Source of the DNA: Syntrophorhabdaceae bacterium
Lineage (GTDB): Bacteria > Desulfobacterota > Syntrophorhabdia > Syntrophorhabdales > Syntrophorhabdaceae
Direction: 5' to 3'
DNA: 64,000 nt
Assembly (NCBI GenBank): GCA_026415675.1
Contig: JAOAGQ010000002.1
Location: 1 to 64,000 of the forward strand
The notes under the pieces were generated by a model, which did not search any database, was not told the origin of the DNA, and saw only the letters and a list, made by a program, of their open reading frames with translations. The position numbers and the translations under genes are program-made. Below, in pieces: positions 1 to 64,000 of the stretch (positions are counted from its first letter, which is position 1; every line of letters starts with the position of its first letter).

Positions 1-2273
1 GCCTCCATATCCCCCTTTTTTGCGGACGATTCCAATTCCAGGGCAACTTCATACATCCTTCCTGCACAAAAATTCGTAGATGCCCCTTTTATAGAATGGG
101 CACACCTCTGGATGGAGGATAGATCCCCTTTATCTACAAAACCTTTAAGTCTTGAAATCTGAATAGGGGTATCGCTTAAGTATACCTCCATGATCTCTTT
201 CACAAGATTTTCATTGATATCGAGTCTTTTCATCAGGAGATTTTTGTCGAATATACCCCTGTCGACTTCTTCTTCTCTATCGGAAACGATCACCCTTTCG
301 AAGAGAAGTCTCTCGATTATCTCTATAATCCTCTCCGGCACAACTGGTTTTGATATATACTCGTCCATCCCGGCATCCATACATGCCTTACGGTCTTCAT
401 GGAGGGCATTTGCCGTTATTGCGACTATAGGCACATGCCTTCCGCTATTCTTTTCTCTTTCTCTTATATGCCTTGTCGCCTCAAGGCCATCCATTTCGGG
501 CATCTGCACATCCATAAGTATAAGGTCATAACGGTTTTTTTCGTATAGGGCAATAGCCTCTTTACCGTTATTAGATATATCGGCACTTAAGCCCAATTTA
601 TTAAGTATCAGTGAAAATAATTTTTGGTTGGCCGGATTGTCTTCTGCAATAAGGATCCTTAAGTTCCTCTTTTTCTTCTCTGCAATGGAAAATCGGGTTA
701 AAATTTTGCCCTTCTTCGCCTCCTCTTCGTCTTGACGTATGATGGATACAAGGCATTCGAGCAACTGGGAACCTTTTATGGGTTTTGTGAGAAAGGCAGA
801 AAACCCTATCTCTTTCAACCTATTAGCATCCCCCCTCTTACCCAGGGCCGAGAGCATTATCAAGGATGTATTTTTCAGTCTTTCATCACTCTTTATAATT
901 GCTCCAAGCCTCTCTCCATCCATATCTACCATATGTCTATCGAGTATAGCGATGGCAAAGGGGTCTTTTTGATTAATAGCCTCGATAAGGGCATCTATTG
1001 CATCCTTCGTTGTCTGTGTTATCGCATATCGGAAACCCCATGCCTCGAGCATCCTCCCAAAAATCAGAGCGTTCGTTGCATTTTCGTTAACGATCAAGAT
1101 TCGATATAATTTTGTTTCGATGGGGCTTATAGGTTCTATCCGGTGGGAGAGGGGTTGCTTCTCAAAATTTGCGTTGAAAGTAACGGTTGTGCCCTTTCCT
1201 TCTTCGCTTATAACATGTATGTCTCCACCCATATTTTCAACGAACTTTTTAGATATGAATAAACCGAGGCCTGTGCCACCATGTCTCTGCTTTGTCGAGG
1301 AAACCTGGGAGAAGGGCTTAAAAAGCAAATCGATTTTATCTTTTGGGATACCCACCCCTGTGTCTGTCACCGAAAACTTAATCCACGCACTCTTTTCATC
1401 CTCCTGTTCAAGGGATACGTTGACAAGCACTTCCCCTTTATCGGTGAATTTTATTGCGTTTCCTATGATATTTAGTAATACCTGCCTTAATCTACCGGGG
1501 TCCCCCTTGAGTAGAGAGGGAACATCGTGGTTTATCATACAGTTCAATTCAATGCCCTTTTCTTGAGCTTTGATCCCGAGGGTATCAAGGGTATCTTCGA
1601 TTGTGACCCTTAGGTCAAAATCTATGTGCTCAAAATCTATTTTTCCCGCCTCAATCTTTGAAAAATCGAGTATATCGTTTATGATTGTGAGCAATGCCTC
1701 TGCGGAGGTTTTTGAGATCTCAATGAGCTCTCTCTGGTCCCTTGTGAGTTCTGTCTCAAGTAAAAGGCCTGTCATGCCGATAATCGCATTGAGGGGGGTT
1801 CTAATCTCATGGCTCATGCTGGCGAAAAAATCGGATTTTACCCTATCTAAGTGCTTCATCTCGTCCAGTTTGGACAGCAAAACCTGTTCTCTTTCCTTCT
1901 CCTCTGTGATATCCCTAATAAGGCCTACCGTGACTATTCTATTTTTCTCCCCATCAAAGATCTCCGCTGTCTTAATGGCTACGGTCTTCTTCATATCCCT
2001 TACATCTATAAGAGATGACCCCTCAACAGAGCCTTGAGGAAAAAGGGCTTCTTCTTCCTTTGCTTTAACCTCTTTTTCAAACAGGTCTTTTAATAATTCT
2101 ATATCGCCGTCTTTTTTTCCTATGATTTGATCTTTTATTACCCTGAATAGTTTCTCAAAGGCCTTATTACAGAAAAGGTAGCGGCCTTCTGGGTCTTTTA
2201 AAAAGACCGGCTCTGGGATGTGGTCAAGGAGGGCATATTCGGATAAGGGATCCCTGTCTTTTCTATCCTTCAT
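1..2273 (-). CDS. Hybrid sensor histidine kinase (PAS-HisKA-HATPase-REC-REC-HPt), C-terminus beyond window
   Basis: A multi-step phosphorelay kinase; 757 residues are visible and the gene runs off the window start. Domains in order: a PAS domain (about residues 10-110), a HisKA dimerisation helix with the motif SHEIRTPLNA and phospho-acceptor His155, and a HATPase domain with N, G1 (DTGVGIP) and G2 (GGTGLGL) boxes. Two receiver domains follow, with likely phospho-Asp445 (ILDRHM) and Asp588 (LMDVQMPEMDG), then an HPt domain with His726 (AHSIKGAS). No transmembrane segment is visible, so it is probably a soluble cytoplasmic sensor. No DNA-binding output domain is seen, so phosphate must pass to another protein. 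The ATG start has no clear Shine-Dalgarno sequence. The gene lies 132 bp downstream of porB on the same strand; a functional link is not evident. Confidence 0.93.
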   Translation of the reverse strand, partial: MKDRKDRDPLSEYALLDHIPEPVFLKDPEGRYLFCNKAFEKLFRVIKDQIIGKKDGDIELLKDLFEKEVKAKEEEALFPQGSVEGSSLIDVRDMKKTVAIKTAEIFDGEKNRIVTVGLIRDITEEKEREQVLLSKLDEMKHLDRVKSDFFASMSHEIRTPLNAIIGMTGLLLETELTRDQRELIEISKTSAEALLTIINDILDFSKIEAGKIDFEHIDFDLRVTIEDTLDTLGIKAQEKGIELNCMINHDVPSLLKGDPGRLRQVLLNIIGNAIKFTDKGEVLVNVSLEQEDEKSAWIKFSVTDTGVGIPKDKIDLLFKPFSQVSSTKQRHGGTGLGLFISKKFVENMGGDIHVISEEGKGTTVTFNANFEKQPLSHRIEPISPIETKLYRILIVNENATNALIFGRMLEAWGFRYAITQTTKDAIDALIEAINQKDPFAIAILDRHMVDMDGERLGAIIKSDERLKNTSLIMLSALGKRGDANRLKEIGFSAFLTKPIKGSQLLECLVSIIRQDEEEAKKGKILTRFSIAEKKKRNLRILIAEDNPANQKLFSLILNKLGLSADISNNGKEAIALYEKNRYDLILMDVQMPEMDGLEATRHIREREKNSGRHVPIVAITANALHEDRKACMDAGMDEYISKPVVPERIIEIIERLLFERVIVSDREEEVDRGIFDKNLLMKRLDINENLVKEIMEVYLSDTPIQISRLKGFVDKGDLSSIQRCAHSIKGASTNFCAGRMYEVALELESSAKKGDME

Positions 2274-2405
2274 ATTCTTGGCGGCACGAAACCCTTTGGC
2301 TGAAAGGAAAAAAAGACAAATAATTCATTAAGGCAGAATGTTTCGGGTGATTTGCCAACATCTGCACAAAGTTATCGATCTTAAAAATTTTTCATAAAAT
2401 ACTGT

Positions 2406-3338
2406 TTATCTATTTGAAATCGAAGCGAGTGCCTTTAAATTCTCCCAATCTGCAGTAATCCTTTCCTGAATCTTCTCTATATCTTCATCTTTTAGGTGCC
2501 TGAATCTACCCTGCCCTTTTATATACTCACTTACAGGCTTTAAGGGCTCGGGGCTGTAGGTAATCTTATATTTTCCGTTTTCTACTTCATATAGAGGAAA
2601 AACACCTGTTCTAACGGCGAGTCTTCCGTATTCTATCGCCAGGTCTGTAGGTATCCTCCATCCTGTAGGGCATACGGAGAGTATATGGAGATAGGATGGT
2701 CCATCTGTCATCCGTGCCTTCTTTACCTTGCTGAAAAGGTCAAAGGGATAGGAGGGACATGCGGTAGCCACATAAGGTACATTATGGCCTGCCACTATCT
2801 TTGGCATATCCTTTTTCCATGTGGACTGACCTATACTCCTTTTTCCAGGAGGACTTGTCGTTGTCATGGCCCCGAAGGGTGTGGAGGATGAACGCTGGAT
2901 ACCTGTGTTCATATAGGCCTCATTATCAAGGCATATATAAGTGAACTTATGTCCCCTCTCAAGGGCACCGGAGAGGGATTGGAAACCTATGTCACTTGTA
3001 CCCCCATCCCCTGCTATGGCAACAACATGGATATCCTTTCTCGGTATCCTTCCCTTATCCATGAGTATCCTTATCGCACTCTCAACCCCTGAAGCAACGG
3101 CTCCGGCATTTTCAAAGGCGACATGTATCCAGGGGAGACGCCATGAAGTAAATGGCAGAGGAGATGAGACGATTTCCATACATCCCGTTGCCATCACCAG
3201 TATTGTATCCCTGCCGAATATCTTTAATGCGAGTCTCAGTGCCAGTATCTCTGCGCATCCCTGACATGATCTATGTCCTGGGGCTACAAATTCTTCCTCT
3301 GGGTGGTCTGTGTATAATTGAATACCTTTCTGTCTCAT
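2406..3338 (-). CDS. porB: 2-oxoacid:ferredoxin oxidoreductase, beta subunit (pyruvate synthase type)
   Basis: The thiamine-pyrophosphate-binding subunit of a pyruvate- or ketoacid-type ferredoxin oxidoreductase (310 aa). The N-terminal HRSCQGCAE motif carries two conserved cysteines of the beta-subunit [4Fe-4S] site. GDGGTSDIGFQS and the following NEAYMNTG form the TPP/Mg binding segment. The enzyme couples reversible oxidative decarboxylation of a 2-oxoacid plus CoA to ferredoxin reduction in the cytoplasm. The start overlaps the porA stop as ATGA, indicating translational coupling, and the length fits PorB. The exact substrate (pyruvate or a branched-chain oxoacid) cannot be decided by eye. 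Confidence 0.92.
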   Translation of the reverse strand: MRQKGIQLYTDHPEEEFVAPGHRSCQGCAEILALRLALKIFGRDTILVMATGCMEIVSSPLPFTSWRLPWIHVAFENAGAVASGVESAIRILMDKGRIPRKDIHVVAIAGDGGTSDIGFQSLSGALERGHKFTYICLDNEAYMNTGIQRSSSTPFGAMTTTSPPGKRSIGQSTWKKDMPKIVAGHNVPYVATACPSYPFDLFSKVKKARMTDGPSYLHILSVCPTGWRIPTDLAIEYGRLAVRTGVFPLYEVENGKYKITYSPEPLKPVSEYIKGQGRFRHLKDEDIEKIQERITADWENLKALASISNR

Positions 3339-4510
3339 CCTCTCACCCCTATAAACATAAAATTCTTTTCTTTTGTTGGTACTTCGCTTACTTCTCTTGC
3401 AACACCTTTATATATGTCTATAAACGTTTCCGGCATCACATCCCTTCCGCCTAAGCCAAGGATATAGTTTTCCATTTTGGTGGATATGCCGTTGTTGTAT
3501 AAAAGGGTTGCTATTTCGGTATACAAAGGACCGTTTAGGGCACCTCCAGGTGCAGCCCTTTCTGTAACTGCAATCCTCTTTTTATCTTTTAAAACATCTA
3601 TGAGTTCCTTCCAGGGGAAAGGTCTATATAGCCTCAGTTGCACAAGGCCTGCCTTCTTCCCTTCTTTCTTCAATTCCTCTATAGCGGACTTTATATTCTC
3701 CCCGATTGACCCGAGGGCAACGAACACAAAATCCGCATCTTCCGTATTATATGTCTCAACGAGGTTATATCTTCTCCCAAACCTGTTCGCAAAGTCGTCA
3801 AAGACCTCTTTTACAATATCCTTGGAGTTGATAATGGCAGTCTCCTGGGCATACTTTGCCTCAGAATATATCTCGGGCATTCCGTAGGCCCCCATTGTAA
3901 CAGGGCGGTCGGGATGGAGGGAGAATAAAGGTTGGTATGGGGGAAGGAACCTATCCACCTCTTCCTGAGATGGAAATTCAATAGGCTCTATCACATGGCT
4001 TAACGAAAAACCATCAACGTTTACCATAACGGGGAGGAGTACCCTTCTATCTTCCCCTATCCTGTACGCCATAATAAGAGAATCGACAACCTCCTGGCCG
4101 TTTTCGCAGAATAGCATTATCCACCCCGTATCCCTTGCAGCCATTACATCCGCATGGTCACCCCAGATGGATAGAGGTGAAGACAGGGCTCTGTTAACGG
4201 TTGTCATAACGACAGGAAGGCGCAATCCAGAAACTACATATAGCATTTCATGCATAAGCTCCAAACCCTGGGCGCTGCTCGAGGTAAATGTCCTTGCCCC
4301 GGCTGCAGCAGCACCGCAACAGGCTGACATTGCTGAGTGTTCAGATTCGACATTTATGTAAACTGCCTCAAGTTCTCCGTTTGCCACAAGTTCTGACAGA
4401 TATTCAACGATATGGGTCTGGGGGGTTATGGGGTATGCGGATATTACCTCTGCCCTTGCAAGCTGTACTGCAAGAGCCGCAGCAACAGATACTTCTACAC
4501 CTTTTTTCAT
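3335..4510 (-). CDS. porA: 2-oxoacid:ferredoxin oxidoreductase, alpha subunit
   Basis: The 391-aa alpha subunit of the same enzyme. The N-terminal YPITPQT motif holds the conserved threonine that contacts the 2-oxoacid carboxylate. ESEHSAMSACCGAAAAGARTFT is typical of the PFOR domain I/II region, and the C-terminal VTERAAPGG segment is also family-typical. The start overlaps the porD stop as ATGA and sits just after a GGAGGA ribosome site inside porD, so porD, porA and porB look translationally coupled. The PorA type of subunit is most often pyruvate-specific, but related ketoisovalerate enzymes share these motifs. Confidence 0.92.
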   Translation of the reverse strand: MKKGVEVSVAAALAVQLARAEVISAYPITPQTHIVEYLSELVANGELEAVYINVESEHSAMSACCGAAAAGARTFTSSSAQGLELMHEMLYVVSGLRLPVVMTTVNRALSSPLSIWGDHADVMAARDTGWIMLFCENGQEVVDSLIMAYRIGEDRRVLLPVMVNVDGFSLSHVIEPIEFPSQEEVDRFLPPYQPLFSLHPDRPVTMGAYGMPEIYSEAKYAQETAIINSKDIVKEVFDDFANRFGRRYNLVETYNTEDADFVFVALGSIGENIKSAIEELKKEGKKAGLVQLRLYRPFPWKELIDVLKDKKRIAVTERAAPGGALNGPLYTEIATLLYNNGISTKMENYILGLGGRDVMPETFIDIYKGVAREVSEVPTKEKNFMFIGVRG

Positions 4511-4800
4511 CTTTCATCCTCCACCATTTTGATAGCACCAGGCTTACATTCTTTGGCACAAATACCACATCCTTTACAGTAATAAAGGTTGGATGTATAA
4601 TAGCCATCTTCCGTAATGTAGATCGCTGCATCAGGACAAAACAACCAGCACATGCCACATTTAACGCATTTCTCGTTATTCCATACAGGTTTCATTGTAC
4701 GCCAATCACCTGTCATGTATTCACTGGCATTGCCTGGCTCATCAATAACGCACCCTACGTTTAATTCATGCCATTTGTACTGTTCCATAGGTTTAGCCAT
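4507..4800 (-). CDS. porD: 2-oxoacid:ferredoxin oxidoreductase, delta (2x[4Fe-4S] ferredoxin) subunit
   Basis: A 97-aa electron-transfer subunit with two classical C-x2-C-x2-C-x3-C-P clusters (CVKCGMCWLFCP and CKGCGICAKECKP). It carries electrons from the TPP site to external ferredoxin. It is the first gene of a three-gene operon, porDAB. Four-subunit enzymes of this family normally also have a gamma subunit, usually just upstream of delta. Here the upstream 205 bp contain only promoters, so gamma must be elsewhere or absent. Confidence 0.92.
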   Translation of the reverse strand: MAKPMEQYKWHELNVGCVIDEPGNASEYMTGDWRTMKPVWNNEKCVKCGMCWLFCPDAAIYITEDGYYTSNLYYCKGCGICAKECKPGAIKMVEDER

Positions 4801-4850
4801 TCTATCGCCCCCTTCGGGTTTTTTATGTTCTCACAGGTTACATGAATTCT

Positions 4851-4863
4851 CTGTGTATCACAG
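4851..4863. promoter_or_regulatory. Inverted repeat CTGTG-TAT-CACAG in the por leader
   Basis: A perfect 5-bp palindrome with a 3-bp spacer, extended by one matching base pair on each side. It lies between the predicted por promoter and the porD start, in the transcribed leader, where a repressor could bind. The half-sites resemble CRP/FNR family half-sites, but the spacing is not the classical six bases. A short palindrome like this can arise by chance. Confidence 0.3.
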
Positions 4864-4882
4864 AAAACAGGTTATTATCTAT

Positions 4883-4911
4883 ATTATAAAAAGCGAAATA
4901 TTTCAACACAA
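4883..4911 (-). promoter_or_regulatory. Sigma-70-type promoter of porDAB
   Basis: On the minus strand there is a perfect -10 box TATAAT (4883-4888), a 17-bp spacer and a -35 box TTGTGT (4906-4911). The predicted transcription start is near 4876, giving a leader of about 75 nt before porD. Confidence 0.6.
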
Positions 4912-4955
4912 ATCTTGAATTTTACGGCAATCGAAATGTAACCACCAAAAAAATA

Positions 4956-4984
4956 TTGACAAAACGGGTCTGATATTTAATGAT
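4956..4984 (+). promoter_or_regulatory. Sigma-70-type promoter of the GYD gene and purM
   Basis: A perfect -35 box TTGACA (4956-4961), a 17-bp spacer and a weaker -10 box AATGAT (4979-4984). It lies directly before the AGGAGG ribosome site (4995-5000) of the GYD-domain gene and is divergent from the por promoter. Confidence 0.5.
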
Positions 4985-5005
4985 AAAATAAAATAGGAGG
5001 ACAAC

Positions 5006-5296
5006 ATGCCACTTTATATCATGTTAAGCACATTAACCGATGAGGGGAGAAAGACAATAAAGAAACACCCGGAGAGGATTGAAGAGGTAAACAGGGAGAT
5101 TGAGGGAATGGGGGCAAAGGTGCTCGCCCAATACGCACTTCTCGGACATTACGATTTCATAAGTATCCTTGATGCCCCGAATAACGAGGTGATCACAAAG
5201 GTTTCGATTGAGCTTGGTTCAAGGGGAACGGTCCATATCATGACTCTCCCTGCCATGCCTGTCGATGAGTTTATATCAAAAATGGCAAAAATCTAA
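5006..5296 (+). CDS. GYD-domain protein
   Basis: A 96-aa protein of the small GYD family, named after a conserved Gly-Tyr/His-Asp motif, seen here as LLGHYDFISI. The family forms compact alpha/beta folds of unknown biochemical role. The start is well supported by AGGAGG six bases upstream of the ATG. The gene is 21 bp before purM on the same strand, so they are probably co-transcribed; whether it takes part in purine synthesis is unknown. There are no cysteines, signal peptide or membrane segment. Confidence 0.85.
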   Translation: MPLYIMLSTLTDEGRKTIKKHPERIEEVNREIEGMGAKVLAQYALLGHYDFISILDAPNNEVITKVSIELGSRGTVHIMTLPAMPVDEFISKMAKI

Positions 5297-5317
5297 CCCC
5301 TTATTTGCTGTAATAAT

Positions 5318-6355
5318 ATGCTTACCTACGAAAAATCAGGTGTAAACATAGAAAAGGCTGAAAAACTGATCGACAGGTTAAAGGGGAGGATACAATCAAC
5401 ATTTAACCCTTCGGTCCTAAATCCTATAGGTGGCTTCGCCTCTTTAACTGAAATACCGAGACATTATAAAGACCCCATTATAGTCAGTTCAACGGATGGC
5501 GTGGGTACAAAACTTAAGATCGCCTTTATGTTAAATAAACACGATACAGTAGGGATAGACCTTGTTGCCATGAGTGCCAATGATATACTCACCTTGGGGG
5601 CAAAACCCTACTTTTTTCTCGATTATTATGCGTGCGGCAGGATAGAAGATGAGGTATATACGGATGTAATTTCGGGGATATGTGAGGGTTGTAGACAGGC
5701 AGGGTGTGCATTGATAGGGGGGGAAACGGCAGAAATGCCCTCTTTCTACAAAGAAAAGGAATACGACCTCGCAGGGTTTATCATAGGTTTTGTAGATAGA
5801 GACAAAATAATAGACGGAAAGAATATCAGGGATGGGGATGTGGTAATAGGGCTTCCATCCAACGGGTTGCACAGCAATGGTTTTTCCCTGGTGAGAAAGG
5901 TCTTTTTTGAAGATAATAGCTACTCTGTATTTGATACCGTGGAAGGTTTAAAAAAAGTACTCGGGGAAGAACTATTGAGACCAACAAAAATCTACGTGAA
6001 TATCATCCATGATCTCCTATCGAGGTTTAAAATAAAAGGGATGGCCCATATAACAGGGGGCGGTCTTCCTGGGAACATAAAACGGATCATACCCGATGGT
6101 CTTTCCGCCTTTCTCGAGATAGAAGAGAATTTCATCCAGGATATATTTAGGGTTATAATGAACCTCGGCAACGTAGACTTTAAGGAGATGTGTTCAACCT
6201 TCAATATGGGTATAGGCTATGTGATGGTTGTTGAAGAAGAAGATTTCCCTTCTATTATGGATTTTATAAGAGAAAAAGGGGAAGAGGCCTTTTTGTTGGG
6301 CTCCATTAAAAAAAGAGATTCTGGGGATAAGGTTTCTGTGAGTTTGAAACCATAA
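5318..6355 (+). CDS. purM: Phosphoribosylformylglycinamidine cyclo-ligase (AIR synthetase)
   Basis: Catalyses ATP-dependent ring closure of FGAM to aminoimidazole ribonucleotide in purine synthesis (cytoplasm). The 345-aa length is normal for PurM. The start MLTYEKSGVNIEKAE aligns with the usual PurM N-terminus. Family motifs include SSTDGVGTKLKIA, VAMSANDIL, GGETAEMP and the C-terminal HITGGGLPGNIKR. No good Shine-Dalgarno precedes the ATG, so translation may depend on the upstream GYD gene. The gene ends two bases from the stop of the convergent endonuclease III-like gene. Confidence 0.96.
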   Translation: MLTYEKSGVNIEKAEKLIDRLKGRIQSTFNPSVLNPIGGFASLTEIPRHYKDPIIVSSTDGVGTKLKIAFMLNKHDTVGIDLVAMSANDILTLGAKPYFFLDYYACGRIEDEVYTDVISGICEGCRQAGCALIGGETAEMPSFYKEKEYDLAGFIIGFVDRDKIIDGKNIRDGDVVIGLPSNGLHSNGFSLVRKVFFEDNSYSVFDTVEGLKKVLGEELLRPTKIYVNIIHDLLSRFKIKGMAHITGGGLPGNIKRIIPDGLSAFLEIEENFIQDIFRVIMNLGNVDFKEMCSTFNMGIGYVMVVEEEDFPSIMDFIREKGEEAFLLGSIKKRDSGDKVSVSLKP

Positions 6356-6357
6356 GT

Positions 6358-7038
6358 CTATCGGTATAGATCCTCCTTTAACGGACACAACGGGCATTTA
6401 GGTGCCCTTTTACAGTAATCCTTTCCGAGGGAGACGATTAAAGCGTGGTATTCGTTGAAGAGGTAGACATCCTTCGGCAGGTTTTCCATAAAAAACTTCT
6501 GTACCGTTTGATAGTCTGGTTTGCCATCGTATAGACGATGGTTTTCCAAAAATCTTTTCGTATAGGCATCAACTACAAATATAGGTCTATTAAGGGCATA
6601 AAGCATAATGCTATCCCCCGTCTCCTCCCCTATTCCTTTTACCGAAAGCAATCTCATCCTTAAATCGCTATCTCCGTGTCTTTTTAATTGCTCTATATCT
6701 CCCCCGTACTCTTCGTATATGAGTCTTATGAGGTTTTTCAACCTCTTTGCCTTTATGTTATAAAAACCGGAAGGTTTTATTATGTTCGCAAGACTTTCTG
6801 TCTCTATATCATAGAGCTTTTTTACGTCAAGCATGTCCAAAGACTTTAAATTTTCAATCGCCTTTTCCACATTTCTCCAGGCTGTGTTTTGGGTGAGGAT
6901 AGCCCCTATAGCTATCTCGAGGGGTGTATCTCCGGGCCACCATCTTCTCGGACCGTAATGGGAAAAGAGAAGCTCAAATATTTTCATCAACCTATGACTA
7001 TAATCGACCATTTTACCCCTTGCCCACCATGTTATCAT
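6358..7038 (-). CDS. Endonuclease III-like DNA glycosylase (HhH-GPD family), divergent catalytic and Fe-S residues
   Basis: A 226-aa HhH-GPD DNA repair glycosylase. The helix-hairpin-helix LLSVKGIGEETGDS and the catalytic aspartate in VVDAYTKR are present. The lysine of bifunctional EndoIII (in GRKTA) aligns with Glu here, so it should be a monofunctional glycosylase without beta-lyase activity, as in MIG-like relatives. The C-terminal Fe-S loop CKRAPKCPLC has only three cysteines; the fourth is replaced in the final residues. In-frame Mets at residues 10 and 18 are alternative starts, since no strong Shine-Dalgarno marks the first. The base target cannot be deduced. Confidence 0.88.
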   Translation of the reverse strand: MITWWARGKMVDYSHRLMKIFELLFSHYGPRRWWPGDTPLEIAIGAILTQNTAWRNVEKAIENLKSLDMLDVKKLYDIETESLANIIKPSGFYNIKAKRLKNLIRLIYEEYGGDIEQLKRHGDSDLRMRLLSVKGIGEETGDSIMLYALNRPIFVVDAYTKRFLENHRLYDGKPDYQTVQKFFMENLPKDVYLFNEYHALIVSLGKDYCKRAPKCPLCPLKEDLYR

Positions 7039-7112
7039 ACCGGGTTGACCGATTTAAAGAAAAAATCATCCTGTGAAACTCCATAAAAATACTCACCTAC
7101 GCAATCCAGTCC

Positions 7113-7141
7113 TTGACAAAATAAAATCTTATCGGTTATTC
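7113..7141 (+). promoter_or_regulatory. Promoter of the tRNA-CAT gene
   Basis: A perfect TTGACA -35 box (7113-7118), a 17-bp spacer and a TTATTC -10 region (7136-7141; TATTCT one base later is equally possible). The predicted start is only a few bases before the tRNA 5' end. Confidence 0.6.
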
Positions 7142-7153
7142 TATTTAAACAAA

Positions 7154-7229
7154 GGGCCCATAGCTCAGTTGGAAGAGCCACCGGCTCATAACCGGTAGGC
7201 CCCTGGTTCGAGCCCAGGTGGGCCCACCA
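7154..7229 (+). tRNA. tRNA with CAT anticodon (elongator Met, or Ile2 if lysidine-modified)
   Basis: A 76-nt tRNA with encoded CCA. The acceptor arm GGGCCCA pairs with TGGGCCC, followed by discriminator A. The anticodon stem ACCGG/CCGGT holds loop CTCATAA with anticodon CAT. The T arm is CCTGG-TTCGAGC-CCAGG. The first acceptor pair is G-C, so it is not the initiator. Met-elongator and Ile2 (AUA-reading) tRNAs share this anticodon; with the heavy ATA use in this genome either is plausible. It has its own promoter and terminator. Confidence 0.95.
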
Positions 7230-7282
7230 TAACTTAAGAAAATAATTATGAAAAGGACTCTGGAAATAACATGAACAATTTC

Positions 7283-7319
7283 GAGGGGGTGTGCCCAATG
7301 ACACACCCCCTCAATTTTT
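7283..7319 (+). terminator. Rho-independent terminator after the tRNA gene
   Basis: A perfect 11-bp stem GAGGGGGTGTG/CACACCCCCTC with an 8-nt loop, followed by AATTTTT. The T run leads straight into the GGAGGGG ribosome site of the next gene, so this hairpin ends the tRNA transcript and may also limit readthrough into it. Confidence 0.8.
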
Positions 7320-7331
7320 GGAGGGGCAGAA

Positions 7332-8042
7332 TTGGAGCAAGAATTAAAAACCATCTATGAGGCACAACTAATTGACTCCACGATAATAGAAAAGGAAAAA
7401 AGGTTGAAGCTGACACCTAAACTGATCTCAGAACTCGATGCGGAACTCCAAGATACAAAGAACAGGGTCGAAAAGGAGAGAGAGGTCATCCAAGAACTTG
7501 AAAAAGAGAGGAGAAAAAAGGAAAAGGAACTCGATGCGGAGAAGGAGAAGATAAAAAAACTGGAGGCTAAGCTATACGAAGTGAAGACAAACAAAGAATA
7601 TCAGGCGATGCTCAAAGAGATAGAGACCGCCAAAGTGGAGAACGACAAAACAGAAGAAGAGATACTCATTTTGATGGAAAAGATAGAGGAACTGAAAAAA
7701 GACTATGAAGAACAGGCAAAGAGACTAAAGGCAAGGGAGATAGAGATAGAGAAAACAAAAAAAGAATTAAAAAAGGAGCTCGAGTCTATCGAAGGTGTCC
7801 TCGAAGAACTGAAAAAGCAAAGGGATAACCTCCTCGGCATAGTAAGTAGTGACCTAAGATCCATATATAAAACTTTGATAGAGAAAAGGGGGGGTGTCGC
7901 AGTTGTGAATCTAAAGAATGGGGTGTGTCTCGGTTGCAACATGAATATTCCACCCCAGCTCTTTATAGAGGCCACAAAAAATCGGGAACTCATCCTCTGC
8001 CCCAGTTGTAACAGGATCTTCTATTTCAAGGAAGAAGAATAG
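7332..8042 (+). CDS. CdsZ-like protein: coiled coil plus C4 zinc ribbon
   Basis: A 236-aa protein with a long charged coiled coil (about residues 5-175) and a C-terminal zinc ribbon CLGCN...CPSCN (about 195-225). This is the architecture of the COG1579 family of predicted nucleic-acid-binding or regulatory proteins. The start is TTG, supported by GGAGGGG six bases upstream. The stop codon overlaps the GTG start of the RNase HI gene, so the two are coupled. It lies directly upstream of rnhA and rnpB, consistent with a role in RNA metabolism, but the molecular function is not established. Confidence 0.88.
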   Translation: MEQELKTIYEAQLIDSTIIEKEKRLKLTPKLISELDAELQDTKNRVEKEREVIQELEKERRKKEKELDAEKEKIKKLEAKLYEVKTNKEYQAMLKEIETAKVENDKTEEEILILMEKIEELKKDYEEQAKRLKAREIEIEKTKKELKKELESIEGVLEELKKQRDNLLGIVSSDLRSIYKTLIEKRGGVAVVNLKNGVCLGCNMNIPPQLFIEATKNRELILCPSCNRIFYFKEEE

Positions 8043-8443
8043 TGGGCTGGCATGCCTATATAGATGGTGCCTCCTTAGGTAATCCCGGTGATTCCGGCGC
8101 CGCTATTGTCGTCTTCGATGAAGATGGTAAAGAGATATTGAGGGAGGGTGTGCATCTCGGCGAGATGACGAATAACATGGCGGAATACGAAGCCCTGTTG
8201 CTTGCAATAAAAAGGGCCTGCGCCTCCTCTGTAAAGCGTCTCTTTGTCTATACAGATTCGCTCCTTATTGCAAACCAGATAAAAGGGACGTATAAAGTGA
8301 AAAACGAAAGGCTAAAGGGCTATTTAGAAAAAATATTCGATTATATAAGATTTTTTGATGAATTTGATATAAAATATATTCCGAGAGAAAAAAATAGAAT
8401 AGCGGATAAACTTGCAAAGGATGCAGCTACAATAAAGGGGTAG
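8042..8443 (+). CDS. rnhA: Ribonuclease HI family protein
   Basis: A 133-aa RNase H-fold protein that cleaves RNA in RNA-DNA hybrids. Catalytic acidic residues are visible: Asp in AYIDGASLGNPG, Glu in NMAEYEALL, Asp in YTDSLL and a late Asp in NRIADKLAKDA. It is the short bacterial/archaeal form without the basic protrusion of E. coli RNase HI. The GTG start overlaps the stop of the preceding gene. The stop codon (8441-8443) lies inside the predicted 5' strand of the RNase P RNA P1 helix. Confidence 0.93.
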   Translation: MGWHAYIDGASLGNPGDSGAAIVVFDEDGKEILREGVHLGEMTNNMAEYEALLLAIKRACASSVKRLFVYTDSLLIANQIKGTYKVKNERLKGYLEKIFDYIRFFDEFDIKYIPREKNRIADKLAKDAATIKG

Positions 8444-8792
8444 ACGGGCAATCGCCCATTTTTATGGGAGGAAAGTCCGGACATCAAAGGACAGGATGGT
8501 CCCTAACGGGGACTGGGGGTAACCCCAAGGAAAGTGCCACAGAAAATATACCGTCCTGCTTATGCAGGATAAGGGTGAAAAGGCGAGGTAAGAGCTCACC
8601 AGTCCTGTGGTGACACAGGAGCTTGGCAAGCCCCATCCGATGCAAGGCCAAACAGGTTGCTGTTTATACAGCAGGGATGGTCCTTTCCCAAAACCGGGTA
8701 GGCCGCAAGAGGTTTAAGGATAACTTGAACCCGAGATAAATGATTGCCTGCTTAAGTTTTTAAGCAACAGAATCCGGCTTATAGTCTACCCC
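8437..8792 (+). ncRNA. rnpB: RNase P RNA (bacterial type A)
   Basis: The catalytic RNA that removes tRNA 5' leaders. The ends GGGGTAGAC and GTCTACCCC pair as the P1 helix. Conserved regions are in order: GAGGAAAGTCCGGAC, AAGGGTGAAAAGGCGAGGTAAGAGCTCACC (8572-8601), GGCAAGCCCCATCCGATGCA, TTGAACCCGAGATAAATGATTGCC (8727-8750) and ACAGAATCCGGCTTATAG. The length of about 356 nt is normal. A T-rich tract (CTTTTTGTTTTT) directly after P1 probably serves in 3'-end formation. The 5' end overlaps rnhA by about 7 nt, so its promoter must lie inside rnhA, or it is processed from the cdsZ-rnhA transcript. Confidence 0.97.
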
Positions 8793-8813
8793 TTTTTGTT
8801 TTTCATATACAAC

Positions 8814-10484
8814 ATGACAGAGAAAAGATTGAAGATAAAACATATATTGCTCCTACTTATCTTCTCTTACATCTTTCTTTTCCACGGGATCGGGAGCTAT
8901 TCCCTAAAAGAACCGGATGAGGGAAGGTATGCGGAGATACCAAGAGAGATGGTTGAGACAGGGGATTTTATCGTCCCCCATCTGAACTATGTTAGATATT
9001 TTGAAAAACCACCCCTCTTTTACTGGGCTGTAGCCCTCTCGTATAAATGTTTCGGTGTTAGTGAGTGGTCCTTTCGATTTCCGAATTCATTCGGTGCTTT
9101 TATATGTGTCCTTTCTTTATATTTTTTACTTAAAAGATGGATACATGAAAGGGCAGCCTTTTTCTCCGCCCTCGTATTACTCTCTTCCTTCGGTTTTTTT
9201 GCCATGGCGAGGGTTGTTACCCTTGATATGTTTTTCACAACCTTGCTCTTTCTGGCACTTATTATGTTTTTCGGTTACTACAAAGAAAAAAAGGGGGTCT
9301 TCCTCTACTCTTTTTACACTTTTCTCGCTCTCGCAACCCTGACAAAGGGTTTTGTAACGCTCATTCTCATCGGTATCACAATTCTTGTATTTCTAATCAC
9401 GGAGAGAAGGCTATCTTTTATAAAGGAGACAAAGCCCATAATAGGCATTTTTATTTATCTATCCCTTATCCTCCCCTGGTTTGCCTTAATCTCTCTAAAA
9501 GAAAAGGAGTTTTTTGATTTTTTTGTGATCGACCAGCACATACTCCGTTTTCTCACCACAAAACATAAAAGGACAGGTTCTATATTCTATTTTTTTCCTG
9601 TACTTATAGGTGGTATGTTCCCCTGGTCTTTTTTTATCCCTCGCAGTCTCTCCACGATGTGGCATAAACAAGAGATCAGGTATTTCTCCATCTGGAGTAT
9701 CGTTATCTTTTTCTTTTTCAGTATATCAAAATCGAAACTACCCCCCTATATACTGCCTATATTTCCTGCCCTTTCGGTAGTTATCGGTATTTTTTTTTCA
9801 GAGATTGTTGAAAAAAAAGAAAAGATGGTGCAGGAAACCCTGCTGTACATCTTTACCTTCATGTTTTTTGGTGCTATTTCTCTCCTCGGGATCAAAGGAG
9901 TTTTTAATCCCTGGATTTTAATGATATCGGATGATTCTTTAAACATTATACAGGAACTGAAACCGTTTTTAATTGAAACAGGGTTCATATCTTTTCTTGC
10001 CGCATCATACCTACTCTTTTTAACTTTCAAAAGCATACGCTTTGGAGATACCCATAAGTCTCCCCTTTTTCTCGTAATCTTTTCCTTCTCTTTTCTCTTT
10101 TTGCTTTCCCTTTTTTCCATCTTTGACACAATAGATAAGATCAATGCGTCGAAAGAGATAGGACTTATGGTGCAACAGAATAAGCAAAAGGGGGACTTAA
10201 TTATCAATTTTGGCTCTTTCAACGAATCACTTCCTTTTTACACAGGAGAAAGAATCATAATAGTATCATATAAGGGGGAGCTTGAAATGGGCTCGAAGTA
10301 CCCCGATGCAAGGCCATTTTTTATAGATGAAGAGGCTTTTCAAAATATGGTGAAGGAAAGGAAGAGGGTTTGGATAGTTTCAAAGAAAAAACGGATCGAA
10401 AGATTAAAAAATATTCTCGGTGAAGAATACAGGCTCATTACATGTCAGAATCAAAACTGTCTTATAACCAACCACAATTACTGA
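8814..10484 (+). CDS. ArnT/PMT-family membrane glycosyltransferase
   Basis: A polyprenyl-phosphate-sugar-dependent glycosyltransferase of the GT-C fold (about 556 aa) with a dozen hydrophobic segments. The first periplasmic loop has the family signature PDEGRYAEIPREM, with the catalytic Asp-Glu pair, then FEKPPLFYW. Relatives transfer sugars such as 4-amino-arabinose to lipid A, or mannose to proteins. The ATG at 8814 is chosen because an upstream TTG at 8796 falls in the rnpB 3' T tract; no Shine-Dalgarno is visible for either. The acceptor and donor cannot be read from sequence. Confidence 0.88.
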   Translation: MTEKRLKIKHILLLLIFSYIFLFHGIGSYSLKEPDEGRYAEIPREMVETGDFIVPHLNYVRYFEKPPLFYWAVALSYKCFGVSEWSFRFPNSFGAFICVLSLYFLLKRWIHERAAFFSALVLLSSFGFFAMARVVTLDMFFTTLLFLALIMFFGYYKEKKGVFLYSFYTFLALATLTKGFVTLILIGITILVFLITERRLSFIKETKPIIGIFIYLSLILPWFALISLKEKEFFDFFVIDQHILRFLTTKHKRTGSIFYFFPVLIGGMFPWSFFIPRSLSTMWHKQEIRYFSIWSIVIFFFFSISKSKLPPYILPIFPALSVVIGIFFSEIVEKKEKMVQETLLYIFTFMFFGAISLLGIKGVFNPWILMISDDSLNIIQELKPFLIETGFISFLAASYLLFLTFKSIRFGDTHKSPLFLVIFSFSFLFLLSLFSIFDTIDKINASKEIGLMVQQNKQKGDLIINFGSFNESLPFYTGERIIIVSYKGELEMGSKYPDARPFFIDEEAFQNMVKERKRVWIVSKKKRIERLKNILGEEYRLITCQNQNCLITNHNY

Positions 10485-10508
10485 TCTTTTACATTAAAAG
10501 TCAATGGC

Positions 10509-10537
10509 TTGACAAAAGGCCTCCAATAAGTTAAAAA
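10509..10537 (+). promoter_or_regulatory. Promoter of the GNAT gene
   Basis: A perfect TTGACA (10509-10514), a 17-bp spacer and TAAAAA (10532-10537), twenty bases before the ATG of the acetyltransferase gene. Confidence 0.5.
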
Positions 10538-10556
10538 TTTAACAAGCGAGCAAGGG

Positions 10557-11009
10557 ATGAGTAATTTTTTTGACAAACTGATCATCAGACAATTAAGGCC
10601 AGACGATATCGACTTCATTGTAGATATCGATACCAAAGTACTTGGAGAGACGAGAAGGGACTACTGGGTCAACAAAATCATCAAACAGGCCGATACAAGA
10701 CCGCCTGATGCATCCCTTGTTGCGGAAATAGACGGAAAAGTGGTGGGTTTTATCCTTGGGGAAGTGAGTGGCTGGGAGTTTAAAGTACCAAATAATATTG
10801 GCTGGATAGATACCATAGGCATAGACCCCGACTATCAGAACAGGGGGATCGCAAAGGTGCTCGCAAACAACCTTATTACCAACTTAAAGCGTTATAATGT
10901 TGATACGATATATACCCTTGTGAACTGGAACGATTGGGATCTATTACAATTTTTCCATGCAATGGGTTTCTCAAGGGGCGATATGATAAATCTTGTACTT
11001 AAGGTATAA
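10557..11009 (+). CDS. GNAT-family N-acetyltransferase (RimI-like)
   Basis: A 150-aa acetyl-CoA-dependent acetyltransferase. The strand VVGFILGEV is followed by IDTIGIDPDYQNRGIAKVLANN, the acetyl-CoA pyrophosphate-binding loop (Q-x2-G-x-A) typical of GNAT fold motif A. The C-terminal FFHAMGF motif is also usual. It appears to be a single-gene unit with its own promoter and convergent to the mltD-like gene. The substrate is unknown; RimI-like protein N-terminal acetylation is only the nearest resemblance. Confidence 0.85.
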   Translation: MSNFFDKLIIRQLRPDDIDFIVDIDTKVLGETRRDYWVNKIIKQADTRPPDASLVAEIDGKVVGFILGEVSGWEFKVPNNIGWIDTIGIDPDYQNRGIAKVLANNLITNLKRYNVDTIYTLVNWNDWDLLQFFHAMGFSRGDMINLVLKV

Positions 11010-11048
11010 ACACCACCCCCCGCTTTATATAACATCCCTATCTTGACA

Positions 11049-12602
11049 TCATTTTTTCACGGATAAGTTTTTCGGTTCGCCTTCCTTCTTCTGAACATGC
11101 TTTACAAGCTTCAACCGCATATTGGGGTATATGGTGTCTGTTACCATATTGTTCGCCTTTTTTATATCCTTTGTGTCGATATTATATTTTTTCGATATCG
11201 TAAGAAGGGTTTCTCCTTTTTTTACGATATGATAGGTTGGATAGGGGCTTTTATTTCCCTTTGCCGTTGTCGGGTTTTTAATCTTGTTCTCCTTAGCCGG
11301 AGGATTGACGGCAACATGCCTTGTCTCCCCTTCCTTTGGTGTCCTATTCTCTTTGGCGAGAGAGACAAAGCGGGGGATGTTTATCACAGTCCCTGGCTTC
11401 ACGTTAAATTCCTTTGAGGGGCTGTTAACAAGTATCAACTCTCCAACTGTGACTTTATATCTTTTCGCGATCTTTCCCAGATTATCCCCTTTCTTTGTTC
11501 TATATGTGCTTACACTCTTTATCTTTCTATAGTTCTTCGATGCTGCCTCCAATTGTTTTTGGAAGGTCGTCATATCGGTATTATATGGCAGTTTGATCCT
11601 GTATCCATCTACATCAGGAGGGGTTATACCCTTAAGCAGTTCCGGATTTATAGAACGAAGGCTATCCATATCGATCGATGCTGCCTTTGCTATGGCCTCA
11701 AGGGGGGTGGCAGGAGGGACTGCTACTTCCTGAAATTTTATAGGTTGGTCGTATTTTATACTACCAAAACCGTATTTTTCAGGTTCTTTGGCAATGATCG
11801 CCGCTGCAATCAGTTTTGGAATATACTCTCTCGTTTCCTTTGGAAGGGTATTATATTTGATCAACTCCCAGAAATCGTTCGTATTATGCTTTATAATCGC
11901 CCTCTCTATCCTGTTTTCCCCTGCATTATAACCGGCAGCCGCCAGGTACCAGCAACCAAACTGGTTAAAGAGGTCATTTAGATATTTTGCCGCTGCAACG
12001 GTGGATTTTTCGGGGTCCCTTCTCTCATCCACCCAGGTATTCACTTTTAACCCGTATCTTCCCCCCGTTTCGTATATGAACTGCCATGGACCCGATGCTT
12101 TTGCAGGAGAATAGGCCCTTGGGTTAAAACCGCTCTCTATCATGGCGAGATAGACCAGATCCTCCGGCAGCCCCTTTTCTCTTAAAATCGCCCTTATTTT
12201 AGGTACGTAGTACCTCGAACGCTTCAACCAGTTTTCAAAGACCTTTCTCTTTTCGGTGGTGAAGTACTGGATAAAATATTTGACCGCATCGTTAAAGACG
12301 ATAGGTATATCGAAATCCTTCGTAAAATCCCTTTCAAAAATCTCTACTATGTTGTCATCCTCTTCCCCGTTTAAATCCACCAACCCCTGCTCTTTTATCG
12401 TATCTCTTTGGGGGGTATCTAACTCTTTCTCCTTTATACTCTCTCTCGGGGGATATGTATATAAATTGGGCAACGTTATATTCAATTTCCGGAAGGTTAC
12501 CGTCTCTTTTGTGGTATCCTTTTCATCCGGAGTGGCTATTTTAGTTGCGGTACAACCCGATAAAATTGTCAATAAAAGAAATATCAGAACAAGATGGTTC
12601 AT
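11049..12602 (-). CDS. mltD: Membrane-bound lytic murein transglycosylase D-like lipoprotein with two LysM domains
   Basis: Cleaves peptidoglycan glycan strands with 1,6-anhydromuramic acid formation, at the outer-membrane periplasmic face. The N-terminus is a lipoprotein signal with lipobox LSGC (Cys17). The SLT domain carries the catalytic Glu in MIESGFNPRAYSPAKASGPW, plus the AAGYNAGENR motif. Two LysM domains follow (about residues 370-415 and 450-500). A GTG at 12608 would add two residues, but the ATG at 12602 fits the signal peptide and a GGGGTG ribosome site. A strong promoter lies just upstream. Confidence 0.93.
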   Translation of the reverse strand: MNHLVLIFLLLTILSGCTATKIATPDEKDTTKETVTFRKLNITLPNLYTYPPRESIKEKELDTPQRDTIKEQGLVDLNGEEDDNIVEIFERDFTKDFDIPIVFNDAVKYFIQYFTTEKRKVFENWLKRSRYYVPKIRAILREKGLPEDLVYLAMIESGFNPRAYSPAKASGPWQFIYETGGRYGLKVNTWVDERRDPEKSTVAAAKYLNDLFNQFGCWYLAAAGYNAGENRIERAIIKHNTNDFWELIKYNTLPKETREYIPKLIAAAIIAKEPEKYGFGSIKYDQPIKFQEVAVPPATPLEAIAKAASIDMDSLRSINPELLKGITPPDVDGYRIKLPYNTDMTTFQKQLEAASKNYRKIKSVSTYRTKKGDNLGKIAKRYKVTVGELILVNSPSKEFNVKPGTVINIPRFVSLAKENRTPKEGETRHVAVNPPAKENKIKNPTTAKGNKSPYPTYHIVKKGETLLTISKKYNIDTKDIKKANNMVTDTIYPNMRLKLVKHVQKKEGEPKNLSVKK

Positions 12603-12631
12603 CTTCACCCCATGGGACTTTCACTTAATTG

Positions 12632-12660
12632 ATAATAAATTTAGCGTCGTATCATGTCAA
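12632..12660 (-). promoter_or_regulatory. Promoter of the mltD-like gene
   Basis: Minus-strand TTGACA (12655-12660), a 17-bp spacer and TATTAT (12632-12637). It is one of the best consensus matches in the window and lies 30 bp before the start codon. Confidence 0.7.
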
Positions 12661-12679
12661 CAAAAAAAGATCTTCTGGC

Positions 12680-13606
12680 CTAACCCAGTATTTTTCCCAC
12701 CAAACCCCTGTACCCATTGGCAAAGTCTGCCGCCCCCATCCTTTTTTTATTCTCCACCTGTATCTCTTTGACCAAAAGGGCACCATCCTTTGTCGAAACA
12801 TAAAAACCTTCCCTACCCTTTCCAAAGATAAGGCCCGGAGGATAATCTCCCTGTGGTTGTTGTCCGATAACGGTTGCTCCGTAGATTTTTAACTGGTGAC
12901 CATCAAGATAAGTGTAAGCCGTAGGCCAGGGGATAAAGGCCCTGATCTTCCTTAAAATCTCATTGGCATTTGAATCCCAATCTATCCTCCCCATCTCTTT
13001 CGTAATGATGGGGGTGTATGTTGCCTCTTCCTCGTTCTGGGCTTTCCCCTCGGGTAAACCCTCCTTCTCTATCTTATCTATCATGTCTTTTACAATCGAG
13101 GCTGCCCTCCTTGAAATCTTATCCGCCAGGGTCTCCCCGTTATCTTCTTCATCTATTACCACCTCTTCCTGATAAAGGATATTTCCTGAATCGACTTTTT
13201 CCGTTATTCTCATGATCGTTATCCCTGTCTTTTTTTCTCCATTTAGGATTGCCGATTGAATGGGGGATGGCCCCCTATATTTAGGTAAAAGGGAGGGATG
13301 GACGTTAATAGGTCCCAGCTTTGGCAACTCAAGGGCCCACTTAGGGAAAATAAGACCGAAGGATGCGACCACAAAAAGGTCTATAGTGGTGTTTTTAAGG
13401 CTCCCCGCGGCCTCTTCCTTGAAGGAATCTATCTCCAGATATTTTAACCCAAGCCTTAAGGCCGCCTTTTTTACCTCATTATCCTCCATGGAATAACCCC
13501 TTCCTTTCGGTTTAGGTCTTTTTGTTACAACATAGGGGTTATACATCGCTATACCTTCGAGTATGGGGACCGAAAAGATGGAGGATCCGAAAAAGACGAT
13601 GTTCAC
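12680..13606 (-). CDS. fmt: Methionyl-tRNA formyltransferase
   Basis: Formylates initiator Met-tRNA using 10-formyl-THF. At 308 aa it has the N-terminal Rossmann-like formyltransferase domain and the C-terminal tRNA-binding OB-like domain. The active-site motif is INVHPSLLPKYRGPSPIQ, with the catalytic Asn/His, followed by GITIMRITEKVDSG. The GTG start overlaps the def stop as GTGA. Def and Fmt act at opposite ends of the same formyl-methionine cycle, and def-fmt pairing is common in bacteria. Confidence 0.96.
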   Translation of the reverse strand: MNIVFFGSSIFSVPILEGIAMYNPYVVTKRPKPKGRGYSMEDNEVKKAALRLGLKYLEIDSFKEEAAGSLKNTTIDLFVVASFGLIFPKWALELPKLGPINVHPSLLPKYRGPSPIQSAILNGEKKTGITIMRITEKVDSGNILYQEEVVIDEEDNGETLADKISRRAASIVKDMIDKIEKEGLPEGKAQNEEEATYTPIITKEMGRIDWDSNANEILRKIRAFIPWPTAYTYLDGHQLKIYGATVIGQQPQGDYPPGLIFGKGREGFYVSTKDGALLVKEIQVENKKRMGAADFANGYRGLVGKILG

Positions 13607-14109
13607 TTGATACTCTTTGGTGTTACGTATCTTTTTTTAAAAAGCGTCCTCTTTACAGGACTTAAATAGTCTATAAAGAGGACGCCGTTTAAATGGTCAA
13701 CCTCATGCTGAAATGCCCTGGCGAGATGGTCTTCGCATTCTATGCTCAATTCTTTTCCGTCAAGGTCAATGCCTTTTACATAGACCTTCCTTGACCTCCC
13801 TATGTGCTCAAAATATTTGGGGAAACTGAGACATCCCTCCTCTTCCACAACCTCCTCCCTGTCCTTTTCTACGATCACAGGGTTGAGCACGATAAGGGGA
13901 TCCCTATCCTTTTTCAGGTTTGATTCGAGCACAATGATCCTCATATTGATCCCGCATTGGTTTGCTGCAAGCCCCGCTCCCCGGGCAAGTCTCATCCTCT
14001 CCACCATATCTTTTGAGATCCTTACGACCTCGTCGTTTATCTCCTTTACGGGTTGAGCCACTTTCCGCAGTATGGGGTTTGGATATGTGACTATCTCTAA
14101 AAAAGGCAT
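13603..14109 (-). CDS. def: Peptide deformylase
   Basis: A 168-aa metalloenzyme that removes the formyl group from nascent proteins. All three family motifs are present: GAGLAANQCG (motif 1), EEGCLSFP (motif 2, metal-ligand Cys) and QHEVDHLNG (motif 3, HExxH-type ligands and catalytic Glu). Its own promoter ends right at the start codon, and there is no Shine-Dalgarno, so it may be translated from a leaderless mRNA. It is coupled to fmt downstream. Confidence 0.97.
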   Translation of the reverse strand: MPFLEIVTYPNPILRKVAQPVKEINDEVVRISKDMVERMRLARGAGLAANQCGINMRIIVLESNLKKDRDPLIVLNPVIVEKDREEVVEEEGCLSFPKYFEHIGRSRKVYVKGIDLDGKELSIECEDHLARAFQHEVDHLNGVLFIDYLSPVKRTLFKKRYVTPKSIK

Positions 14110-14116
14110 AGATATT

Positions 14117-14144
14117 TTTATATCAAATACACCACTTTAGTCAA
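14117..14144 (-). promoter_or_regulatory. Promoter of def-fmt
   Basis: Minus-strand TTGACT (14139-14144), a 16-bp spacer and TATAAA (14117-14122). The expected transcription start is 14110-14111, one or two bases before the def ATG. Confidence 0.6.
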
Positions 14145-14154
14145 CTACCCAAAC

Positions 14155-14331
14155 TTAAACTTCCGTCAGGTCACAGATATTTATCTCGAGCATCTTTATG
14201 CTTGCGAGTATCCTGTTTATATTCCTTTTTACCGCCTCAATCTGTCCCCCTGACTCTTTTATCTCTTCCGCTATTTTTTTGAGTTCCTTTATTCTTTTAT
14301 CGAGCATCTCTATATTATAAAGGTTTTCCAT
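14155..14331 (-). CDS. Small coiled-coil-like protein (58 aa), unknown function
   Basis: An unrecognised small ORF, starting MENLYNIEMLDKRIKELK and ending NICDLTEV. It is rich in Lys, Glu and Ile and should be largely helical, probably a short amphipathic coiled coil. It is supported by a GGAGGG ribosome site nine bases upstream of the ATG and by its position, starting 11 bp after the stop of the CoA-ligase gene on the same strand. It probably belongs to that operon. It could be a small partner of the ligase or the radical SAM protein, but nothing in the sequence proves this. Confidence 0.6.
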   Translation of the reverse strand: MENLYNIEMLDKRIKELKKIAEEIKESGGQIEAVKRNINRILASIKMLEINICDLTEV

Positions 14332-14342
14332 ATCTTCCCTCC

Positions 14343-15674
14343 TTATCCGTGTTTTCTCAAATCTTTGAATCTCTTTGCCTTTACCTCGTATCTCGGAAGG
14401 CTTCCGTACGGATGAACCTCTATCCTATACCCCAGATTCGTCTTGACCCTTAGCTGGTCTTTCAATCTCGCCAGAATTGCCTCTTTATCCCCTTCACATC
14501 CTGGCCTGATCTCCACCTTCAACATGATATCGTCGATATCCCCTTTCTTTGTAACGATAACCTCATACTCATCGCTTAACTCCTGTATATCCCTGACCAC
14601 CTCCTCAATCGCCGTCGGCGCAAGGAGAACCCCTTTTACCTTTGTTATATCGTCTGCCCTACCTACAACACCTCCATCGATCATCCTAAATGTTCTTCCA
14701 CATTCACAGGTGTAATCGGCCCATCTGATTACGTCTTTAGAATCAAACCTTATGCAGGGCTTTCCGATACGATCAAAGGCGGTGATCACCATCTTTCCGT
14801 TTTTACCAGGGGTCTCTATGATCTCTCCTGTATCTATATCCTCTATCTCAACGAGAAAGAACGCCTCATTCACGTGGAGCCCCCTCGTTTCAAAGGTACA
14901 CATATAGCTCCAGGCCCCTATCTCCGTTGCCCCTATATGGTCATAGACCCTTGCCCCCCAAGCATCTTCTATCCTCTTCTTTGTTGAAGGGATACTCGCC
15001 CCGGGCTCTCCTGCACAGGTAATCTTTTTGATACCTATAGTTTTAGGATCTATACCCATCTTCCTCGCGGTATCCGCCATTCCCAGGACATAGGTAGGGG
15101 TTGCCCCAAAGGCGGTACATTTTAATTCCTGCATCTTTAGTATCCTTGCCTCAGTGTCAAGGACTCCCCCCGGTACAACCTCGCATCCCAGCTTCTCTGC
15201 CGCATAATGGCAGGCCCAGAATGCCACAAAAATATTATACCCGAAAGGCAAAAATACCCTGTCCGTATCCCTGTAGCCCTGGGCATAAAGGATATAAGCC
15301 CAGCACTCAGCCCACCATTCCCAGTCCTGCCATGTGTCTGCCTGATAGACCGGGGTACCTGTCGTACCGCTTGTCTGTCTAAAAACCACCACATCCTCAA
15401 TGGGGACGGCGAGGATATCTCCGTAAGGAAAGGGAGGGCGACTCTGAACCTCTCTTAGCATACCTTTATCGATCTTCGGGACCCGCCTTATGTCGTCGAA
15501 TGACTTGATATCACCGGGTTCGATCCCTGCCTCCTTATACAGCCTTCTGTAAAAGGGAGAGTTGTTGTACGCCCATTCGAAGATTCTCTTGAATTTCTTT
15601 AACTGCAGCGACATGAGCTTTTCTCTTGGAAGTGTTTCGGTCAGAGGATTCCAGTAAATATTATGATGCGCCAT
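14343..15674 (-). CDS. Phenylacetate-CoA ligase-like AMP-forming acyl-CoA ligase
   Basis: A 443-aa adenylate-forming enzyme of the PaaK family, which activates (often aromatic) carboxylic acids as acyl-AMP, then acyl-CoA. The P-loop-like motif is QTSGTTGTPV, followed by CAGEPGASIP and the YDHIGATEIG adenine-binding motif. The C-terminal domain begins near GVVGRADDITKVKG, and the region near RYEVKAKRF holds the expected catalytic lysine. The gene follows the radical-SAM gene by 43 bp in an iclR-led unit. Substrate specificity is not deducible; an aromatic acid is only suggested by the family and by the tungsten-AOR genes divergent from this unit. Confidence 0.88.
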   Translation of the reverse strand: MAHHNIYWNPLTETLPREKLMSLQLKKFKRIFEWAYNNSPFYRRLYKEAGIEPGDIKSFDDIRRVPKIDKGMLREVQSRPPFPYGDILAVPIEDVVVFRQTSGTTGTPVYQADTWQDWEWWAECWAYILYAQGYRDTDRVFLPFGYNIFVAFWACHYAAEKLGCEVVPGGVLDTEARILKMQELKCTAFGATPTYVLGMADTARKMGIDPKTIGIKKITCAGEPGASIPSTKKRIEDAWGARVYDHIGATEIGAWSYMCTFETRGLHVNEAFFLVEIEDIDTGEIIETPGKNGKMVITAFDRIGKPCIRFDSKDVIRWADYTCECGRTFRMIDGGVVGRADDITKVKGVLLAPTAIEEVVRDIQELSDEYEVIVTKKGDIDDIMLKVEIRPGCEGDKEAILARLKDQLRVKTNLGYRIEVHPYGSLPRYEVKAKRFKDLRKHG

Positions 15675-15717
15675 GATAAAAACCTCCTTTCTTTATTTTT
15701 TGATGATACATATAACA

Positions 15718-17034
15718 TCAATGGTTCTCATAGATATTCCACCATTCTATCCACGTCCCATCCCTTTTGAACTTTATTTTTGATCTCGACTCTATCATCC
15801 TTATCCAGTCCCCCAAGAACGAGGAATGATGGATGATAAGGGGTACACTGTGATAGGGGAGGATATCATCAAAAAGCCTGTGCATAGCGATGTTCGTTTT
15901 GTTTTCCCATTCCGTATCATCATCATCCCAGGGGGTTGGATGGATAAACCCGTGATTTGCCCCCTCATCCGTCCTGTATCTTAACGTCTCCCCGAATTTA
16001 TCCTTTAACGCCCTTAAGATCTGAACACAGGTGATGATATCGTGAACGGTGATCCCTTTATTTAGATACCTCAATATCCTGTCGTTGAACGATTCAAAAC
16101 CGATCGAAGAAAAACATAAAGTAATGCCTGTGTCTTTAAATTTCTTTAAAATTTCGTGTAGAGCTTCTTTGTGTCTGATTATATCATCAACCCTGCAGAC
16201 AAGGTCTATCCTTGAAAGTTTGATGCCTTCTTTTTCCGTATCCTCGACTATCTTGGGGAGGGAAATAATAGGATACTCGTCTATAAGCTCGAAAGGTATT
16301 TTCCTCCCTTCTTCCTCGGGCAAACTCATAATCTGTGAGACAACATTGACACGCTTTATATTGCCTTTATATCCTTTGTCCTTTGCCACATCACAGAAGA
16401 CACACCCGTAACATGAAACTCGAATAGCCTCTGTAATACCTTCAACTTTCCATGGAATGGGAGGTTCAACATAGGCCTCTTTTGAGGCATAAAGACACCC
16501 TATGGAATTTAAAACCTGTGCCTTCCTCACCAAGAGGTTTTTTAAATCATCCTGAAAAAGGAACATATTGGACCAGTCAACATCGATTTCTATGTCCCTC
16601 TCCCACTTCAAGGAGATAACCCCTTTTTTTTGATTGAGTCCATCAAAATATAATTTCTGTACCGGGCCCTGGATGGCAATATCTATGATGCTATTTAGCC
16701 CTTTGAATCTCATGCCGTCTCTATCGTGGTCTTTCTCCCCTAAGTAATCAACCAATGCCTGGGGACCACCGAGGATCGTTGTATAACCCATGGCCTTTAT
16801 GTCTGCAATCAACTCAATTAGGTCTTTTCTACCGCAGAGATGGGAAAAACCGATGACCCTATCTTTTCCTGAATAATGTTCTTCGATAAAACGTAGGAGG
16901 TTCTTTTTAGAAAACGCCCTTGTTACCCCAACAACAATGGTATCAATGCCATATTTCCTGGTAAAAAAGGTTGCGGCAGACTGGGCCCCGAGTATCCCGT
17001 GGAGTTCCCCTGTATGGTGGGTTAAGATTATCAT
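15718..17034 (-). CDS. Radical SAM-like protein with N-terminal cobalamin-binding-like domain and atypical Cx2Cx2C motif
   Basis: A 438-aa protein. The N-terminal 110 residues resemble the cobalamin-binding Rossmann domain of B12 radical SAM enzymes (VIGFSHLCGRKDL, TILGGPQAL). The middle and C-terminal parts look like a radical SAM TIM barrel, with the late signature SIGFESFNDRILRYLNKGIT. The expected CxxxCxxC cluster motif appears instead as SCYGCVFCD, that is C-x2-C-x2-C, confirmed at 16385-16425. This may be a non-canonical cluster motif or a protein that lost SAM chemistry. It sits between an IclR regulator and a PaaK-like ligase. Function unknown. Confidence 0.72.
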   Translation of the reverse strand: MIILTHHTGELHGILGAQSAATFFTRKYGIDTIVVGVTRAFSKKNLLRFIEEHYSGKDRVIGFSHLCGRKDLIELIADIKAMGYTTILGGPQALVDYLGEKDHDRDGMRFKGLNSIIDIAIQGPVQKLYFDGLNQKKGVISLKWERDIEIDVDWSNMFLFQDDLKNLLVRKAQVLNSIGCLYASKEAYVEPPIPWKVEGITEAIRVSCYGCVFCDVAKDKGYKGNIKRVNVVSQIMSLPEEEGRKIPFELIDEYPIISLPKIVEDTEKEGIKLSRIDLVCRVDDIIRHKEALHEILKKFKDTGITLCFSSIGFESFNDRILRYLNKGITVHDIITCVQILRALKDKFGETLRYRTDEGANHGFIHPTPWDDDDTEWENKTNIAMHRLFDDILPYHSVPLIIHHSSFLGDWIRMIESRSKIKFKRDGTWIEWWNIYENH

Positions 17035-17060
17035 CCCTTTAACCTTAATTTAAAGTTAAT

Positions 17061-17843
17061 CTACATTTCTTCTTCATCCAGCCGGGGGATGAAAGAAATC
17101 CTCTTTTTTATACGCCTCAACATATCGTTCATCTGTTCTATGATAACGGGGAGTTTATCGTCGGTCATTGTATTTGAAAAACCCACTATCCAGATGGCAC
17201 CTACCATACGTTCGTCCTGATAAACCGGCCCTGCTACAGCCCTGACCCCTTTTAGGTATTCCTCAAGGTCAAGACCATAACCGAGTCTTCTCGTTTTTTC
17301 AATCTCTTCTATGAATCTATCCACGTCTACTATGCTATTCTCCGTATATTTCGGTAACCCCTTCTTTTCAAGAATTTTTCTGATTTCATCGTTCTTTAAC
17401 GCGGATAGGAGGACTTTGCCGGCAGCACCAGCGGTAATCGGCAGTTTTATCCCCACAGGGGAGGATATTTTTAAGCTTTTTCTCGCTTCAATTACAAGAA
17501 GAATTTTTGCGGAATCCCCCTCATGGACCCCGAAAAAGACCGTTTCGTCTACCTGACTCGCAAGTTCCTCAAGGTATGGTCTTATGACAAACAGGATGTC
17601 CTGATTTTTATAGATTATCTTCGATAACCTGAGCAGGTTTTTTCCTATAGCGTATCTCTTCGTTCCTTGATCTTTTGTCAAAAAACCAATGTCGCTTAAC
17701 GCCTTCAATATACCAAACGTGGTACTTTTACTATAACCAAGGGTCTTAGATATCTCAGAGACGCCGAGGGGCCTATTTTCCTTCCCGATTAAAACGATTA
17801 TATCAATGGCCTTTTTGATGATCGGTGCATTGTAATCGTTCAT
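17061..17843 (-). CDS. IclR-family transcriptional regulator
   Basis: A 260-aa regulator with an N-terminal winged helix (residues 8-70, GVSEISKTLGYSKSTTFGILKAL) and a C-terminal IclR effector-binding domain (GAAGKVLLSAL, RRLGYGLDLEEYLKGVRAVAGPV). IclR proteins typically control catabolism of aromatic and other organic acids and respond to a pathway metabolite. It is the first gene of an operon with the radical SAM and CoA-ligase genes, and divergent from the LutBA-like/AOR cluster. It probably controls one or both. A palindrome lies between its own -35 and -10 boxes. Confidence 0.92.
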   Translation of the reverse strand: MNDYNAPIIKKAIDIIVLIGKENRPLGVSEISKTLGYSKSTTFGILKALSDIGFLTKDQGTKRYAIGKNLLRLSKIIYKNQDILFVIRPYLEELASQVDETVFFGVHEGDSAKILLVIEARKSLKISSPVGIKLPITAGAAGKVLLSALKNDEIRKILEKKGLPKYTENSIVDVDRFIEEIEKTRRLGYGLDLEEYLKGVRAVAGPVYQDERMVGAIWIVGFSNTMTDDKLPVIIEQMNDMLRRIKKRISFIPRLDEEEM

Positions 17844-17853
17844 TATATCGAAC

Positions 17854-17883
17854 TAAATAACCCATATCCTATATGTTTGTCAA
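17854..17883 (-). promoter_or_regulatory. iclR promoter with embedded palindrome (candidate autoregulatory operator)
   Basis: Minus-strand TTGACA (17878-17883), an 18-bp spacer and TATTTA (17854-17859). The perfect inverted repeat CATAT-CCT-ATATG (17863-17875) fills the spacer, where a bound repressor would block RNA polymerase. The expected start is about four bases before the ATG, so the transcript would be nearly leaderless. Confidence 0.5.
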
Positions 17884-17981
17884 GTTTTTCTTGCTATAAA
17901 ATTATCCCCTCTCCTGTTGTATTTAACACAATTTTTTCCTTCCGTTTCTCTCTTATCTATGTGCAAACAGAGAAAATTGTC

Positions 17982-18008
17982 TTGACATAAAAAAACAAAT
18001 ATTATAAA
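17982..18008 (+). promoter_or_regulatory. Possible promoter of the LutBA-like/AOR cluster
   Basis: A perfect TTGACA (17982-17987), a short 15-bp spacer and TATAAA (18003-18008), followed by a leader of about 120 nt. I saw no other structure in the 290-bp iclR/LutB-like intergenic region apart from AT-rich tracts. Confidence 0.4.
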
Positions 18009-18133
18009 AAAATAGAGTTTATGATTCTGAACAAAATAGGAAACATCCTGCTTAATTCCCATTCGATGGTACATGAGCTGGCGCTTCCCTTTAAGGAACT
18101 CTTAATATCTGTCATAAATGAATTTTCATAACG

Positions 18134-19471
18134 ATGTTATCTAAAGCTATCCCTGGGGGTCATGGACTAATGGCATATATTCCCGGTTTTTTCATGATTG
18201 AGCCTTCTGCAGAGCAGAGTAAACATAGGGCTGCAGGTCTTTTTGTCAGGAAAGAGAAAAAATTCGATGTTGATATTTTCAGGGAACAACTCAAAGAGAT
18301 CAGGTTAGAAACGAGGAGAAATAGCGCCGCCCTTATCGAGCAGTTAAAAAAGACCCTTGCAGAGTGCGATGGTATAGAGACAACTTCAGCAAAAGACGCA
18401 AAAGAAGCGGCATCCCTTATAAAGGCCTTTGCCGGAGACAGGGAAATAGCCTCCATCAATAAATCGAATGTAGTAATAAATGAGATAAGGCCTGAGTTGC
18501 ACAGGGTAGGTCTTAAAACGTATCTACGTTACTACGGTGAATTTAAAAATTTTGAAGGGGATAAATTCCAGAAAAAGATAGAGGATTACTGGTCCTTGCC
18601 AAACATACACGATAAACATCTCGTTGAATCCTTTGATATAAAAAGACGTATCCCCATCACATCCCCCTCAGAATCAAAAGATTACATAGCCATTCTTGGG
18701 GTAAATGCCATATCCGCAGAAGATGGGAGCGTCTATTTCTTGCAGCACATGTCTAATATATCGAAGGATATAGAGCAGGCGTATAAGGTTGTAGTTGTTC
18801 TCTCAATAGAAAAAATACTTAAAAATTCAATAGATGCCGTAAACCATACAAGAGCTATGGGTATCTTTGGCCTTGAGAGTATCCTCCTTGACCTTATCCC
18901 CCATGATGTGGAGAAGTTCGATTTCGATAGCCTTCCTTTAGTGAAAAACGAAAAAGCAAAAGAGATCATGTTCATTATATATGACAATGGTAGAAGCGAC
19001 CTGTTGAATACCCCTTACCAAGACCTTTTCCTTTGCATTGACTGCCGTGCCTGTGCCCGCCAGTGCCCTGTAGGTCAACACATCCCCTTTGAAAAGGATA
19101 TGGTCTATAGCCCAAAAAACTACCTCTTGGGTTCTCTTCAGGGATGGCTACATCCTTTTGAATTCTGCCTCCACTGCGGGAGATGCGAGGTCGAATGTCC
19201 TGTAAACATAGACATCCCATCCCTCATATGGAGGTCTCAATTCGAATACTATGAAAGGCATCCGAGAGGCCTTAAAAAAAGGCTCCTCGATGACCCGGAA
19301 CTCCTCGCAAAACTCGGTTGCCTTTCTGCCCCCATTTCCAATTGGTCCGTGAAGAATCCTTTTGTCAAGTTACTCACAGAGATTTTCGTAGGCATAAATA
19401 GAGATGCAAACCTGCCGACCTTCCACCGTGAAACATTCAGAGACTGGTTTAAGGGAGCAAAAAATGTCTGA
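18134..19471 (+). CDS. LUD-domain iron-sulfur protein (LutB-like, 2x[4Fe-4S])
   Basis: A 445-aa protein. The N-terminal part (to about residue 280) resembles the LUD domain of lactate-utilisation LutB, and the C-terminal part has a dicluster ferredoxin domain with CIDCRACARQCPVG and CLHCGRCEVECPVN. LutB proteins work with LutA-type CCG proteins in electron transfer from an organic substrate. Here the partner gene overlaps its 3' end by 8 bp. Start choice is uncertain: the ATG at 18134 lacks a Shine-Dalgarno, and ATGs at 18170 and 18197 are alternatives. The context (tungsten AOR) suggests electron exchange with the oxidoreductase rather than lactate oxidation. Confidence 0.82.
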   Translation: MLSKAIPGGHGLMAYIPGFFMIEPSAEQSKHRAAGLFVRKEKKFDVDIFREQLKEIRLETRRNSAALIEQLKKTLAECDGIETTSAKDAKEAASLIKAFAGDREIASINKSNVVINEIRPELHRVGLKTYLRYYGEFKNFEGDKFQKKIEDYWSLPNIHDKHLVESFDIKRRIPITSPSESKDYIAILGVNAISAEDGSVYFLQHMSNISKDIEQAYKVVVVLSIEKILKNSIDAVNHTRAMGIFGLESILLDLIPHDVEKFDFDSLPLVKNEKAKEIMFIIYDNGRSDLLNTPYQDLFLCIDCRACARQCPVGQHIPFEKDMVYSPKNYLLGSLQGWLHPFEFCLHCGRCEVECPVNIDIPSLIWRSQFEYYERHPRGLKKRLLDDPELLAKLGCLSAPISNWSVKNPFVKLLTEIFVGINRDANLPTFHRETFRDWFKGAKNV

Positions 19472-20204
19472 AAAATTAGTATATTTTACAGGCTGTTTCA
19501 CAAATTACTATAACCCCGATGTTGGGAAAGCACTATTTGCTATTTTAAAGAGGCATGGGATAGAGCTTATTGTACCGGATCAGAAATGCTGTGGTATGCC
19601 TATGATGGCCAACGGTAATAGAGAAGGGGCAAAAAAGAATTTTGATTATAATATAGATAGCCTTTATGAGGCATCATCTCCAGGGTATGATATCATAACC
19701 ACCTGTCCCAGTTGTAATATGATGCTAAAAAAAGAAGGTCTTCCTTTTTTTGAAAGTGAAAAGGCAAGAACCGTATCAAAGAGGGTATACGATGCAGGGG
19801 CATATCTTTATAGTATGAACCTAAAGGGGAAACTGGATAAAGATTTCTATGAGTTACCCTTGAAAGTCTTCTATCACAACCCCTGTCATCTGAAAGTGCA
19901 ACACATCACAAAGGAGCCGGTGGAAGTTTTGAAATTGATACCAGGGATAGAGATTGTCGGGGTGAACAAAAACTGCTGTGGCATGAGTGGTTCATACGGC
20001 ATGAAAAAGGTGAACAAGGAGAGGTCAAAGGAGATCGGTCAGAAGGTATGGAGCGAGGTAACACTCCATAAACCTGATATCATTACGACCGAATGTGGAG
20101 GGTGCGGTTTACAGATCAATGGAGGAACAGGGATCAGGGTAGTCCATCCGATTGTCTTATTGAACGAGGCATACACCCCTGTTCGTGATAGGAAGATTTT
20201 TTAG
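19464..20204 (+). CDS. CCG-domain (HdrB/GlcF/LutA-like) iron-sulfur protein
   Basis: A 246-aa protein with two cysteine-rich CCG domains that bind noncubane or [4Fe-4S] clusters, as in heterodisulfide reductase HdrB and LutA. Motifs: CFTNYYNP...KCCGMPMM and CPSC (first domain), then NPCHLK...NCCGMSG and ECGGCG (second). The start at 19464 follows AAGGGAGC and gives the usual short N-terminus (MSEKLVYFTGC); an in-frame upstream extension is unlikely. It overlaps the LutB-like gene by 8 bp, so they are probably coupled and form a complex. Role: electron transfer, or disulfide/thiol chemistry coupled to the AOR. Confidence 0.85.
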   Translation: MSEKLVYFTGCFTNYYNPDVGKALFAILKRHGIELIVPDQKCCGMPMMANGNREGAKKNFDYNIDSLYEASSPGYDIITTCPSCNMMLKKEGLPFFESEKARTVSKRVYDAGAYLYSMNLKGKLDKDFYELPLKVFYHNPCHLKVQHITKEPVEVLKLIPGIEIVGVNKNCCGMSGSYGMKKVNKERSKEIGQKVWSEVTLHKPDIITTECGGCGLQINGGTGIRVVHPIVLLNEAYTPVRDRKIF

Positions 20205-20248
20205 TTTAGATTGGGGTTTTTATACAACATAAAGAAAGGAGGAGTAAA

Positions 20249-20524
20249 ATGTCTGAAGACAGATCGACTGCAGAAAGCCTGAGGTCTACAAGGACTTACG
20301 GTCAGGTCAGGTGTATGAACCCGAGTTGTATGGGTAGAATTACTCCTGACCCGGGTGCACCGAAGGCAAAATGTCCCCGCTGTGGTTCTGAATGGCGGAT
20401 TTTCTGGGTGAAACCAGGTTTTCCCCGGGTAAAAGGACCAGTGTGGGAGACAAGCCAGAAGTTAGCTCAAGAAAAGTGGGCAGCAATCCAAGCTCAAGCC
20501 CAACAGAAGAAGGAGGAAAATTAA
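20249..20524 (+). CDS. Small zinc-ribbon protein, unknown function
   Basis: A 91-aa protein with four cysteines spaced CMNPSC...CPRC (about residues 24-52), as in a zinc ribbon. A Trp/Pro-rich segment and a Gln/Lys-rich helical tail follow. The start has a strong ribosome site, AAAGGAGG. It begins one codon-length from the AOR gene, whose ATG follows its stop by one base, so it is translated with it. A role as a small structural or maturation subunit of the tungsten enzyme is conceivable, but I do not recognise the family. Confidence 0.72.
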   Translation: MSEDRSTAESLRSTRTYGQVRCMNPSCMGRITPDPGAPKAKCPRCGSEWRIFWVKPGFPRVKGPVWETSQKLAQEKWAAIQAQAQQKKEEN

Positions 20525-20525
20525 G

Positions 20526-22490
20526 ATGGCACTAGACAGAAAAGTTGCAATAGTTAACCTCTCAACAGGCAAGATCGATATAAAACCGATCTCCCTCGAG
20601 GTGAGAAAGAAATTTTTAGGGGGTAGAGGGCTCGCTGCATATCTCCTTTACAAGTACGTAAAACCAGGTTGTGATCCCATGGGACCCGACAACGCCGTTA
20701 TCTTCAGTGCAGGTATCCTCGGCGGAACACTGGCCTCAGCAGGCTCAAGAACAGATGTGATGTGCAAAAACCCATTAACAGGTCTCCTCGGCAGTGGTAA
20801 CATGGGTGGTTTCTTTGCCCCTGAACTGAGGTTTGCCGGGTTTGACCATATAGTCGTTCTCGGTAAGGCCCCGAAACCTGTCTATATCTGGGTTAACGAT
20901 GGGGTGGTCGAGATAAGGGATGCAAAGAATCTATGGGGCAAATCGGTTACAGAGGCCCAGTGGGCAGTAAGAGAAGAACTGGGAGACCCCGATATAAAAT
21001 GTGCTGTCTGCGGTCCTGCTGCAGAAAAAGGCGTCCGTTATGCCAACGTCATGACAGGCATTAAAAACTCAAATGGTAGGGGTGGCGGCGGTAGTGTTAT
21101 GGGTTCTAAAAACCTAAAAATGGTAGCTGCCAGGGGTACGATGGATATAAAGATTGCCCATCCCATGGAAGCACTGGAATTCGACAAGAGATATATAGAA
21201 CAGATTACAAGTGCAAAGGTAAACCAGACGATGGGTGCCCTCGGTACACCTTTCATCTGGGGTGCAACGAACTCATGGGGCGGATTAAGGACCAACAACT
21301 TCCAGTACAACCAGTTACTCTACTGTGATGAAATAGAGCCTGAAAGCATAGACGAATGGTCAAAGAAATCTGTTGGGGAATACAACATGACCGCCTGCTT
21401 CGGTTGTCAGGTGCATTGCAGGGCAAAATATAAGATACCTGATACACCCCTTGCGAGAAAGTTTGGTGTTGTAGGAAACTACGACGAAGGTCCCGAATAT
21501 ACCTCCCAGGGTGCCTTCTGCTGTGAACCTGGATGTACAAGGCTTGACACACTCCTTATCTGCAACCACCTTGTAGACCAGTACGGAGTTGACAACCTTG
21601 AAATCGGCCACATGATCGCATGGGCTATGGAACTATACGAAGAGGGGATACTCACAAACAAGGATACAGGAGGATTGGAGCTCCGCTTCGGTAATGACGA
21701 GGCCCTAATCGAGATGATCCATCAGATATGCAACAGGTCTACCCCCCTTGGAAACATCCTTGCAGAGGGAGGCATAAGGGCTGCAGAGAAGATCGGAAAG
21801 AACTCCATCAAATACCTCGTCCACGTGAAAGGTATGGGGAATCTCCACTCCGACGAAAGGGCAACCCCTGGTCTCGCATTGAACATCGCCGTTGCATCAA
21901 GGGGTTCAGACCATCTAAGGAGCCGTCCTGCTATCGACCTCTACCATCTCCCCGTTGATGTGTTGAGAAAGATTTACAGTAGCCCCGTTCCTTATGATGG
22001 ACCTTTAAGCTCTGACCATACCGAGTATATCGGAAAACCATGGCAGGTATACTGGCATGAGAACTGCTATATGGCCGTTGACTGCCTCGGTACCTGCAAA
22101 TACCACACAACATTCCTCGGCGCAACCCTCCCGAATTTTGAAGACTGGTCAAAGGTCCTCTATTACAATACAGGCCTTGAGATGTCTCCAAAAGACATTT
22201 GGGATGTGGCTGAAAGGTGCAATATAGTCGAAAGACTTTTCAACATCAGAGAGGGGATGAAGAAGGATGATCCTTACAAAGGGGAGATCCTCGTTGACAG
22301 ATACTTTAACGAACCTGCCCGTCGTGGGGCCCCCGATGTCGTTGGCAAGACGATAGACAGACAGAAATTCATCGAGATGAGGGCAGAGTTCTATAAGTAT
22401 AGGGGATGCGATGAGGACGGCGTACCTAAACCGGAGACATTAAAGAGGCTCGGTCTTGAAAATATTGACAAAGAACCGTCCCTTGTATAA
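20526..22490 (+). CDS. Tungsten-dependent aldehyde:ferredoxin oxidoreductase family protein (possibly BamB-like)
   Basis: A 654-aa AOR-family enzyme with a bis-tungstopterin site. The N-terminal domain shows GGRGLAAYLLYKYVKPGCDP. The [4Fe-4S] ligands are CFGCQVHC (C-x2-C-x3-C) plus a later cysteine in the DCLGTCKY region. The pterin-contact segment is GNLHSDERATPGLALNIAVA. Family members oxidise aldehydes to acids with ferredoxin or, as BamB of class II benzoyl-CoA reductase (also about 650 aa), reduce aromatic acyl-CoA. The flanking LutBA-like pair, four-cluster protein and divergent CoA-ligase unit would fit aromatic-acid metabolism, but BamD-I homologues are not adjacent, so the substrate stays open. 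Confidence 0.9.
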   Translation: MALDRKVAIVNLSTGKIDIKPISLEVRKKFLGGRGLAAYLLYKYVKPGCDPMGPDNAVIFSAGILGGTLASAGSRTDVMCKNPLTGLLGSGNMGGFFAPELRFAGFDHIVVLGKAPKPVYIWVNDGVVEIRDAKNLWGKSVTEAQWAVREELGDPDIKCAVCGPAAEKGVRYANVMTGIKNSNGRGGGGSVMGSKNLKMVAARGTMDIKIAHPMEALEFDKRYIEQITSAKVNQTMGALGTPFIWGATNSWGGLRTNNFQYNQLLYCDEIEPESIDEWSKKSVGEYNMTACFGCQVHCRAKYKIPDTPLARKFGVVGNYDEGPEYTSQGAFCCEPGCTRLDTLLICNHLVDQYGVDNLEIGHMIAWAMELYEEGILTNKDTGGLELRFGNDEALIEMIHQICNRSTPLGNILAEGGIRAAEKIGKNSIKYLVHVKGMGNLHSDERATPGLALNIAVASRGSDHLRSRPAIDLYHLPVDVLRKIYSSPVPYDGPLSSDHTEYIGKPWQVYWHENCYMAVDCLGTCKYHTTFLGATLPNFEDWSKVLYYNTGLEMSPKDIWDVAERCNIVERLFNIREGMKKDDPYKGEILVDRYFNEPARRGAPDVVGKTIDRQKFIEMRAEFYKYRGCDEDGVPKPETLKRLGLENIDKEPSLV

Positions 22491-22515
22491 GGCACATATA
22501 AGGAGGAAAACATAA

Positions 22516-23016
22516 ATGGAACCAAAAGTGCTCGTTATTAATCATGAAAAGTGTACAGGTTGCAGAAGATGCGAACTTGTCTGTTCCGTCTACCATGAAG
22601 GTGTATCAAACCCTTCAAAGGCACGGATTAAGGTTGAGAAGTGGGAATGGGAAGGTCTTTACATCCCCATGACCTGCCGTCAGTGTATCGATGCACCGTG
22701 TATGAACGTATGTCCTGTGAAGGCTATATACAGAAACGAAGAGGAAGGCCGTGTCCATGTTGACCATGACATCTGTATTGGATGCCGCTCCTGTGTGGCG
22801 GTATGCCCCTTTGGTGCCATGAACTTCAACCCTTCCGAAAAGAGGGTCTTCAAATGCGACCTCTGTAGCGGGGAACCCCAGTGTGTAAGGTTCTGTGACA
22901 TGAAGGCCGTGGACTTTGTCACACCGTCAAAGGAGAGCCTCATTAAAAAGAGAAATGCCGCTAAGAAGATCGCCGATGCGAAAAAACTCGCAACAACTAT
23001 GAGTTACGAGGCCTAA
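22516..23016 (+). CDS. Four-cluster [4Fe-4S] electron-transfer protein (HycB/CooF/BamC type)
   Basis: A 166-aa ferredoxin-like subunit with sixteen cysteines in four sets: CTGCRRCELVC, CRQCIDAPCMNVCP, CIGCRSCVAVCP and CDLCSGEPQCVRFC. This is the standard arrangement of HycB/DmsB/CooF-type electron wires. It has an AAGGAGG ribosome site and follows the AOR gene by 25 bp, so it is the likely direct electron acceptor or donor of the tungsten enzyme. There is no signal peptide, so it acts in the cytoplasm. It ends the cluster before a strong terminator. Confidence 0.92.
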   Translation: MEPKVLVINHEKCTGCRRCELVCSVYHEGVSNPSKARIKVEKWEWEGLYIPMTCRQCIDAPCMNVCPVKAIYRNEEEGRVHVDHDICIGCRSCVAVCPFGAMNFNPSEKRVFKCDLCSGEPQCVRFCDMKAVDFVTPSKESLIKKRNAAKKIADAKKLATTMSYEA

Positions 23017-23033
23017 AAGAAGAAAACCGTATT

Positions 23034-23071
23034 AAAAACCCCCTTATGCGATTTTGCATAGGGGGTTTTTT
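23034..23071. terminator. Bidirectional rho-independent terminator
   Basis: A stem of AAAAACCCCCTTATGC against GCATAGGGGGTTTTT with one bulged T and a 6-nt GATTTT loop. T runs on both strands make it usable in both directions. It separates the AOR operon from the convergent GH13 gene, whose stop codon (23070-23072) lies at its edge. Confidence 0.85.
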
Positions 23072-26000
23072 ATTGGGTTTTGATCCCCGATAAAAACTCA
23101 TCTACCGTATATTTTGCCTTATCCCCCATTTTCATAAGGGCTTCTCTTTGCTCAAGATATTTCTCAATGACCTTATCCCTCTCATTTTTTGCATTAACCT
23201 TTAACATCATGGGAATAAGAGATATTATTGTCAAATAGAGCAAAAGTAATTCGTAAGCCTCCTTATAAAACCAGCTTACGCCTTCATGGATGTGTATCTG
23301 TAATAAATCTTTCCCATCGTCGTCGGTAAATATATCCTCTATAATACTCAAAAAATCCTGCTCCTCTTTCTCGAAGATACGCTCCTGAAACTTAAATACA
23401 ATCCTTAATATTTTAATGGGTAGGGAGGCATCTTTAGAACCAAAATCATCCTTTAATACGGTCAATATAGTCTCATCGATATGAAAGGCATAAAGAATAT
23501 CCAAGAATGCCTCGGCCCCCCTTTTATCTCTGTAATGATACATAATTCCAGAGAGGATGGCCCAGCAGTTAAGGACAAATAGAGTTTCATCCCCTTTTTC
23601 ACCTTCTGTCTTAGGCCATATCTTTTCTCCGTATGCCTTTATTTCAAGTATGCACCTCATCTTTTGTATAAGGGATGTAATGGTCTCATTAATGTCCATG
23701 TCCAGACAGGTCAGTTGCTGTATCCAATTATAAAAAGAAGAGGCCCTTTCCCTTACCTTTTCGAGGTAAGATACCTCATCCTTTTCCATAAAAGGCATCT
23801 GACCCTCTTTCGATAAGACATCGAGAAGGTCTTTTAATGTGCCATTGAGAAACGTAATCTTAATCCCTTTTAGTTCTTCCTCTATACTTCTTGTTCCTCT
23901 CCCGGCGAGTTTCTCCGAAATCATTCCGTAATAGCCGTTTGTATCGTCATTTACTTCCCTGAAATCGATAAACACATGATACCCATAGGGGCCGAGCACA
24001 AAATTAAGACCTTTGCTATAAACGTTACTATTTTTCACTATATACTCGAGGTTTGTGATGAAATCCCTGTATATGGTATAAACCCCTTCCCCATCTTTTA
24101 AACCAAGCCCTTCCCCCACATTTACCTGGGCAAAACCTTTTTTTGAATCCCCTGCCGTTTTTACGGAGAAACCGACAGATGTCTTTATCCATCCCGACGT
24201 TGTTCTGTTTTTATTGTTGTAAAGAACAAGGGTCTTCTCTTTTTCATACACGTTTGAGTATGCAAATACATTCTCATCCACCCTTTTTTCATCTATAAAG
24301 AAATCATACAAGTAGAAGTTATCCACCCCGGCGAAGAGGTATCTTTTATGGAGAAGGGGAAATATCTCCCTCTCATGTCTTTCAATAAGCCCCTCATCCG
24401 GTGTCTCATCAAAATATGCCCTTTTATACTCCATGCCATATTTTTCTGTGAAACCCTCTATCTGTCCGTGGCCAAACATGGGTAAGCCTGGCATAGTAGA
24501 CATAAGGATACAGATACCGAAATACTTATCCCCCTTTCCGAACTGCTCGATGGCTGTTTTTTCATCGGGGTTATTCATAAAATTTACGAGTCTCCTCAGG
24601 ATCTCCGGATCAAACTCCAGGATGTCCTTTATGATCTTTCTGTATTTTCCATTTTCTTCATCCCTTAGCATGTTCATAAATGCACTGTTGTAAACCCTGT
24701 GCATCCCCAGGGTACGTACAAAATATCCTTCGAGTAACCAGAATGCCTCTGCAAGAAGGAGTGTATCGGGGGCATCGGAATTTACCCTGTCCACCACCTC
24801 CCTCCAGAATTCGTAGGGCATATATTTATTAAACTCCTTTGTATCCATACCGTATTCTGACCTTGTTGGTATGGCTCCCCCTGAACCCGGCTCGGGAAAC
24901 CATAGCCTCTGGTAATGCTTTTTTGTCAATGTCATGGCCGCATCGAAACGTATTATGGGAAACTTTTTTGCTACATAGAGAATGGTGTTAATCATGGCTT
25001 CCCGTACTTCCTGTTTTAGATAGTTTAGCTGGGCCGTATCGTTCCACGGCATGGATGTACCATCGTTCCCGTGATAGATGAAAAGCTCCTCCCCTGTCGT
25101 CCGGTCTTTCCTTTTAAAGACAACGGCTGCATCGGTTCTGGTATAATAGTGGTCTTCTATCTTGATACTGATCTTATCGTCTAAGGAGAGTTCTGGGCCG
25201 TCAAAGGTATACCAGGGGTAAGGGTTATGTTTTAGGGCGATAAACCACTCCGGATTTTCGATGGTCCATCTTGAATAGATACCCACATGATTGGGTACCA
25301 TATCGCTTGCAAGACGTATCCCCTTCTCCTGGGCCCTCTTCTTCAGGTGCTCGAAAGCCTCTTCTCCGCCAATCTCTATTGAAATCACATAATCGAATAC
25401 CGAATACGCCGAGGATATTGCCTCGGGGTTACCGCATAGCTGTTTTATCTTCTGGGAAGCAGGGCTCCTTTCCCAGACCCCTATCAGCCACAACCCTGTA
25501 AACCCCCTTTTTCTTAAAAGTTCCAGTTCTCTATCAGGAATACCGTCGAGGGTCCTTATCGAATACCCATATTTTTTCGATAGTTGGTCGAGCCAGACAT
25601 AAATATTCTTTGCAATCAAAACAAGGCGGGGCATCCATTCCTTATCAGGGGTAAACCTCTCAACCTCTATATCCAGTTCTTTAATCTTAAAGGGCTCTGC
25701 CCTACCCTTTCCCGTAAAGACGACCTTTCTCTCCTCTTTTATAAGATCCAGGGACTTTAAAATATTCTTCATAAATCTGCCCAACAGATCACCCCAATGG
25801 GTCAAAACATATTCGAGTTGTCCCTGAAGAGAGTTGGGGACGTAAACGGCAGGACTCCTCAACATATCGATCAGGTTTTGATTGAAAGGCCCAAAAAAAG
25901 GTTCTCCCTCGAAGAACCCTTTCAAACCGTAGATGATATCGAGGTATATCGTTTCCCCCTTCAGCCTCGAATCATCGAATAGGTCGTAGAACTGTTTACA

Positions 26001-26471
26001 GGCAGGGTTCATGTTACTGAGCCAGAGCATCACCATCTCTTCGAGGAGTATATGCTCCTTCGGTATCCCCCCTTCGTCCTCTTTTAGGTATTCTTCGAGG
26101 TCGATTTCTCCCCTATAGACCGAGACGGGGGGGAACTCATCGACAAAGACCCTAAAAGCATGCCCTATTCTTTCACTTCCGTATCTATCTTTAAGCCATT
26201 TTATTGCCTTGGCCATTACATCAGGATCTTTCTCGATACGGTAAAGGTATACTATATAATGGAGTATCTCATCCAAAAGACCAAGGGCATTTATCTGGCC
26301 TGCTTTAACGGCATTTTCTGGAAAGTGTTTTATGTCTCTTTTGCTGTTTATTTTCTGGGCCAGCCTCCTTGCGGCCTGAAAGTTAGGGATAAGGACATCC
26401 CCTGTAATCGAAAAGAGGATATCCTCGAAACCGTATCTATCTCTCGCCTTTCTCGATATATGAAATTCCAT
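23070..26471 (-). CDS. Large GH13 alpha-amylase-superfamily protein
   Basis: A 1133-aa glycoside hydrolase family 13 homologue without a signal peptide, so probably acting on intracellular alpha-glucan. A long N-terminal region of about 310 residues is unrecognised. The catalytic barrel shows region I SDMVPNHVG, region II IIRFDAAMTL with nucleophile Asp510, region III LLLAEAFWL with acid/base Glu575, and region IV NNPDE with Asp636. Region IV is usually NHD; here the His is Pro. The C-terminal 350 residues are helical and unassigned. It could be a hydrolase, transglycosidase or maltosyltransferase-like enzyme. It stands alone on its strand, divergent from pilB. Confidence 0.85.
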   Translation of the reverse strand: MEFHISRKARDRYGFEDILFSITGDVLIPNFQAARRLAQKINSKRDIKHFPENAVKAGQINALGLLDEILHYIVYLYRIEKDPDVMAKAIKWLKDRYGSERIGHAFRVFVDEFPPVSVYRGEIDLEEYLKEDEGGIPKEHILLEEMVMLWLSNMNPACKQFYDLFDDSRLKGETIYLDIIYGLKGFFEGEPFFGPFNQNLIDMLRSPAVYVPNSLQGQLEYVLTHWGDLLGRFMKNILKSLDLIKEERKVVFTGKGRAEPFKIKELDIEVERFTPDKEWMPRLVLIAKNIYVWLDQLSKKYGYSIRTLDGIPDRELELLRKRGFTGLWLIGVWERSPASQKIKQLCGNPEAISSAYSVFDYVISIEIGGEEAFEHLKKRAQEKGIRLASDMVPNHVGIYSRWTIENPEWFIALKHNPYPWYTFDGPELSLDDKISIKIEDHYYTRTDAAVVFKRKDRTTGEELFIYHGNDGTSMPWNDTAQLNYLKQEVREAMINTILYVAKKFPIIRFDAAMTLTKKHYQRLWFPEPGSGGAIPTRSEYGMDTKEFNKYMPYEFWREVVDRVNSDAPDTLLLAEAFWLLEGYFVRTLGMHRVYNSAFMNMLRDEENGKYRKIIKDILEFDPEILRRLVNFMNNPDEKTAIEQFGKGDKYFGICILMSTMPGLPMFGHGQIEGFTEKYGMEYKRAYFDETPDEGLIERHEREIFPLLHKRYLFAGVDNFYLYDFFIDEKRVDENVFAYSNVYEKEKTLVLYNNKNRTTSGWIKTSVGFSVKTAGDSKKGFAQVNVGEGLGLKDGEGVYTIYRDFITNLEYIVKNSNVYSKGLNFVLGPYGYHVFIDFREVNDDTNGYYGMISEKLAGRGTRSIEEELKGIKITFLNGTLKDLLDVLSKEGQMPFMEKDEVSYLEKVRERASSFYNWIQQLTCLDMDINETITSLIQKMRCILEIKAYGEKIWPKTEGEKGDETLFVLNCWAILSGIMYHYRDKRGAEAFLDILYAFHIDETILTVLKDDFGSKDASLPIKILRIVFKFQERIFEKEEQDFLSIIEDIFTDDDGKDLLQIHIHEGVSWFYKEAYELLLLYLTIISLIPMMLKVNAKNERDKVIEKYLEQREALMKMGDKAKYTVDEFLSGIKTQ

Positions 26472-26525
26472 AGTATACCCATGCTAACATAAGGAGGATA
26501 TTGAGTCAATAAAGGGTTTCCCGGG

Positions 26526-26552
26526 TTGACGAAAAGGCAGATCCATTATAAT
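26526..26552 (+). promoter_or_regulatory. Promoter of the pilB-like gene
   Basis: TTGACG (26526-26531) and TATAAT (26547-26552) with a 15-bp spacer, or TAATAT (26549-26554) with the ideal 17 bp. The ATG at 26564 lies only 9-11 bases after the -10 box, leaving almost no leader and no ribosome site. Confidence 0.55.
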
Positions 26553-26563
26553 ATTTCTATATA

Positions 26564-28279
26564 ATGAAGATTTATATCGGGGAACTACTCGTTAAAAAAG
26601 GTCTGATCGACGAAAAAGACCTCGAAAATGCCCTATTATTACAAAAAGTGGAAGGGAAAAAGATAGGGGAGATACTAATAGACCTCGGCCTTGTTACAAA
26701 AGAAGATATACTTAAAGCCCTCTCCGAACAGTTCGCCATCCCCATTTTTGATCTTGATAATGCCAGTATCGAAGAGAGCGTTATAAGGACATTGCCCCTG
26801 AGCATAGTAAAGAGGTTCTCCGTTATACCGGTACGTCAGGAAAGAAACAGGATTACCTTGGCCATCTCCGATCCCACAAGAATATTCAATATAAAGGAAC
26901 TCCAGATGTTAACAGGCTTCGATTTTGTACCTGTTTTAACGACAGATGAAGCCATAGAAAAGGCAATCGCAAAGTATTATGAGAGTTCCCATGTAGGGGA
27001 TTTTAAAAAATTCATGAAAGACTTCAGCATAAAGGAAGAAGAGAATTTTGAGGTGCTCCACGATGAAGAGGAAAAAGAGGTAGATAGGCTTGAACTTGAT
27101 GCAAACCTCCCCCCTGTTGTAAAGATAGTAAACCACCTTTTCACAGAGGCCGTAAGGGTAAACGCAAGCGATATGCATATTGAGCCGGGCACGGATGGTG
27201 TCAGGGTTAGGTACAGGGTAGATGGAATGTTATACGAGGTTGTAAAGCTCCCCGTAAAGTATAAAGACGGTGTCACGACAAGGATTAAGGTATTATCCAA
27301 CATGGATATCTCCGAGAAGAGACTCCCCCAGGATGGAAGGGTGAAAATACAGATGAAGGTTAACGGAAAAAATAAAGAACTCGATATCAGGGTATCGAGC
27401 ACCCCTACCCTCTTCGGAGAGAAGATCGTGATGAGAATACTCGACAAAAGTAATCTTGTGACAGACCTGGGAAGGTTGGGCTTAGAACCGGAAAGTTACA
27501 GGATATTAGAGGATGCCATATTTAGACCGTGGGGCATGATATTGGTTACAGGCCCTACAGGTTCAGGTAAGACAAATACACTGTATAGCGCCATCGGGAA
27601 GATCAACATCCCCGAGGTAAACATCATGACCGTTGAAGACCCTGTAGAATTCAACATCCCTGGTATAAATCAAGTTCAGATTCAAGAGGGTATAGGCCTT
27701 ACCTTTGCCTCTGCCCTTCGTTCTTTTTTAAGACAGGACCCCAACGTGATTCTCGTCGGTGAGATTCGTGATACAGAGACGGCGCAGATAGCGGTTAAGG
27801 CTTCTCTTACAGGACACCTCGTCTTCTCAACCCTTCATACGAACGATGCCCCTTCTACAATTTTCAGGCTCGTTGACATGGGGATAGATAGATACCTCGT
27901 AGCCACCTCCCTTGTTCTTATCGTAGCGCAGAGACTTGTACGCCGTCTCTGTCCGTTCTGTAGAGAAGAAACGGATGTGTCAAGGGAGGCACTTGTGAAT
28001 ATAGGATTTTCCAAAGAAGAGGCTCAAACGGTAAAGATTTACAGGCCAAAGGGATGTGAGAAGTGTAATAACAGGGGTTACAAGGGTAGAATAGGCCTCT
28101 TTGAGGTGATGAAGATTACGGAAAGCATAAGGGATATGATTCTATCTGGGGCCCACGCCTTTGAAATAAGAAAAAAGGCAAAGGAAGAAGGGATGATCAC
28201 CTTAAGGGAAAGCGGTCTCATAAAGATCAAGGACGGCATTACCACAATAGAGGAGGTCATAAGGGAGACACTTGTTTAG
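26564..28279 (+). CDS. pilB: Type IV pilus assembly / type II secretion ATPase
   Basis: A 571-aa hexameric ATPase of the GspE/PilB family that drives pilin polymerisation or secretion at the inner membrane. Two N-terminal GspE/MshE-like domains (to about residue 150) precede the ATPase core. Motifs: Walker A GPTGSGKTNT, Asp box DPVEFNIPGI, Walker B LVGEIRDTETA, His box STLHTNDA. A tetracysteine zinc site (CPFC...CEKC) is present as in PilB/GspE, which separates it from the retraction ATPase PilT. No other pilus genes are adjacent in the window. Its stop overlaps that of menA by 3 bp. Confidence 0.92.
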   Translation: MKIYIGELLVKKGLIDEKDLENALLLQKVEGKKIGEILIDLGLVTKEDILKALSEQFAIPIFDLDNASIEESVIRTLPLSIVKRFSVIPVRQERNRITLAISDPTRIFNIKELQMLTGFDFVPVLTTDEAIEKAIAKYYESSHVGDFKKFMKDFSIKEEENFEVLHDEEEKEVDRLELDANLPPVVKIVNHLFTEAVRVNASDMHIEPGTDGVRVRYRVDGMLYEVVKLPVKYKDGVTTRIKVLSNMDISEKRLPQDGRVKIQMKVNGKNKELDIRVSSTPTLFGEKIVMRILDKSNLVTDLGRLGLEPESYRILEDAIFRPWGMILVTGPTGSGKTNTLYSAIGKINIPEVNIMTVEDPVEFNIPGINQVQIQEGIGLTFASALRSFLRQDPNVILVGEIRDTETAQIAVKASLTGHLVFSTLHTNDAPSTIFRLVDMGIDRYLVATSLVLIVAQRLVRRLCPFCREETDVSREALVNIGFSKEEAQTVKIYRPKGCEKCNNRGYKGRIGLFEVMKITESIRDMILSGAHAFEIRKKAKEEGMITLRESGLIKIKDGITTIEEVIRETLV

Positions 28280-29163
28280 ACCCATTTTAGCCCCAGAATA
28301 ATAGCTATGCTATTTAGTCCGTAGAGTATCCGCACGTATTTACCATGCTGATCAAGTATCACCCAGTCTTTAGCCTCTCTAACGATCCTCACCATCTTTA
28401 AAAAGACAGGGATACTCGCTATAAAGAACAGAGAAAAGAGGGACAATAGCTGAAATACCATTAAAAGCACTATCCCGAGATAAATGACTACCCAGAAGAG
28501 TATCAGGCAGATATACGCCCCTTTTTTCCCAAGCTTTACAGCAAGGGTAATTTTGTGGGCCATAAGATCCGTCTCCATGTCAGGGAGACTCTGGTAGTAT
28601 AAGATTGAAGCCACCATAAATCCGACGGGCAGGGAAATGAATAACGGAGCCCAGTCAAATCTCTCCGCCATAACCCAGTAAGTACCTACCACCATGATAG
28701 GTCCCATATTTATTCCGACGAAGAGCTCCCCTAAGGCGTGATAGCCGTATCTGACCGGGGGAGCCACATAAAAAAAACTGCTGAACGCTGCAAAAAGGAT
28801 CATTGGCAGAAGGATGAAGAGATCGTAAAAATACATGATGACAAAGGCGACAATAAAAGCGAGGACGTAGAGGACTATGATAGTATTAAGGAGGGTTTTT
28901 GGTGATATCTTCCCCTCCTGAATTACCCTTGAACCCCCTATCGCAGCGCCGTCATCGGTACCTTTCTTATAATCGAAGTAATCGTTTGCTATATTCGTTA
29001 CGAGGTGTACTATAAAAGAGCCTATCAGGATTAAAAAGATACGGTCCATACGGAGACCTTGACCTTTTGCGAGTATCACCCCTATGGAGATTGGCGCAAG
29101 GGTAGCTATATAGAAGGGGGGCCTACTCGCCTGTATCCAAGCCTTTATCTTCTCTCTTGACAT
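28276..29163 (-). CDS. menA: UbiA-family prenyltransferase, probable 1,4-dihydroxy-2-naphthoate polyprenyltransferase
   Basis: A 295-aa integral membrane prenyltransferase with eight or nine hydrophobic helices. The first Asp-rich motif is NDYFDYKKGTDD and the second is LPDMETDLMAHK, both needed for Mg-prenyl-diphosphate binding. It attaches the isoprenoid tail to the naphthoquinone head group. The assignment to MenA rather than another UbiA enzyme rests on the motifs and on menG five bases upstream. It is the last gene of the transporter-menG-menA operon. Confidence 0.88.
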   Translation of the reverse strand: MSREKIKAWIQASRPPFYIATLAPISIGVILAKGQGLRMDRIFLILIGSFIVHLVTNIANDYFDYKKGTDDGAAIGGSRVIQEGKISPKTLLNTIIVLYVLAFIVAFVIMYFYDLFILLPMILFAAFSSFFYVAPPVRYGYHALGELFVGINMGPIMVVGTYWVMAERFDWAPLFISLPVGFMVASILYYQSLPDMETDLMAHKITLAVKLGKKGAYICLILFWVVIYLGIVLLMVFQLLSLFSLFFIASIPVFLKMVRIVREAKDWVILDQHGKYVRILYGLNSIAIILGLKWV

Positions 29164-29168
29164 GATGT

Positions 29169-29924
29169 TTAACCACCCTTTTTTCTTCCTGTATAAAGGT
29201 ATGTAATCCCAAAGGTCAACCCATATCTTTTAACATCATTTAGACCTGCCTCCTCCATCAAAAGGGAAAATTCCTCTGGGGAGGGGAAATTCATAATCGA
29301 ATCGGCCAGATAAATATACGCTGCGGGGTTAAAAGTAAAAAACCTGGCAATCCCAGGGAGTATCCTGTTCAGATATAAATGAAAAAACCTTTTCATCAGA
29401 GGATTCTCTACCCTTGTCATTTCAAGAACCATAACCAGTCCTCCAGGGACAATAACCCTTGTCATCTCCTTCAGCGCCTTTATCCTGTTGGGGATGTTCC
29501 TAATACCAAAGGCAATGGCGGAGACGTCAAAAGAGTTATCCTTGAAAGGGAGATAAAGGGCATCCCCCTGCAAAAGGGTGATTTCCCCATTTAAGCATTC
29601 CTTTTTTGCCTTGTCTTTCCCTGCCTTGAGCATGGTTTCAACAAAATCTACCCCTACCGCACGGATATCCCTGTGTCTTTTTATGGCCATGATTGAGAGA
29701 TCCAATGTACCACAGGCAACATCGAGGAGTCGCCCTGTTTTATAAAACTCCATCTTCTTTACGGTAAATCTCCTCCATGCCACATCCCTTCTAAGACTCA
29801 ACACATGGTTTAAAAAATCATACCTTCCCGTAATCGTAGAGAATATCTCTTTCACCATACCTATATGTTCTTCATCGGAGACCTCATTTATCTTTGGATA
29901 CACCTTTTTTAAACGCTCTTCCAT
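29169..29924 (-). CDS. menG: Demethylmenaquinone methyltransferase (UbiE/MenG family)
   Basis: A SAM-dependent C-methyltransferase of about 251 aa that performs the last step of menaquinone synthesis. Motif I is LLDVACGTLDL; the UbiE signatures AFGIRNIPNR and FNPAAYIYLADSI-like segments are present. The ATG at 29924 is preferred over the TTG at 29930 because GAGG lies eight bases upstream. It overlaps the end of the permease gene by 16 bp, which strongly suggests co-translation with the ABC transporter. Confidence 0.92.
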   Translation of the reverse strand: MEERLKKVYPKINEVSDEEHIGMVKEIFSTITGRYDFLNHVLSLRRDVAWRRFTVKKMEFYKTGRLLDVACGTLDLSIMAIKRHRDIRAVGVDFVETMLKAGKDKAKKECLNGEITLLQGDALYLPFKDNSFDVSAIAFGIRNIPNRIKALKEMTRVIVPGGLVMVLEMTRVENPLMKRFFHLYLNRILPGIARFFTFNPAAYIYLADSIMNFPSPEEFSLLMEEAGLNDVKRYGLTFGITYLYTGRKKGG

Positions 29925-30655
29925 TTGCAAAGCCTCTTTTCAAGAATATCAAAGACCTCGTAGAGTATGATACCTATTATTGAAAAGGCTATGATCCCTA
30001 CAAACATGTTGTTGTAATCTGCCCTGCCCCAGGCATCGATTATGTAATACCCTAAACCCATATTAGTGCCTATAGATTCAACAAAAAAAAGGACTGCCAC
30101 CGAGGTGCCGGTGACAATGCGAAGGGAGGTGAATATACCGGGGAGACTCACAGGCCACACAACATGACGATAAAAATCCCATTTCTTACCCCCTAACGAT
30201 TGTAAGGAATAGATAACCTCTTTATCTATCTTTTTTGCCGCATCCCTTGTTGTAATTAAAAGCTGAAAAAAGATGATCATGGCGATAAGCATGATCTTCC
30301 CCAAATCTCCGAGGCCAAAAAGGACAAAGATAATAGGCATCAGCACGATCTTCGGCACAGGGTATCCAAGATAGATAAGGGGTGAAAAAAGGCGGTCAAA
30401 CCTCTCGTTGCTACCGAGAAAAAGACCGATAGGGGTCGCTGTAAAAAAGGCGATCAAAAGCCCGATCACGATCCTGAATGTACTTGCCTTTACATGAAAC
30501 CAGAATTTTTTATCCCCTATCTCTTTAAAACCCTGGATAAAGACAGAGATGGGGTCGGGAAGGATGTTGCTCCCCAGAATATTTGAGAGTATATACCACA
30601 GGACATATATCAAAACTACCGTGACTCCATATGCCATCACTTCCCTTTTTCTCAT
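29909..30655 (-). CDS. ABC transporter permease, NitT/TauT (SsuC/TauC) type
   Basis: A 248-aa inner-membrane permease with about six transmembrane helices and the EAA loop region around AAKKIDKEVIYSLQSLGGKKW. It is of the family that imports nitrate, sulfonates, taurine or thiamine-pyrimidine precursors. The start overlaps the ATPase gene as ATGA; the 3' end overlaps menG. The substrate is unknown, and the genetic linkage to menaquinone genes is its most telling feature. Confidence 0.9.
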   Translation of the reverse strand: MRKREVMAYGVTVVLIYVLWYILSNILGSNILPDPISVFIQGFKEIGDKKFWFHVKASTFRIVIGLLIAFFTATPIGLFLGSNERFDRLFSPLIYLGYPVPKIVLMPIIFVLFGLGDLGKIMLIAMIIFFQLLITTRDAAKKIDKEVIYSLQSLGGKKWDFYRHVVWPVSLPGIFTSLRIVTGTSVAVLFFVESIGTNMGLGYYIIDAWGRADYNNMFVGIIAFSIIGIILYEVFDILEKRLCKWKSV

Positions 30656-31413
30656 GATATTCCCTCTAAAACCCTTCTAAGCTCAAGACATCTCTCAAAA
30701 AAGATAGATGTGTTTCTATAATCGAGACTACCCATTTCAGGGTTATCCATCATCAAAATCTCCCCTGTGCCATAATGGTTCAATACCATAATCTTTTTTC
30801 CGAGGAAAACCGCCTCCTCAATATTATGCGTTACGATGATAAAGCCGAATCTCCTTTGATTGAAGACTCTTAGGAGGCCGTTCTGGAGTCGTTCTCTTGT
30901 TATTGTGTCTATCGCCGCAAAGGGTTCATCAAGAAGAAGCAACAGTGGTTTAAGTAGAATCGCCCTTGCGATTGCGACCCTCTGTCTTTGACCCCCGCTT
31001 AACTGCCCTGGATAAAAATGGTCAAGCCCTTCTATACCTAGATCCTTTTTCATCTCCTCTATCTCGTCTTCGGTTACCTGTATATTCTGGAGTTTTACCC
31101 CGAGCATCATATTCTGCCCTACCGTCTTCCACGGAAAAAGACCGTAATGTTGCAGAACAAGGGCGATACGTCTATCCGGGCCATTAAGGGGGGCCCCTTC
31201 GAGCTCTATCAAACCTTTGGTGGGTTTTATCAAGCCTGCGATCATCAACAGAAGGGTGGTTTTTCCACACCCTGAAGGACCGACTATGGCGAGAGAATCC
31301 CCGATCCCCACCTGGAGATTTATTCCTTCAAGGACTATCTTTTCCTGTCCTTTATTATCTATAAAGGTCTTTTTTATATCTCTGAGCCTTAAAAATTCAC
31401 GGCAGGAATCCAT
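30652..31413 (-). CDS. ABC transporter ATP-binding protein, NitT/TauT type
   Basis: An ATPase of about 253 aa energising the neighbouring permease. Walker A GPSGCGKTTLL, Q-loop VLQHYGLFPW, signature LSGGQRQRVAIARA, Walker B LLLLDEPFAAID and a switch His in IVTHNIEEA are all intact. The ATG at 31413 is preferred over the TTG at 31419. The 5' end overlaps the substrate-binding-protein gene by 17 bp. Confidence 0.92.
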   Translation of the reverse strand: MDSCREFLRLRDIKKTFIDNKGQEKIVLEGINLQVGIGDSLAIVGPSGCGKTTLLLMIAGLIKPTKGLIELEGAPLNGPDRRIALVLQHYGLFPWKTVGQNMMLGVKLQNIQVTEDEIEEMKKDLGIEGLDHFYPGQLSGGQRQRVAIARAILLKPLLLLLDEPFAAIDTITRERLQNGLLRVFNQRRFGFIIVTHNIEEAVFLGKKIMVLNHYGTGEILMMDNPEMGSLDYRNTSIFFERCLELRRVLEGIS

Positions 31414-32359
31414 CGGCAACCATTTGACTGTACTTTAATTCCCCTTTTATAATCTTTTTTTCTTTTAACCAGTTATAAACATCCATTACCTGCGTGTTTT
31501 CAGGGAGGACAAGCCTTTTAAATTCAGGTATCGGAAAAACCTTTTGAAGATTCTCAGGGATACGGCATTCCCTGTTCATTACAGATCTCACTTCATCATG
31601 GTTTTTGTTTATAAAAGTCGATGCCTTTTCAATGGCCCTGTGAAACCTTCTTACAAGATCCGGGTTCTTATTCAGGAAATTTTCATGAAAGGCAAGGATA
31701 GTTGATGATAACCCTGCGCCTGCATCATCCAAAATTACCTTGCACCCTTTCTGTTCTGCGAGAGTCGCAAGGGGTTCTGGAAGGACCGCAGAGGGTATCT
31801 GACCTGACATAAGCATCTGTAACCTTATCGGGATATTCTTGATCTCTATAAACTTTATCCGGGAAGGTGCCACTTTTTTTGTTGCCAGAAGACGTACCGC
31901 GAGATACTCCATTATGGTATTGGAACTTATGGCGAGACCTTCTTCTGCGAGTTCAGAAATAGATTTGTTTCCATGTTTTGGGGATGCGAGTACTGCGAAC
32001 ATCCTCTGATTTTTAGGGGTGTCGAAGATGGTGGAGACGATCTTTATAGGGGTATTGTTTGCTTTTAAAACAAGGGGTGTCATTATGTCCCCAAAGTAAC
32101 CTGTGAGCTGTCCGGAAGTAAAAGCCACATCTTTTTCCATTGCAGAGTTAAACCTTATGAGATTTACATTTAACCCTTCTTCTCTAAAATACCCTTTTTC
32201 ATCTGCCACAAAAATAGGCAAGGCCTGTATAACAGGTAATGTCCCAAAGCGAATCTCAGGTAAGCCTTTTATATCCTTTGATTCTTCCGCACATACGCCG
32301 ATTGCGCTAACCGATAAAAGATAGAAAAGCATCGAGAATAAAACCTTTGTAACCTTCAT
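31397..32359 (-). CDS. ABC transporter substrate-binding protein, NMT1/SsuA-like
   Basis: A periplasmic solute-binding protein of about 320 aa. The Met at 32359 begins a clear signal peptide (MKVTKVLFSMLFYLLSVSA) and follows GAGAGGA; an ORF extension upstream lacks these features. The mature part has the NMT1/THI5-like fold motifs (IRFGTLPVIQALPIFVADEKG, IPSAVLPEP). It is related to proteins binding nitrate, sulfonates, thiamine pyrimidine and, more distantly, to MqnA/MqnD of the futalosine menaquinone pathway. It is the first gene of the five-gene operon ending in menA. Confidence 0.9.
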   Translation of the reverse strand: MKVTKVLFSMLFYLLSVSAIGVCAEESKDIKGLPEIRFGTLPVIQALPIFVADEKGYFREEGLNVNLIRFNSAMEKDVAFTSGQLTGYFGDIMTPLVLKANNTPIKIVSTIFDTPKNQRMFAVLASPKHGNKSISELAEEGLAISSNTIMEYLAVRLLATKKVAPSRIKFIEIKNIPIRLQMLMSGQIPSAVLPEPLATLAEQKGCKVILDDAGAGLSSTILAFHENFLNKNPDLVRRFHRAIEKASTFINKNHDEVRSVMNRECRIPENLQKVFPIPEFKRLVLPENTQVMDVYNWLKEKKIIKGELKYSQMVADGFLP

Positions 32360-32395
32360 GGTATACATCCTCTCTAATTTAGAATATTTTATGAA

Positions 32396-32422
32396 TTTAT
32401 AATTTTTTTCGCACATTTTCAA
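32396..32422 (-). promoter_or_regulatory. Possible promoter of the ABC transporter-menG-menA operon
   Basis: Minus-strand TTGAAA (32417-32422) and TATAAA (32396-32401) with a 15-bp spacer, or TAAATT with 17 bp. It lies about 40 bp before the substrate-binding-protein start. I found no riboswitch-like structure in the 32430-32520 region upstream. Confidence 0.4.
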
Positions 32423-32521
32423 CAGGTAAGGGCAATCTCCCCAATCTCGATGTACAAAATATTAGACTATCCCATCACAGGGGTGAGGGCCAGTTATGGA
32501 TGATTAGTGAGAAACAATATA

Positions 32522-32598
32522 TGGCTCCCCGGGCAGGACTCGAACCTGCAACCTACTGGTTAACAGCCAGCCGCTACTGCCGATTGAGCTACCGGGGA
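32522..32598 (-). tRNA. tRNA-Asn (GTT)
   Basis: A 77-nt tRNA with encoded CCA. The acceptor TCCCCGG pairs with CCGGGGA, with discriminator G. The anticodon stem CTGG/CCAG holds loop CTGTTAA with anticodon GTT. The T arm has the usual GGTTCGAGTCC core. It is transcribed from its own promoter, whose -35 box overlaps the end of the GGDEF gene. Confidence 0.95.
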
Positions 32599-32611
32599 AT
32601 TAAGTACCATT

Positions 32612-32640
32612 AATAAACAACAAAGAATCTGTTTTGTCAA
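32612..32640 (-). promoter_or_regulatory. Promoter of tRNA-Asn
   Basis: Minus-strand TTGACA (32635-32640), a 17-bp spacer and TTTATT (32612-32617), placing the start a few bases before the tRNA 5' end. Confidence 0.6.
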
Positions 32641-34181
32641 GGCTTTTGATGGGCCTCAAATAACACCTCTCCATCTATCGTCCTTTTCTGCTCATACATA
32701 CGACTATCTGCAAGAGCCATAAGTTCACTGAGGGATGAAGGGTTTTTCGGGTCATAGCGGGCGACACCAACGCTTATCGAGAGTATATAGTCTCTACCCT
32801 TTGAACTATTTAAAGCATCGAGGTGTTTATAGAGACGTTTTGTAAGGGTATCCTGAGACTCATCCGATGTGTCTAAAGCAAGTACTGCAAATTCATCCCC
32901 TCCTATACGGGCCACTACGTCTGATTCCCTGAATACCTCTTTTAAGACTTTTGCTAAATCTTTTAACGCCCTGTCTCCTCCCTGATGACCCAACGTATCG
33001 TTTATCTGCTTCATCTTATTCAAATCTATAAAAAATAGAAGCATGTTCTTCTTCATCCTCTCCGCTATCTTTATCTGCTGTTCGGCAAGGGTAAAGAACC
33101 CTCTTCTATTTTGTAAACCCGTCAGTTCATCTGTTAGAGATAAGGCCCTTAGCTTCTCTTCCAGCATCTTTCGCTGTGTTATATTGCGGGTTATACTGAA
33201 CATGTGGGGGACATTCTGCAGATAGATTATGGAGGCTGAGACCAAACCCGGGAAGTAACTCCCATCTTTTTTCTGAAATACTGTTTCGTAATTACTGATT
33301 CTCCTTTCCTGTACAAGTTTATCCACTAACGCCTTTCTGTCTTCCCGGGATATCCATATTTTTAGATCAAGACTTGTCTTTCCTATAGATTCTTCCCGTG
33401 TGAAGCCTGAAATTTCACTGTACGCATTATTGACGTATACGATCATCCCATCGCTCAAACGGCTTATCATCGCCGCATCGGGGCTCGTGTTGAATATCGT
33501 CTCCATCTCCTCTTTCGCTTCCTTCATTTCAGCATTTAACCGCTGGTTTATCATCATAATCAATACGTACGTCCAAATAATACTACAGACAATTGCGTCG
33601 ATATATGTGGCTATGTTCAAAGGATTTAATACATAGGGATAGACACTTAATATGTCTCTTGGCAATAATATTGTCCGGAGTGTAAAAAAGAGGGCATGGA
33701 TAAGAAAAAATATCCCGTTGAGATTTGCGGTTGAAACCACGGAATGGGGTCTTAAGAAGAAAAGTGCATGGGCAGTTAAAAAAGCGATAATTGCGAGAGT
33801 TACACTTACAGTGATCCCCCTTATCAATATATTATCGTCAATCAGTAAAAAATAAAGAAAAACCAACAAAAAAGCCGTATAGATAGAGAAAATGAAACGG
33901 TAATTTACCTTTCTCTCGAAGAAAAGAATAATGCCGATATATAGAAAGACAACGCCGAGAACAATCATGGAATTCTGCATTATTATTGAAATAAATTGTA
34001 GTTGGGGGAACTGACGGAGGAATATAAAAGAAAAACCTAACACCTCCGCGATGCTCCATAAGAGCCAGCAGCCTATACCGCGATAATGTTTTATAATTTT
34101 ATATTGATATGAGAAAACCATTACCTGGACCAAATGGGTTATGGCGAGAACGAGGGCGAAGGTTCTTAAATCGAGCTGCAT
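32637..34181 (-). CDS. Membrane-bound PAS-GGDEF diguanylate cyclase
   Basis: A 514-aa protein that should make cyclic di-GMP. The N-terminus has about seven hydrophobic helices (to about residue 210), followed by a PAS domain (about 228-345, DAAMISRLSDGMIVYVNNAYSEISGFT region). The GGDEF domain is intact (RIGGDEFAVLA near residue 425), with an RxxD inhibitory site (RESD) five residues before it, so product feedback is expected. It lies 15 bp downstream of the outer-membrane protein gene and is probably co-transcribed with it. Confidence 0.93.
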   Translation of the reverse strand: MQLDLRTFALVLAITHLVQVMVFSYQYKIIKHYRGIGCWLLWSIAEVLGFSFIFLRQFPQLQFISIIMQNSMIVLGVVFLYIGIILFFERKVNYRFIFSIYTAFLLVFLYFLLIDDNILIRGITVSVTLAIIAFLTAHALFFLRPHSVVSTANLNGIFFLIHALFFTLRTILLPRDILSVYPYVLNPLNIATYIDAIVCSIIWTYVLIMMINQRLNAEMKEAKEEMETIFNTSPDAAMISRLSDGMIVYVNNAYSEISGFTREESIGKTSLDLKIWISREDRKALVDKLVQERRISNYETVFQKKDGSYFPGLVSASIIYLQNVPHMFSITRNITQRKMLEEKLRALSLTDELTGLQNRRGFFTLAEQQIKIAERMKKNMLLFFIDLNKMKQINDTLGHQGGDRALKDLAKVLKEVFRESDVVARIGGDEFAVLALDTSDESQDTLTKRLYKHLDALNSSKGRDYILSISVGVARYDPKNPSSLSELMALADSRMYEQKRTIDGEVLFEAHQKP

Positions 34182-34196
34182 AATTACTATACCTTT

Positions 34197-35129
34197 TTAA
34201 AACCTGTAAACTAATTTAAACCAGAGCTTTTCTCCTTCTGATCTATTTTTTACGAGGGTTTCATACTGATATTTGAAAGTAGCATGGATATTTTTAAAGT
34301 AATATCTGAACTGGGGACCTACGGCGAATACCTCTCCCCTATAATCTCTTATCCTATGTCCTTTTACCTCATCATCGGTGACCTGTTTATAGTAGTATCC
34401 CCCAAATCCCAATTGTAGATTGTCGATCTTCTTTCCTATAGTGTAATCAAAATGGAACTCCTGTCCCGACAGATAGTCGGTGGCATTATTTTTTGTGTTG
34501 ATATCGTACATTATCTTTGAAGATACCTCATACCCCTTTTTGTTCATATAAGTAAATGCAAAGGACGGCTCAAAGGTAAAGTAGTTTCTACCCAGATTTG
34601 CGATATCATATTTACTGTATGCCCCTGAGGGAACTTTCACATCAATCCCCGTCCCTATATGCCAGTCTTCAAAATGCCAGCCCAGTATAAAAGGGTTTAT
34701 TGTTATATCTGCAAGCCCTGATTTTGATTGGCTTTTATTTTTATATGTCACATGGACATGGGCTACAGGGATTACTAAAAACATGGCAAAATCGGCATTA
34801 AATAACTTTTTGTCCGTTACATGCATTAGCCTTAAGCCATTACCTGTCAACTCATAGGAAAAGTTTACAGGGATTGTTCGACCCCTATTATCTTTTAACC
34901 TGTCGGCATAATGATAGTTGAAATAATTAAAGAGATAGGTACCGGGGGGTGGTAACCTCCCCGCAAAAAAATCCTCGGCGCCGTTTGCATAGGCACCGCT
35001 ACCTCCCTCTGTGGCATAAGAAGATGTAAAAACACTATCGATTAAAAGAGTTGATAACAAAATAAAAACCGGTAAGATGAACCTCAATGTTATCCGATTC
35101 CTATCAAACATTGCCCACAAAACCCCCAT
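34197..35129 (-). CDS. Outer-membrane beta-barrel protein of the MetA-pathway/SphA-like transporter family
   Basis: A 310-aa exported protein; the signal peptide (about residues 13-40) ends near SSYATEGG, and a start at the second Met (residue 7) is possible. The mature part begins with GAEDFFAGRLPPPGTYLFNY, typical of the family annotated as putative phenol meta-pathway transporters. It continues with alternating-residue beta strands and ends in aromatic residues (LVYRF), as expected for an outer-membrane barrel. Such proteins are thought to admit hydrophobic aromatic substrates; substrate unproven. A neighbouring molybdenum hydroxylase (97 bp upstream) would fit. Confidence 0.8.
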   Translation of the reverse strand: MGVLWAMFDRNRITLRFILPVFILLSTLLIDSVFTSSYATEGGSGAYANGAEDFFAGRLPPPGTYLFNYFNYHYADRLKDNRGRTIPVNFSYELTGNGLRLMHVTDKKLFNADFAMFLVIPVAHVHVTYKNKSQSKSGLADITINPFILGWHFEDWHIGTGIDVKVPSGAYSKYDIANLGRNYFTFEPSFAFTYMNKKGYEVSSKIMYDINTKNNATDYLSGQEFHFDYTIGKKIDNLQLGFGGYYYKQVTDDEVKGHRIRDYRGEVFAVGPQFRYYFKNIHATFKYQYETLVKNRSEGEKLWFKLVYRF

Positions 35130-35226
35130 AACTACCCATATCGTTTATTATTTTTGGGGAAATATAACATAATATGTTTGGATATTAATATATTTTTTTA
35201 AGATATCGTATATATTTTTTTTAAAT

Positions 35227-36570
35227 TTATTTGAGCAACCGAAACAAGAGATTTCCTGCCAATTTTTTTCTATACACCGCGCTTGAACGTATATCATCGA
35301 TAGGAGAGATTACCCCATGAACAACGGAAACAATGTCTCTGAGTGTTTCTCTATTAAATGGCCTTCCTATGATGCCATCTTCGACCTCTTTTGATCTTAC
35401 CACAGTGGGCCCTACGCTACCCCAAGCAAACCTTGCTTCCTCAACGGTCCCATCTTCAGAAAGTTTTAGAAGTGCAGCAAGGCTCGCTATGGAGATCGTC
35501 AGGGCCTCACGCTGCCCAATCTTTTCGAAGTGATGGATATTAAAATTTATATCTCTATCGAGCCATACACCATATAATATCTCACCTTTCTCGAGGGCTG
35601 TCCGTCCTGGGCCTAATATAAACTCCCTTATGGGCATTAATCTTCTATGGGCCTTTGACCTTATCTCAACCTTGGCATCAAGGACATATAAGGGGGGTAA
35701 CGTATCCCCTGCAGGAGAGGCTGTACAGATGTTTCCTCCTATGGTACCCATATTTCTTATCGATGGTGAACCGAGGGACTTTAATGCCTTGATCAGCACA
35801 GGGAATCTTCTTTGGATTTTGGGGTTATGAAGCAACTCGCTGTGGGTAGAGCAAGCCCCTATAAATATACCCTCTTCCGACTCATATACGGTTTTAAGTT
35901 CTTTCATTCTCTCAAGACATATTGGCTTTATTTTCTTTGATGGACTATTTTCTCTTAATTTTACGAGGAGATCAGTGCCACCGGCATAGACGGATATATC
36001 CGATCCCCCATCGATTAAACGCCACAACTCATCGAGTCTTTCAGGGAGAAAAGGGTTTATTCCAGAATGTTTTTGTGGCATTTTAAGAGACAAGGGCTTC
36101 TTCTTCCTCTTCTCCATATTTTTTGCAACCGCCTCTACTGCATCGACAATCTTTTCATATCCTGTGCAACGACAGAGATTACCGCTTATCGCTTCCTTTA
36201 TTTTCTTTCTTGAAGCTCTATGGTTTTTCTGTAAAAAGGCGTATACTGCCATTATCATCCCAGGGATACAGAAGCCGCACTGGACGGCACCGTAATCGAC
36301 AAAAGCCTCCTGTATGGGGTGCATGACCCCATCTTTTTTAAGACCTTCGATGGTTTCAATGTTTCTCCCTTCGAGTTGCATGGCATACATTAAACACGCA
36401 AGTTTACTCTCCCCATCAACAACAATCGTACAGGCCCCGCAGTCACCGGAGCCACAACCTTCCTTTGTTCCTGTCAAATGTATTTGTTCCCGAAGGATAT
36501 CTATTACCCTTGTCCAGGGTTCTGTATTTATCTCTGTGGTTTTTCCGTTTAAAACAAAACTAATCTTCAT
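35227..36570 (-). CDS. Xanthine dehydrogenase-family fused [2Fe-2S]/FAD subunit (XdhA-like)
   Basis: A 447-aa electron-transfer subunit of a molybdenum hydroxylase. The N-terminal 160 residues bind two [2Fe-2S] clusters: plant-type CGSGDCGACTIVVDG...C and CGFCIPGM...CRCTGYEKI. From about residue 175 follows the FAD-binding domain with GGTDLLVKLREN and NMGTIGGNICTASPAGDTLPPL. The [2Fe-2S]-FAD fusion is the XdhA arrangement; it lacks the extra [4Fe-4S] insert of 4-hydroxybenzoyl-CoA reductase. It starts one base after the large-subunit stop, so the two genes are an operon. Confidence 0.92.
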   Translation of the reverse strand: MKISFVLNGKTTEINTEPWTRVIDILREQIHLTGTKEGCGSGDCGACTIVVDGESKLACLMYAMQLEGRNIETIEGLKKDGVMHPIQEAFVDYGAVQCGFCIPGMIMAVYAFLQKNHRASRKKIKEAISGNLCRCTGYEKIVDAVEAVAKNMEKRKKKPLSLKMPQKHSGINPFLPERLDELWRLIDGGSDISVYAGGTDLLVKLRENSPSKKIKPICLERMKELKTVYESEEGIFIGACSTHSELLHNPKIQRRFPVLIKALKSLGSPSIRNMGTIGGNICTASPAGDTLPPLYVLDAKVEIRSKAHRRLMPIREFILGPGRTALEKGEILYGVWLDRDINFNIHHFEKIGQREALTISIASLAALLKLSEDGTVEEARFAWGSVGPTVVRSKEVEDGIIGRPFNRETLRDIVSVVHGVISPIDDIRSSAVYRKKLAGNLLFRLLK

Positions 36571-36571
36571 T

Positions 36572-38863
36572 TTAGGTCCTTTTATCTGTTTCGAGGAGCA
36601 TCAAGAGCTTCTCCGATGTCATGGGGGCACTGAAGATCCTTTTCTTGCATGCATCGGCAATTCCATTCGCTATGGCAGGGAGAGGTCCACTTACCGCAAT
36701 CTCCCCCACGCCTTTGAGACCAAAGGGTCCTGTTTCTTCCTCTTTTTCAACAGTTATCGATATAAACTGGGGGATATCCATAGATGTGGGTATGGTGTAT
36801 GTGGTTAGGTTTTCTGTTAAGACCTTTCCTTTGACTACCTTGAATGACTCGGTAAGTGCATAGCCTATGCCCTGCGTTATAGCCCCGTGTATTTGCTGTT
36901 CGTATAATTGCGGGTTCATAACCTTCCCTGCATCCGTTACTGCAAGGTATCTCTTCACATCGATTCTACCTGTTAAGGTGTCGATTTCAATATAGACGAG
37001 ATGGGCACCATAGGAATAGATAAGATGGGGACCCATATAGATAGCATCAAGGCCACAAGAGGCAATAGGCATCCTGAAATAATCAAAAAATATCCTTTCG
37101 GAATGGTGGAATAGACGGGCAATCTCGTATAAGGGGATCTTCTTACCGGAGGGTAGATGTTTAACATATTGAGGCTCGAGAATAAAATCATCCGCTGTCG
37201 ATCCCTTAATTGAAAGAGAAACCTTTTTGAGTAACGCATCTTTCAATTTTTTTGTGGCCCCTATCAATGCATTTCCGTATGTATAGGTCGTTCTGCTTGC
37301 GGAAGAGGATCCGCATGGAAGAGTTCTATTTGTGTCAGGCAGTACCAGCTCCATCGTCGATACATCCTGTCTTAATATATGGGCCGCAATCTGTACATAC
37401 GTACTTATATTCCCCTGTCCCATATCTACAACGCCTGCGTAGACCCTTATTTTTCCTTTATCCGTAATCTCTATCTTTGCCGTTGCCTGATCAGGTACCA
37501 TGGCGGGGTAGCCCATGGCGTGGGCCATACATGCCACTCCAACACCCCTTATCTTATACGGTCCTGCCCTCTTTTTCCATCGGTCTTTGTTCTTCCAGAG
37601 GGGGTGTCCCTTTATCTTCTCGATACACTCGGAAATACCAACCGATTGGGTAAGGGTTATACCTATTCCGTTTTTATCACCTCTGTGTACTACATTTTTT
37701 AAACGTAATTCAATGGGGTCCATACGGAGCTTTTCTGCGAGCATGTCCATCATCTGTTCCATAGCATATGTGACCTGGGGTACCCCAAAACCTCGAAAAG
37801 GTCCACCTACAGGGTTGTTTGTGTAGATACAGGACCCTTTTATGCTCACATTTGGTATTCGGTATGCAGAGCCTGCATGCTCTACCCCTAAGGTCATAAT
37901 CTCTCCCCCAAGGGAGGCATAGGCCCCACCATTATAATAGAGATCGCATACAAGGGCTTTTAGCACTCCGTTTGAGTCTGCTCCGATCTTATAATGCATC
38001 TTTGCTGATAGGCGTTTTACACTGGCAGTAAAACTTTCCTCTCTATTCCACCACATCTTAACAGGTCTACCCTCTGAGTAGAGTAAGGCAAGACCGAGCA
38101 AGCACTGGACAGTAATACCATCCTTGCCGCCAAAGGCGCCTCCCAGATATGGTGCAACAACCCTTATCTTTCCCAAATCCATACCGAGAACAGGGGCTAT
38201 CTCGAGTATATCCCGGAATGGGGTCTGGGTCGTGGCAACAATAACTATCTTTCCATCGTCTTCCTTGTATGCCCAACCCGCCTCTGTCTCAAGATAGGCA
38301 TGTTCTTGAAAGGGCACATCAAAGGTACCTTCTATCATCACATCACAGCCATCCAATGCAGATTCACCGCTACCAGTTTCAACAGATACTTTCTTTATTA
38401 TGTTCCCCCCTTCAAACTCTTCATGAATGATGGGGGCATCCTCTGAGAGTGCCTCTTCGATACTGAATATGCCTTCGAGTGGCTCATAATCAAAGGTTAT
38501 GCTTTTGATGGCCTCCATTAAAGTATCTTTATCCTCAGCGAGGACAAGTGCAACAGGATCGCCTACATAACATATCTTTCTATCGACAAGCACAGGCTGA
38601 TCTTTTCGAACTATACCGATTCTATTCACACCAGGAATATCCTTATACGTCAATACAGTAAAGACCCCTGGCGATTGGACCGCCTTTTCTATATGGATCT
38701 CTTTCAATATTCCATGGGGGATCCCTGCCCTTTTAACACCGGCCCAGAGAAATCCTTTTCCATAGAGATCTACCGCATACTTTTCTTCACCTGTCACCTT
38801 TGTATAGGCATCGAACCTCGGTACTGACTCTCCGATTTTAATGTATTTCTCTTTTTTCTCCAT
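36572..38863 (-). CDS. Xanthine dehydrogenase-family molybdopterin-binding large subunit (XdhB-like)
   Basis: The 763-aa catalytic subunit of a molybdenum hydroxylase that hydroxylates an aromatic or N-heterocyclic carbon with water. Molybdopterin-site motifs: LGGAFGGKDGITVQ, NPVGGPFRGFGVPQ, VDMGQGNISTYVQIAA, and the C-terminal GLKGVGEIAVSGP carrying the catalytic glutamate. Domain order and length match XdhB. The substrate cannot be deduced (xanthine, nicotinate and others share the fold). No XdhC-like maturation factor is next to it. A broken small ORF lies four bases upstream. Confidence 0.92.
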   Translation of the reverse strand: MEKKEKYIKIGESVPRFDAYTKVTGEEKYAVDLYGKGFLWAGVKRAGIPHGILKEIHIEKAVQSPGVFTVLTYKDIPGVNRIGIVRKDQPVLVDRKICYVGDPVALVLAEDKDTLMEAIKSITFDYEPLEGIFSIEEALSEDAPIIHEEFEGGNIIKKVSVETGSGESALDGCDVMIEGTFDVPFQEHAYLETEAGWAYKEDDGKIVIVATTQTPFRDILEIAPVLGMDLGKIRVVAPYLGGAFGGKDGITVQCLLGLALLYSEGRPVKMWWNREESFTASVKRLSAKMHYKIGADSNGVLKALVCDLYYNGGAYASLGGEIMTLGVEHAGSAYRIPNVSIKGSCIYTNNPVGGPFRGFGVPQVTYAMEQMMDMLAEKLRMDPIELRLKNVVHRGDKNGIGITLTQSVGISECIEKIKGHPLWKNKDRWKKRAGPYKIRGVGVACMAHAMGYPAMVPDQATAKIEITDKGKIRVYAGVVDMGQGNISTYVQIAAHILRQDVSTMELVLPDTNRTLPCGSSSASRTTYTYGNALIGATKKLKDALLKKVSLSIKGSTADDFILEPQYVKHLPSGKKIPLYEIARLFHHSERIFFDYFRMPIASCGLDAIYMGPHLIYSYGAHLVYIEIDTLTGRIDVKRYLAVTDAGKVMNPQLYEQQIHGAITQGIGYALTESFKVVKGKVLTENLTTYTIPTSMDIPQFISITVEKEEETGPFGLKGVGEIAVSGPLPAIANGIADACKKRIFSAPMTSEKLLMLLETDKRT

Positions 38864-38867
38864 AGTA

Positions 38868-39073
38868 TCAACTCTTTAGTTTTTCCCGGTTGGCCTTTAT
38901 AAAGGCAAATATCGACTTTGCCCGGTCACTATAAAGATTTATCCTAATCCAGTTTGGCCCTCCGTATATTATCTGCATAAACATACCATCTAATGTATCG
39001 TAACTGTAGATACTCTTTATGGGATATCAAATCGCGTATGCTTAGCTACAATATCGGGCAATCCCATCTCCAT
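38868..39073 (-). pseudogene. Small ORF split by a frameshift, upstream of the XdhB-like gene
   Basis: The 3' part (38868-38984) reads as 38 aa, beginning MFMQIIYGGPNWIRI and ending KANREKLKS. The frame stays open upstream through KSIYSYDTLDG, without a start codon. The 5' part (39017-39073, MEMGLPDIVAKHTRFDIP) is in another frame. Together they would give one protein of about 65 aa. The protein-like composition and four-base spacing to the next start suggest a once-real gene. It could also be a genuine 38-aa ORF, a sequencing error or a programmed frameshift. I do not recognise the family. Confidence 0.35.
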
Positions 39074-39126
39074 ATTTACGCCTATACAAAGATCTTATTC
39101 CATCTTTTTCTCCCATACGAGATGCC

Positions 39127-40308
39127 TTACGACCACCTTTTTTGTTTCGCGAATACAGGTATCAAGGGGACCGAGAGTATGGAAAGAATACCGCAGAATG
39201 AAAATAGAACGACGAAATTGTAATGGTTTAGAATGGATGTGGCCAAAATAGGGCCTATAAAAAACCCTAAATCTCTCGTCTCTACGATCAGATTGAGGTT
39301 AAGTCCCCTGACCGCAGGGTCAGATATATCAAAGGTAATCCCATTTATCAAAGGAAGCATAATACCTATGCCTATACCGAAAAAAAAGGCATAAAGATAA
39401 AGCATTTTAATTGAAACAGCCTTTCCTATCAAAATATAACAGATACCTGTAAAGATAATGGCAATACCTAGGAGGATATTTTTGTTGGTTTTATCGAAGA
39501 AATGTCCCCCTGCAACCCTAACAAATATCATGGTGATAGAATAGATGGTGAAGAAGTATCCTATATCCTTTGCACCGATATGGAGGGCAAAACTCTTTAA
39601 GAAATAGTAAAGGATAGAGAATGAAATGAAAGTCACCGAGGAGAGTAAGAGAAGTGCCACAATACTTCTATCTTTAAAGTTGGCAACGATGTCTTTAAAA
39701 GAAATATCGTCTTTTTGACCGAGAAACGGTGTCCCATCGTGGAATGATTTTTGGTTTATTATAAAAAGTAAAGGAAATACCGGCACCATCAAAAGGGCAG
39801 CAAAGATAAAGGTTGCCTCATAGTTTTTGAATATGTAAAGGACCATTTCAACTGCATAGGGGATCACCGTATAGGGTAATAGAAAACTGACCGATATGAA
39901 CCCGAATGCCTGGGCACTACGGTCATGGGGGATAAAAAGCACGGTATAAGCCGTGAGGGCGCTCGATATTATGACAACACTTATGCCGTGGATACACCTC
40001 ACGAGAATCATGGGTATAAGGGTTTCGACAAAGGCGTATCCCAAAAGGGAGAGGAAAACAAGACCAGCACTCCATAAGATGGTGAAAGGGGCGTTCCTCG
40101 AAGTGAAGAGGGGGCTTATAAGGGGTCTTAATATAAGGGCTATTAGTGCATCGAGGCCTATTAAAAAACCGAACCATTTAGAGTCAATATGAAGGGTGTT
40201 AAGGTAGTTGTAAAAGTTAAAAAAGACCGCAAGGTTGCTGAAGGTGAGAAAATAGATCAAGTTTAATAGAAGAAAGCGCTTTGAAAATAGTCTCTGTCCT
40301 TTATCCAT
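39127..40308 (-). CDS. Major facilitator superfamily transporter
   Basis: A 393-aa membrane protein with twelve predicted helices. The loop after helix 2 (LRPLISPLF) and the equivalent loop in the second half (VRVAGGHFFDK) match the MFS GxxxDRxGR-type position. It starts at the stop codon of the HisC-like gene (TAATG overlap), so it is translationally coupled. In this setting it might export the product of the upstream aminotransferase/acetyltransferase pair. Substrate unknown. Confidence 0.87.
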   Translation of the reverse strand: MDKGQRLFSKRFLLLNLIYFLTFSNLAVFFNFYNYLNTLHIDSKWFGFLIGLDALIALILRPLISPLFTSRNAPFTILWSAGLVFLSLLGYAFVETLIPMILVRCIHGISVVIISSALTAYTVLFIPHDRSAQAFGFISVSFLLPYTVIPYAVEMVLYIFKNYEATFIFAALLMVPVFPLLFIINQKSFHDGTPFLGQKDDISFKDIVANFKDRSIVALLLLSSVTFISFSILYYFLKSFALHIGAKDIGYFFTIYSITMIFVRVAGGHFFDKTNKNILLGIAIIFTGICYILIGKAVSIKMLYLYAFFFGIGIGIMLPLINGITFDISDPAVRGLNLNLIVETRDLGFFIGPILATSILNHYNFVVLFSFCGILSILSVPLIPVFAKQKRWS

Positions 40309-41411
40309 TAGAGTATCTTCTTCAAGGCCTCTACAAATGCCTCCATAACTGGAAGCTCCGATATTGTAACACGAATATAGTTGGGGTAACGAAAGCCTGT
40401 CATCGCTCTAATCATTATCCCTAGGGCCATCAGCTTTCTATACGCAAGGGTATCATTTATAGGGAGTTTTATCATCATGTAATTTCCCTCACCTATAACA
40501 TGGGGTAAGCCCATACGGATGAGTTCTCTTCTCAGAAACTCCTTCCCCTCCCTCACATATTTTCTTGTTTTCAATATGTGTTCATGGTCATCGAGGGCAG
40601 CGTAAGCTGCCTTTTGGGCAATGGTATTTACAGAATAGACAACACAGGTCTTTCTTATCGTATTTACAACATCGAGATTACCTGCAAGGTAACCGATTCT
40701 CAGTCCTGCAAGTCCGTACATCTTGGAGAATGTTCTAAAGACAACGAGATTAGGGTATTTATCAATCAGAGAGATACAATCCGGGTAATCTTCTCTCTCA
40801 ACAAACTCAAAATAGGCCTCATCGACCACCACAATCTGCCTGTTGTCTATCCTTTCGAGGAATCTCTTCATCCTCTCTTTATCCCAGTATGTACCTGTTG
40901 GGTTATTTGGATTGCAGATAAATATCACCTTTGTCTTTTTATCTACCCTTGCAAGGATGCCTTCATCGTCAAAGGTATAGTCCATAAGGGGAACGAGTCT
41001 TGCCTCAAAACCTGAAAAAATCGTAACCCACTCGTAAACCGCAAAGGTCTTATCTCCAGTTATTATGTTGTCTCCCTTTTCACAGAATGCTTTTATAACG
41101 AAGGTTATAACCTCGTTTGCCCCGTTTCCAACAATGAACTGGTCAGGATGCATGTTAAACTTTTCTGCGAGTTTTTGTCTCAAATAGTATGAATCACCGC
41201 TTGGATAAATAGCTGCATGGGGTGGCGAAAATTTTCTTATAATTTCCTGGGCAGAGGGGGGTGGCCCGAGGGGATTTTCGTTGTTGTTGAGTCTATGCAA
41301 TATATGGGTTCGGTATAATCTTTTCAGTTCTTCATCGGGCTTACTCGGTATATAGGCCTCAAAGGACTTTACGTAGGAGGGAACAAGTCTATCAAGGGAA
41401 AGGGGTCTCAT
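40308..41411 (-). CDS. HisC-like PLP aminotransferase
   Basis: A class I/II aminotransferase of about 367 aa, closest in pattern to histidinol-phosphate aminotransferase. Motifs: LNNNENPLGPPPSA at the N-terminus, NPNNPTGTYW, DEAYFEF and the PLP-lysine in FRTFSKMYGLAGLRIGYLAG. The start at 41411 (MRPLSLDRLVP) overlaps the stop of the upstream gene as ATGA; a longer reading would run into that gene. No other his genes are nearby, so it may act on another phosphorylated or aromatic amino acid. It sits between an ATPase-GNAT fusion gene and an MFS transporter. Confidence 0.88.
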   Translation of the reverse strand: MRPLSLDRLVPSYVKSFEAYIPSKPDEELKRLYRTHILHRLNNNENPLGPPPSAQEIIRKFSPPHAAIYPSGDSYYLRQKLAEKFNMHPDQFIVGNGANEVITFVIKAFCEKGDNIITGDKTFAVYEWVTIFSGFEARLVPLMDYTFDDEGILARVDKKTKVIFICNPNNPTGTYWDKERMKRFLERIDNRQIVVVDEAYFEFVEREDYPDCISLIDKYPNLVVFRTFSKMYGLAGLRIGYLAGNLDVVNTIRKTCVVYSVNTIAQKAAYAALDDHEHILKTRKYVREGKEFLRRELIRMGLPHVIGEGNYMMIKLPINDTLAYRKLMALGIMIRAMTGFRYPNYIRVTISELPVMEAFVEALKKIL

Positions 41412-42703
41412 GGCTCCCACTGAAAAATGACAAGGTCTGATTTCCCTCCGTAGGGAATAACTACACAAGGTTTAAACCTTGACTCGATAAGCTTATCGGC
41501 AATAGAAGAATGCCAGGGAATACCAAGGTCAATCTCAAAGAAACAATTAAGGATCCCTTCTTTTTCAAATATGGCGATATGCCTCGAAATATTTTCAAGA
41601 TAGTCTTCCCCTGGCCATAGGGGACGCATTAACACCCTATTCCTCTCTCTATCGAACTCCGTTGCAAAGACTGAATAATCGCCTCTATATTCCCCTGAAT
41701 AGTCGGTGAGATAGACCTGTCTCGGGAGGACAAGACGGCCGTATTCATTCTCAATAAATGATGCAATACTCTTCGGGACATACACATAGGTACCGGCATC
41801 TTCATGGAGTTGGCGGTAGTAACATGAAAACTCAAGATAACTCCCCTCTTTGCTAAAAGACCTGGTAACACCTATCGGTTCAAAATATCCTTCAGGAAAT
41901 GCCTCCGTTGGGTATCTTGTGAATATCCCTATAATTTCTGTTCTTGCTAGCCTTTCAAGACAGGCATTGATTAAGGACTCGGCCATTCTATCTTTATCAT
42001 CCTGGTTAAAAAGATACGGACCGAAAAACTCGGCGATCTTTTCGTTCATCCGTTTCCAGATGATACCACCACCAATTGTACCCTTATCATCCGTTGCGAT
42101 CGATATCGCATAAATAGAACTCGATACCATATCCACAAGTTTACCGGGATATTTAAAGGCATCGGGAAAGGGGTAATCTTTGTAATATACGGACAAAAGA
42201 CGGGAAAACATCTTTATTTCATCGGCGGTGGGTATTTTAATAGAAAAAGATGTCATAGGAGAGACAGCAGGCAGACCCATTTCCTCGGGAGGGGGATAGC
42301 TCTTCTCCTTAATCAGTCTCAATATAAGCCTTTCTCCAGACACCTCCTCGAGGGATAAATTATCAACGGAACGGGCGGCAATGAGAAGACCCATTTCCTT
42401 TAATTCCTCGTCTATCTCTGACATAGGCACAGCCGTAATGTTAAATGCCTGTAAATGAAGTTCAAGTTTATCAAAGGAGAATTCTACAGAGACAAAATAG
42501 GTACCTCCGGTACATGTGATATCCAGTACTTTTTCTCCCTGGACAACATCACAGAGATATAAGTAGACCTCCTCCGATGCAAGGGTCAACTTCAGGGCAT
42601 CATATTTTTGAAGGCCAAAGGCAAGGGAAGATTGTTCTACAAATGTAGTTACAACAGAGATGAAATCTGTGTTTATAGGGGATGATATTTTAAGGTTTTT
42701 CAT
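41408..42703 (-). CDS. Fusion of an RsbW-like HATPase domain and a GNAT-like domain
   Basis: A 431-aa protein. Residues about 1-130 resemble an anti-sigma/RsbW-type GHKL ATPase (LTLASEEVYLYLCD, DEELKEMGLLIAARSVDNLS). Residues about 150-300 look like a GNAT acetyltransferase (GTIGGGIIWKRMNEKIAEFFGPYLF). The C-terminal 130 residues are unassigned. The weak ATPase motifs leave open whether it binds ATP. It leads an operon with a HisC-like aminotransferase and an MFS transporter, with overlapping start/stop codons. A role in making and exporting a modified amino acid is speculation. Confidence 0.65.
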   Translation of the reverse strand: MKNLKISSPINTDFISVVTTFVEQSSLAFGLQKYDALKLTLASEEVYLYLCDVVQGEKVLDITCTGGTYFVSVEFSFDKLELHLQAFNITAVPMSEIDEELKEMGLLIAARSVDNLSLEEVSGERLILRLIKEKSYPPPEEMGLPAVSPMTSFSIKIPTADEIKMFSRLLSVYYKDYPFPDAFKYPGKLVDMVSSSIYAISIATDDKGTIGGGIIWKRMNEKIAEFFGPYLFNQDDKDRMAESLINACLERLARTEIIGIFTRYPTEAFPEGYFEPIGVTRSFSKEGSYLEFSCYYRQLHEDAGTYVYVPKSIASFIENEYGRLVLPRQVYLTDYSGEYRGDYSVFATEFDRERNRVLMRPLWPGEDYLENISRHIAIFEKEGILNCFFEIDLGIPWHSSIADKLIESRFKPCVVIPYGGKSDLVIFQWEP

Positions 42704-42733
42704 GGAGCTCTCTTGTTTGGATTTGTAAGGTGA

Positions 42734-42763
42734 AATTTACAATAGGGGTTACTCCAAAGTCAA
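42734..42763 (-). promoter_or_regulatory. Possible promoter of the ATPase-GNAT/HisC/MFS operon
   Basis: Minus-strand TTGACT (42758-42763), an 18-bp spacer and TAAATT (42734-42739), about 30 bp before the start codon. Confidence 0.4.
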
Positions 42764-42786
42764 TGTTAATAATTGTACTGCCCTTT

Positions 42787-43551
42787 CTAAAACTCTATCT
42801 TCATCCCATCGTACGCTGCAATAACGTCTATACCCGTCTCTGCCTTCAATCTATCCGCTATAAGGTGGGGCTTGTGTTTTATCATATTCAATCCAAAATG
42901 GGTCATGATCGCCTTCTCGGGTTTTATCTCTCTCGTAATTTTGATAAAATCATCAAGGGCAAGATGTTCAATAATATCCGTCTGTTCTATAGGGTTTACC
43001 CTCAACACGTTCACGATAAGATACTCTGCCCTGTAAAAAGAGGGCAGAGATTCGAAATACCTGCTATCCGTTATAATCCCTATCTTTTTGTTGAGATAAA
43101 AGAAAAAACCATAGGTCTCAACAGGATGGATATGCCTCACAGGGGTTTTAAACTTCACGTCCTTTATCTCGTATTCCCCGTTTTCCTTAAGGATAGTAAT
43201 ATTTTCAAGGTATTTCCTCACATAACCCAAAAGTACAGAATCTCCATCTATCGCATCCTCAGGGCAAAAAAGGGTACCCCTTTTTTTAAACCCCCCTTCA
43301 GTCATCGCCTCTATCATAATATTCACATCATTCGCATGGTCGAGATGTTTGTGGGATATGATTATCCCGTCAAGGTCCACAGGGTTTAATCTTTCTTTCG
43401 ATGAATTCACCTTGACTATCGCCCCAGGACCTGGGTCTATATACAGGTTTGTATCTTTATATTTTAGCCACAGGCCCCCTGTAGAACGTACCTGTCTCGA
43501 CGCCACAAAGCGGGCTCCCCCGGTTCCGAGGAACTTAATAAATCCTTCCAT
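42787..43551 (-). CDS. Metallo-beta-lactamase-fold hydrolase
   Basis: A 254-aa MBL-fold protein. The metal-binding motif is present as HKHLDH, with further ligands in TPVRHIHPVETY, ITDSR and IMTHFG. It resembles PhnP/RNase Z-related phosphodiesterases rather than glyoxalases, but lacks clear marks for a specific function. It is divergent from ogt. The 84-bp gap to the next minus-strand gene holds that gene's promoter, so this one probably ends its own transcript. Confidence 0.85.
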   Translation of the reverse strand: MEGFIKFLGTGGARFVASRQVRSTGGLWLKYKDTNLYIDPGPGAIVKVNSSKERLNPVDLDGIIISHKHLDHANDVNIMIEAMTEGGFKKRGTLFCPEDAIDGDSVLLGYVRKYLENITILKENGEYEIKDVKFKTPVRHIHPVETYGFFFYLNKKIGIITDSRYFESLPSFYRAEYLIVNVLRVNPIEQTDIIEHLALDDFIKITREIKPEKAIMTHFGLNMIKHKPHLIADRLKAETGIDVIAAYDGMKIEF

Positions 43552-43632
43552 TTTCCACCACCTTCATGTTAAAAATCTATCCGTAAATGACCACCATTGA
43601 ACAATTAAACCTTTTTTGGGGAGGATGTCAAA

Positions 43633-44160
43633 TTGGAATCCGTATATTATGCGATTTTCGAATCGTCTTTCGGATATATCGCTTTGGTATCAAAGGATAA
43701 GAGATTAATAGAACTTAATGTAACCGTAGAAGATCCGTTACGGATAAGTAAAAACATCAGAACGAAATACCCCGAATCGTCAGAATCTATGGATGCCTTT
43801 AAAGAGATACACGGACTTCTTGAGAGATACTTCAGGGGAGAAAGGGTAGATTTCTTCCGTATCGAGACGGACCTCACAGGATTTAATGACTTTACAAAAA
43901 AAGTCCTCGAAAGGGTAAAGGCGATCCCGTACGGTGCATTAAAAAGTTATAAGGTTATAGCAGAGGAGGTGGGAAGTCCGAACGGTGCAAGGGCAGTGGG
44001 GCAGGCCGTCGGGATAAATCCCGTGCCCATAATCATCCCCTGCCACAGGGTGATAAGGGAAGATGGCACGATAGGGGGCTACTCCCAGGGTATAAGGATG
44101 AAGGAGAGGCTCCTTTCTATTGAGGGAACCCTTGAGAGGATCAAAAGACATGGAAGCTAA
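43633..44160 (+). CDS. ogt: Methylated-DNA--protein-cysteine S-methyltransferase
   Basis: A 175-aa suicide DNA-repair protein that moves alkyl groups from O6-alkylguanine to its active-site cysteine in IPCHRVI. The upstream AIPYGALKSYKVIAEEVGSPNGARAVGQA segment (44 residues before) is the DNA-binding helix-turn-helix with the arginine finger. The start is TTG, supported by GGGGAGGA eight bases upstream. The 3' end overlaps the glycerate kinase gene by 11 bp. Confidence 0.95.
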   Translation: MESVYYAIFESSFGYIALVSKDKRLIELNVTVEDPLRISKNIRTKYPESSESMDAFKEIHGLLERYFRGERVDFFRIETDLTGFNDFTKKVLERVKAIPYGALKSYKVIAEEVGSPNGARAVGQAVGINPVPIIIPCHRVIREDGTIGGYSQGIRMKERLLSIEGTLERIKRHGS

Positions 44161-45463
44161 AGGAAGGGTTTTTCTCAAAGAAATCTTTCAGGCAGGGCTT
44201 GCTGCGGTAGACCCTAAGGCCTGTTTATTCTCTATTGAGGACAGGATCAAGTCGATACTTGATGACAGAAGGTACGATAATTTTCTTGTCATAGCCTTCG
44301 GGAAGGGGGCCCATCCCATGACGGAGGCCCTACTTGAGATAAACAATAACTACAGGGAGATAAGAGGGGTGGTAATCACCAAATACGGCCACTTGAAAAA
44401 TTCCCCCTGCCCTCCCCATTTTTCTCTCTTTGAGGCAGGACATCCGGTACCTGATGAGAGGGGTCTCTACGCTACAAGCAAAGCCCTTGAATTAATAAAA
44501 AAAGTCGGTAAAAACACCTTTGTGTTTTTTTTGATATCAGGGGGTGGCTCGTCCCTTTTCGTCTACCCTAAAGAACCGATAACACTTGAAGATAAGAGTA
44601 AAACAACGCACCTCCTTCTCCGGGCAGGGGCGGATATCTTTGAGCTGAACTGCGTAAGAAAGCACATATCCGCTGTAAAGGGGGGGAGACTGGCAGAACT
44701 CGTATGGCCTGCCCCATCCATATCCCTTATACTCTCCGATGTGATAGGGGATCCTTTGGATGTGATCGCATCAGGACCTACATCCCCCGATAGCACAACC
44801 TATAGAGAGGCCATGGCCGTAATAGAAAAGTATCGGCTTAAAAATACCCTTCCCGAATCCGTTATAAGCCATATAAAGATGGGTGTTGAAGGTCTATTCC
44901 CTGAGACACCGAAGGCCCATCATCCTGCCTTTACAAATACTGAACATGTGGTTATCGGGAACTTGAAAAAGGCGATGGAGGCCTCGGCGAGAAAGGCAGA
45001 GGAGCTTGGTTTTACTGTATTTTTAGGCTCCGATAGGATAAATGGGGAGGCAAAAGAGGTGGGCTCTGCCCTTGCGAGGAAATCTGTCGCCATGAAAATT
45101 GAAAAACCGGAAGGCAAAAAATTGTGCTTCCTCCAGGGAGGGGAGACGACCGTTACGGTGAAAGGGAAAGGTATCGGGGGCAGGAATATGGAGCTCGCCC
45201 TCGCCTATGCGGCGGAGATAAAGGATCCAAAAGGTTTGAGTATGCTCTCCGCAGGAACAGATGGAACGGATGGACCTACAGATGGGGCCGGGGCCATAGT
45301 CGATGAAGAGACTATGGAAGAGATGGGAAGACTTGGCCTTGATCCATCCGTATTCCTCTCTGAGAACGATTCTTATACATTTTTCAATAAGACAAAAAGC
45401 CTCTTTATTACAGGACCTACAGGGACAAACGTGATGGATATGCAGATCGTCCTGATATTTTGA
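44150..45463 (+). CDS. gck: Glycerate 2-kinase (GckA/MOFRL type)
   Basis: A kinase of about 437 aa that phosphorylates D-glycerate to 2-phosphoglycerate. The N-terminal domain has AFGKGAHPM and FLISGGGSSLF; the C-terminal MOFRL domain has GGETTVTVKGKGIGGRN and SAGTDGTDGPTDGAGA. The ATG at 44150 follows GAGAGGA and gives the usual N-terminus; a longer reading into ogt is less likely. Start overlap with ogt indicates co-translation, though the two functions are unrelated. Confidence 0.93.
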   Translation: MEAKGRVFLKEIFQAGLAAVDPKACLFSIEDRIKSILDDRRYDNFLVIAFGKGAHPMTEALLEINNNYREIRGVVITKYGHLKNSPCPPHFSLFEAGHPVPDERGLYATSKALELIKKVGKNTFVFFLISGGGSSLFVYPKEPITLEDKSKTTHLLLRAGADIFELNCVRKHISAVKGGRLAELVWPAPSISLILSDVIGDPLDVIASGPTSPDSTTYREAMAVIEKYRLKNTLPESVISHIKMGVEGLFPETPKAHHPAFTNTEHVVIGNLKKAMEASARKAEELGFTVFLGSDRINGEAKEVGSALARKSVAMKIEKPEGKKLCFLQGGETTVTVKGKGIGGRNMELALAYAAEIKDPKGLSMLSAGTDGTDGPTDGAGAIVDEETMEEMGRLGLDPSVFLSENDSYTFFNKTKSLFITGPTGTNVMDMQIVLIF

Positions 45464-45489
45464 AGCCTTGAATCCTCTCAGTTTACATA

Positions 45490-47211
45490 CTAAAACCTGC
45501 TCCTCGCCGTGTATTTTGTATGTAAAAGTTTATGGGACTTCTCTCCAAGGGGCTTGCCCAGAAAATCCTCGTAAATCTTTTTTATAGAAGGGTTTTCGTG
45601 GGATTTTCTGAATTTTAACGCCCTGTCCTCCGCATAAAGGGCGGAGGCCCTCTTCAACCTTATCTCATTGTTAACAGGTATAGGCTGTCCGCCGCCTCCC
45701 ACACAGCCTCCAGGACAGGCCATAATCTCTATAAAGTGATAATCTCCCCTGCCCTCTTTTATCCTGTTTAGTAATCTCCTTGCATTCCCGAGGCCGTGGG
45801 CAACGGCAACACGTACATCCCCTATCCCTTCCACAGGGATGGTCGCCTCTTTTATGCCTTCAAGCCCCCTTACACTCGTAAACTCAACACTTTCAAGGAC
45901 CATACCTGTTGCGAGCTCATATGCGGTTCTCAATGCGGCCTCCATGACACCCCCTGTGGCGCCAAAGATGGTGGCTGCCCCTGTATACTCTCCGAGGGGA
46001 TCGTCGTAATGGCCATCGGGGAGATTCACAAAGTCAATACCTGCCTGTTTTATCATCTTTGCGAATTCCCTTGTGGTTAGAACATAGTCCACATCCTTGT
46101 ATCCGCTGGATCTCATCTCCGGTCGCTCACACTCAAACTTTTTAGCGGTGCAGGGCATCACAGAGACGACAACTATTTTCTCGGGGTCGATCCCCATCTT
46201 TTCTGCAAAATACGTCTTTGTCAGTGCCCCGAGCATCTGATGGGGGGACTTACACGTTGAGAGGTTCGGTAGCATTTCCGGATAAAAGTGCTCTATAAAT
46301 TTTATCCAGCCCGGACTACACGATGTGATAAGGGGTAAAACCCCTCCTTCCCTTAATCTCTTCAGAAGCTCACTCCCCTCTTCTATTATCGTCAGATCCG
46401 CAGCAAAATTTGTATCAAAGACCCGATCAAAACCGAGCATCCTTGCGGCGGAGAGCATCTTTCCTGTAACAAGGGTGCCAGGGGGTAGGCCGAACTCCTC
46501 CCCGAGGGCAGCCCTTACAGCAGGGGCATCCTGGATCACGACAAATTTGTCAGGGTCTGCCAGGGCCTCCCATACCCCATCTATATCCTCATTCTCTGTA
46601 ATGGCGCCTACGGGACAGACGATCGAGCACTGCCCACAATTTGTACAGGCAACTTCACCCAAATCCCTGTTGAATGCAGGTTCAACCTTTGTATCGAATC
46701 CCCTTCCCTGGGCGAATAAGGCCGTTACCGTCTGTATCTCTTTACAGACGGTTATACAGCGCCTGCAGAGGATACACTTCGACTGGTCTCTTCTTATAGA
46801 GGGGGAGGATTCATCGATCCTTCCGGAGCTCTTCTCACCTTTAAACCTAACATCTGTGATACCCAGTTCGTTTGCCAGACTCTGGAGTTCACAGTGGAGG
46901 TTTTTTGGACAGGTTAAGCATTCGAAGGGGTGGTTGGAGAGGAGCATCTCTACGGAGAACCTTCTCGCCTTCCTCACCCTTTCGGTATTTGTGTATACCT
47001 TAATACCTGTGCTCACAGGAGAGACACAGGCAGCCTGGAGGTTTTTATTCCCCTCTATCTCGACGAGACAGACCCTGCAAGCGCCTATGGCCTGTACCTC
47101 TGGAAGGTAGCAGAGGGTCGGTATGTGTATATTTGCCTTGAGGGCCGCTTCAAGAATGGTTTTCCCTTCTTCTATTTCTACGTTTTGTCCGTCAATTGTC
47201 AATCTTACCAT
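45490..47211 (-). CDS. hydA: [FeFe]-hydrogenase catalytic-type subunit (HydA/HndD type), set 1
   Basis: A 573-aa M3-type [FeFe]-hydrogenase subunit. N-terminal [2Fe-2S] domain (CYLPEVQAIGACRVC...C), a His-ligated [4Fe-4S] site (HPFECLTCPKNLHC), then a 2x[4Fe-4S] ferredoxin domain (CILCRRCITVC, CTNCGQCSIVCP). The H-cluster domain follows: L1 TSCSPGW, L2 MPCTAKKFE, L3 MACPGGCVGGGGQP. L1 has Ser where most enzymes have the second Cys of TSCCP. With HydB and HydC homologues just upstream it should form a cytoplasmic electron-bifurcating H2 enzyme. It is the last gene of the 13-gene cluster. Confidence 0.93.
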   Translation of the reverse strand: MVRLTIDGQNVEIEEGKTILEAALKANIHIPTLCYLPEVQAIGACRVCLVEIEGNKNLQAACVSPVSTGIKVYTNTERVRKARRFSVEMLLSNHPFECLTCPKNLHCELQSLANELGITDVRFKGEKSSGRIDESSPSIRRDQSKCILCRRCITVCKEIQTVTALFAQGRGFDTKVEPAFNRDLGEVACTNCGQCSIVCPVGAITENEDIDGVWEALADPDKFVVIQDAPAVRAALGEEFGLPPGTLVTGKMLSAARMLGFDRVFDTNFAADLTIIEEGSELLKRLREGGVLPLITSCSPGWIKFIEHFYPEMLPNLSTCKSPHQMLGALTKTYFAEKMGIDPEKIVVVSVMPCTAKKFECERPEMRSSGYKDVDYVLTTREFAKMIKQAGIDFVNLPDGHYDDPLGEYTGAATIFGATGGVMEAALRTAYELATGMVLESVEFTSVRGLEGIKEATIPVEGIGDVRVAVAHGLGNARRLLNRIKEGRGDYHFIEIMACPGGCVGGGGQPIPVNNEIRLKRASALYAEDRALKFRKSHENPSIKKIYEDFLGKPLGEKSHKLLHTKYTARSRF

Positions 47212-47253
47212 AGTGTTCGCACTCCTTTTATGTGTAATTATAAAAAGGCATAC

Positions 47254-50200
47254 TTACTGGGTTTCTTCTTTTAGATAACAATGGAGACACCTTTTCGCCT
47301 CCTCTATGGCTGCATTCTGCTGGTACCCCAGGAATACTTCGTTGAAATTTCTGTTCCTTTTCGGAATTGATAGAGAGGGCATCTCCATCCTTGCCATCTC
47401 TTTCTGGTACAGAGACTCATCGTACGAAACCCTTGTCCTCAAAAGCTCTTCCCTGGAGGGACTTACCATCTTGCCGTCACCTCCGAGAAATCTATCTATA
47501 GACATCGCGGCATGCCTACCATCGGCTATAGCCTCGACAACGGTTGCAGGCCCCCTGATCGCATCGCCGGCGGCAAAGACCCCTCTCTTCTGTGTCTCAA
47601 GGCTTTTCGTATCTACCACGATCGTACCGTCCTTACCTATCTTTATACCGTCCCCATTTACAAACGATGTATCCGGGGCCTGACCTACCGCGGCAATGAC
47701 CATATTTGCCTCAAGGGTGAACTCTGATCCCTTAATAGGCGCCGGGATTCGTCTCCCTGTTTTATCGAAGTCGGTAAGACGCATTCTAATACATTCTATA
47801 CCTGTTACCTTCCCGTATTTGGTCACTATCCTCTGGGGGGCCACAAGGGTAAGTATCTTTACCCCTTCTGCCTCAGCCTCCTCTATCTCTTCGATATAGG
47901 CAGGCATATCCTCCTTTTCCCTTCTGTAGAGTATCGTAACCTCATCGGCCCCAAGCCTCAAGGCCGATCTTGCCGCATCTATCGCCACATTTCCACCACC
48001 GATGACGATAACCCTGCCCTTTGCCCATACCGTTTCCTTCAGGTTAAGCCTCCTCAATGCGGTTACCCCATCGAGGACACCCACGGCATCTTCCCCAGGG
48101 ATCCCGAGTTTAAGCCCTTTATGGGCCCCTGTAGCGACAAGGACCGCCTCGTAACCCTGTTCAAAGAGGTCATCTACACCAAAATCCCGTCCAAAGACCG
48201 TGTTATACCGGATCTCTACACCGAGACTCAAAATACCGTCTATTTCCCGACGGAGTACATCCTTCGGGAGCCTGTAATCGGGGATACCTACCGCAAGCAT
48301 CCCCCCTGCGACAGGTAAGGCCTCAAAAACGGTAACCCCATATCCTTTACAGACAAGAAAATATGCGGCAGAGAGACCGGCCGGTCCTGAGCCGATAATG
48401 GCGACCCTTTTGTTCTTCGGTTTTTCCATCGGGGGTCTATAAGAAGGGAAGGTATTCAAGTCCATATCGGCGACAAACCTCTTCAGGCCGCAGATGGAGA
48501 TAGGTTCGTCTATCTGTCTCCTCCTGCACTTTGATTCACAAAAATGGGGACAGACCCTGCCCACAACTGCAGGGAAAGGGTTTGTCTCTTTTATAACGGC
48601 AATGGCCTCTTTGAACTTACCTTCGCTGATCAATGTTACGTAACCCCATGCATTCTGATCTGCCGGGCATGCGTTCTGACAGGGGGCATCGAAGAGAGAA
48701 GTACAGACCCCTGCCCTGCATTTCTTATCCTCTATATGTTCGATAAACTCATCTTTAAAGAACCTTAAAGTCGATAGAACGGGGTTTGGTGCAGTCTGAC
48801 CCAAACCGCAAAGGGATGCATCCTTGATACGGGTAGAGAGTTCTATTAAGTTCTCCAGGTCCGCCATCGTGCCCTTACCGTGGGTGATCCTCTCCAACAC
48901 CTCGAGCATCCTCTTTGTCCCGATCCTGCATGGAGGACACTTTCCACACGATTCGTGCTGGACAAAATCGAGGAAAAATTTGGCAAAATCGACCATACAG
49001 GTGTCCTCATCGGCAACGATGAGACCCCCGGAGCCTACGATAGCACCCAGTTCAATTACGGATTCATAGTCTATGGGTACATTCAGGTGTTCGATAGGTA
49101 TACACCCTCCTGAGGGACCCCCGAGCTGGGCCGCCTTGAATTTTTTCCTTTCCTTAATGCCGCCGCCGATGTTGAATACGATCTCCCCGAGGGTGGTACC
49201 CATAGGTATTTCAACAAGACCTGTATTATTTACAGCCCCTGCAAGGGCAAAGACCTTTGTCCCGGGGCTCTTTTCCGTTCCAAAACTCCTGTACCATTCG
49301 TAACCGTTTAAGATAATGGCAGGAATATTTGCAAAGGTTTCCACATTGTTTATCAGGGTTGGGGCATCGAAGAGACCTTTAACAACAGGGAAAGGAGGTC
49401 TCGGTCTCGGTTCTCCCCTTTTCCCTTCTATGGATGCGATTAAGGCGGTCTCTTCTCCGCAAACAAAGGCACCGGCCCCTATCCTTATATCGAGGTCAAA
49501 ATCGAATCCTGTCTCAAGGATATTCTTCCCTATAAAACCGTATTCCTTTGCCTGTTTTATCGCCCATTCGACCCTCTCGATCGCAAGGGGGTATTCTGCT
49601 CTGATATAGAAAAATCCCTGTTTGGCTCCAATCGCATATGCCGCTATGGCCATAGCCTCTATCACACTGTGGGGATCCCCTTCGAGGACACTTCTATCCA
49701 TAAAAGCCCCCGGGTCTCCCTCATCGGCGTTACATATCACATACTTTGTTTCCCCCTGGGATTGTAACGCAAACTTCCATTTAAGCCCTGTTGGGAAACC
49801 CCCTCCTCCTCTACCTCTGAGCCCTGATTTTAAGACCTCCTCTATCACCTCTTCCCGGGACATGGATGTGAGAACCTTTGCAAGGGCCTGGTATCCGTCT
49901 CGGGCGATATATTCCTCTATATTCCTCGGGTCGATTATACCGCAGTTTCTGAGCACTATCTTCGTCTGATTCTTAAAAAATTCGATCTCCTTTACGGAAG
50001 GTATCTGTTTCGCTGTGGATGGTGTTCTGTAGAGAAGCCTCTCCACGATTCTTCCTTTTACGAGGTGCTCCGAAACTATTTCATCCACATCGGAGACTTT
50101 TAGTTTCTGGTAAAACACACCTTCGGGGTATATTAGAACCAAAGGCCCTAAGTCACAGGACCCGATACACCCTGTTTCTATGATTTTCACCTCATTTTCT

Positions 50201-50310
50201 ATATGGTTTTCAAAAACTTTATTCACAAAGGCGTCTCTTATTTCCCGACATCCCGAGGAGACGCATGCAGCGCCTGCACATACCAATACATGAGCCCGTA
50301 TAAATTCCAT
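47254..50310 (-). CDS. hydB: HydB/NuoF-type flavoprotein fused to a GltD-like NAD(P)H oxidoreductase module, set 1
   Basis: A 1018-aa fusion. Residues 1-95: thioredoxin-like [2Fe-2S] domain with four Cys (CAGAACVSSGC...TGCIGSC). About 100-545: NuoF-like FMN/NADH domain (GLRGRGGGGFPTGLKW, NADEGDPGAFMDR, GAGAFVCGEETALI) and an ESCGKCPPCRIG [4Fe-4S] site. About 545-1018: GltD/NfnB-like module with Cys-rich CQNACPADQNAWGY and GRVCPHFCESKC, an FAD site IGSGPAGLSAA, an NADPH site VIGGGNVAIDAARSALR and AAGDAIRGP. It replaces the C-terminal ferredoxin domain of ordinary HydB, and should add NADP(H) to the bifurcating complex. Confidence 0.9.
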   Translation of the reverse strand: MEFIRAHVLVCAGAACVSSGCREIRDAFVNKVFENHIENEVKIIETGCIGSCDLGPLVLIYPEGVFYQKLKVSDVDEIVSEHLVKGRIVERLLYRTPSTAKQIPSVKEIEFFKNQTKIVLRNCGIIDPRNIEEYIARDGYQALAKVLTSMSREEVIEEVLKSGLRGRGGGGFPTGLKWKFALQSQGETKYVICNADEGDPGAFMDRSVLEGDPHSVIEAMAIAAYAIGAKQGFFYIRAEYPLAIERVEWAIKQAKEYGFIGKNILETGFDFDLDIRIGAGAFVCGEETALIASIEGKRGEPRPRPPFPVVKGLFDAPTLINNVETFANIPAIILNGYEWYRSFGTEKSPGTKVFALAGAVNNTGLVEIPMGTTLGEIVFNIGGGIKERKKFKAAQLGGPSGGCIPIEHLNVPIDYESVIELGAIVGSGGLIVADEDTCMVDFAKFFLDFVQHESCGKCPPCRIGTKRMLEVLERITHGKGTMADLENLIELSTRIKDASLCGLGQTAPNPVLSTLRFFKDEFIEHIEDKKCRAGVCTSLFDAPCQNACPADQNAWGYVTLISEGKFKEAIAVIKETNPFPAVVGRVCPHFCESKCRRRQIDEPISICGLKRFVADMDLNTFPSYRPPMEKPKNKRVAIIGSGPAGLSAAYFLVCKGYGVTVFEALPVAGGMLAVGIPDYRLPKDVLRREIDGILSLGVEIRYNTVFGRDFGVDDLFEQGYEAVLVATGAHKGLKLGIPGEDAVGVLDGVTALRRLNLKETVWAKGRVIVIGGGNVAIDAARSALRLGADEVTILYRREKEDMPAYIEEIEEAEAEGVKILTLVAPQRIVTKYGKVTGIECIRMRLTDFDKTGRRIPAPIKGSEFTLEANMVIAAVGQAPDTSFVNGDGIKIGKDGTIVVDTKSLETQKRGVFAAGDAIRGPATVVEAIADGRHAAMSIDRFLGGDGKMVSPSREELLRTRVSYDESLYQKEMARMEMPSLSIPKRNRNFNEVFLGYQQNAAIEEAKRCLHCYLKEETQ

Positions 50311-50324
50311 CGGATAGATCCTCC

Positions 50325-50822
50325 TTATTCGTACTTTTCAAGTATTTCCATGATCTTTGTGGTCTTTACCCTCCCGTATACGTCGTTGTTCACAATCATG
50401 GCCGGTGCAAGACCGCAGGCTCCTATACAGCGGACAACACCAAGGGAAAATCTCCTATCCCCTGTGGTCTCGCCGTCTTTTATACCGAGATCCTTTTCTG
50501 CCTGTTTCAATACCCCCGGTCCACCCCTTACGTAACAGGCGGTACCGAGACACACCTTGATGCTATTTCTCCCTGTGGGCTGGGTTGAGAAAAAGTTATA
50601 GAATGTTACAACACCGAGAACTTCGTTAATCGACACATCAAGCTCAAGGGCAATCATCTCAAGGGCCTTTCTCGGCAGATAACCAAATAACCCCTGGGCC
50701 TTATGAAGCACTATTATAAGGTCTTTACCCCTTCCTTTATGTCCCTCTAAAATCTTTTCAAGCTCCGTATATAGACTCTCTTCCTCTATCTGAGTGCAAC
50801 GGCAATGACCTTCAGAAGACAT
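50325..50822 (-). CDS. hydC: HydC/NuoE-type [2Fe-2S] subunit, set 1
   Basis: A 165-aa thioredoxin-like ferredoxin subunit. The N-terminal helical part holds the GYLPRKALEMIA segment common to NuoE. The [2Fe-2S] ligands are CLGTACYVRG (C-x4-C) and CIGACGLAP (C-x3-C), all present. It docks on the NuoF-like subunit and is part of the bifurcation core in HydABC-type enzymes. Start and stop lie 2 and 14 bp from its neighbours. Confidence 0.93.
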   Translation of the reverse strand: MSSEGHCRCTQIEEESLYTELEKILEGHKGRGKDLIIVLHKAQGLFGYLPRKALEMIALELDVSINEVLGVVTFYNFFSTQPTGRNSIKVCLGTACYVRGGPGVLKQAEKDLGIKDGETTGDRRFSLGVVRCIGACGLAPAMIVNNDVYGRVKTTKIMEILEKYE

Positions 50823-50824
50823 GG

Positions 50825-52600
50825 CTACCTCCTTTCTGTAGTATTTTCCCCATCGATAATTTTACCGTCTATGGGGCTTCTCTTGAAATAACGGGTATGG
50901 AGCAGTTTATGTGCCTTTTCAGAATTAGGGCTTCCGAGAAATTTTTCGTATATCGCCTTAATCGACGGGTTTTCATGGGATCTTCTATAGGGGAGGGATC
51001 TATCCTCGTTATATAGGGCCTCTCCCCTTCTCGCCCTTTTTGCCATGTTGCTTCCCCAGGACTGGCCACCTCCACCCACGCATCCTCCAGGACAGGCCAT
51101 AACCTCTATGAACTGATATTCAGACCTACCTTCATTCTTCAACTGTTCCACGACTCTATCGAGAAGTCTCCTCGCATTACCGAGACTGTGGGCAACCGCT
51201 ATTTTTATCTTAACACCGTCTATGTCTACCTCTGCCTCTTTTATACCTTTGAGCCCCCTCACAGGGGTGATCTCAAGTTGTTCCAGTTCCCTGCCTGTTA
51301 TGAGAAAGTAAGCGGAACGGAGGGCTGCTTCCATAACACCCCCTGTTGCACCGAAGATGGTTGCAGCTCCTGTATACTCTCCCATGATATCATCGGCAGG
51401 CTCATCGGGCATCTCTCTTAAATCAATCCCCGCCTCTCTCATCATCCTTCCTATCTCCCTTGTTGTCAACACGTAATCCACATCCTGATATCCGCTGGCC
51501 CTCATCTCCGGTCTTTTTGCCTCAAATTTTTTCGCAGTACAGGGCATGATAGAAACAGATACGATCTTCTCAGGGGGTATCCCCATCCTCTCAGCATAAT
51601 ATGTCTTCGCTATAGCCCCGAACATCTGCTGTGGAGATTTTGCCGTCGACATATGGGGTATTAAGGTATGGTAAAAGGTCTCCATAAACTTAATCCACCC
51701 CGGGCTACAGGATGTGATTAGAGGCAGGTTTTTCCCCGATTTTAATCTTGAGACGAGTTCCACCCCTTCTTCCATTATGGTGAGGTCCGCTGTAAAATTC
51801 GTCTCCAGTACCGCATCGAAATTGAGCCTCCTCAAAGCTGCATGCATCTTTCCTGTCACAAGGGAGCCCGGTTCCATACCGAATTCCTCACCGAGCATAA
51901 CCCTAACCGCAGGGGCCTCCTGAACAACGACAAAGAGGTCAGGGTCATGGATTGCCCTCCATACATCCTCTATATGGCTCTGTTCGTACAGGGCCCCCAC
52001 AGGACAATGGACAACACACTGACCACAGTTCACACAGGGACTGTTTCCGAGACCTGCGTCAAAGGCTGTTGTAACAGCAGATTCGTAGCCCCTGTTGTTT
52101 ACCGCAAGGGCATTGACACTCTGTATGTTCGAGCAGACCTGGATACATCTGCCACAGAAGATGCATTTGTTAGGGTTTCTCACGATGGATACACTTGTAT
52201 TATCAACGGGGAGTTTTTCCTCCATTTTTTGGTACTCTATACTGTTTATGCCTAACGTTGCGGCAAGGCCCTGGAGTTCACAATTGTTGTTCTTTATGCA
52301 GGTGAGGCAATCCGTATCGTGATTCGATAGTATCAGGTCTAAGAGTTGCTTTCGTGTAGCCATTATCCTCGGAGTATGGGTATGGACCTTCCATCCCTCC
52401 CCGATAGGGGTCATACAGGACCTCTTAAGACCAGGAATTCCTTCTATCTCAACAACGCATATACCACACTGTCCACCAGGTATGAGATCCGGATGGTAAC
52501 AGAGGGTCGGTATATTTATATTTGCCTTTTTCGCCGCAGCAAGTATTGTGGTTCCCTCAGGCACCTCTATCTCTGTGTTGTTTATCATGGCTTTTATCAT
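50825..52600 (-). CDS. hydA: [FeFe]-hydrogenase catalytic-type subunit (HydA/HndD type), set 2
   Basis: A 591-aa paralogue of the set 1 HydA with the same domain order: [2Fe-2S] (CYHPDLIPGGQCGIC...C), His-type [4Fe-4S] (HDTDCLTCIKNNNC), two ferredoxin clusters (CIFCGRCIQVC, CVNCGQCVVHCP) and the H-cluster domain. Its motifs are L1 TSCSPGW, L2 MPCTAKKFE and L3 MACPGGCVGGGGQS. It shares the Ser variant of L1, encoded by a different codon (AGC versus AGT in set 1), which argues against a sequencing error. Two bases separate its stop from the set 1 hydC start. Confidence 0.93.
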   Translation of the reverse strand: MIKAMINNTEIEVPEGTTILAAAKKANINIPTLCYHPDLIPGGQCGICVVEIEGIPGLKRSCMTPIGEGWKVHTHTPRIMATRKQLLDLILSNHDTDCLTCIKNNNCELQGLAATLGINSIEYQKMEEKLPVDNTSVSIVRNPNKCIFCGRCIQVCSNIQSVNALAVNNRGYESAVTTAFDAGLGNSPCVNCGQCVVHCPVGALYEQSHIEDVWRAIHDPDLFVVVQEAPAVRVMLGEEFGMEPGSLVTGKMHAALRRLNFDAVLETNFTADLTIMEEGVELVSRLKSGKNLPLITSCSPGWIKFMETFYHTLIPHMSTAKSPQQMFGAIAKTYYAERMGIPPEKIVSVSIMPCTAKKFEAKRPEMRASGYQDVDYVLTTREIGRMMREAGIDLREMPDEPADDIMGEYTGAATIFGATGGVMEAALRSAYFLITGRELEQLEITPVRGLKGIKEAEVDIDGVKIKIAVAHSLGNARRLLDRVVEQLKNEGRSEYQFIEVMACPGGCVGGGGQSWGSNMAKRARRGEALYNEDRSLPYRRSHENPSIKAIYEKFLGSPNSEKAHKLLHTRYFKRSPIDGKIIDGENTTERR

Positions 52601-52618
52601 CTTTTCCGTTACCTCCTT

Positions 52619-54196
52619 TTAAATCATGGATAGCATCTCGTCTCTGAAATACTTAAGGGTGCTCGATATGGGTAGATACAGAGACTGTCCCAAAGGACAG
52701 AAAGATGTATCCCTCATAACCTCAGATATCCTAAGGAGTTTATCGATATCCTCTCTTTTTCCTTTTGAATCGGCAACCCTGTCTATTATTTTTACAAGCT
52801 GGGCCGTTCCAAGCCTGCAGGGAACACAATGGCCACACGATTCATGCCTGAAAAAATGGAGTACATTTTTGAGCATCTCCACTATGTTCGTATCCTCGTC
52901 CATCACAAGGATCGCTCCTGATCCAAGAACCGCCGAGTATTCCCTTAAGCTCACAAAATCCATATTCACATCGAGCATATCGGGACCGAGAAAGGCCCCT
53001 GCGGCACCCCCGACCAAGGCACATTTAAACTTCTTTCCATTTTTTATACCACCTCCGTATTCGAAGATGATGTCCCTTAAGGTGGTACCCATTTCTGCCT
53101 CTATAAGACCAGGGGTTGCAACATGGCCTATTATCGTATACACCTTGGTTCCAGGACACTTTTCCGTCCCGTATCCCCTGAACCATGAGGCACCATTTCT
53201 CATGATCTCAGGAATATTGGCCAGGGTCTCTACATTGTTGATAACCGTAGGTTTCCCCCAGAGTCCTTCTGTTACAGGATAGGGTGGTTTGCTTCTCGGG
53301 TGGCCTCTTTTACCCTCGAGGGATTCTATCAAAGCGGTCTCTTCCCCGCATACGTATGCCCCCGCTCCTTTTTTAATGGATACATGGTAACTAAAACCAC
53401 TACCAAAAATATTCTCTCCCAGTAAACCGAGGGCCTCCGCATCTTTTATGGCCTTTTCCAGTCTCTCTATGGAGAGGACGTATTCACCCCTTATGTATAT
53501 ATAACCGTATTGGGCACCAACGGCATATCCTGCTATCAACATCCCTTCCAGGAGTTTGTGGGGATCTCCCTCCAGGATTAGCCTGTCCTTGAATGTGCCC
53601 GGCTCCCCTTCATCGGCATTACAGATGATATATTTCACATCACCCTTCGCTCTTCTTGCAAAATCCCACTTCATCCCTGTTGAAAAGGCGGCGCCCCCTC
53701 TCCCGGTTAGGCCTGATCTCTTTACCTCTTCTATCACCTCTTCAGGTTTCATCTCGTTTATTATCTTTGAAGCGGCCTCATATCCCCCTGTCGCTATATA
53801 CTCATCTATACTTTCGGGGTTTATGATTCCGCTGTTTCTCAATACGATTCGGGGCTGTTCCTTTAAAAGTCCTGTCTTTTCCCTTTTTATCACGTGTTGT
53901 TTCGGCATCTCCTTTACAACAAGTCTCTCCACAAACCTTCCCTTCAATATATGTTCTTCCACTATCTCAGGGACATCCTTTGTTGTTACATCTGCGTAAA
54001 TCACACCTTCAGGGTAGACAACAAGGACAACACCCCTATTTATCAAACCCAGGCTACCCGTTTCGAGGACAGAAACCTCATCCTGGAGCCCTCTGTTTAA
54101 CAGTTCATCGACGAAGGCCCTCTCAACGGCCCTCGCCCCTGCCATTATCGTAGATGAATCTATACTGATCAAAATATGATTCCTTACAAGATTCAT
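52619..54196 (-). CDS. hydB: HydB/NuoF-type flavoprotein, set 2, with Cys-less thioredoxin-like domain
   Basis: A 525-aa protein. The N-terminal domain (1-90) keeps the thioredoxin-like ferredoxin fold, but the cysteines are gone: ISIDSSTIMAGAR and ETGSLGLINRG stand where CxxxxC and CxxxC are expected. The NuoF domain is complete (GLTGRGGAAFSTGMKW, NADEGEPGTFKDR, GAGAYVCGEETALI), with its [4Fe-4S] site ESCGHCVPCRLG and a later Cys (TSFCPLGQ). There is no C-terminal ferredoxin or GltD module, unlike the set 1 homologue. It overlaps the set 2 hydC stop as ATGA. Confidence 0.9.
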   Translation of the reverse strand: MNLVRNHILISIDSSTIMAGARAVERAFVDELLNRGLQDEVSVLETGSLGLINRGVVLVVYPEGVIYADVTTKDVPEIVEEHILKGRFVERLVVKEMPKQHVIKREKTGLLKEQPRIVLRNSGIINPESIDEYIATGGYEAASKIINEMKPEEVIEEVKRSGLTGRGGAAFSTGMKWDFARRAKGDVKYIICNADEGEPGTFKDRLILEGDPHKLLEGMLIAGYAVGAQYGYIYIRGEYVLSIERLEKAIKDAEALGLLGENIFGSGFSYHVSIKKGAGAYVCGEETALIESLEGKRGHPRSKPPYPVTEGLWGKPTVINNVETLANIPEIMRNGASWFRGYGTEKCPGTKVYTIIGHVATPGLIEAEMGTTLRDIIFEYGGGIKNGKKFKCALVGGAAGAFLGPDMLDVNMDFVSLREYSAVLGSGAILVMDEDTNIVEMLKNVLHFFRHESCGHCVPCRLGTAQLVKIIDRVADSKGKREDIDKLLRISEVMRDTSFCPLGQSLYLPISSTLKYFRDEMLSMI

Positions 54197-54648
54197 GACT
54201 TCCTCCTCATATCGAGAATGGCATTCACCTTTTCCGGGGTAAGATTGCCAAACATCTCATCGTTTATCATCATGGCAGGGGCCACACCGCAAACACCGAG
54301 GCAGCTTGTGAGTTCAAGGGTAAAAAATCCATCCTCTGTAGTCTCTCCAACGTTTATATTGAGGGATTCCTTTAGATATTCGAGGAGTGAGCCTGAACCC
54401 ATGAGATGGCAGGGAGGGGAATCACATAACCTGATGATGTTTCTCCCCCGGGGTTTCAGACTGAACATCGTGTAAAAGCTGGCCACACTGTGTACATAGC
54501 TATAGGGTACGTTCAGATACTCTGCACAGACCCTTATGTCATCTTTAGATAGATAGTTCTGGGGGTTATTATCCTGAAGGGCGTGGAGTATAAAAAGGAT
54601 GTTATCCAGACTGGGACTAAACTTTTTTATTATCTCATCTCTTTCCAA
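54193..54648 (-). CDS. hydC: HydC/NuoE-type [2Fe-2S] subunit, set 2
   Basis: A 151-aa NuoE-like protein. The cluster ligands are intact: LCDSPPCHLMG (C-x4-C) and CLGVCGVAP (C-x3-C). The N-terminal helical domain is shorter than in the set 1 homologue. It overlaps the set 2 hydB start by 4 bp, so the pair is co-translated. In HydABC enzymes this subunit and HydB form the flavin bifurcation site. Confidence 0.9.
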   Translation of the reverse strand: MERDEIIKKFSPSLDNILFILHALQDNNPQNYLSKDDIRVCAEYLNVPYSYVHSVASFYTMFSLKPRGRNIIRLCDSPPCHLMGSGSLLEYLKESLNINVGETTEDGFFTLELTSCLGVCGVAPAMMINDEMFGNLTPEKVNAILDMRRKS

Positions 54649-54660
54649 GACAATACCTCC

Positions 54661-55020
54661 CTATATCGCCTCTATGGCAAATTCTGTCACGGGGTTACCA
54701 TTTACAACGTGCTCGACGACTATTCTCTTTGCCTTTTCGCTATTTATATTCCCGTAGATTATAACAGGCTTGTTCTCTTCGTATACTTCAACAATGGGCT
54801 CCCTTGAGGCAAGACCCTTTTCTCCTGTCTGTGTCACAACCACATCTGTTAAGCCTCTCCTCCCTATCTCCTCTAAGAATGTCTTCAACACTTCCCTTGC
54901 CCCTGCCGCTATACCGCTTGTACCCATCCCCACGACTATCCTGATCCTTGCCTGCTTCTGCCTTAGCTGAAGATCCCTTTGCGCCTTTTCTCTGATCTTT
55001 TTAAGCTCTTCCAAGTTCAT
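54661..55020 (-). CDS. HndB-like thioredoxin-fold subunit without cysteines
   Basis: A 119-aa protein resembling the HndB [2Fe-2S] subunit of NADP-reducing hydrogenases: a basic N-terminal helix, then IRIVVGMGTSGIAAGAREVLK and VVVTQTGEKGLASREPIVEV. In the family the GMGTC cysteine and the later cysteines bind [2Fe-2S]; here they are Ser, Glu and Ala, and the protein has no cysteine at all. It should keep the fold and docking surface but not carry electrons. It is 12 bp upstream of set 2 hydC, in the same run of genes. Confidence 0.82.
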   Translation of the reverse strand: MNLEELKKIREKAQRDLQLRQKQARIRIVVGMGTSGIAAGAREVLKTFLEEIGRRGLTDVVVTQTGEKGLASREPIVEVYEENKPVIIYGNINSEKAKRIVVEHVVNGNPVTEFAIEAI

Positions 55021-55060
55021 CTCTTCCCTCCTTGATAATTCCTCTCTTTTTTATTGGACA

Positions 55061-55588
55061 TCATAAATATTCCTCCATATACTTCTTCAAAAAATCCATG
55101 ACCTCAGGGTGGTTTATCGGAAGCTCTTCCAACTGTTCTTTGATCTTAGCCGTATCGAGGACGAACTCGTGACCCCCTTTTTTGACGGTAAAAGAGAAGT
55201 CCACATCGGGGTTGGCACCGATCAATATAAGAAATGTATCCTTCAAGTTTCCAAGGGGGGGTAAATCAGGATGGTTCTTCTCAAAGCTCGCCCGTATCTC
55301 TATCCCCTTTGGGTTATTACTCTTAAGGGAGAAGCTTCCACCGCAGGTCTCCGCCGTTCCCTTTAGAAGGGGGATACCAAGCCCTACGGTTTTACCCTTT
55401 TTTGTAGTAATAAACCGATCATCCATTATCTTCTCGCCCTCTTTTATCCCCTTTCCATCATCTCTTATCAGAATGGTCAGGGTGTTCGATATATCGTCCT
55501 CAACAATTTCTACTTCTATATGTTTTGCCTCTGCCTCAATGGAGTTAATAACCATATCCATTATGTGAAATGAGAGTTCTTCCATCAT
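55061..55588 (-). CDS. HATPase (GHKL) domain protein
   Basis: A protein of about 175 aa made essentially of one histidine-kinase-type ATPase domain: N box MDMVINSIEAEAKH, G1 IRDDGKGI, and a G2-like GKTVGLGIPLLKG. No phospho-acceptor His domain is present. It may act as an anti-sigma/RsbW-like or kinase-like switch. The start at 55588 overlaps the PHP gene stop as ATGA; a longer reading would run into that gene. Such ATPases recur near sensory [FeFe]-hydrogenases. Confidence 0.8.
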   Translation of the reverse strand: MMEELSFHIMDMVINSIEAEAKHIEVEIVEDDISNTLTILIRDDGKGIKEGEKIMDDRFITTKKGKTVGLGIPLLKGTAETCGGSFSLKSNNPKGIEIRASFEKNHPDLPPLGNLKDTFLILIGANPDVDFSFTVKKGGHEFVLDTAKIKEQLEELPINHPEVMDFLKKYMEEYL

Positions 55589-56322
55589 GAGAGAAAATCC
55601 ATTTCCCTCATGGCCTTGAGAGCCCTTTTTATTCCAGAACAATTAGGCTCCTCAAGGTTCAGGATGGTCCTCTTTCTGCCTATATCTTCTATGTAATGGG
55701 CATCGGAAAATGTCACTATCGGTAAACGCCCTTTTGTTATAAAGGAGAGGATACCATCTATGCTCTTTTCGTTCCTTACTTCAAGGGCATCAAAGGGTAT
55801 ATCTTCAGGGATGTAACCTATCTGGCTTAATATGCTGAAAGAGGGGCTATCAATATGGGATGGGATTGCAATGCCCCCTCGAGATGCGATCCACGAGACC
55901 GCATCTTCTATCGAAATCCCTGCGGAATTTATAAGAAGCCTCTCCTCTACCCTCACGATTTCACCATCCCCGTTGACCACCAGTTGGTCCCCAAAGTACT
56001 CTACCCTGTTAGGAACAGGGGGGAGTAAATCATAGACGATCCTCTGAAACTCCATCCCTGTATCTGGGGAATCGAAGATCGCAAGGAGGTGTATCTCTTC
56101 TTTCGTCTGAAGCTCCATCCCGATTAGTACATGAACATCTTCGGTTTTCCCTATCTCCCTTGCATAGAGTGCATTCTCCACCATGTTATGGTCCGTGATG
56201 GCGATGATGTCAAGGCCGATCTCCTTTGTCCTCAACACTATGTTCTTTGGAGACATATCGAGGCTTGCACACGGAGACAATGTGGAATGTATGTGGAGAT
56301 CGCATGAAAAATTTAGCATCAA
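55585..56322 (-). CDS. PHP-domain phosphoesterase
   Basis: A 245-aa PHP protein. Metal-binding motifs: CDLHIHSTLSPCASL, ITDHNMVEN, IGMELQTKEEIHLLA, IPSHIDSPSF and TFSDAHYIEDIG. The fold is shared with histidinol phosphatase, nucleoside-3',5'-bisphosphate phosphatases and polymerase PHP domains, so it probably hydrolyses a phosphorylated signal or nucleotide. It lies between a DRTGG gene and an ATPase gene, with ATGA overlap to the latter. Confidence 0.88.
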   Translation of the reverse strand: MMLNFSCDLHIHSTLSPCASLDMSPKNIVLRTKEIGLDIIAITDHNMVENALYAREIGKTEDVHVLIGMELQTKEEIHLLAIFDSPDTGMEFQRIVYDLLPPVPNRVEYFGDQLVVNGDGEIVRVEERLLINSAGISIEDAVSWIASRGGIAIPSHIDSPSFSILSQIGYIPEDIPFDALEVRNEKSIDGILSFITKGRLPIVTFSDAHYIEDIGRKRTILNLEEPNCSGIKRALKAMREMDFLS

Positions 56323-56326
56323 CCCT

Positions 56327-56662
56327 TCATCCTTTTAATGCATTGAAGATAAGTCCCACTATCTCAAATGCGCCTTTTTCCGTCCTCAAAATGGGGATAT
56401 TCTCTTCCTCCGCCCTTTCTATTACCTCCTCCCCAACGGTTAAGTTTCTCGGTATAACGATCGCTGCGACATCCTTAAGTTTTGCCACCCCCAGTATATT
56501 TATATGCCTCTGTATCGTGACCCAGACATAGGATTCCCCCATGTTGGCAATCACATCGGATAGAAGGTCAGAGACATATCCCCCTTTGATCTCCCTTTCT
56601 AAATCCGATTTTTTCGTTAATACCTCTAAATTCAACGTCGAGACCAGTTCCCTCACTTTCAT
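56327..56662 (-). CDS. DRTGG-domain protein (copy 1)
   Basis: A 111-aa protein with the DRTGG-like fold: MKVRELVSTLNLEVLT, then GGYVSDLLSDVIANMGESYVWVT and VAAIVIPRN. The family binds nucleotides or cyclic nucleotides in some contexts and is a frequent neighbour of hydrogenase-linked sensory genes. A homologue lies at the head of the same cluster. It starts one base after the sensory-hydrogenase-like gene stop. Confidence 0.8.
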   Translation of the reverse strand: MKVRELVSTLNLEVLTKKSDLEREIKGGYVSDLLSDVIANMGESYVWVTIQRHINILGVAKLKDVAAIVIPRNLTVGEEVIERAEEENIPILRTEKGAFEIVGLIFNALKG

Positions 56663-56663
56663 A

Positions 56664-58034
56664 TCACATCCCCTTATCCTTATCCCCCTCCTCTTTTTTT
56701 CTATTTGGCATCCCTGCCATAGAAGGGGGGACTATTCTTGCCAGATCCAGTATCTGCTCTGCAAGGATCTTTACCCTTTCCCTCAGGTTTATCACACAAT
56801 CCGTCTCAAAGGCCATGCCCCTTATTATGTCTTCCGCTAAGGCCCGGCAACTCGGTGAACCACACGCCCCGCAGTCAAGACCTGGCAACTCCGAAGTGAT
56901 CTTGTCAAGTCTTTCCATCTTTATTATTGCCTGTGAGAGGTCTTCATCGAGGAGCATGATCTTCCTCGATTGTATCGGTTCGGAAATCTCAAAAAGCCTT
57001 TCCTCGTATAGTCTGGCGAGGTTCTCTTCGTCGAAATAAGGGTCTTTCTCACCGTATTTTTTAATGAGTTCCCTGAGTCTCATCCTCCCTATGAACAGGT
57101 TCTGGATGTTTAAAGGTCCCCCCACACAACCTCCGGTACAGGCCTGCAATTCAATAAAATCAACATCCTTTAATTCACCCCGCTCTATCTCCTCAAGAAG
57201 GCTTATCACATTGTGGATGCCGCTTACCGCCAGGGTTGTATTAAAATTAACACTCCTCGATTCCCCTGTGGTGTAACCCCAGGCCAATCCAAGTTTTGTT
57301 GCCCTTTGCTTTCCCCCTGATCTCCCGGTACCCTGATTCTTTGCGATGTGCCTTATAATATCTTTGTATATGATATTTGCGCCTATGACACCGCTTACCG
57401 CCGACTTTTTAGCAGTAATGGGGCATCTCATCTCTGTTACTTTTGCAGGACAGGGGGAGATGAAGAAAGTGCCTATCTCCTCCTTCGAGAGGCCTGTCTT
57501 TTTTATGGCCTCCTCCCTTGCGAGCCTTGCGGCTATCTCCATAGGGGTAAGTACAGGGGTCACCCTGTTTAAGAGGTCCGGAAACTTTATCTGCATAAGC
57601 CTCAACACCGCAGGGCAGGCAGAGGAAAACTGGGGTCTCTCCTTTTTTTTCTCTCTTATGTGTCTATGGACTATATATGCCGTTACTTCCGCAGCAAGGG
57701 CTACCTCAAAGACATCGTCAAAGCCCATGGAAATGAAGGCGTTGAGTATATCCTCAATATGTTCTTGATCTTTGAACTGTCCAAAAAATGAAGGTGCCGG
57801 CAGGGCTATTCTGTATTTATATCCCTCGAGCTTATCGAGTTTATCGGTGACGGCCACCTTTGCATGGTTGGGGCAGTATCTTATACACTCCCCACAATCA
57901 ATACACCTCTCCTCCATGATCTTTGCTTTACCATCGTGGACCCTGATGGCCTCCATGGGACATCTCTTGATACAGTTTGTACAACCTTTACATTTCTCGT
58001 AATCGAGGGTTACGGAATGAAAATACTGGGTCAT
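56664..58034 (-). CDS. Sensory-type [FeFe]-hydrogenase homologue with C-terminal Fe-S domain
   Basis: A 456-aa protein. N-terminal 2x[4Fe-4S] ferredoxin (CKGCTNCIKRCP, CIDCGECIRYCP), then an H-cluster domain with L1 SSACPAV, L2 SPCPAKVTE and L3 QACTGGCVGG, then a Cys-rich C-terminal domain (LDCGACGSPSCRALAEDI). In L1 the cysteine that relays protons in catalytic enzymes is Ala, while the cluster-ligand Cys next to Pro remains; this is the mark of HydS-like sensory hydrogenases. It should sense H2 or redox state rather than turn over fast. It overlaps the ATPase gene as ATGA. Confidence 0.87.
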   Translation of the reverse strand: MTQYFHSVTLDYEKCKGCTNCIKRCPMEAIRVHDGKAKIMEERCIDCGECIRYCPNHAKVAVTDKLDKLEGYKYRIALPAPSFFGQFKDQEHIEDILNAFISMGFDDVFEVALAAEVTAYIVHRHIREKKKERPQFSSACPAVLRLMQIKFPDLLNRVTPVLTPMEIAARLAREEAIKKTGLSKEEIGTFFISPCPAKVTEMRCPITAKKSAVSGVIGANIIYKDIIRHIAKNQGTGRSGGKQRATKLGLAWGYTTGESRSVNFNTTLAVSGIHNVISLLEEIERGELKDVDFIELQACTGGCVGGPLNIQNLFIGRMRLRELIKKYGEKDPYFDEENLARLYEERLFEISEPIQSRKIMLLDEDLSQAIIKMERLDKITSELPGLDCGACGSPSCRALAEDIIRGMAFETDCVINLRERVKILAEQILDLARIVPPSMAGMPNRKKEEGDKDKGM

Positions 58035-58498
58035 GCGGAAGTGAATCCCCCCTCTTTTAGATAGACCTTCGCCTTAACCGTTGTCCCCACCCCAACTTTA
58101 GTTTCTATGTGCAGCTCATCGGAGTTCTGTTTTATATTGGGTAGCCCCATACCTGCCCCGAAACCCATCTCCCTCACCTCATACGGGGCCGTTGAATAAC
58201 CCTCCTGCATCGCAAGGTCGATATCAGGTATTCCAGGTCCTTCGTCCTCTGTGATAACATCTATTTCATTTGGGTCTATGAGAATCTTCAACACCCCCTT
58301 TGTCGCATGAATCGTTACATTCATCGCCGCCTCGTAGATGATAATGGCAACCCTTTTTATCACTTCCTGGTTCAATCCAAGTTGCTGGAGGGTCCTTTTC
58401 GTTCTCGAAGCCGATTCTCCTGCCATATAAAAATCTTTTTCCCCTATCTTGAACTCCAATGTGATCTTCGGTGTGTACTGGAGAGGATCTACAGGCAT
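58031..58498 (-). CDS. RsbW/SpoIIAB-like ATPase (anti-sigma-factor type)
   Basis: A 155-aa GHKL ATPase-domain protein. N box EAAMNVTIHATKGV, G1 TEDEGPGIPDI and G2-like MGFGAGMGLPNIKQ are clear. It matches stand-alone serine-kinase/anti-sigma proteins rather than two-component kinases. With the sensory hydrogenase directly downstream (4-bp overlap), it may relay the H2 or redox signal by phosphorylating or binding a partner not seen in the window. Confidence 0.85.
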   Translation of the reverse strand: MPVDPLQYTPKITLEFKIGEKDFYMAGESASRTKRTLQQLGLNQEVIKRVAIIIYEAAMNVTIHATKGVLKILIDPNEIDVITEDEGPGIPDIDLAMQEGYSTAPYEVREMGFGAGMGLPNIKQNSDELHIETKVGVGTTVKAKVYLKEGGFTSA

Positions 58499-58505
58499 CA
58501 GTACG

Positions 58506-58862
58506 TCAATGTTTATCCTTTTTATTCCCCTTCAAGCCGCTCTGAAAGAGCAAACCACAGCAATCGAAGATCAGATATTCCGTTGAAAAAAGAGGGATAT
58601 TACTCATGCTCCCGTTTTTTATAACCTCTTGATCCGGGGTCTTCCCTCCAACAAAAACGACTCCGGACGCATCCATAACCTGGGCCGTATGGATCACATG
58701 TGCGTTCGTGAGAGATGTGATAAGCAATGTTCCAGGGGTTACATTGATAAGCATTTCACTTATCAGATCGCTGGCAAACACCCTTTTGACCTCTGTATTT
58801 AGAAGATGTTCCCCAAAAAGTACTTTTGCATTCAATATGTTTTTAACATCCAGTAATTTCAT
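58506..58862 (-). CDS. DRTGG-domain protein (copy 2), first gene of the hydrogenase cluster
   Basis: A 118-aa DRTGG-like protein (MKLLDVKNILNAKVLFGE, VFASDLISEMLINVTPGTLLITS, SGVVFVGGK). It is homologous in layout to the copy at 56327, both about 110-120 aa. It heads the run of thirteen minus-strand genes and lies just downstream of the CRP-type palindrome. Confidence 0.78.
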   Translation of the reverse strand: MKLLDVKNILNAKVLFGEHLLNTEVKRVFASDLISEMLINVTPGTLLITSLTNAHVIHTAQVMDASGVVFVGGKTPDQEVIKNGSMSNIPLFSTEYLIFDCCGLLFQSGLKGNKKDKH

Positions 58863-58897
58863 CCCTTAGAAACCGTAAAGTTATTTATTTGTGTTAA

Positions 58898-58945
58898 AAT
58901 ATATACAACCCGTTTTTCTTACCATAATTGTGAAATCAATCACAA
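58898..58945 (-). promoter_or_regulatory. CRP/FNR-type operator and probable promoter of the hydrogenase cluster
   Basis: The palindrome TTGTGA-AATCAA-TCACAA (58928-58945) matches the TGTGA-N6-TCACA consensus exactly in both half-sites. On the minus strand a -10-like TATATT (58898-58903) follows. This would put the operator centre roughly 41-46 bp before the transcription start, the position of class II CRP/FNR activation. No good -35 box is visible, as expected for an activator-dependent promoter. The site could also affect the divergent HD-GYP gene. Confidence 0.6.
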
Positions 58946-58971
58946 AAAAATTATAGGATATTTCATTTTCA

Positions 58972-60981
58972 ATGTCAAAAAAAAACAATCATATTGTACA
59001 CACATTAATTATTGTGTTATTTTTGATGGTAATCAAAGGTGTTGCCGTAATGGTTAAAAAGTCGATATTAAAAATTCCATTTACATATTCGACGATTTTT
59101 ATAGCCCTTATTCTATGTACCATATGGGTTTATCCGTCCCATTCTTACCAAATCGATAAGGAGATAAAACCAAGTAATATTAAGGTCGTGATCGATAATA
59201 ACTACCCACCCTATATCTTTCTCGATAGAAGAGGGGAACTCCAGGGCATACTTATCGACCTGTGGCGTCTTTGGGAAGAAAAAACAGGGGTCAAGGTTGA
59301 AATATACGGGATGGACTGGGCAGAGGCGTTAAAGAGGATGGAGGCTGGAGAGTTCGATGTGATCGATATGGTATTCTTTAACGAACGCAGGGCTAAAATC
59401 TACGATTTCACAAAACCTTATGCAAACATAGATGTATCCATATTTTTTCGAAAGGAGATACAGGGCATATCTAACGTAGATTCACTACAGGGCTTTCCTG
59501 TTGCTGTAAAAAGTGGTGATGCCATCATTGACTATCTTAAGGCGAATAATATCACGACCCTTGTAGAGTATCCCTCTTATGAGGCAATCATCATGGCGGC
59601 AAAAGAGCATAAGGTAAACGTCGCCGTGATCGATAACCCCCCTGCCTTCTATTTTTTATACAAAATGGACATAGAGGATAGTTTTCTCCATTCCCCACCA
59701 TTGTACAGAGGCCAGTTTCACAGGGCGGTAAAAAAGGGAAACTCTTCGATTTTAAGATTGGTGGAGCATGGCTTCTCTCTCATATCAGAAAAAGAACATA
59801 AAAATATAGAACAGAAATGGTTGGGCCAAAGACAGAGTATTATGAGAGAGCACCTCCAGAGGATCCTTATAGGTGTTGGTATTTTCCTATCCATTCTGCT
59901 TATTATGGCCTTCTGGAACTACATGCTGAGAAAAAAGGTTCTGGAGAGAACCATAATGCTCGAAAGAGAGATAGATGAAAATAGAAAAAAGTCAGAGGCC
60001 CTTGCTGTAAGTGAAGAAAAATACCGTTCCATATTCGAAAACTCCGTAGAAGGTATATACCGGACCACAAGGGATGGCAGGTTCATCACCGTCAACCCTG
60101 CTATGGTAAGGATTTTCGGTTATACATCGAGGGAAGAGATGATAGAAGGGGTAAAAGACATAGCGGAAGACTTGTATATCTACCCCGAGGAGCGGAAAAC
60201 ATTGATAGATACCCTTGAATATCAAGGGGTTGTTATGGGGTTTGAGTTCAGATCAAAAAGAAGGGATGGGGAAGTCATATGGGTATCCACAAATTGTAGG
60301 ACGGTTAAGGATAGGGATGGAAATATCATCTACTATGAAGGTATAGTAGAAGATATAACGGCGAGAAAGAAGGCAGAACTCTCCCTTAAAGATTATATGG
60401 GGAAATTACAGAGGAGTCTAAACGGCACAATTCAGACCCTCTCGACGACCGTTGAGGTAAGAGACCCATATACAGCAGGTCACCAGAGAAGGGTCTCCAT
60501 GCTTGCCCGTTTGATAGCCCAAGATTTACACCTTCCCCGAGAAACCATAGAGGCTATAACGATGGCAGGCTCCATCCATGATTTAGGAAAGATAAGCGTG
60601 CCTGCAGAGATACTGACCAAACCCACAAAATTGATGGATTTAGAGGTGAGGCTCATAATGACCCATCCCCAGGCAGGGTATGACATATTAAAGGATGTGG
60701 ATCTGCTATACCCTGTTGCTGATATTGTCTTACAGCACCATGAGAGGCTTGATGGGTCGGGTTACCCAAAGGGATTAAAAGGTAATGAGATACTCTTTGA
60801 ATCAATGATCATTACGGTTGCGGATGTGGTTGAGGCGATATCCACCCACAGACCTTATAGAGCTGCCCTTGGTATAGATGTTGCCCTCTCCGAGATTGAA
60901 AAGAACAAAGGGATATTATACGATGAAAGGGTGGTAGACACCTGTGTGAGATTATTTAGAGAAAAGGGGTTTAAATTCTAA
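58972..60981 (+). CDS. Periplasmic-sensor PAS HD-GYP protein (probable c-di-GMP phosphodiesterase)
   Basis: A 669-aa membrane receptor. After one or two N-terminal hydrophobic segments (the true start may be the ATG at 59050) comes a periplasmic solute-binding domain of family 3 (IKVVIDNNYPPYIFLD, about residues 65-290). A transmembrane helix (about 300-320), a PAS domain (about 345-460) and an HD-GYP domain (about 490-660: HQRRVSMLARL, IHDLGKISVPAEIL, HHERLDGSGYPKGLKG) follow. It should degrade c-di-GMP in response to an amino-acid-like ligand. It is divergent from the hydrogenase cluster. Confidence 0.9.
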   Translation: MSKKNNHIVHTLIIVLFLMVIKGVAVMVKKSILKIPFTYSTIFIALILCTIWVYPSHSYQIDKEIKPSNIKVVIDNNYPPYIFLDRRGELQGILIDLWRLWEEKTGVKVEIYGMDWAEALKRMEAGEFDVIDMVFFNERRAKIYDFTKPYANIDVSIFFRKEIQGISNVDSLQGFPVAVKSGDAIIDYLKANNITTLVEYPSYEAIIMAAKEHKVNVAVIDNPPAFYFLYKMDIEDSFLHSPPLYRGQFHRAVKKGNSSILRLVEHGFSLISEKEHKNIEQKWLGQRQSIMREHLQRILIGVGIFLSILLIMAFWNYMLRKKVLERTIMLEREIDENRKKSEALAVSEEKYRSIFENSVEGIYRTTRDGRFITVNPAMVRIFGYTSREEMIEGVKDIAEDLYIYPEERKTLIDTLEYQGVVMGFEFRSKRRDGEVIWVSTNCRTVKDRDGNIIYYEGIVEDITARKKAELSLKDYMGKLQRSLNGTIQTLSTTVEVRDPYTAGHQRRVSMLARLIAQDLHLPRETIEAITMAGSIHDLGKISVPAEILTKPTKLMDLEVRLIMTHPQAGYDILKDVDLLYPVADIVLQHHERLDGSGYPKGLKGNEILFESMIITVADVVEAISTHRPYRAALGIDVALSEIEKNKGILYDERVVDTCVRLFREKGFKF

Positions 60982-61022
60982 ACCATGACCGTAAGATTAA
61001 AGGAAGTCATTAACTCAGGGGT

Positions 61023-62018
61023 ATGGGGATGGATAAGGTAGTTGGCTTTACAACAACGATACCTGTTGAGATCCTCTTTGCGGCGGATGTTATACCCTGT
61101 GACCTCAACAACATCTTTATTTCAGCAGAGGAACCGATGTTTTATATCGAACGGGCGGAGAGGGATGGATTTCCAAGGAATATGTGTAACTGGGTAAAGG
61201 GTATATACGGTGTTGTCATGGAAAAAGGGATTGAAGAAATAGTTGCGGTAGTTGAGGGCGACTGTAGTAACACCCAGGCCTTGATGGAGATATTAAAGCA
61301 CAGGGGAAAAAAGGTGATCCCCTTCTCTTTTCCTTATGATAGAGACAGAGATGTCCTGAAAAGAGAGTTAAAAAAACTCGCCTCTTACTTTTCTGTAACC
61401 CCCGAGAGGATAAAAAAAGTAGAAAAAGAGATAGAAGACGTAAGGAGGCTCCTTGAAGAAATAGACAGACTTACATGGCAGGAACGGTTGGTTACAGGGT
61501 ACGAGAATCACCTGTGGCTCGTCCGCTCCTCTGATATGATGGGGGATTATAAAAAGTATGGTGGGATGGCGGAGAGGTTTATAGCGGAGGTTAAGACGAG
61601 AAAAAAAAACGATGCGATCCCCATAGGTATGATCGGTGTTCCCCCTATCCAGCCCGATTTATTTGAATTTATTGAGAAAAAAGGGGTTCATGTGGTCTTC
61701 AACGAAACCCAAAGGCAGTTCTCTCTCCCCTATTTCTCAAAAAGAATGGCCGAGAGATACACCCTTTACACATACCCTTACGGGATATTCTACAGGGTTA
61801 AAGACATCCTGGGGGAGATAAAAAGGCGCAACTTAAAGGGGATCGTCCATTATGTCCAGGCATTCTGCTACAGGAGCATGGAGGATGTGATACTGAGAGA
61901 GACGATTCCCGTACCTTTTCTCACAATAGAGGGGGATCTCCCGAAAGGCCTCGATTCGAGGACAAAGATAAGGCTTGAGGCATATGTGGAAATGCTGATA
62001 CAAAAGGAAGGGGTTTGA
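61023..62018 (+). CDS. 2-hydroxyacyl-CoA dehydratase D-component / double-cubane family protein
   Basis: A 331-aa protein of the HgdB/BcrB/double-cubane superfamily. Probable Fe-S cysteines lie in VIPCDLNN, NMCNWVKG and GDCSNTQ, with a further Cys in QAFCYRSME. Family members reduce difficult substrates with an ATP-dependent activator (HgdC-type ASKHA ATPase). No activator or second subunit is adjacent. The start may be the second Met (61029), which has better spacing to AGGGG. The GTG start of the next gene lies two bases after the stop. Confidence 0.82.
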   Translation: MGMDKVVGFTTTIPVEILFAADVIPCDLNNIFISAEEPMFYIERAERDGFPRNMCNWVKGIYGVVMEKGIEEIVAVVEGDCSNTQALMEILKHRGKKVIPFSFPYDRDRDVLKRELKKLASYFSVTPERIKKVEKEIEDVRRLLEEIDRLTWQERLVTGYENHLWLVRSSDMMGDYKKYGGMAERFIAEVKTRKKNDAIPIGMIGVPPIQPDLFEFIEKKGVHVVFNETQRQFSLPYFSKRMAERYTLYTYPYGIFYRVKDILGEIKRRNLKGIVHYVQAFCYRSMEDVILRETIPVPFLTIEGDLPKGLDSRTKIRLEAYVEMLIQKEGV

Positions 62019-62019
62019 T

Positions 62020-62256
62020 GTGGCCCCGAAGGATGTAGAAGAATTGAGAAGAAGATTCACCATGAACAGGGAGGGGATAGGTTTTTTTAAGGCCATTCTC
62101 GAGTCGTATGAAGATGTAGCGATCTTCTCTGTCCTCGACGGGAATAGGGGTTTGATAGAGATCATATACCCATCCTCATTTGAAGACGAGGTTCTATCCA
62201 TCATGGCAGATATGGCAAATTACGGGATATCCTTTAAGGAGGTTCAGGATGTTTAA
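62020..62256 (+). CDS. DUF4911-like small protein
   Basis: A 78-aa protein of unknown function that resembles DUF4911 (ILESYEDVAIFSVLDGNRGLIEIIYP). It starts with GTG after AAGGAAGGGG. It links the dehydratase-type gene and tldD in one run, with its end overlapping the tldD start by 8 bp. No cysteines or membrane segment. Its co-occurrence with these neighbours may be a clue to function. Confidence 0.65.
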   Translation: MAPKDVEELRRRFTMNREGIGFFKAILESYEDVAIFSVLDGNRGLIEIIYPSSFEDEVLSIMADMANYGISFKEVQDV

Positions 62257-63631
62257 CGGAGAGATGGTCTTAAAAAAACTCGTTGAAGGGGGTGGACTAT
62301 TCGCAGATGTGTTCTTTGAGTCGAGACGTTTCACCCATATACATTTCGAATCATCAAGGCCAGAAAGGATCGAAAAGGGTCTGGACAGGGGTGTAGGGTT
62401 GAGGATTGTTGTACCCTGGAAGACATATTTTGCATCGACAAATTCCCTCGATGAAAGAGACCTATTCGATATCGCCTCTGATTTGAGTAAACTCGCAAAA
62501 AAGGCCCGTAACCCATCGCCCTTAAACATGGTGGAGATAAATTCATCCTACCCTTTTTCGATTAAAGTAGACCCTGAAGATATAGATATCGCCAATAAAT
62601 TGCAGATGGTAAAGACCATAGATAAAATGGCAAGGGATATGGAGAAGAGGATCAAGCAGGTAAGGGTGATATACAGGGACACAAAGCAGTCGATCTCCAT
62701 ATATAGGGAAGACGGGATGCTTATCAAGGATGAGAGGTGTCATGTGATACTCAACATCCTCGTCATCGGGGAAAAGGACGGCGACATCCAGACCGCCTAC
62801 GAATCGATAGGGGGCTTCTATGGTTATGACTTCTTTAAAGACGAGACCATAGAAAACATGGTAGGTATCACGGTAAAAAGGCTCACCGGGCTTCTCGATG
62901 CCGTTGAGGCGCCCATGGGGACAAAGACCGTGGTACTCTCCTCTGAGGCCGGAGGAACTATGATCCACGAGGCCATAGGGCATGGTCTCGAGGCAGACCT
63001 CGCAATGGAAGGGCTCTCCTGTTACAAGGGTATGCTTGGTGAAAAAGTGGCCTCTGAGCTCATCACCGTCGTCGATGACGGTACAATCCCCCATATGAGG
63101 GGTACCTATGCCTTTGATGATGAAGGCTCAAAATCCGAAAAGACAGTTCTCGTAGAAAAGGGGATACTCAAGAACTATCTCTGGGACAGGTTTTACGGTT
63201 TAAAGCATAATAGACCCTCCACAGGAAACGGTAGACGTGAATCTTATAGGTATAGACCGATCCCGAGGATGAGCAACACCATGATACTCTCTGGCAAGGA
63301 TGACCCTGAGAGGATCATCGCCTCTGTAGATGATGGGGTATATGTGGTGAAGATGGGAGGGGGTCAGGTGGACACAGTCCGGGGGGACTTTGTCTTCGAG
63401 ATACAGGAGGGGTACATGATAGAAAAGGGCCGTATAGGCCCTATGGTAAAGAATGCGACGATCATGGGTAATGGCCCTAAGATTTTAAGAGAAATCGATA
63501 TGGTCGGCAACGACCTCGGCTTTGGAATCGGGACATGCGGCAAAGACGGTCAGGGTGTGCCTGTCTCCGATGCCCAGCCCACCTTAAGGATTCCCGAGAT
63601 TATCGTTGGAGGCAGAAAAGAGGGATCTTAA
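62249..63631 (+). CDS. tldD: TldD-family metalloprotease
   Basis: A protease of about 460 aa of the TldD/PmbA (modulator of gyrase) family; it usually acts as a TldD-TldE heterodimer that degrades or matures peptides. The metal site is HEAIGHGLEAD, and the C-terminal FGIGTCGKDGQGVPVSDAQPTLR is characteristic. The start at 62249 follows AAGGAGG by seven bases and gives the normal N-terminus. A PmbA/TldE partner is not in the window. Its last 48 bp overlap the convergent aminotransferase gene. Confidence 0.93.
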   Translation: MFNGEMVLKKLVEGGGLFADVFFESRRFTHIHFESSRPERIEKGLDRGVGLRIVVPWKTYFASTNSLDERDLFDIASDLSKLAKKARNPSPLNMVEINSSYPFSIKVDPEDIDIANKLQMVKTIDKMARDMEKRIKQVRVIYRDTKQSISIYREDGMLIKDERCHVILNILVIGEKDGDIQTAYESIGGFYGYDFFKDETIENMVGITVKRLTGLLDAVEAPMGTKTVVLSSEAGGTMIHEAIGHGLEADLAMEGLSCYKGMLGEKVASELITVVDDGTIPHMRGTYAFDDEGSKSEKTVLVEKGILKNYLWDRFYGLKHNRPSTGNGRRESYRYRPIPRMSNTMILSGKDDPERIIASVDDGVYVVKMGGGQVDTVRGDFVFEIQEGYMIEKGRIGPMVKNATIMGNGPKILREIDMVGNDLGFGIGTCGKDGQGVPVSDAQPTLRIPEIIVGGRKEGS

Positions 63632-64000
63632 CCGTTCAACGGCCTCTCTGATTCTATCCTCCCCTATCGTAATGGAAATCCTGAAGTACCCTTCCCCTTC
63701 CTCACCAAAACCGTTCCCCGGGGTTACTACGATTCCCGACCCTTCCATCAGTTTCTCACAAAAACCCTCAGAGGTATAACCTTCGGGCACCTTTGACCAT
63801 ATGTAGAACGTGGCGAGAGGGGGCTTAACTTTAATGCCTACAGAGTTTAGACCATTGACCATAAGGTCTCTTCTTTTCTGAAAGACCCTTCTTATCTCAT
63901 CCACACAACTCTGGTCCCCTGTGAGGGCCTCTATGGCAGCATACTGGATCGCCTGAAATACCCCTGAATCTATATTCGTCTTCAGTTTTCCCAGGTTGAA
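63584..64000 (-). CDS. dapL: LL-diaminopimelate aminotransferase-like protein, N-terminal part beyond window
   Basis: The last 138 residues of a class I/II PLP aminotransferase; the gene enters from beyond the window end. The segment LKTNIDSGVFQAIQYAA, followed by VTPGNGFGEEGEGYFRISITI with the substrate-binding Arg, is typical of DapL and close relatives. DapL makes LL-diaminopimelate for lysine and peptidoglycan synthesis in one step. The PLP-lysine lies outside, so the assignment is moderate. The 3' end overlaps tldD tail-to-tail by 48 bp. Confidence 0.75.
   Translation of the reverse strand, partial: FNLGKLKTNIDSGVFQAIQYAAIEALTGDQSCVDEIRRVFQKRRDLMVNGLNSVGIKVKPPLATFYIWSKVPEGYTSEGFCEKLMEGSGIVVTPGNGFGEEGEGYFRISITIGEDRIREAVERLRSLFSASNDNLGNP

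Follow-up and report, generated by a model that had tools for sequence, protein, structure and literature searches.

The window analyzed here, a 64,000-nucleotide stretch of contig JAOAGQ010000002.1 from a Syntrophorhabdaceae bacterium, carries six genes on its minus strand (58862-55061), each encoding the domains that an earlier, sequence-only reading had stated (Pfam scan). They are arranged in the order DRTGG1-GHKL1-HydS-DRTGG2-PHP-GHKL2 and are followed by a gene for a ligand-less ferredoxin-fold protein, 't', with a HydCBA complex directly downstream of the cassette (Table 1). The overlapping codons described in that reading exist at two junctions: the stop of GHKL1 and the start of HydS share the letters ATGA, and the stop of PHP overlaps the GHKL2 start at ~55588, a conserved position that corresponds to Met19 in the listed ORF. 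The remaining cassette junctions are short gaps.

Table 1. Genes of the cassette and of the adjoining tandem hydrogenase, in window positions
Feature	Position	Strand	Evidence
DRTGG1, 118 aa	58506..58862	-	PF07085 E=2.5e-9; conserved D32, S35
GHKL1, SpoIIAB-like ATPase/kinase, 155 aa	58031..58498	-	PF02518/PF13581
HydS, group D (M2e) putative sensory [FeFe]-hydrogenase, 456 aa	56664..58034	-	PF02906 E=2.2e-36, PF04060 E=4.9e-12, residue analysis, tree
DRTGG2, 111 aa	56327..56662	-	PF07085 E=1.2e-7, PF02603 (Hpr_kinase_N) E=3.6e-8
PHP-family putative metal-dependent phosphoesterase, 245 aa	55585..56322	-	PF02811 E=1.4e-8
GHKL2 ATPase	55061..~55588 (listed ORF to 55642)	-	PF02518 E=1.6e-10
't', stand-alone Cys-free version of NuoF/HydB N-terminal thioredoxin-like domain	54661..55020	-	PDB matches
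HydC/NuoE-type subunit	54193..54648	-	PF01257 E=2e-47
HydB/NuoF-type subunit, N-terminal Trx-like domain without its Cys	52619..54196	-	PF01512, PF10589, sequence
HydA, electron-bifurcating [FeFe]-hydrogenase (group A6 model)	50825..52600	-	NF040763 858.7 bits vs cut-off 765
Second HydC	50325-50822	-	homology to NuoE profile
Second HydB, HydB-GltD-like fusion	47254-50310	-	homology to NuoF profile
Second HydA of tandem hydrogenase, 587-aa frame; H-domain	45691..46548	-	PF02906 1.5e-100

Residue analysis places the hydrogenase-like protein in group D (M2e) of the [FeFe]-hydrogenases, as a putative sensor of the TamHydS type. Its domains (Fe_hyd_lg_C, two Fer4 and a PF04060 FeS domain) correspond to two N-terminal [4Fe-4S] clusters, an H-domain and a C-terminal [4Fe-4S] cluster. 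Group D is defined by replacement of C299 (CpI numbering) and by a Ser or Thr at M353 (PMC8163306); the equivalent positions in the window HydS are A139, within the L1 motif SSACPAV, and S193, consistent with the HydS-type sensor with Ala in L1 that had been proposed. This Ala is typical of the window's clade, while V, T, I, Y, L, F, S, N or D occurs elsewhere. The cysteines of the two N-terminal motifs (C15, 18, 21, 25, 44, 47, 50, 54) are invariant, and those of the H-cluster cubane (C140, C195, C299 and C303, window numbering) are present in 87/87 clade I proteins. The “Cys-rich domain” of the sequence-only reading is indeed there, and is the C-terminal Cx2Cx4Cx16C motif (C388, C391, C396, C413) that already defines groups C and D. 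As that reading had held, the Pfam scan found no PAS domain, and group C (M2f) membership was rejected for this reason; a small-subunit domain was likewise not found in the domain scan. The same genome also encodes a group C paralogue with PAS (G000:C20).

Both ATPases appear intact. The best NCBIfam match of GHKL1 is spIIAB (E=1.8e-14, below the curated cut-off), it matches PDB entry 1til (E=2.7e-8), and it has the N-box catalytic Glu (E56) and Asn (N60) of SpoIIAB/RsbW kinases. GHKL1 is present in nearly every cassette, and E56, N60, D85, G87, G89 and the G2 glycines are 100% conserved in 108 loci, as are D29, N33, D61, G63, G65, G87 and G89 of GHKL2 in 91 loci. Since the catalytic residues are invariant, we rejected the idea that the ATPases are inactive remnants. 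A two-component histidine kinase was also rejected, because GHKL1 and GHKL2 consist of the ATPase domain only and lack a HisKA/DHp phospho-acceptor.

The two DRTGG paralogues share invariant D32 and S35 residues (100% in the DRTGG1 family) and gave no significant PDB sequence match. DRTGG1 is fused to GHKL1 in five loci, and an AF2 model of this fusion (pTM 0.75) matches SpoIIAB and DRTGG structures (2ioj, 3l2b, 1ko7). Fusions to the HydS C-terminus are found for DRTGG1 (L079 and L080; in the L079 AF2 model the DRTGG part falls below pLDDT 50) and for DRTGG2 (L044, L046, L047, L186), which occupies the same place as the fused output domain of other HydS proteins. The metal-binding set of PHP (H10, H12, D44, H45, E70, H78, H156, D207, H209) and its S16-P17-C18 stretch are 100% conserved in 93 loci; the best NCBIfam matches (TrlF, NBP phosphatase) lie below their cut-offs, and matches to LpxC in the PDB sequence search were dismissed as spurious. 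While 't' matches no Pfam family, it does match PDB chains of the NuoF type at their N-termini (best E=5e-15). The Pfam scan revealed no DNA-binding domain in any cassette protein.

The cassette and 't' are conserved, with catalytic residues intact, across Bacillota and Thermodesulfobacteriota. Among 61 clade-I loci with enough flanking sequence, DRTGG1 is found in 59, GHKL1 in 60, DRTGG2 in 60 and PHP in 55, and 't' is conserved beside NuoE/NuoF in 54. In 394 genomes of the phylum, the PHP protein is encoded by all 39 group D HydS carriers and by 47 of 355 non-carriers (Fisher p ~4e-30, a value that ignores relatedness among the genomes). By the co-occurrence analysis that the sequence-only reading called for, the six-gene set is not a chance grouping. 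HydS itself is optional: HydS-less cassettes exist, among them L254 and L255 from the window's own family, and in four loci (L238, L240, L245, L253) GHKL1 is fused to a CBS pair that takes the place of HydS as the apparent input. PHP is absent at L086, L089-L091 and L093 and therefore cannot be essential. Clustering of flanking ORFs for recurrent neighbors detected only housekeeping, Rex-like and FDH families (named from sequence alone) and no conserved extra gene as a possible output.

The cassettes accompany a NuoE/NuoF-type NADH module, belonging to [FeFe] HydABC in the window and elsewhere to a Sec-formate dehydrogenase with Rnf or to respiratory complex I operons. In all seven loci where GHKL2 lies opposite HydS, GHKL2 and 't' are on the NuoF strand; in 73 further loci they are with both HydS and NuoF. 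In the complex I operons of L240 and L245, DRTGG1-GHKL1 precedes nuoABCD, DRTGG2-PHP-GHKL2 is inserted between nuoD and nuoE, and the order E-t-F-G-H follows, while a complex I operon with HydS (L183) reads nuoD-DRTGG1-GHKL1-HydS-DRTGG2-PHP-GHKL2-nuoE-t-nuoF. The cassettes of L178 and L052 are located between Sec-FDH and Rnf genes. The sequence-only reading had placed the output target outside the window. From this gene order, the target most likely lies within it and would be HydCBA.

The window's genome encodes HydG and HydF, and the pocket of its HydS is normal for group D (residue analysis). Outside the window's family the picture is different. We considered 29 HydS carriers with genomes at least 90% complete, and 26 of them have neither HydG nor HydF nor any catalytic [FeFe]-hydrogenase. 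Because all of these are missing together, we rejected assembly gaps as the reason for this set, one member of which is a single contig; we did accept such gaps as the explanation for the missing maturases in G173, in G051 and in some of the Bacillota, which retain HydA. In the maturase-free carriers the [2Fe] pocket is remodelled and all Fe−S cysteines are kept, so HydS of many relatives appears, from these residues, to have lost its hydrogen-binding metal center. A possible parallel is eukaryotic Nar1/NARF, a cytosolic Fe−S assembly factor that retains a hydrogenase-like fold without the [2Fe] unit of the H-cluster; it is not known to have signalling partners of the cassette kind. Of the proposed H2 or redox reporting, the H2 part does not hold as a general role, because neither H-cluster maturases nor a normal pocket are present in the majority of relatives beyond the window's family, and because many cassettes lack HydS.

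We favor, at slightly less than even odds (roughly 0.48), the reading that this cassette senses redox state or H2 and controls the downstream electron-bifurcating HydABC; it would feed a redox or H2 input into an ATP-dependent switch on the adjacent NADH complex. HydS would accept electrons from H2 at the H-cluster or from ferredoxin via its N-terminal clusters, and its C-terminal [4Fe-4S] cluster would thereby report the redox state and hand it to the DRTGG proteins, to which HydS is covalently fused in two other lineages. DRTGG1 and GHKL1 would work as a pair, so that the redox state would set the activity or the binding partner of GHKL1; Ser35 of the DRTGG proteins is a candidate phosphorylation site. 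GHKL2 and 't', which are genetically inseparable from NuoE/NuoF (HydC/HydB), may carry the output to the NADH-oxidizing module and tune its activity or assembly, not its transcription. As the weakest step, PHP may strip a phosphoester signal or modification. HydS would be one exchangeable input, the same cassette serving formate dehydrogenase, Rnf-linked and complex I operons. Both the direction of signalling and the level of the output are inferred in this scheme. In favor of this proposal, group C sensors, which are homologous to HydS, have the same C-terminal cluster followed by PAS or HisKA-HATPase, and there is precedent in group C, where changes in hfsB alter product yield and HydS has been proposed to regulate HydA2 (as cited in PMC11837493). 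Against it, catalysis by TamHydS was influenced only negligibly by the C-terminal cluster, and that study disputes earlier hypotheses of signal transduction (PMC13104023).

The inseparability of GHKL2 and 't' from NuoE/NuoF would also suit an ATP-driven assembly or maturation set for the NADH-dehydrogenase (N) module. In such a set GHKL2 and 't', which copies the N-terminal domain of NuoF without a cluster, would act on NuoE/NuoF as chaperone and template, with GHKL1, DRTGG and PHP as quality control and HydS as a check of Fe−S status. It could accompany complexes with different acceptors, as the cassette does, but GHKL1 is most similar to SpoIIAB, an anti-sigma kinase, and not to a chaperone ATPase, the sensor domains (HydS, CBS pair) attach on the GHKL1 side, and the Thermotoga and acetogen HydABC structures have been solved (PDB entries). 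We regard this explanation as unlikely. The likeness of GHKL1 to SpoIIAB/RsbW could instead point to transcriptional control by partner switching. GHKL1 would then be an anti-sigma-like kinase, and other parts of the genome would encode its sigma factor and its STAS antagonist. The search for such partners that the sequence-only reading called for retrieved two STAS proteins (C65, C35) and three SpoIIE-type matches in the genome. However, the cassette holds no STAS or sigma gene and neither STAS protein is linked to it, the small one (C65) has its own adjoining GHKL1-like ORF, and clustering of the flanking ORFs yielded neither STAS nor sigma genes among the recurrent neighbors of the cassette, which are enzyme complexes. 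We regard partner switching as somewhat less likely still.

It is improbable that the window HydS, instead of being a sensor, works as a catalytic hydrogenase of low rate or assists HydABC in electron transfer, the ATPases serving unrelated roles. TamHydS does convert H2 reversibly at a low rate (PMC8163306), and the window HydS keeps the group D pocket in a genome with HydG and HydF, but its proton-relay Cys is replaced, it lacks a detectable small-subunit domain, HydS of relatives is fused to DRTGG or histidine kinase domains, and the cassette persists where HydS is lost or its H-cluster pocket altered.

TamHydS of Thermoanaerobacter mathranii (PMC8163306, PMC13104023), Cthe_0335 and TTE0887 (PMC3561251) have the same architecture as the window HydS, including a replaced C299, Ser/Thr at M353 and the C-terminal cysteine motif without PAS, and these group D systems likewise adjoin a trimeric bifurcating hydrogenase and a kinase. 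As group D sensors near HydABC and kinases have been published (PMC3561251, PMC8163306), that part of the candidate undescribed pathway is known. In the literature searched we found neither a conserved signalling set of six genes that includes DRTGG and PHP nor a description of the DRTGG pair, PHP, second ATPase and 't' as a system. A second clade, in maturase-free genomes with a remodelled pocket, also sets the present proteins apart. Group C HydS/HfsB (PMC10055695, PMC11837493) resembles the window protein in its homologous H-domain, C-terminal [4Fe-4S] cluster and location beside a bifurcating hydrogenase, but its output is PAS with PP2C (HfsC/SpoIIE-type phosphatase) or a fused HisKA-HATPase, while that of the window is DRTGG with GHKL1. 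GHKL1 shares the fold, N-box residues and ATP-binding glycines of SpoIIAB/RsbW; unlike these, it is accompanied by DRTGG proteins or CBS domains instead of a STAS antagonist or sigma factor. The cassette DRTGG proteins have the same fold as the DRTGG domains of CBS-DRTGG pyrophosphatase, AF1212 and the HPr kinase N-terminus, but they are stand-alone domains.

New, then, are the conservation of the cassette, its partnering with any NuoE/NuoF-type module, the optional nature of HydS and the maturase-free HydS carriers. We think it an even chance that these features reflect an undescribed general control system for NADH-oxidizing NuoE/NuoF modules (of bifurcating hydrogenases, formate dehydrogenases, Rnf-linked and complex I operons), built of a DRTGG pair, two GHKL ATPases, PHP and a cluster-free mimic of a NuoF domain, with exchangeable inputs that may be a HydS with an H-cluster, a hydrogenase-like [4Fe-4S] sensor without one, or a CBS pair. 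Group D hydrogenases are currently catalogued as putative H2 sensors. If most Thermodesulfobacteriota carriers cannot build an H-cluster, genome and metagenome surveys would be wrong to count them as hydrogenases or H2 sensors, and these proteins would form a natural series from a catalytic metalloenzyme to a redox sensor. If NuoE/NuoF modules are generally under its control, the cassette would add to complex I and to bifurcating enzymes a new layer of regulation or assembly that could be tested in genetically tractable clostridia.

The six genes that the sequence-only reading had placed in the window are present head to tail, and Pfam-level domain assignment agrees with the domains named for DRTGG1, GHKL1, the putative sensory [FeFe]-hydrogenase HydS, DRTGG2, PHP and GHKL2. 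They are followed by t, a ligand-less NuoF/HydB N-terminal-like domain, and by two hydrogenase gene sets. Both window HydA proteins carry the L1 motif TSCSPGW, with Ser at the position of CpI ligand Cys300; this form is found in 72 of the 79 collected HydA ORFs and therefore indicates no defect.

Features of the window and of other loci with assigned coordinates
Feature	Coordinates	Strand	Observation
Six-gene cassette	58862-55061	minus	head to tail
t			directly downstream of the six genes; thioredoxin-like, without ligands
First HydC			after t
First HydB	52619-54196		N-terminal thioredoxin-like [2Fe-2S] domain without its cysteines
First HydA	50825-52600		group A6 model, 858.7 bits
Second HydC			after first HydA
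Second HydB (HydB-GltD fusion)	47254-50310		cysteines of that domain retained
Second HydA	45691-46548 region
Cassette of locus L196 (genome G218)	L196:12106-19901		otherwise complete, with HydABC; HydS cleanly missing between GHKL1 and DRTGG2; group C HydS just upstream
Rex-like redox repressor family (predicted from sequence resemblance)	L113:6517-7155		in flanks of 12 loci (L092, L100, L106, L113 and others)

By sequence, window HydS belongs to an established group, displaying every feature defined for group D (M2e) with TamHydS (PMC8163306). It possesses two N-terminal [4Fe-4S] motifs, the four cubane cysteines, Ala139 and Ser193 at the positions of C299 (the proton-relay Cys) and M353 in CpI numbering, and a C-terminal Cx2Cx4Cx16C motif, while no PAS domain was found. 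Its closest named relatives are from Syntrophorhabdales MAGs (70 to 73% identity). The same genome (2.56 Mb, 99% completeness) also encodes a group C HydS paralogue with PAS (G000:C20, locus L057), beside a SpoIIE-type phosphatase and its own HydBA set. Group D enzymes near bifurcating hydrogenases and kinases have been published earlier (PMC3561251). The open-licence literature searched yielded no description of the cassette as one system, of its association with complex I and formate dehydrogenase operons, or of a group D clade with an altered pocket and no maturases.

DRTGG1 occurs at 59 of the 61 loci of the window's HydS clade (clade I) that have sufficient flanking sequence; the corresponding counts are 60 each for GHKL1 and DRTGG2, 55 for PHP, and 54 for GHKL2 and t. 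Across the collected loci, GHKL1 keeps E56/N60, D-x-G-x-G and the glycine boxes, and GHKL2 keeps D29/N33 and the glycine boxes. In PHP, every metal ligand is conserved together with an invariant S-P-C motif. The catalytic residues of both ATPases are thus not degenerate, and the possibility raised earlier that they are inactive remnants does not hold. Five loci encode DRTGG1 and GHKL1 as a single fused protein; an AF2 model of this fusion (mean pLDDT 89, pTM 0.75) resembles SpoIIAB and DRTGG structures. The HydS C terminus is fused to DRTGG2 (L044, L046, L047, L186) or DRTGG1 (L079/L080), at the point where group C sensors bear PAS or HisKA-HATPase.

The complex beside the cassette is not always the same. 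[FeFe] HydABC is the neighbour in Bacillota and in the window's family. In L178 and L052, the cassette is flanked on one side by NuoE and a Sec-formate dehydrogenase of NuoG type (in-frame TGA; full molybdopterin enzyme confirmed by Pfam in L178) and on the other by NuoF and Rnf genes. It follows nuoLMN-like genes in L038, and L183 has the order nuoD-DRTGG1-GHKL1-HydS-DRTGG2-PHP-GHKL2-nuoE-t-nuoF. In L240 (Pfam-confirmed) and L245 its genes are interspersed among nuoA-D and nuoE-H; L238, L248 and L249 are arranged similarly, and HydS is absent from that place in all five. GHKL2 and t accompany NuoE/NuoF: in the seven loci where GHKL2 is opposite HydS, NuoF is also opposite (7/7).

Outside the window's family, we surveyed maturases in 29 HydS carrier genomes of at least 90% completeness. 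HydG was found in three (G093, G122, G171), all of family f21; the remaining 26 had neither HydG nor a catalytic [FeFe]-hydrogenase, nor HydF above cut-off. Their PF02906 (H-domain) proteins are sensor-type only, usually HydS alone, the exceptions being G033 with two HydS copies and G057 with a group C paralogue. Of the ten carriers in the window's family, nine have HydG and all have other [FeFe]-hydrogenases; nearly all Bacillota carriers have HydA, and HydG was found in most. The tree divides group D into two clades matching these two sets, with Fe-S cysteines invariant or nearly so in both. In the second clade (27 sequences labelled by maturase status), by contrast, the [2Fe] pocket is altered: A230 is replaced by Ser (21/27), S232 by Val/Ala (20/27), M497 by Arg (21/27) and G501 by Glu/Asp (17/27), and K358 is lost in 7/27; position 299 is bulky or polar and never Ala, except in one sequence at most (L182 is the sole sequence for which the aligner prints a different residue pattern). 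The Fisher value for the maturase/pocket contrast (1e-9) is not independent evidence, since few evolutionary events lie behind it. A second case, L079, lies inside clade I, with Tyr at 299 and Arg at 358 and 497, in a genome with no HydG and no further PF02906 protein. The third comprises proteins of ~700 aa from the window's family in which HydS is fused to a histidine kinase (L260, L261, L056, L063, L262-L271). Their remodelled DPASF pocket has Asp in place of A230, Phe or Val in place of C299, and His/Gln/Arg in place of K358; four of the genomes carrying them lack HydG and any catalytic [FeFe]-hydrogenase, and the pocket is the same with and without maturases. In window HydS the pocket is of the normal type, and both HydG and HydF are encoded in the same genome.

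The co-occurrence check proposed in the sequence-only reading links PHP and group D HydS: of 394 phylum genomes, 86 encode PHP and 39 encode group D HydS, and each of these 39 also has PHP, in some cases at an unlinked site. At G033:C56 (L053), L042 and L043, group D HydS stands alone, away from any cassette; genomes G020 and G058 carry the cassette at another site, within a complex I operon. Cassettes that accompany HydABC but lack HydS are found even among members of the window's own family (L254, L255). GHKL1 carries two fused CBS domains in L238, L240, L245 (within complex I operons) and L253, which suggests an adenylate input in place of HydS. From the HydS-less cassettes, the complex I loci without HydS and the CBS-bearing GHKL1, it follows that the wider cassette takes exchangeable inputs, of which HydS is one.

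A signalling chain may be sketched around the observed composition, conservation and fusions, the partition of GHKL2 and t with NuoE/NuoF, and the exchangeable inputs. DRTGG would read the redox state of the HydS C-terminal cluster, although the TamHydS study (PMC13104023), in which that cluster contributed negligibly to catalysis, counts against a simple C-terminal-cluster relay. Alternatively, the cassette proteins, whose GHKL2 and t members travel with NuoE/NuoF, could be N-module assembly factors, or the cassette, with its SpoIIAB-like GHKL1, could be a sigma-type switch. Under the signalling chain, DRTGG1 and GHKL1 would form the switch, with Ser35 as candidate phosphosite, PHP would reverse a phosphoester signal, and GHKL2 and t would carry the output post-translationally to the NADH module.
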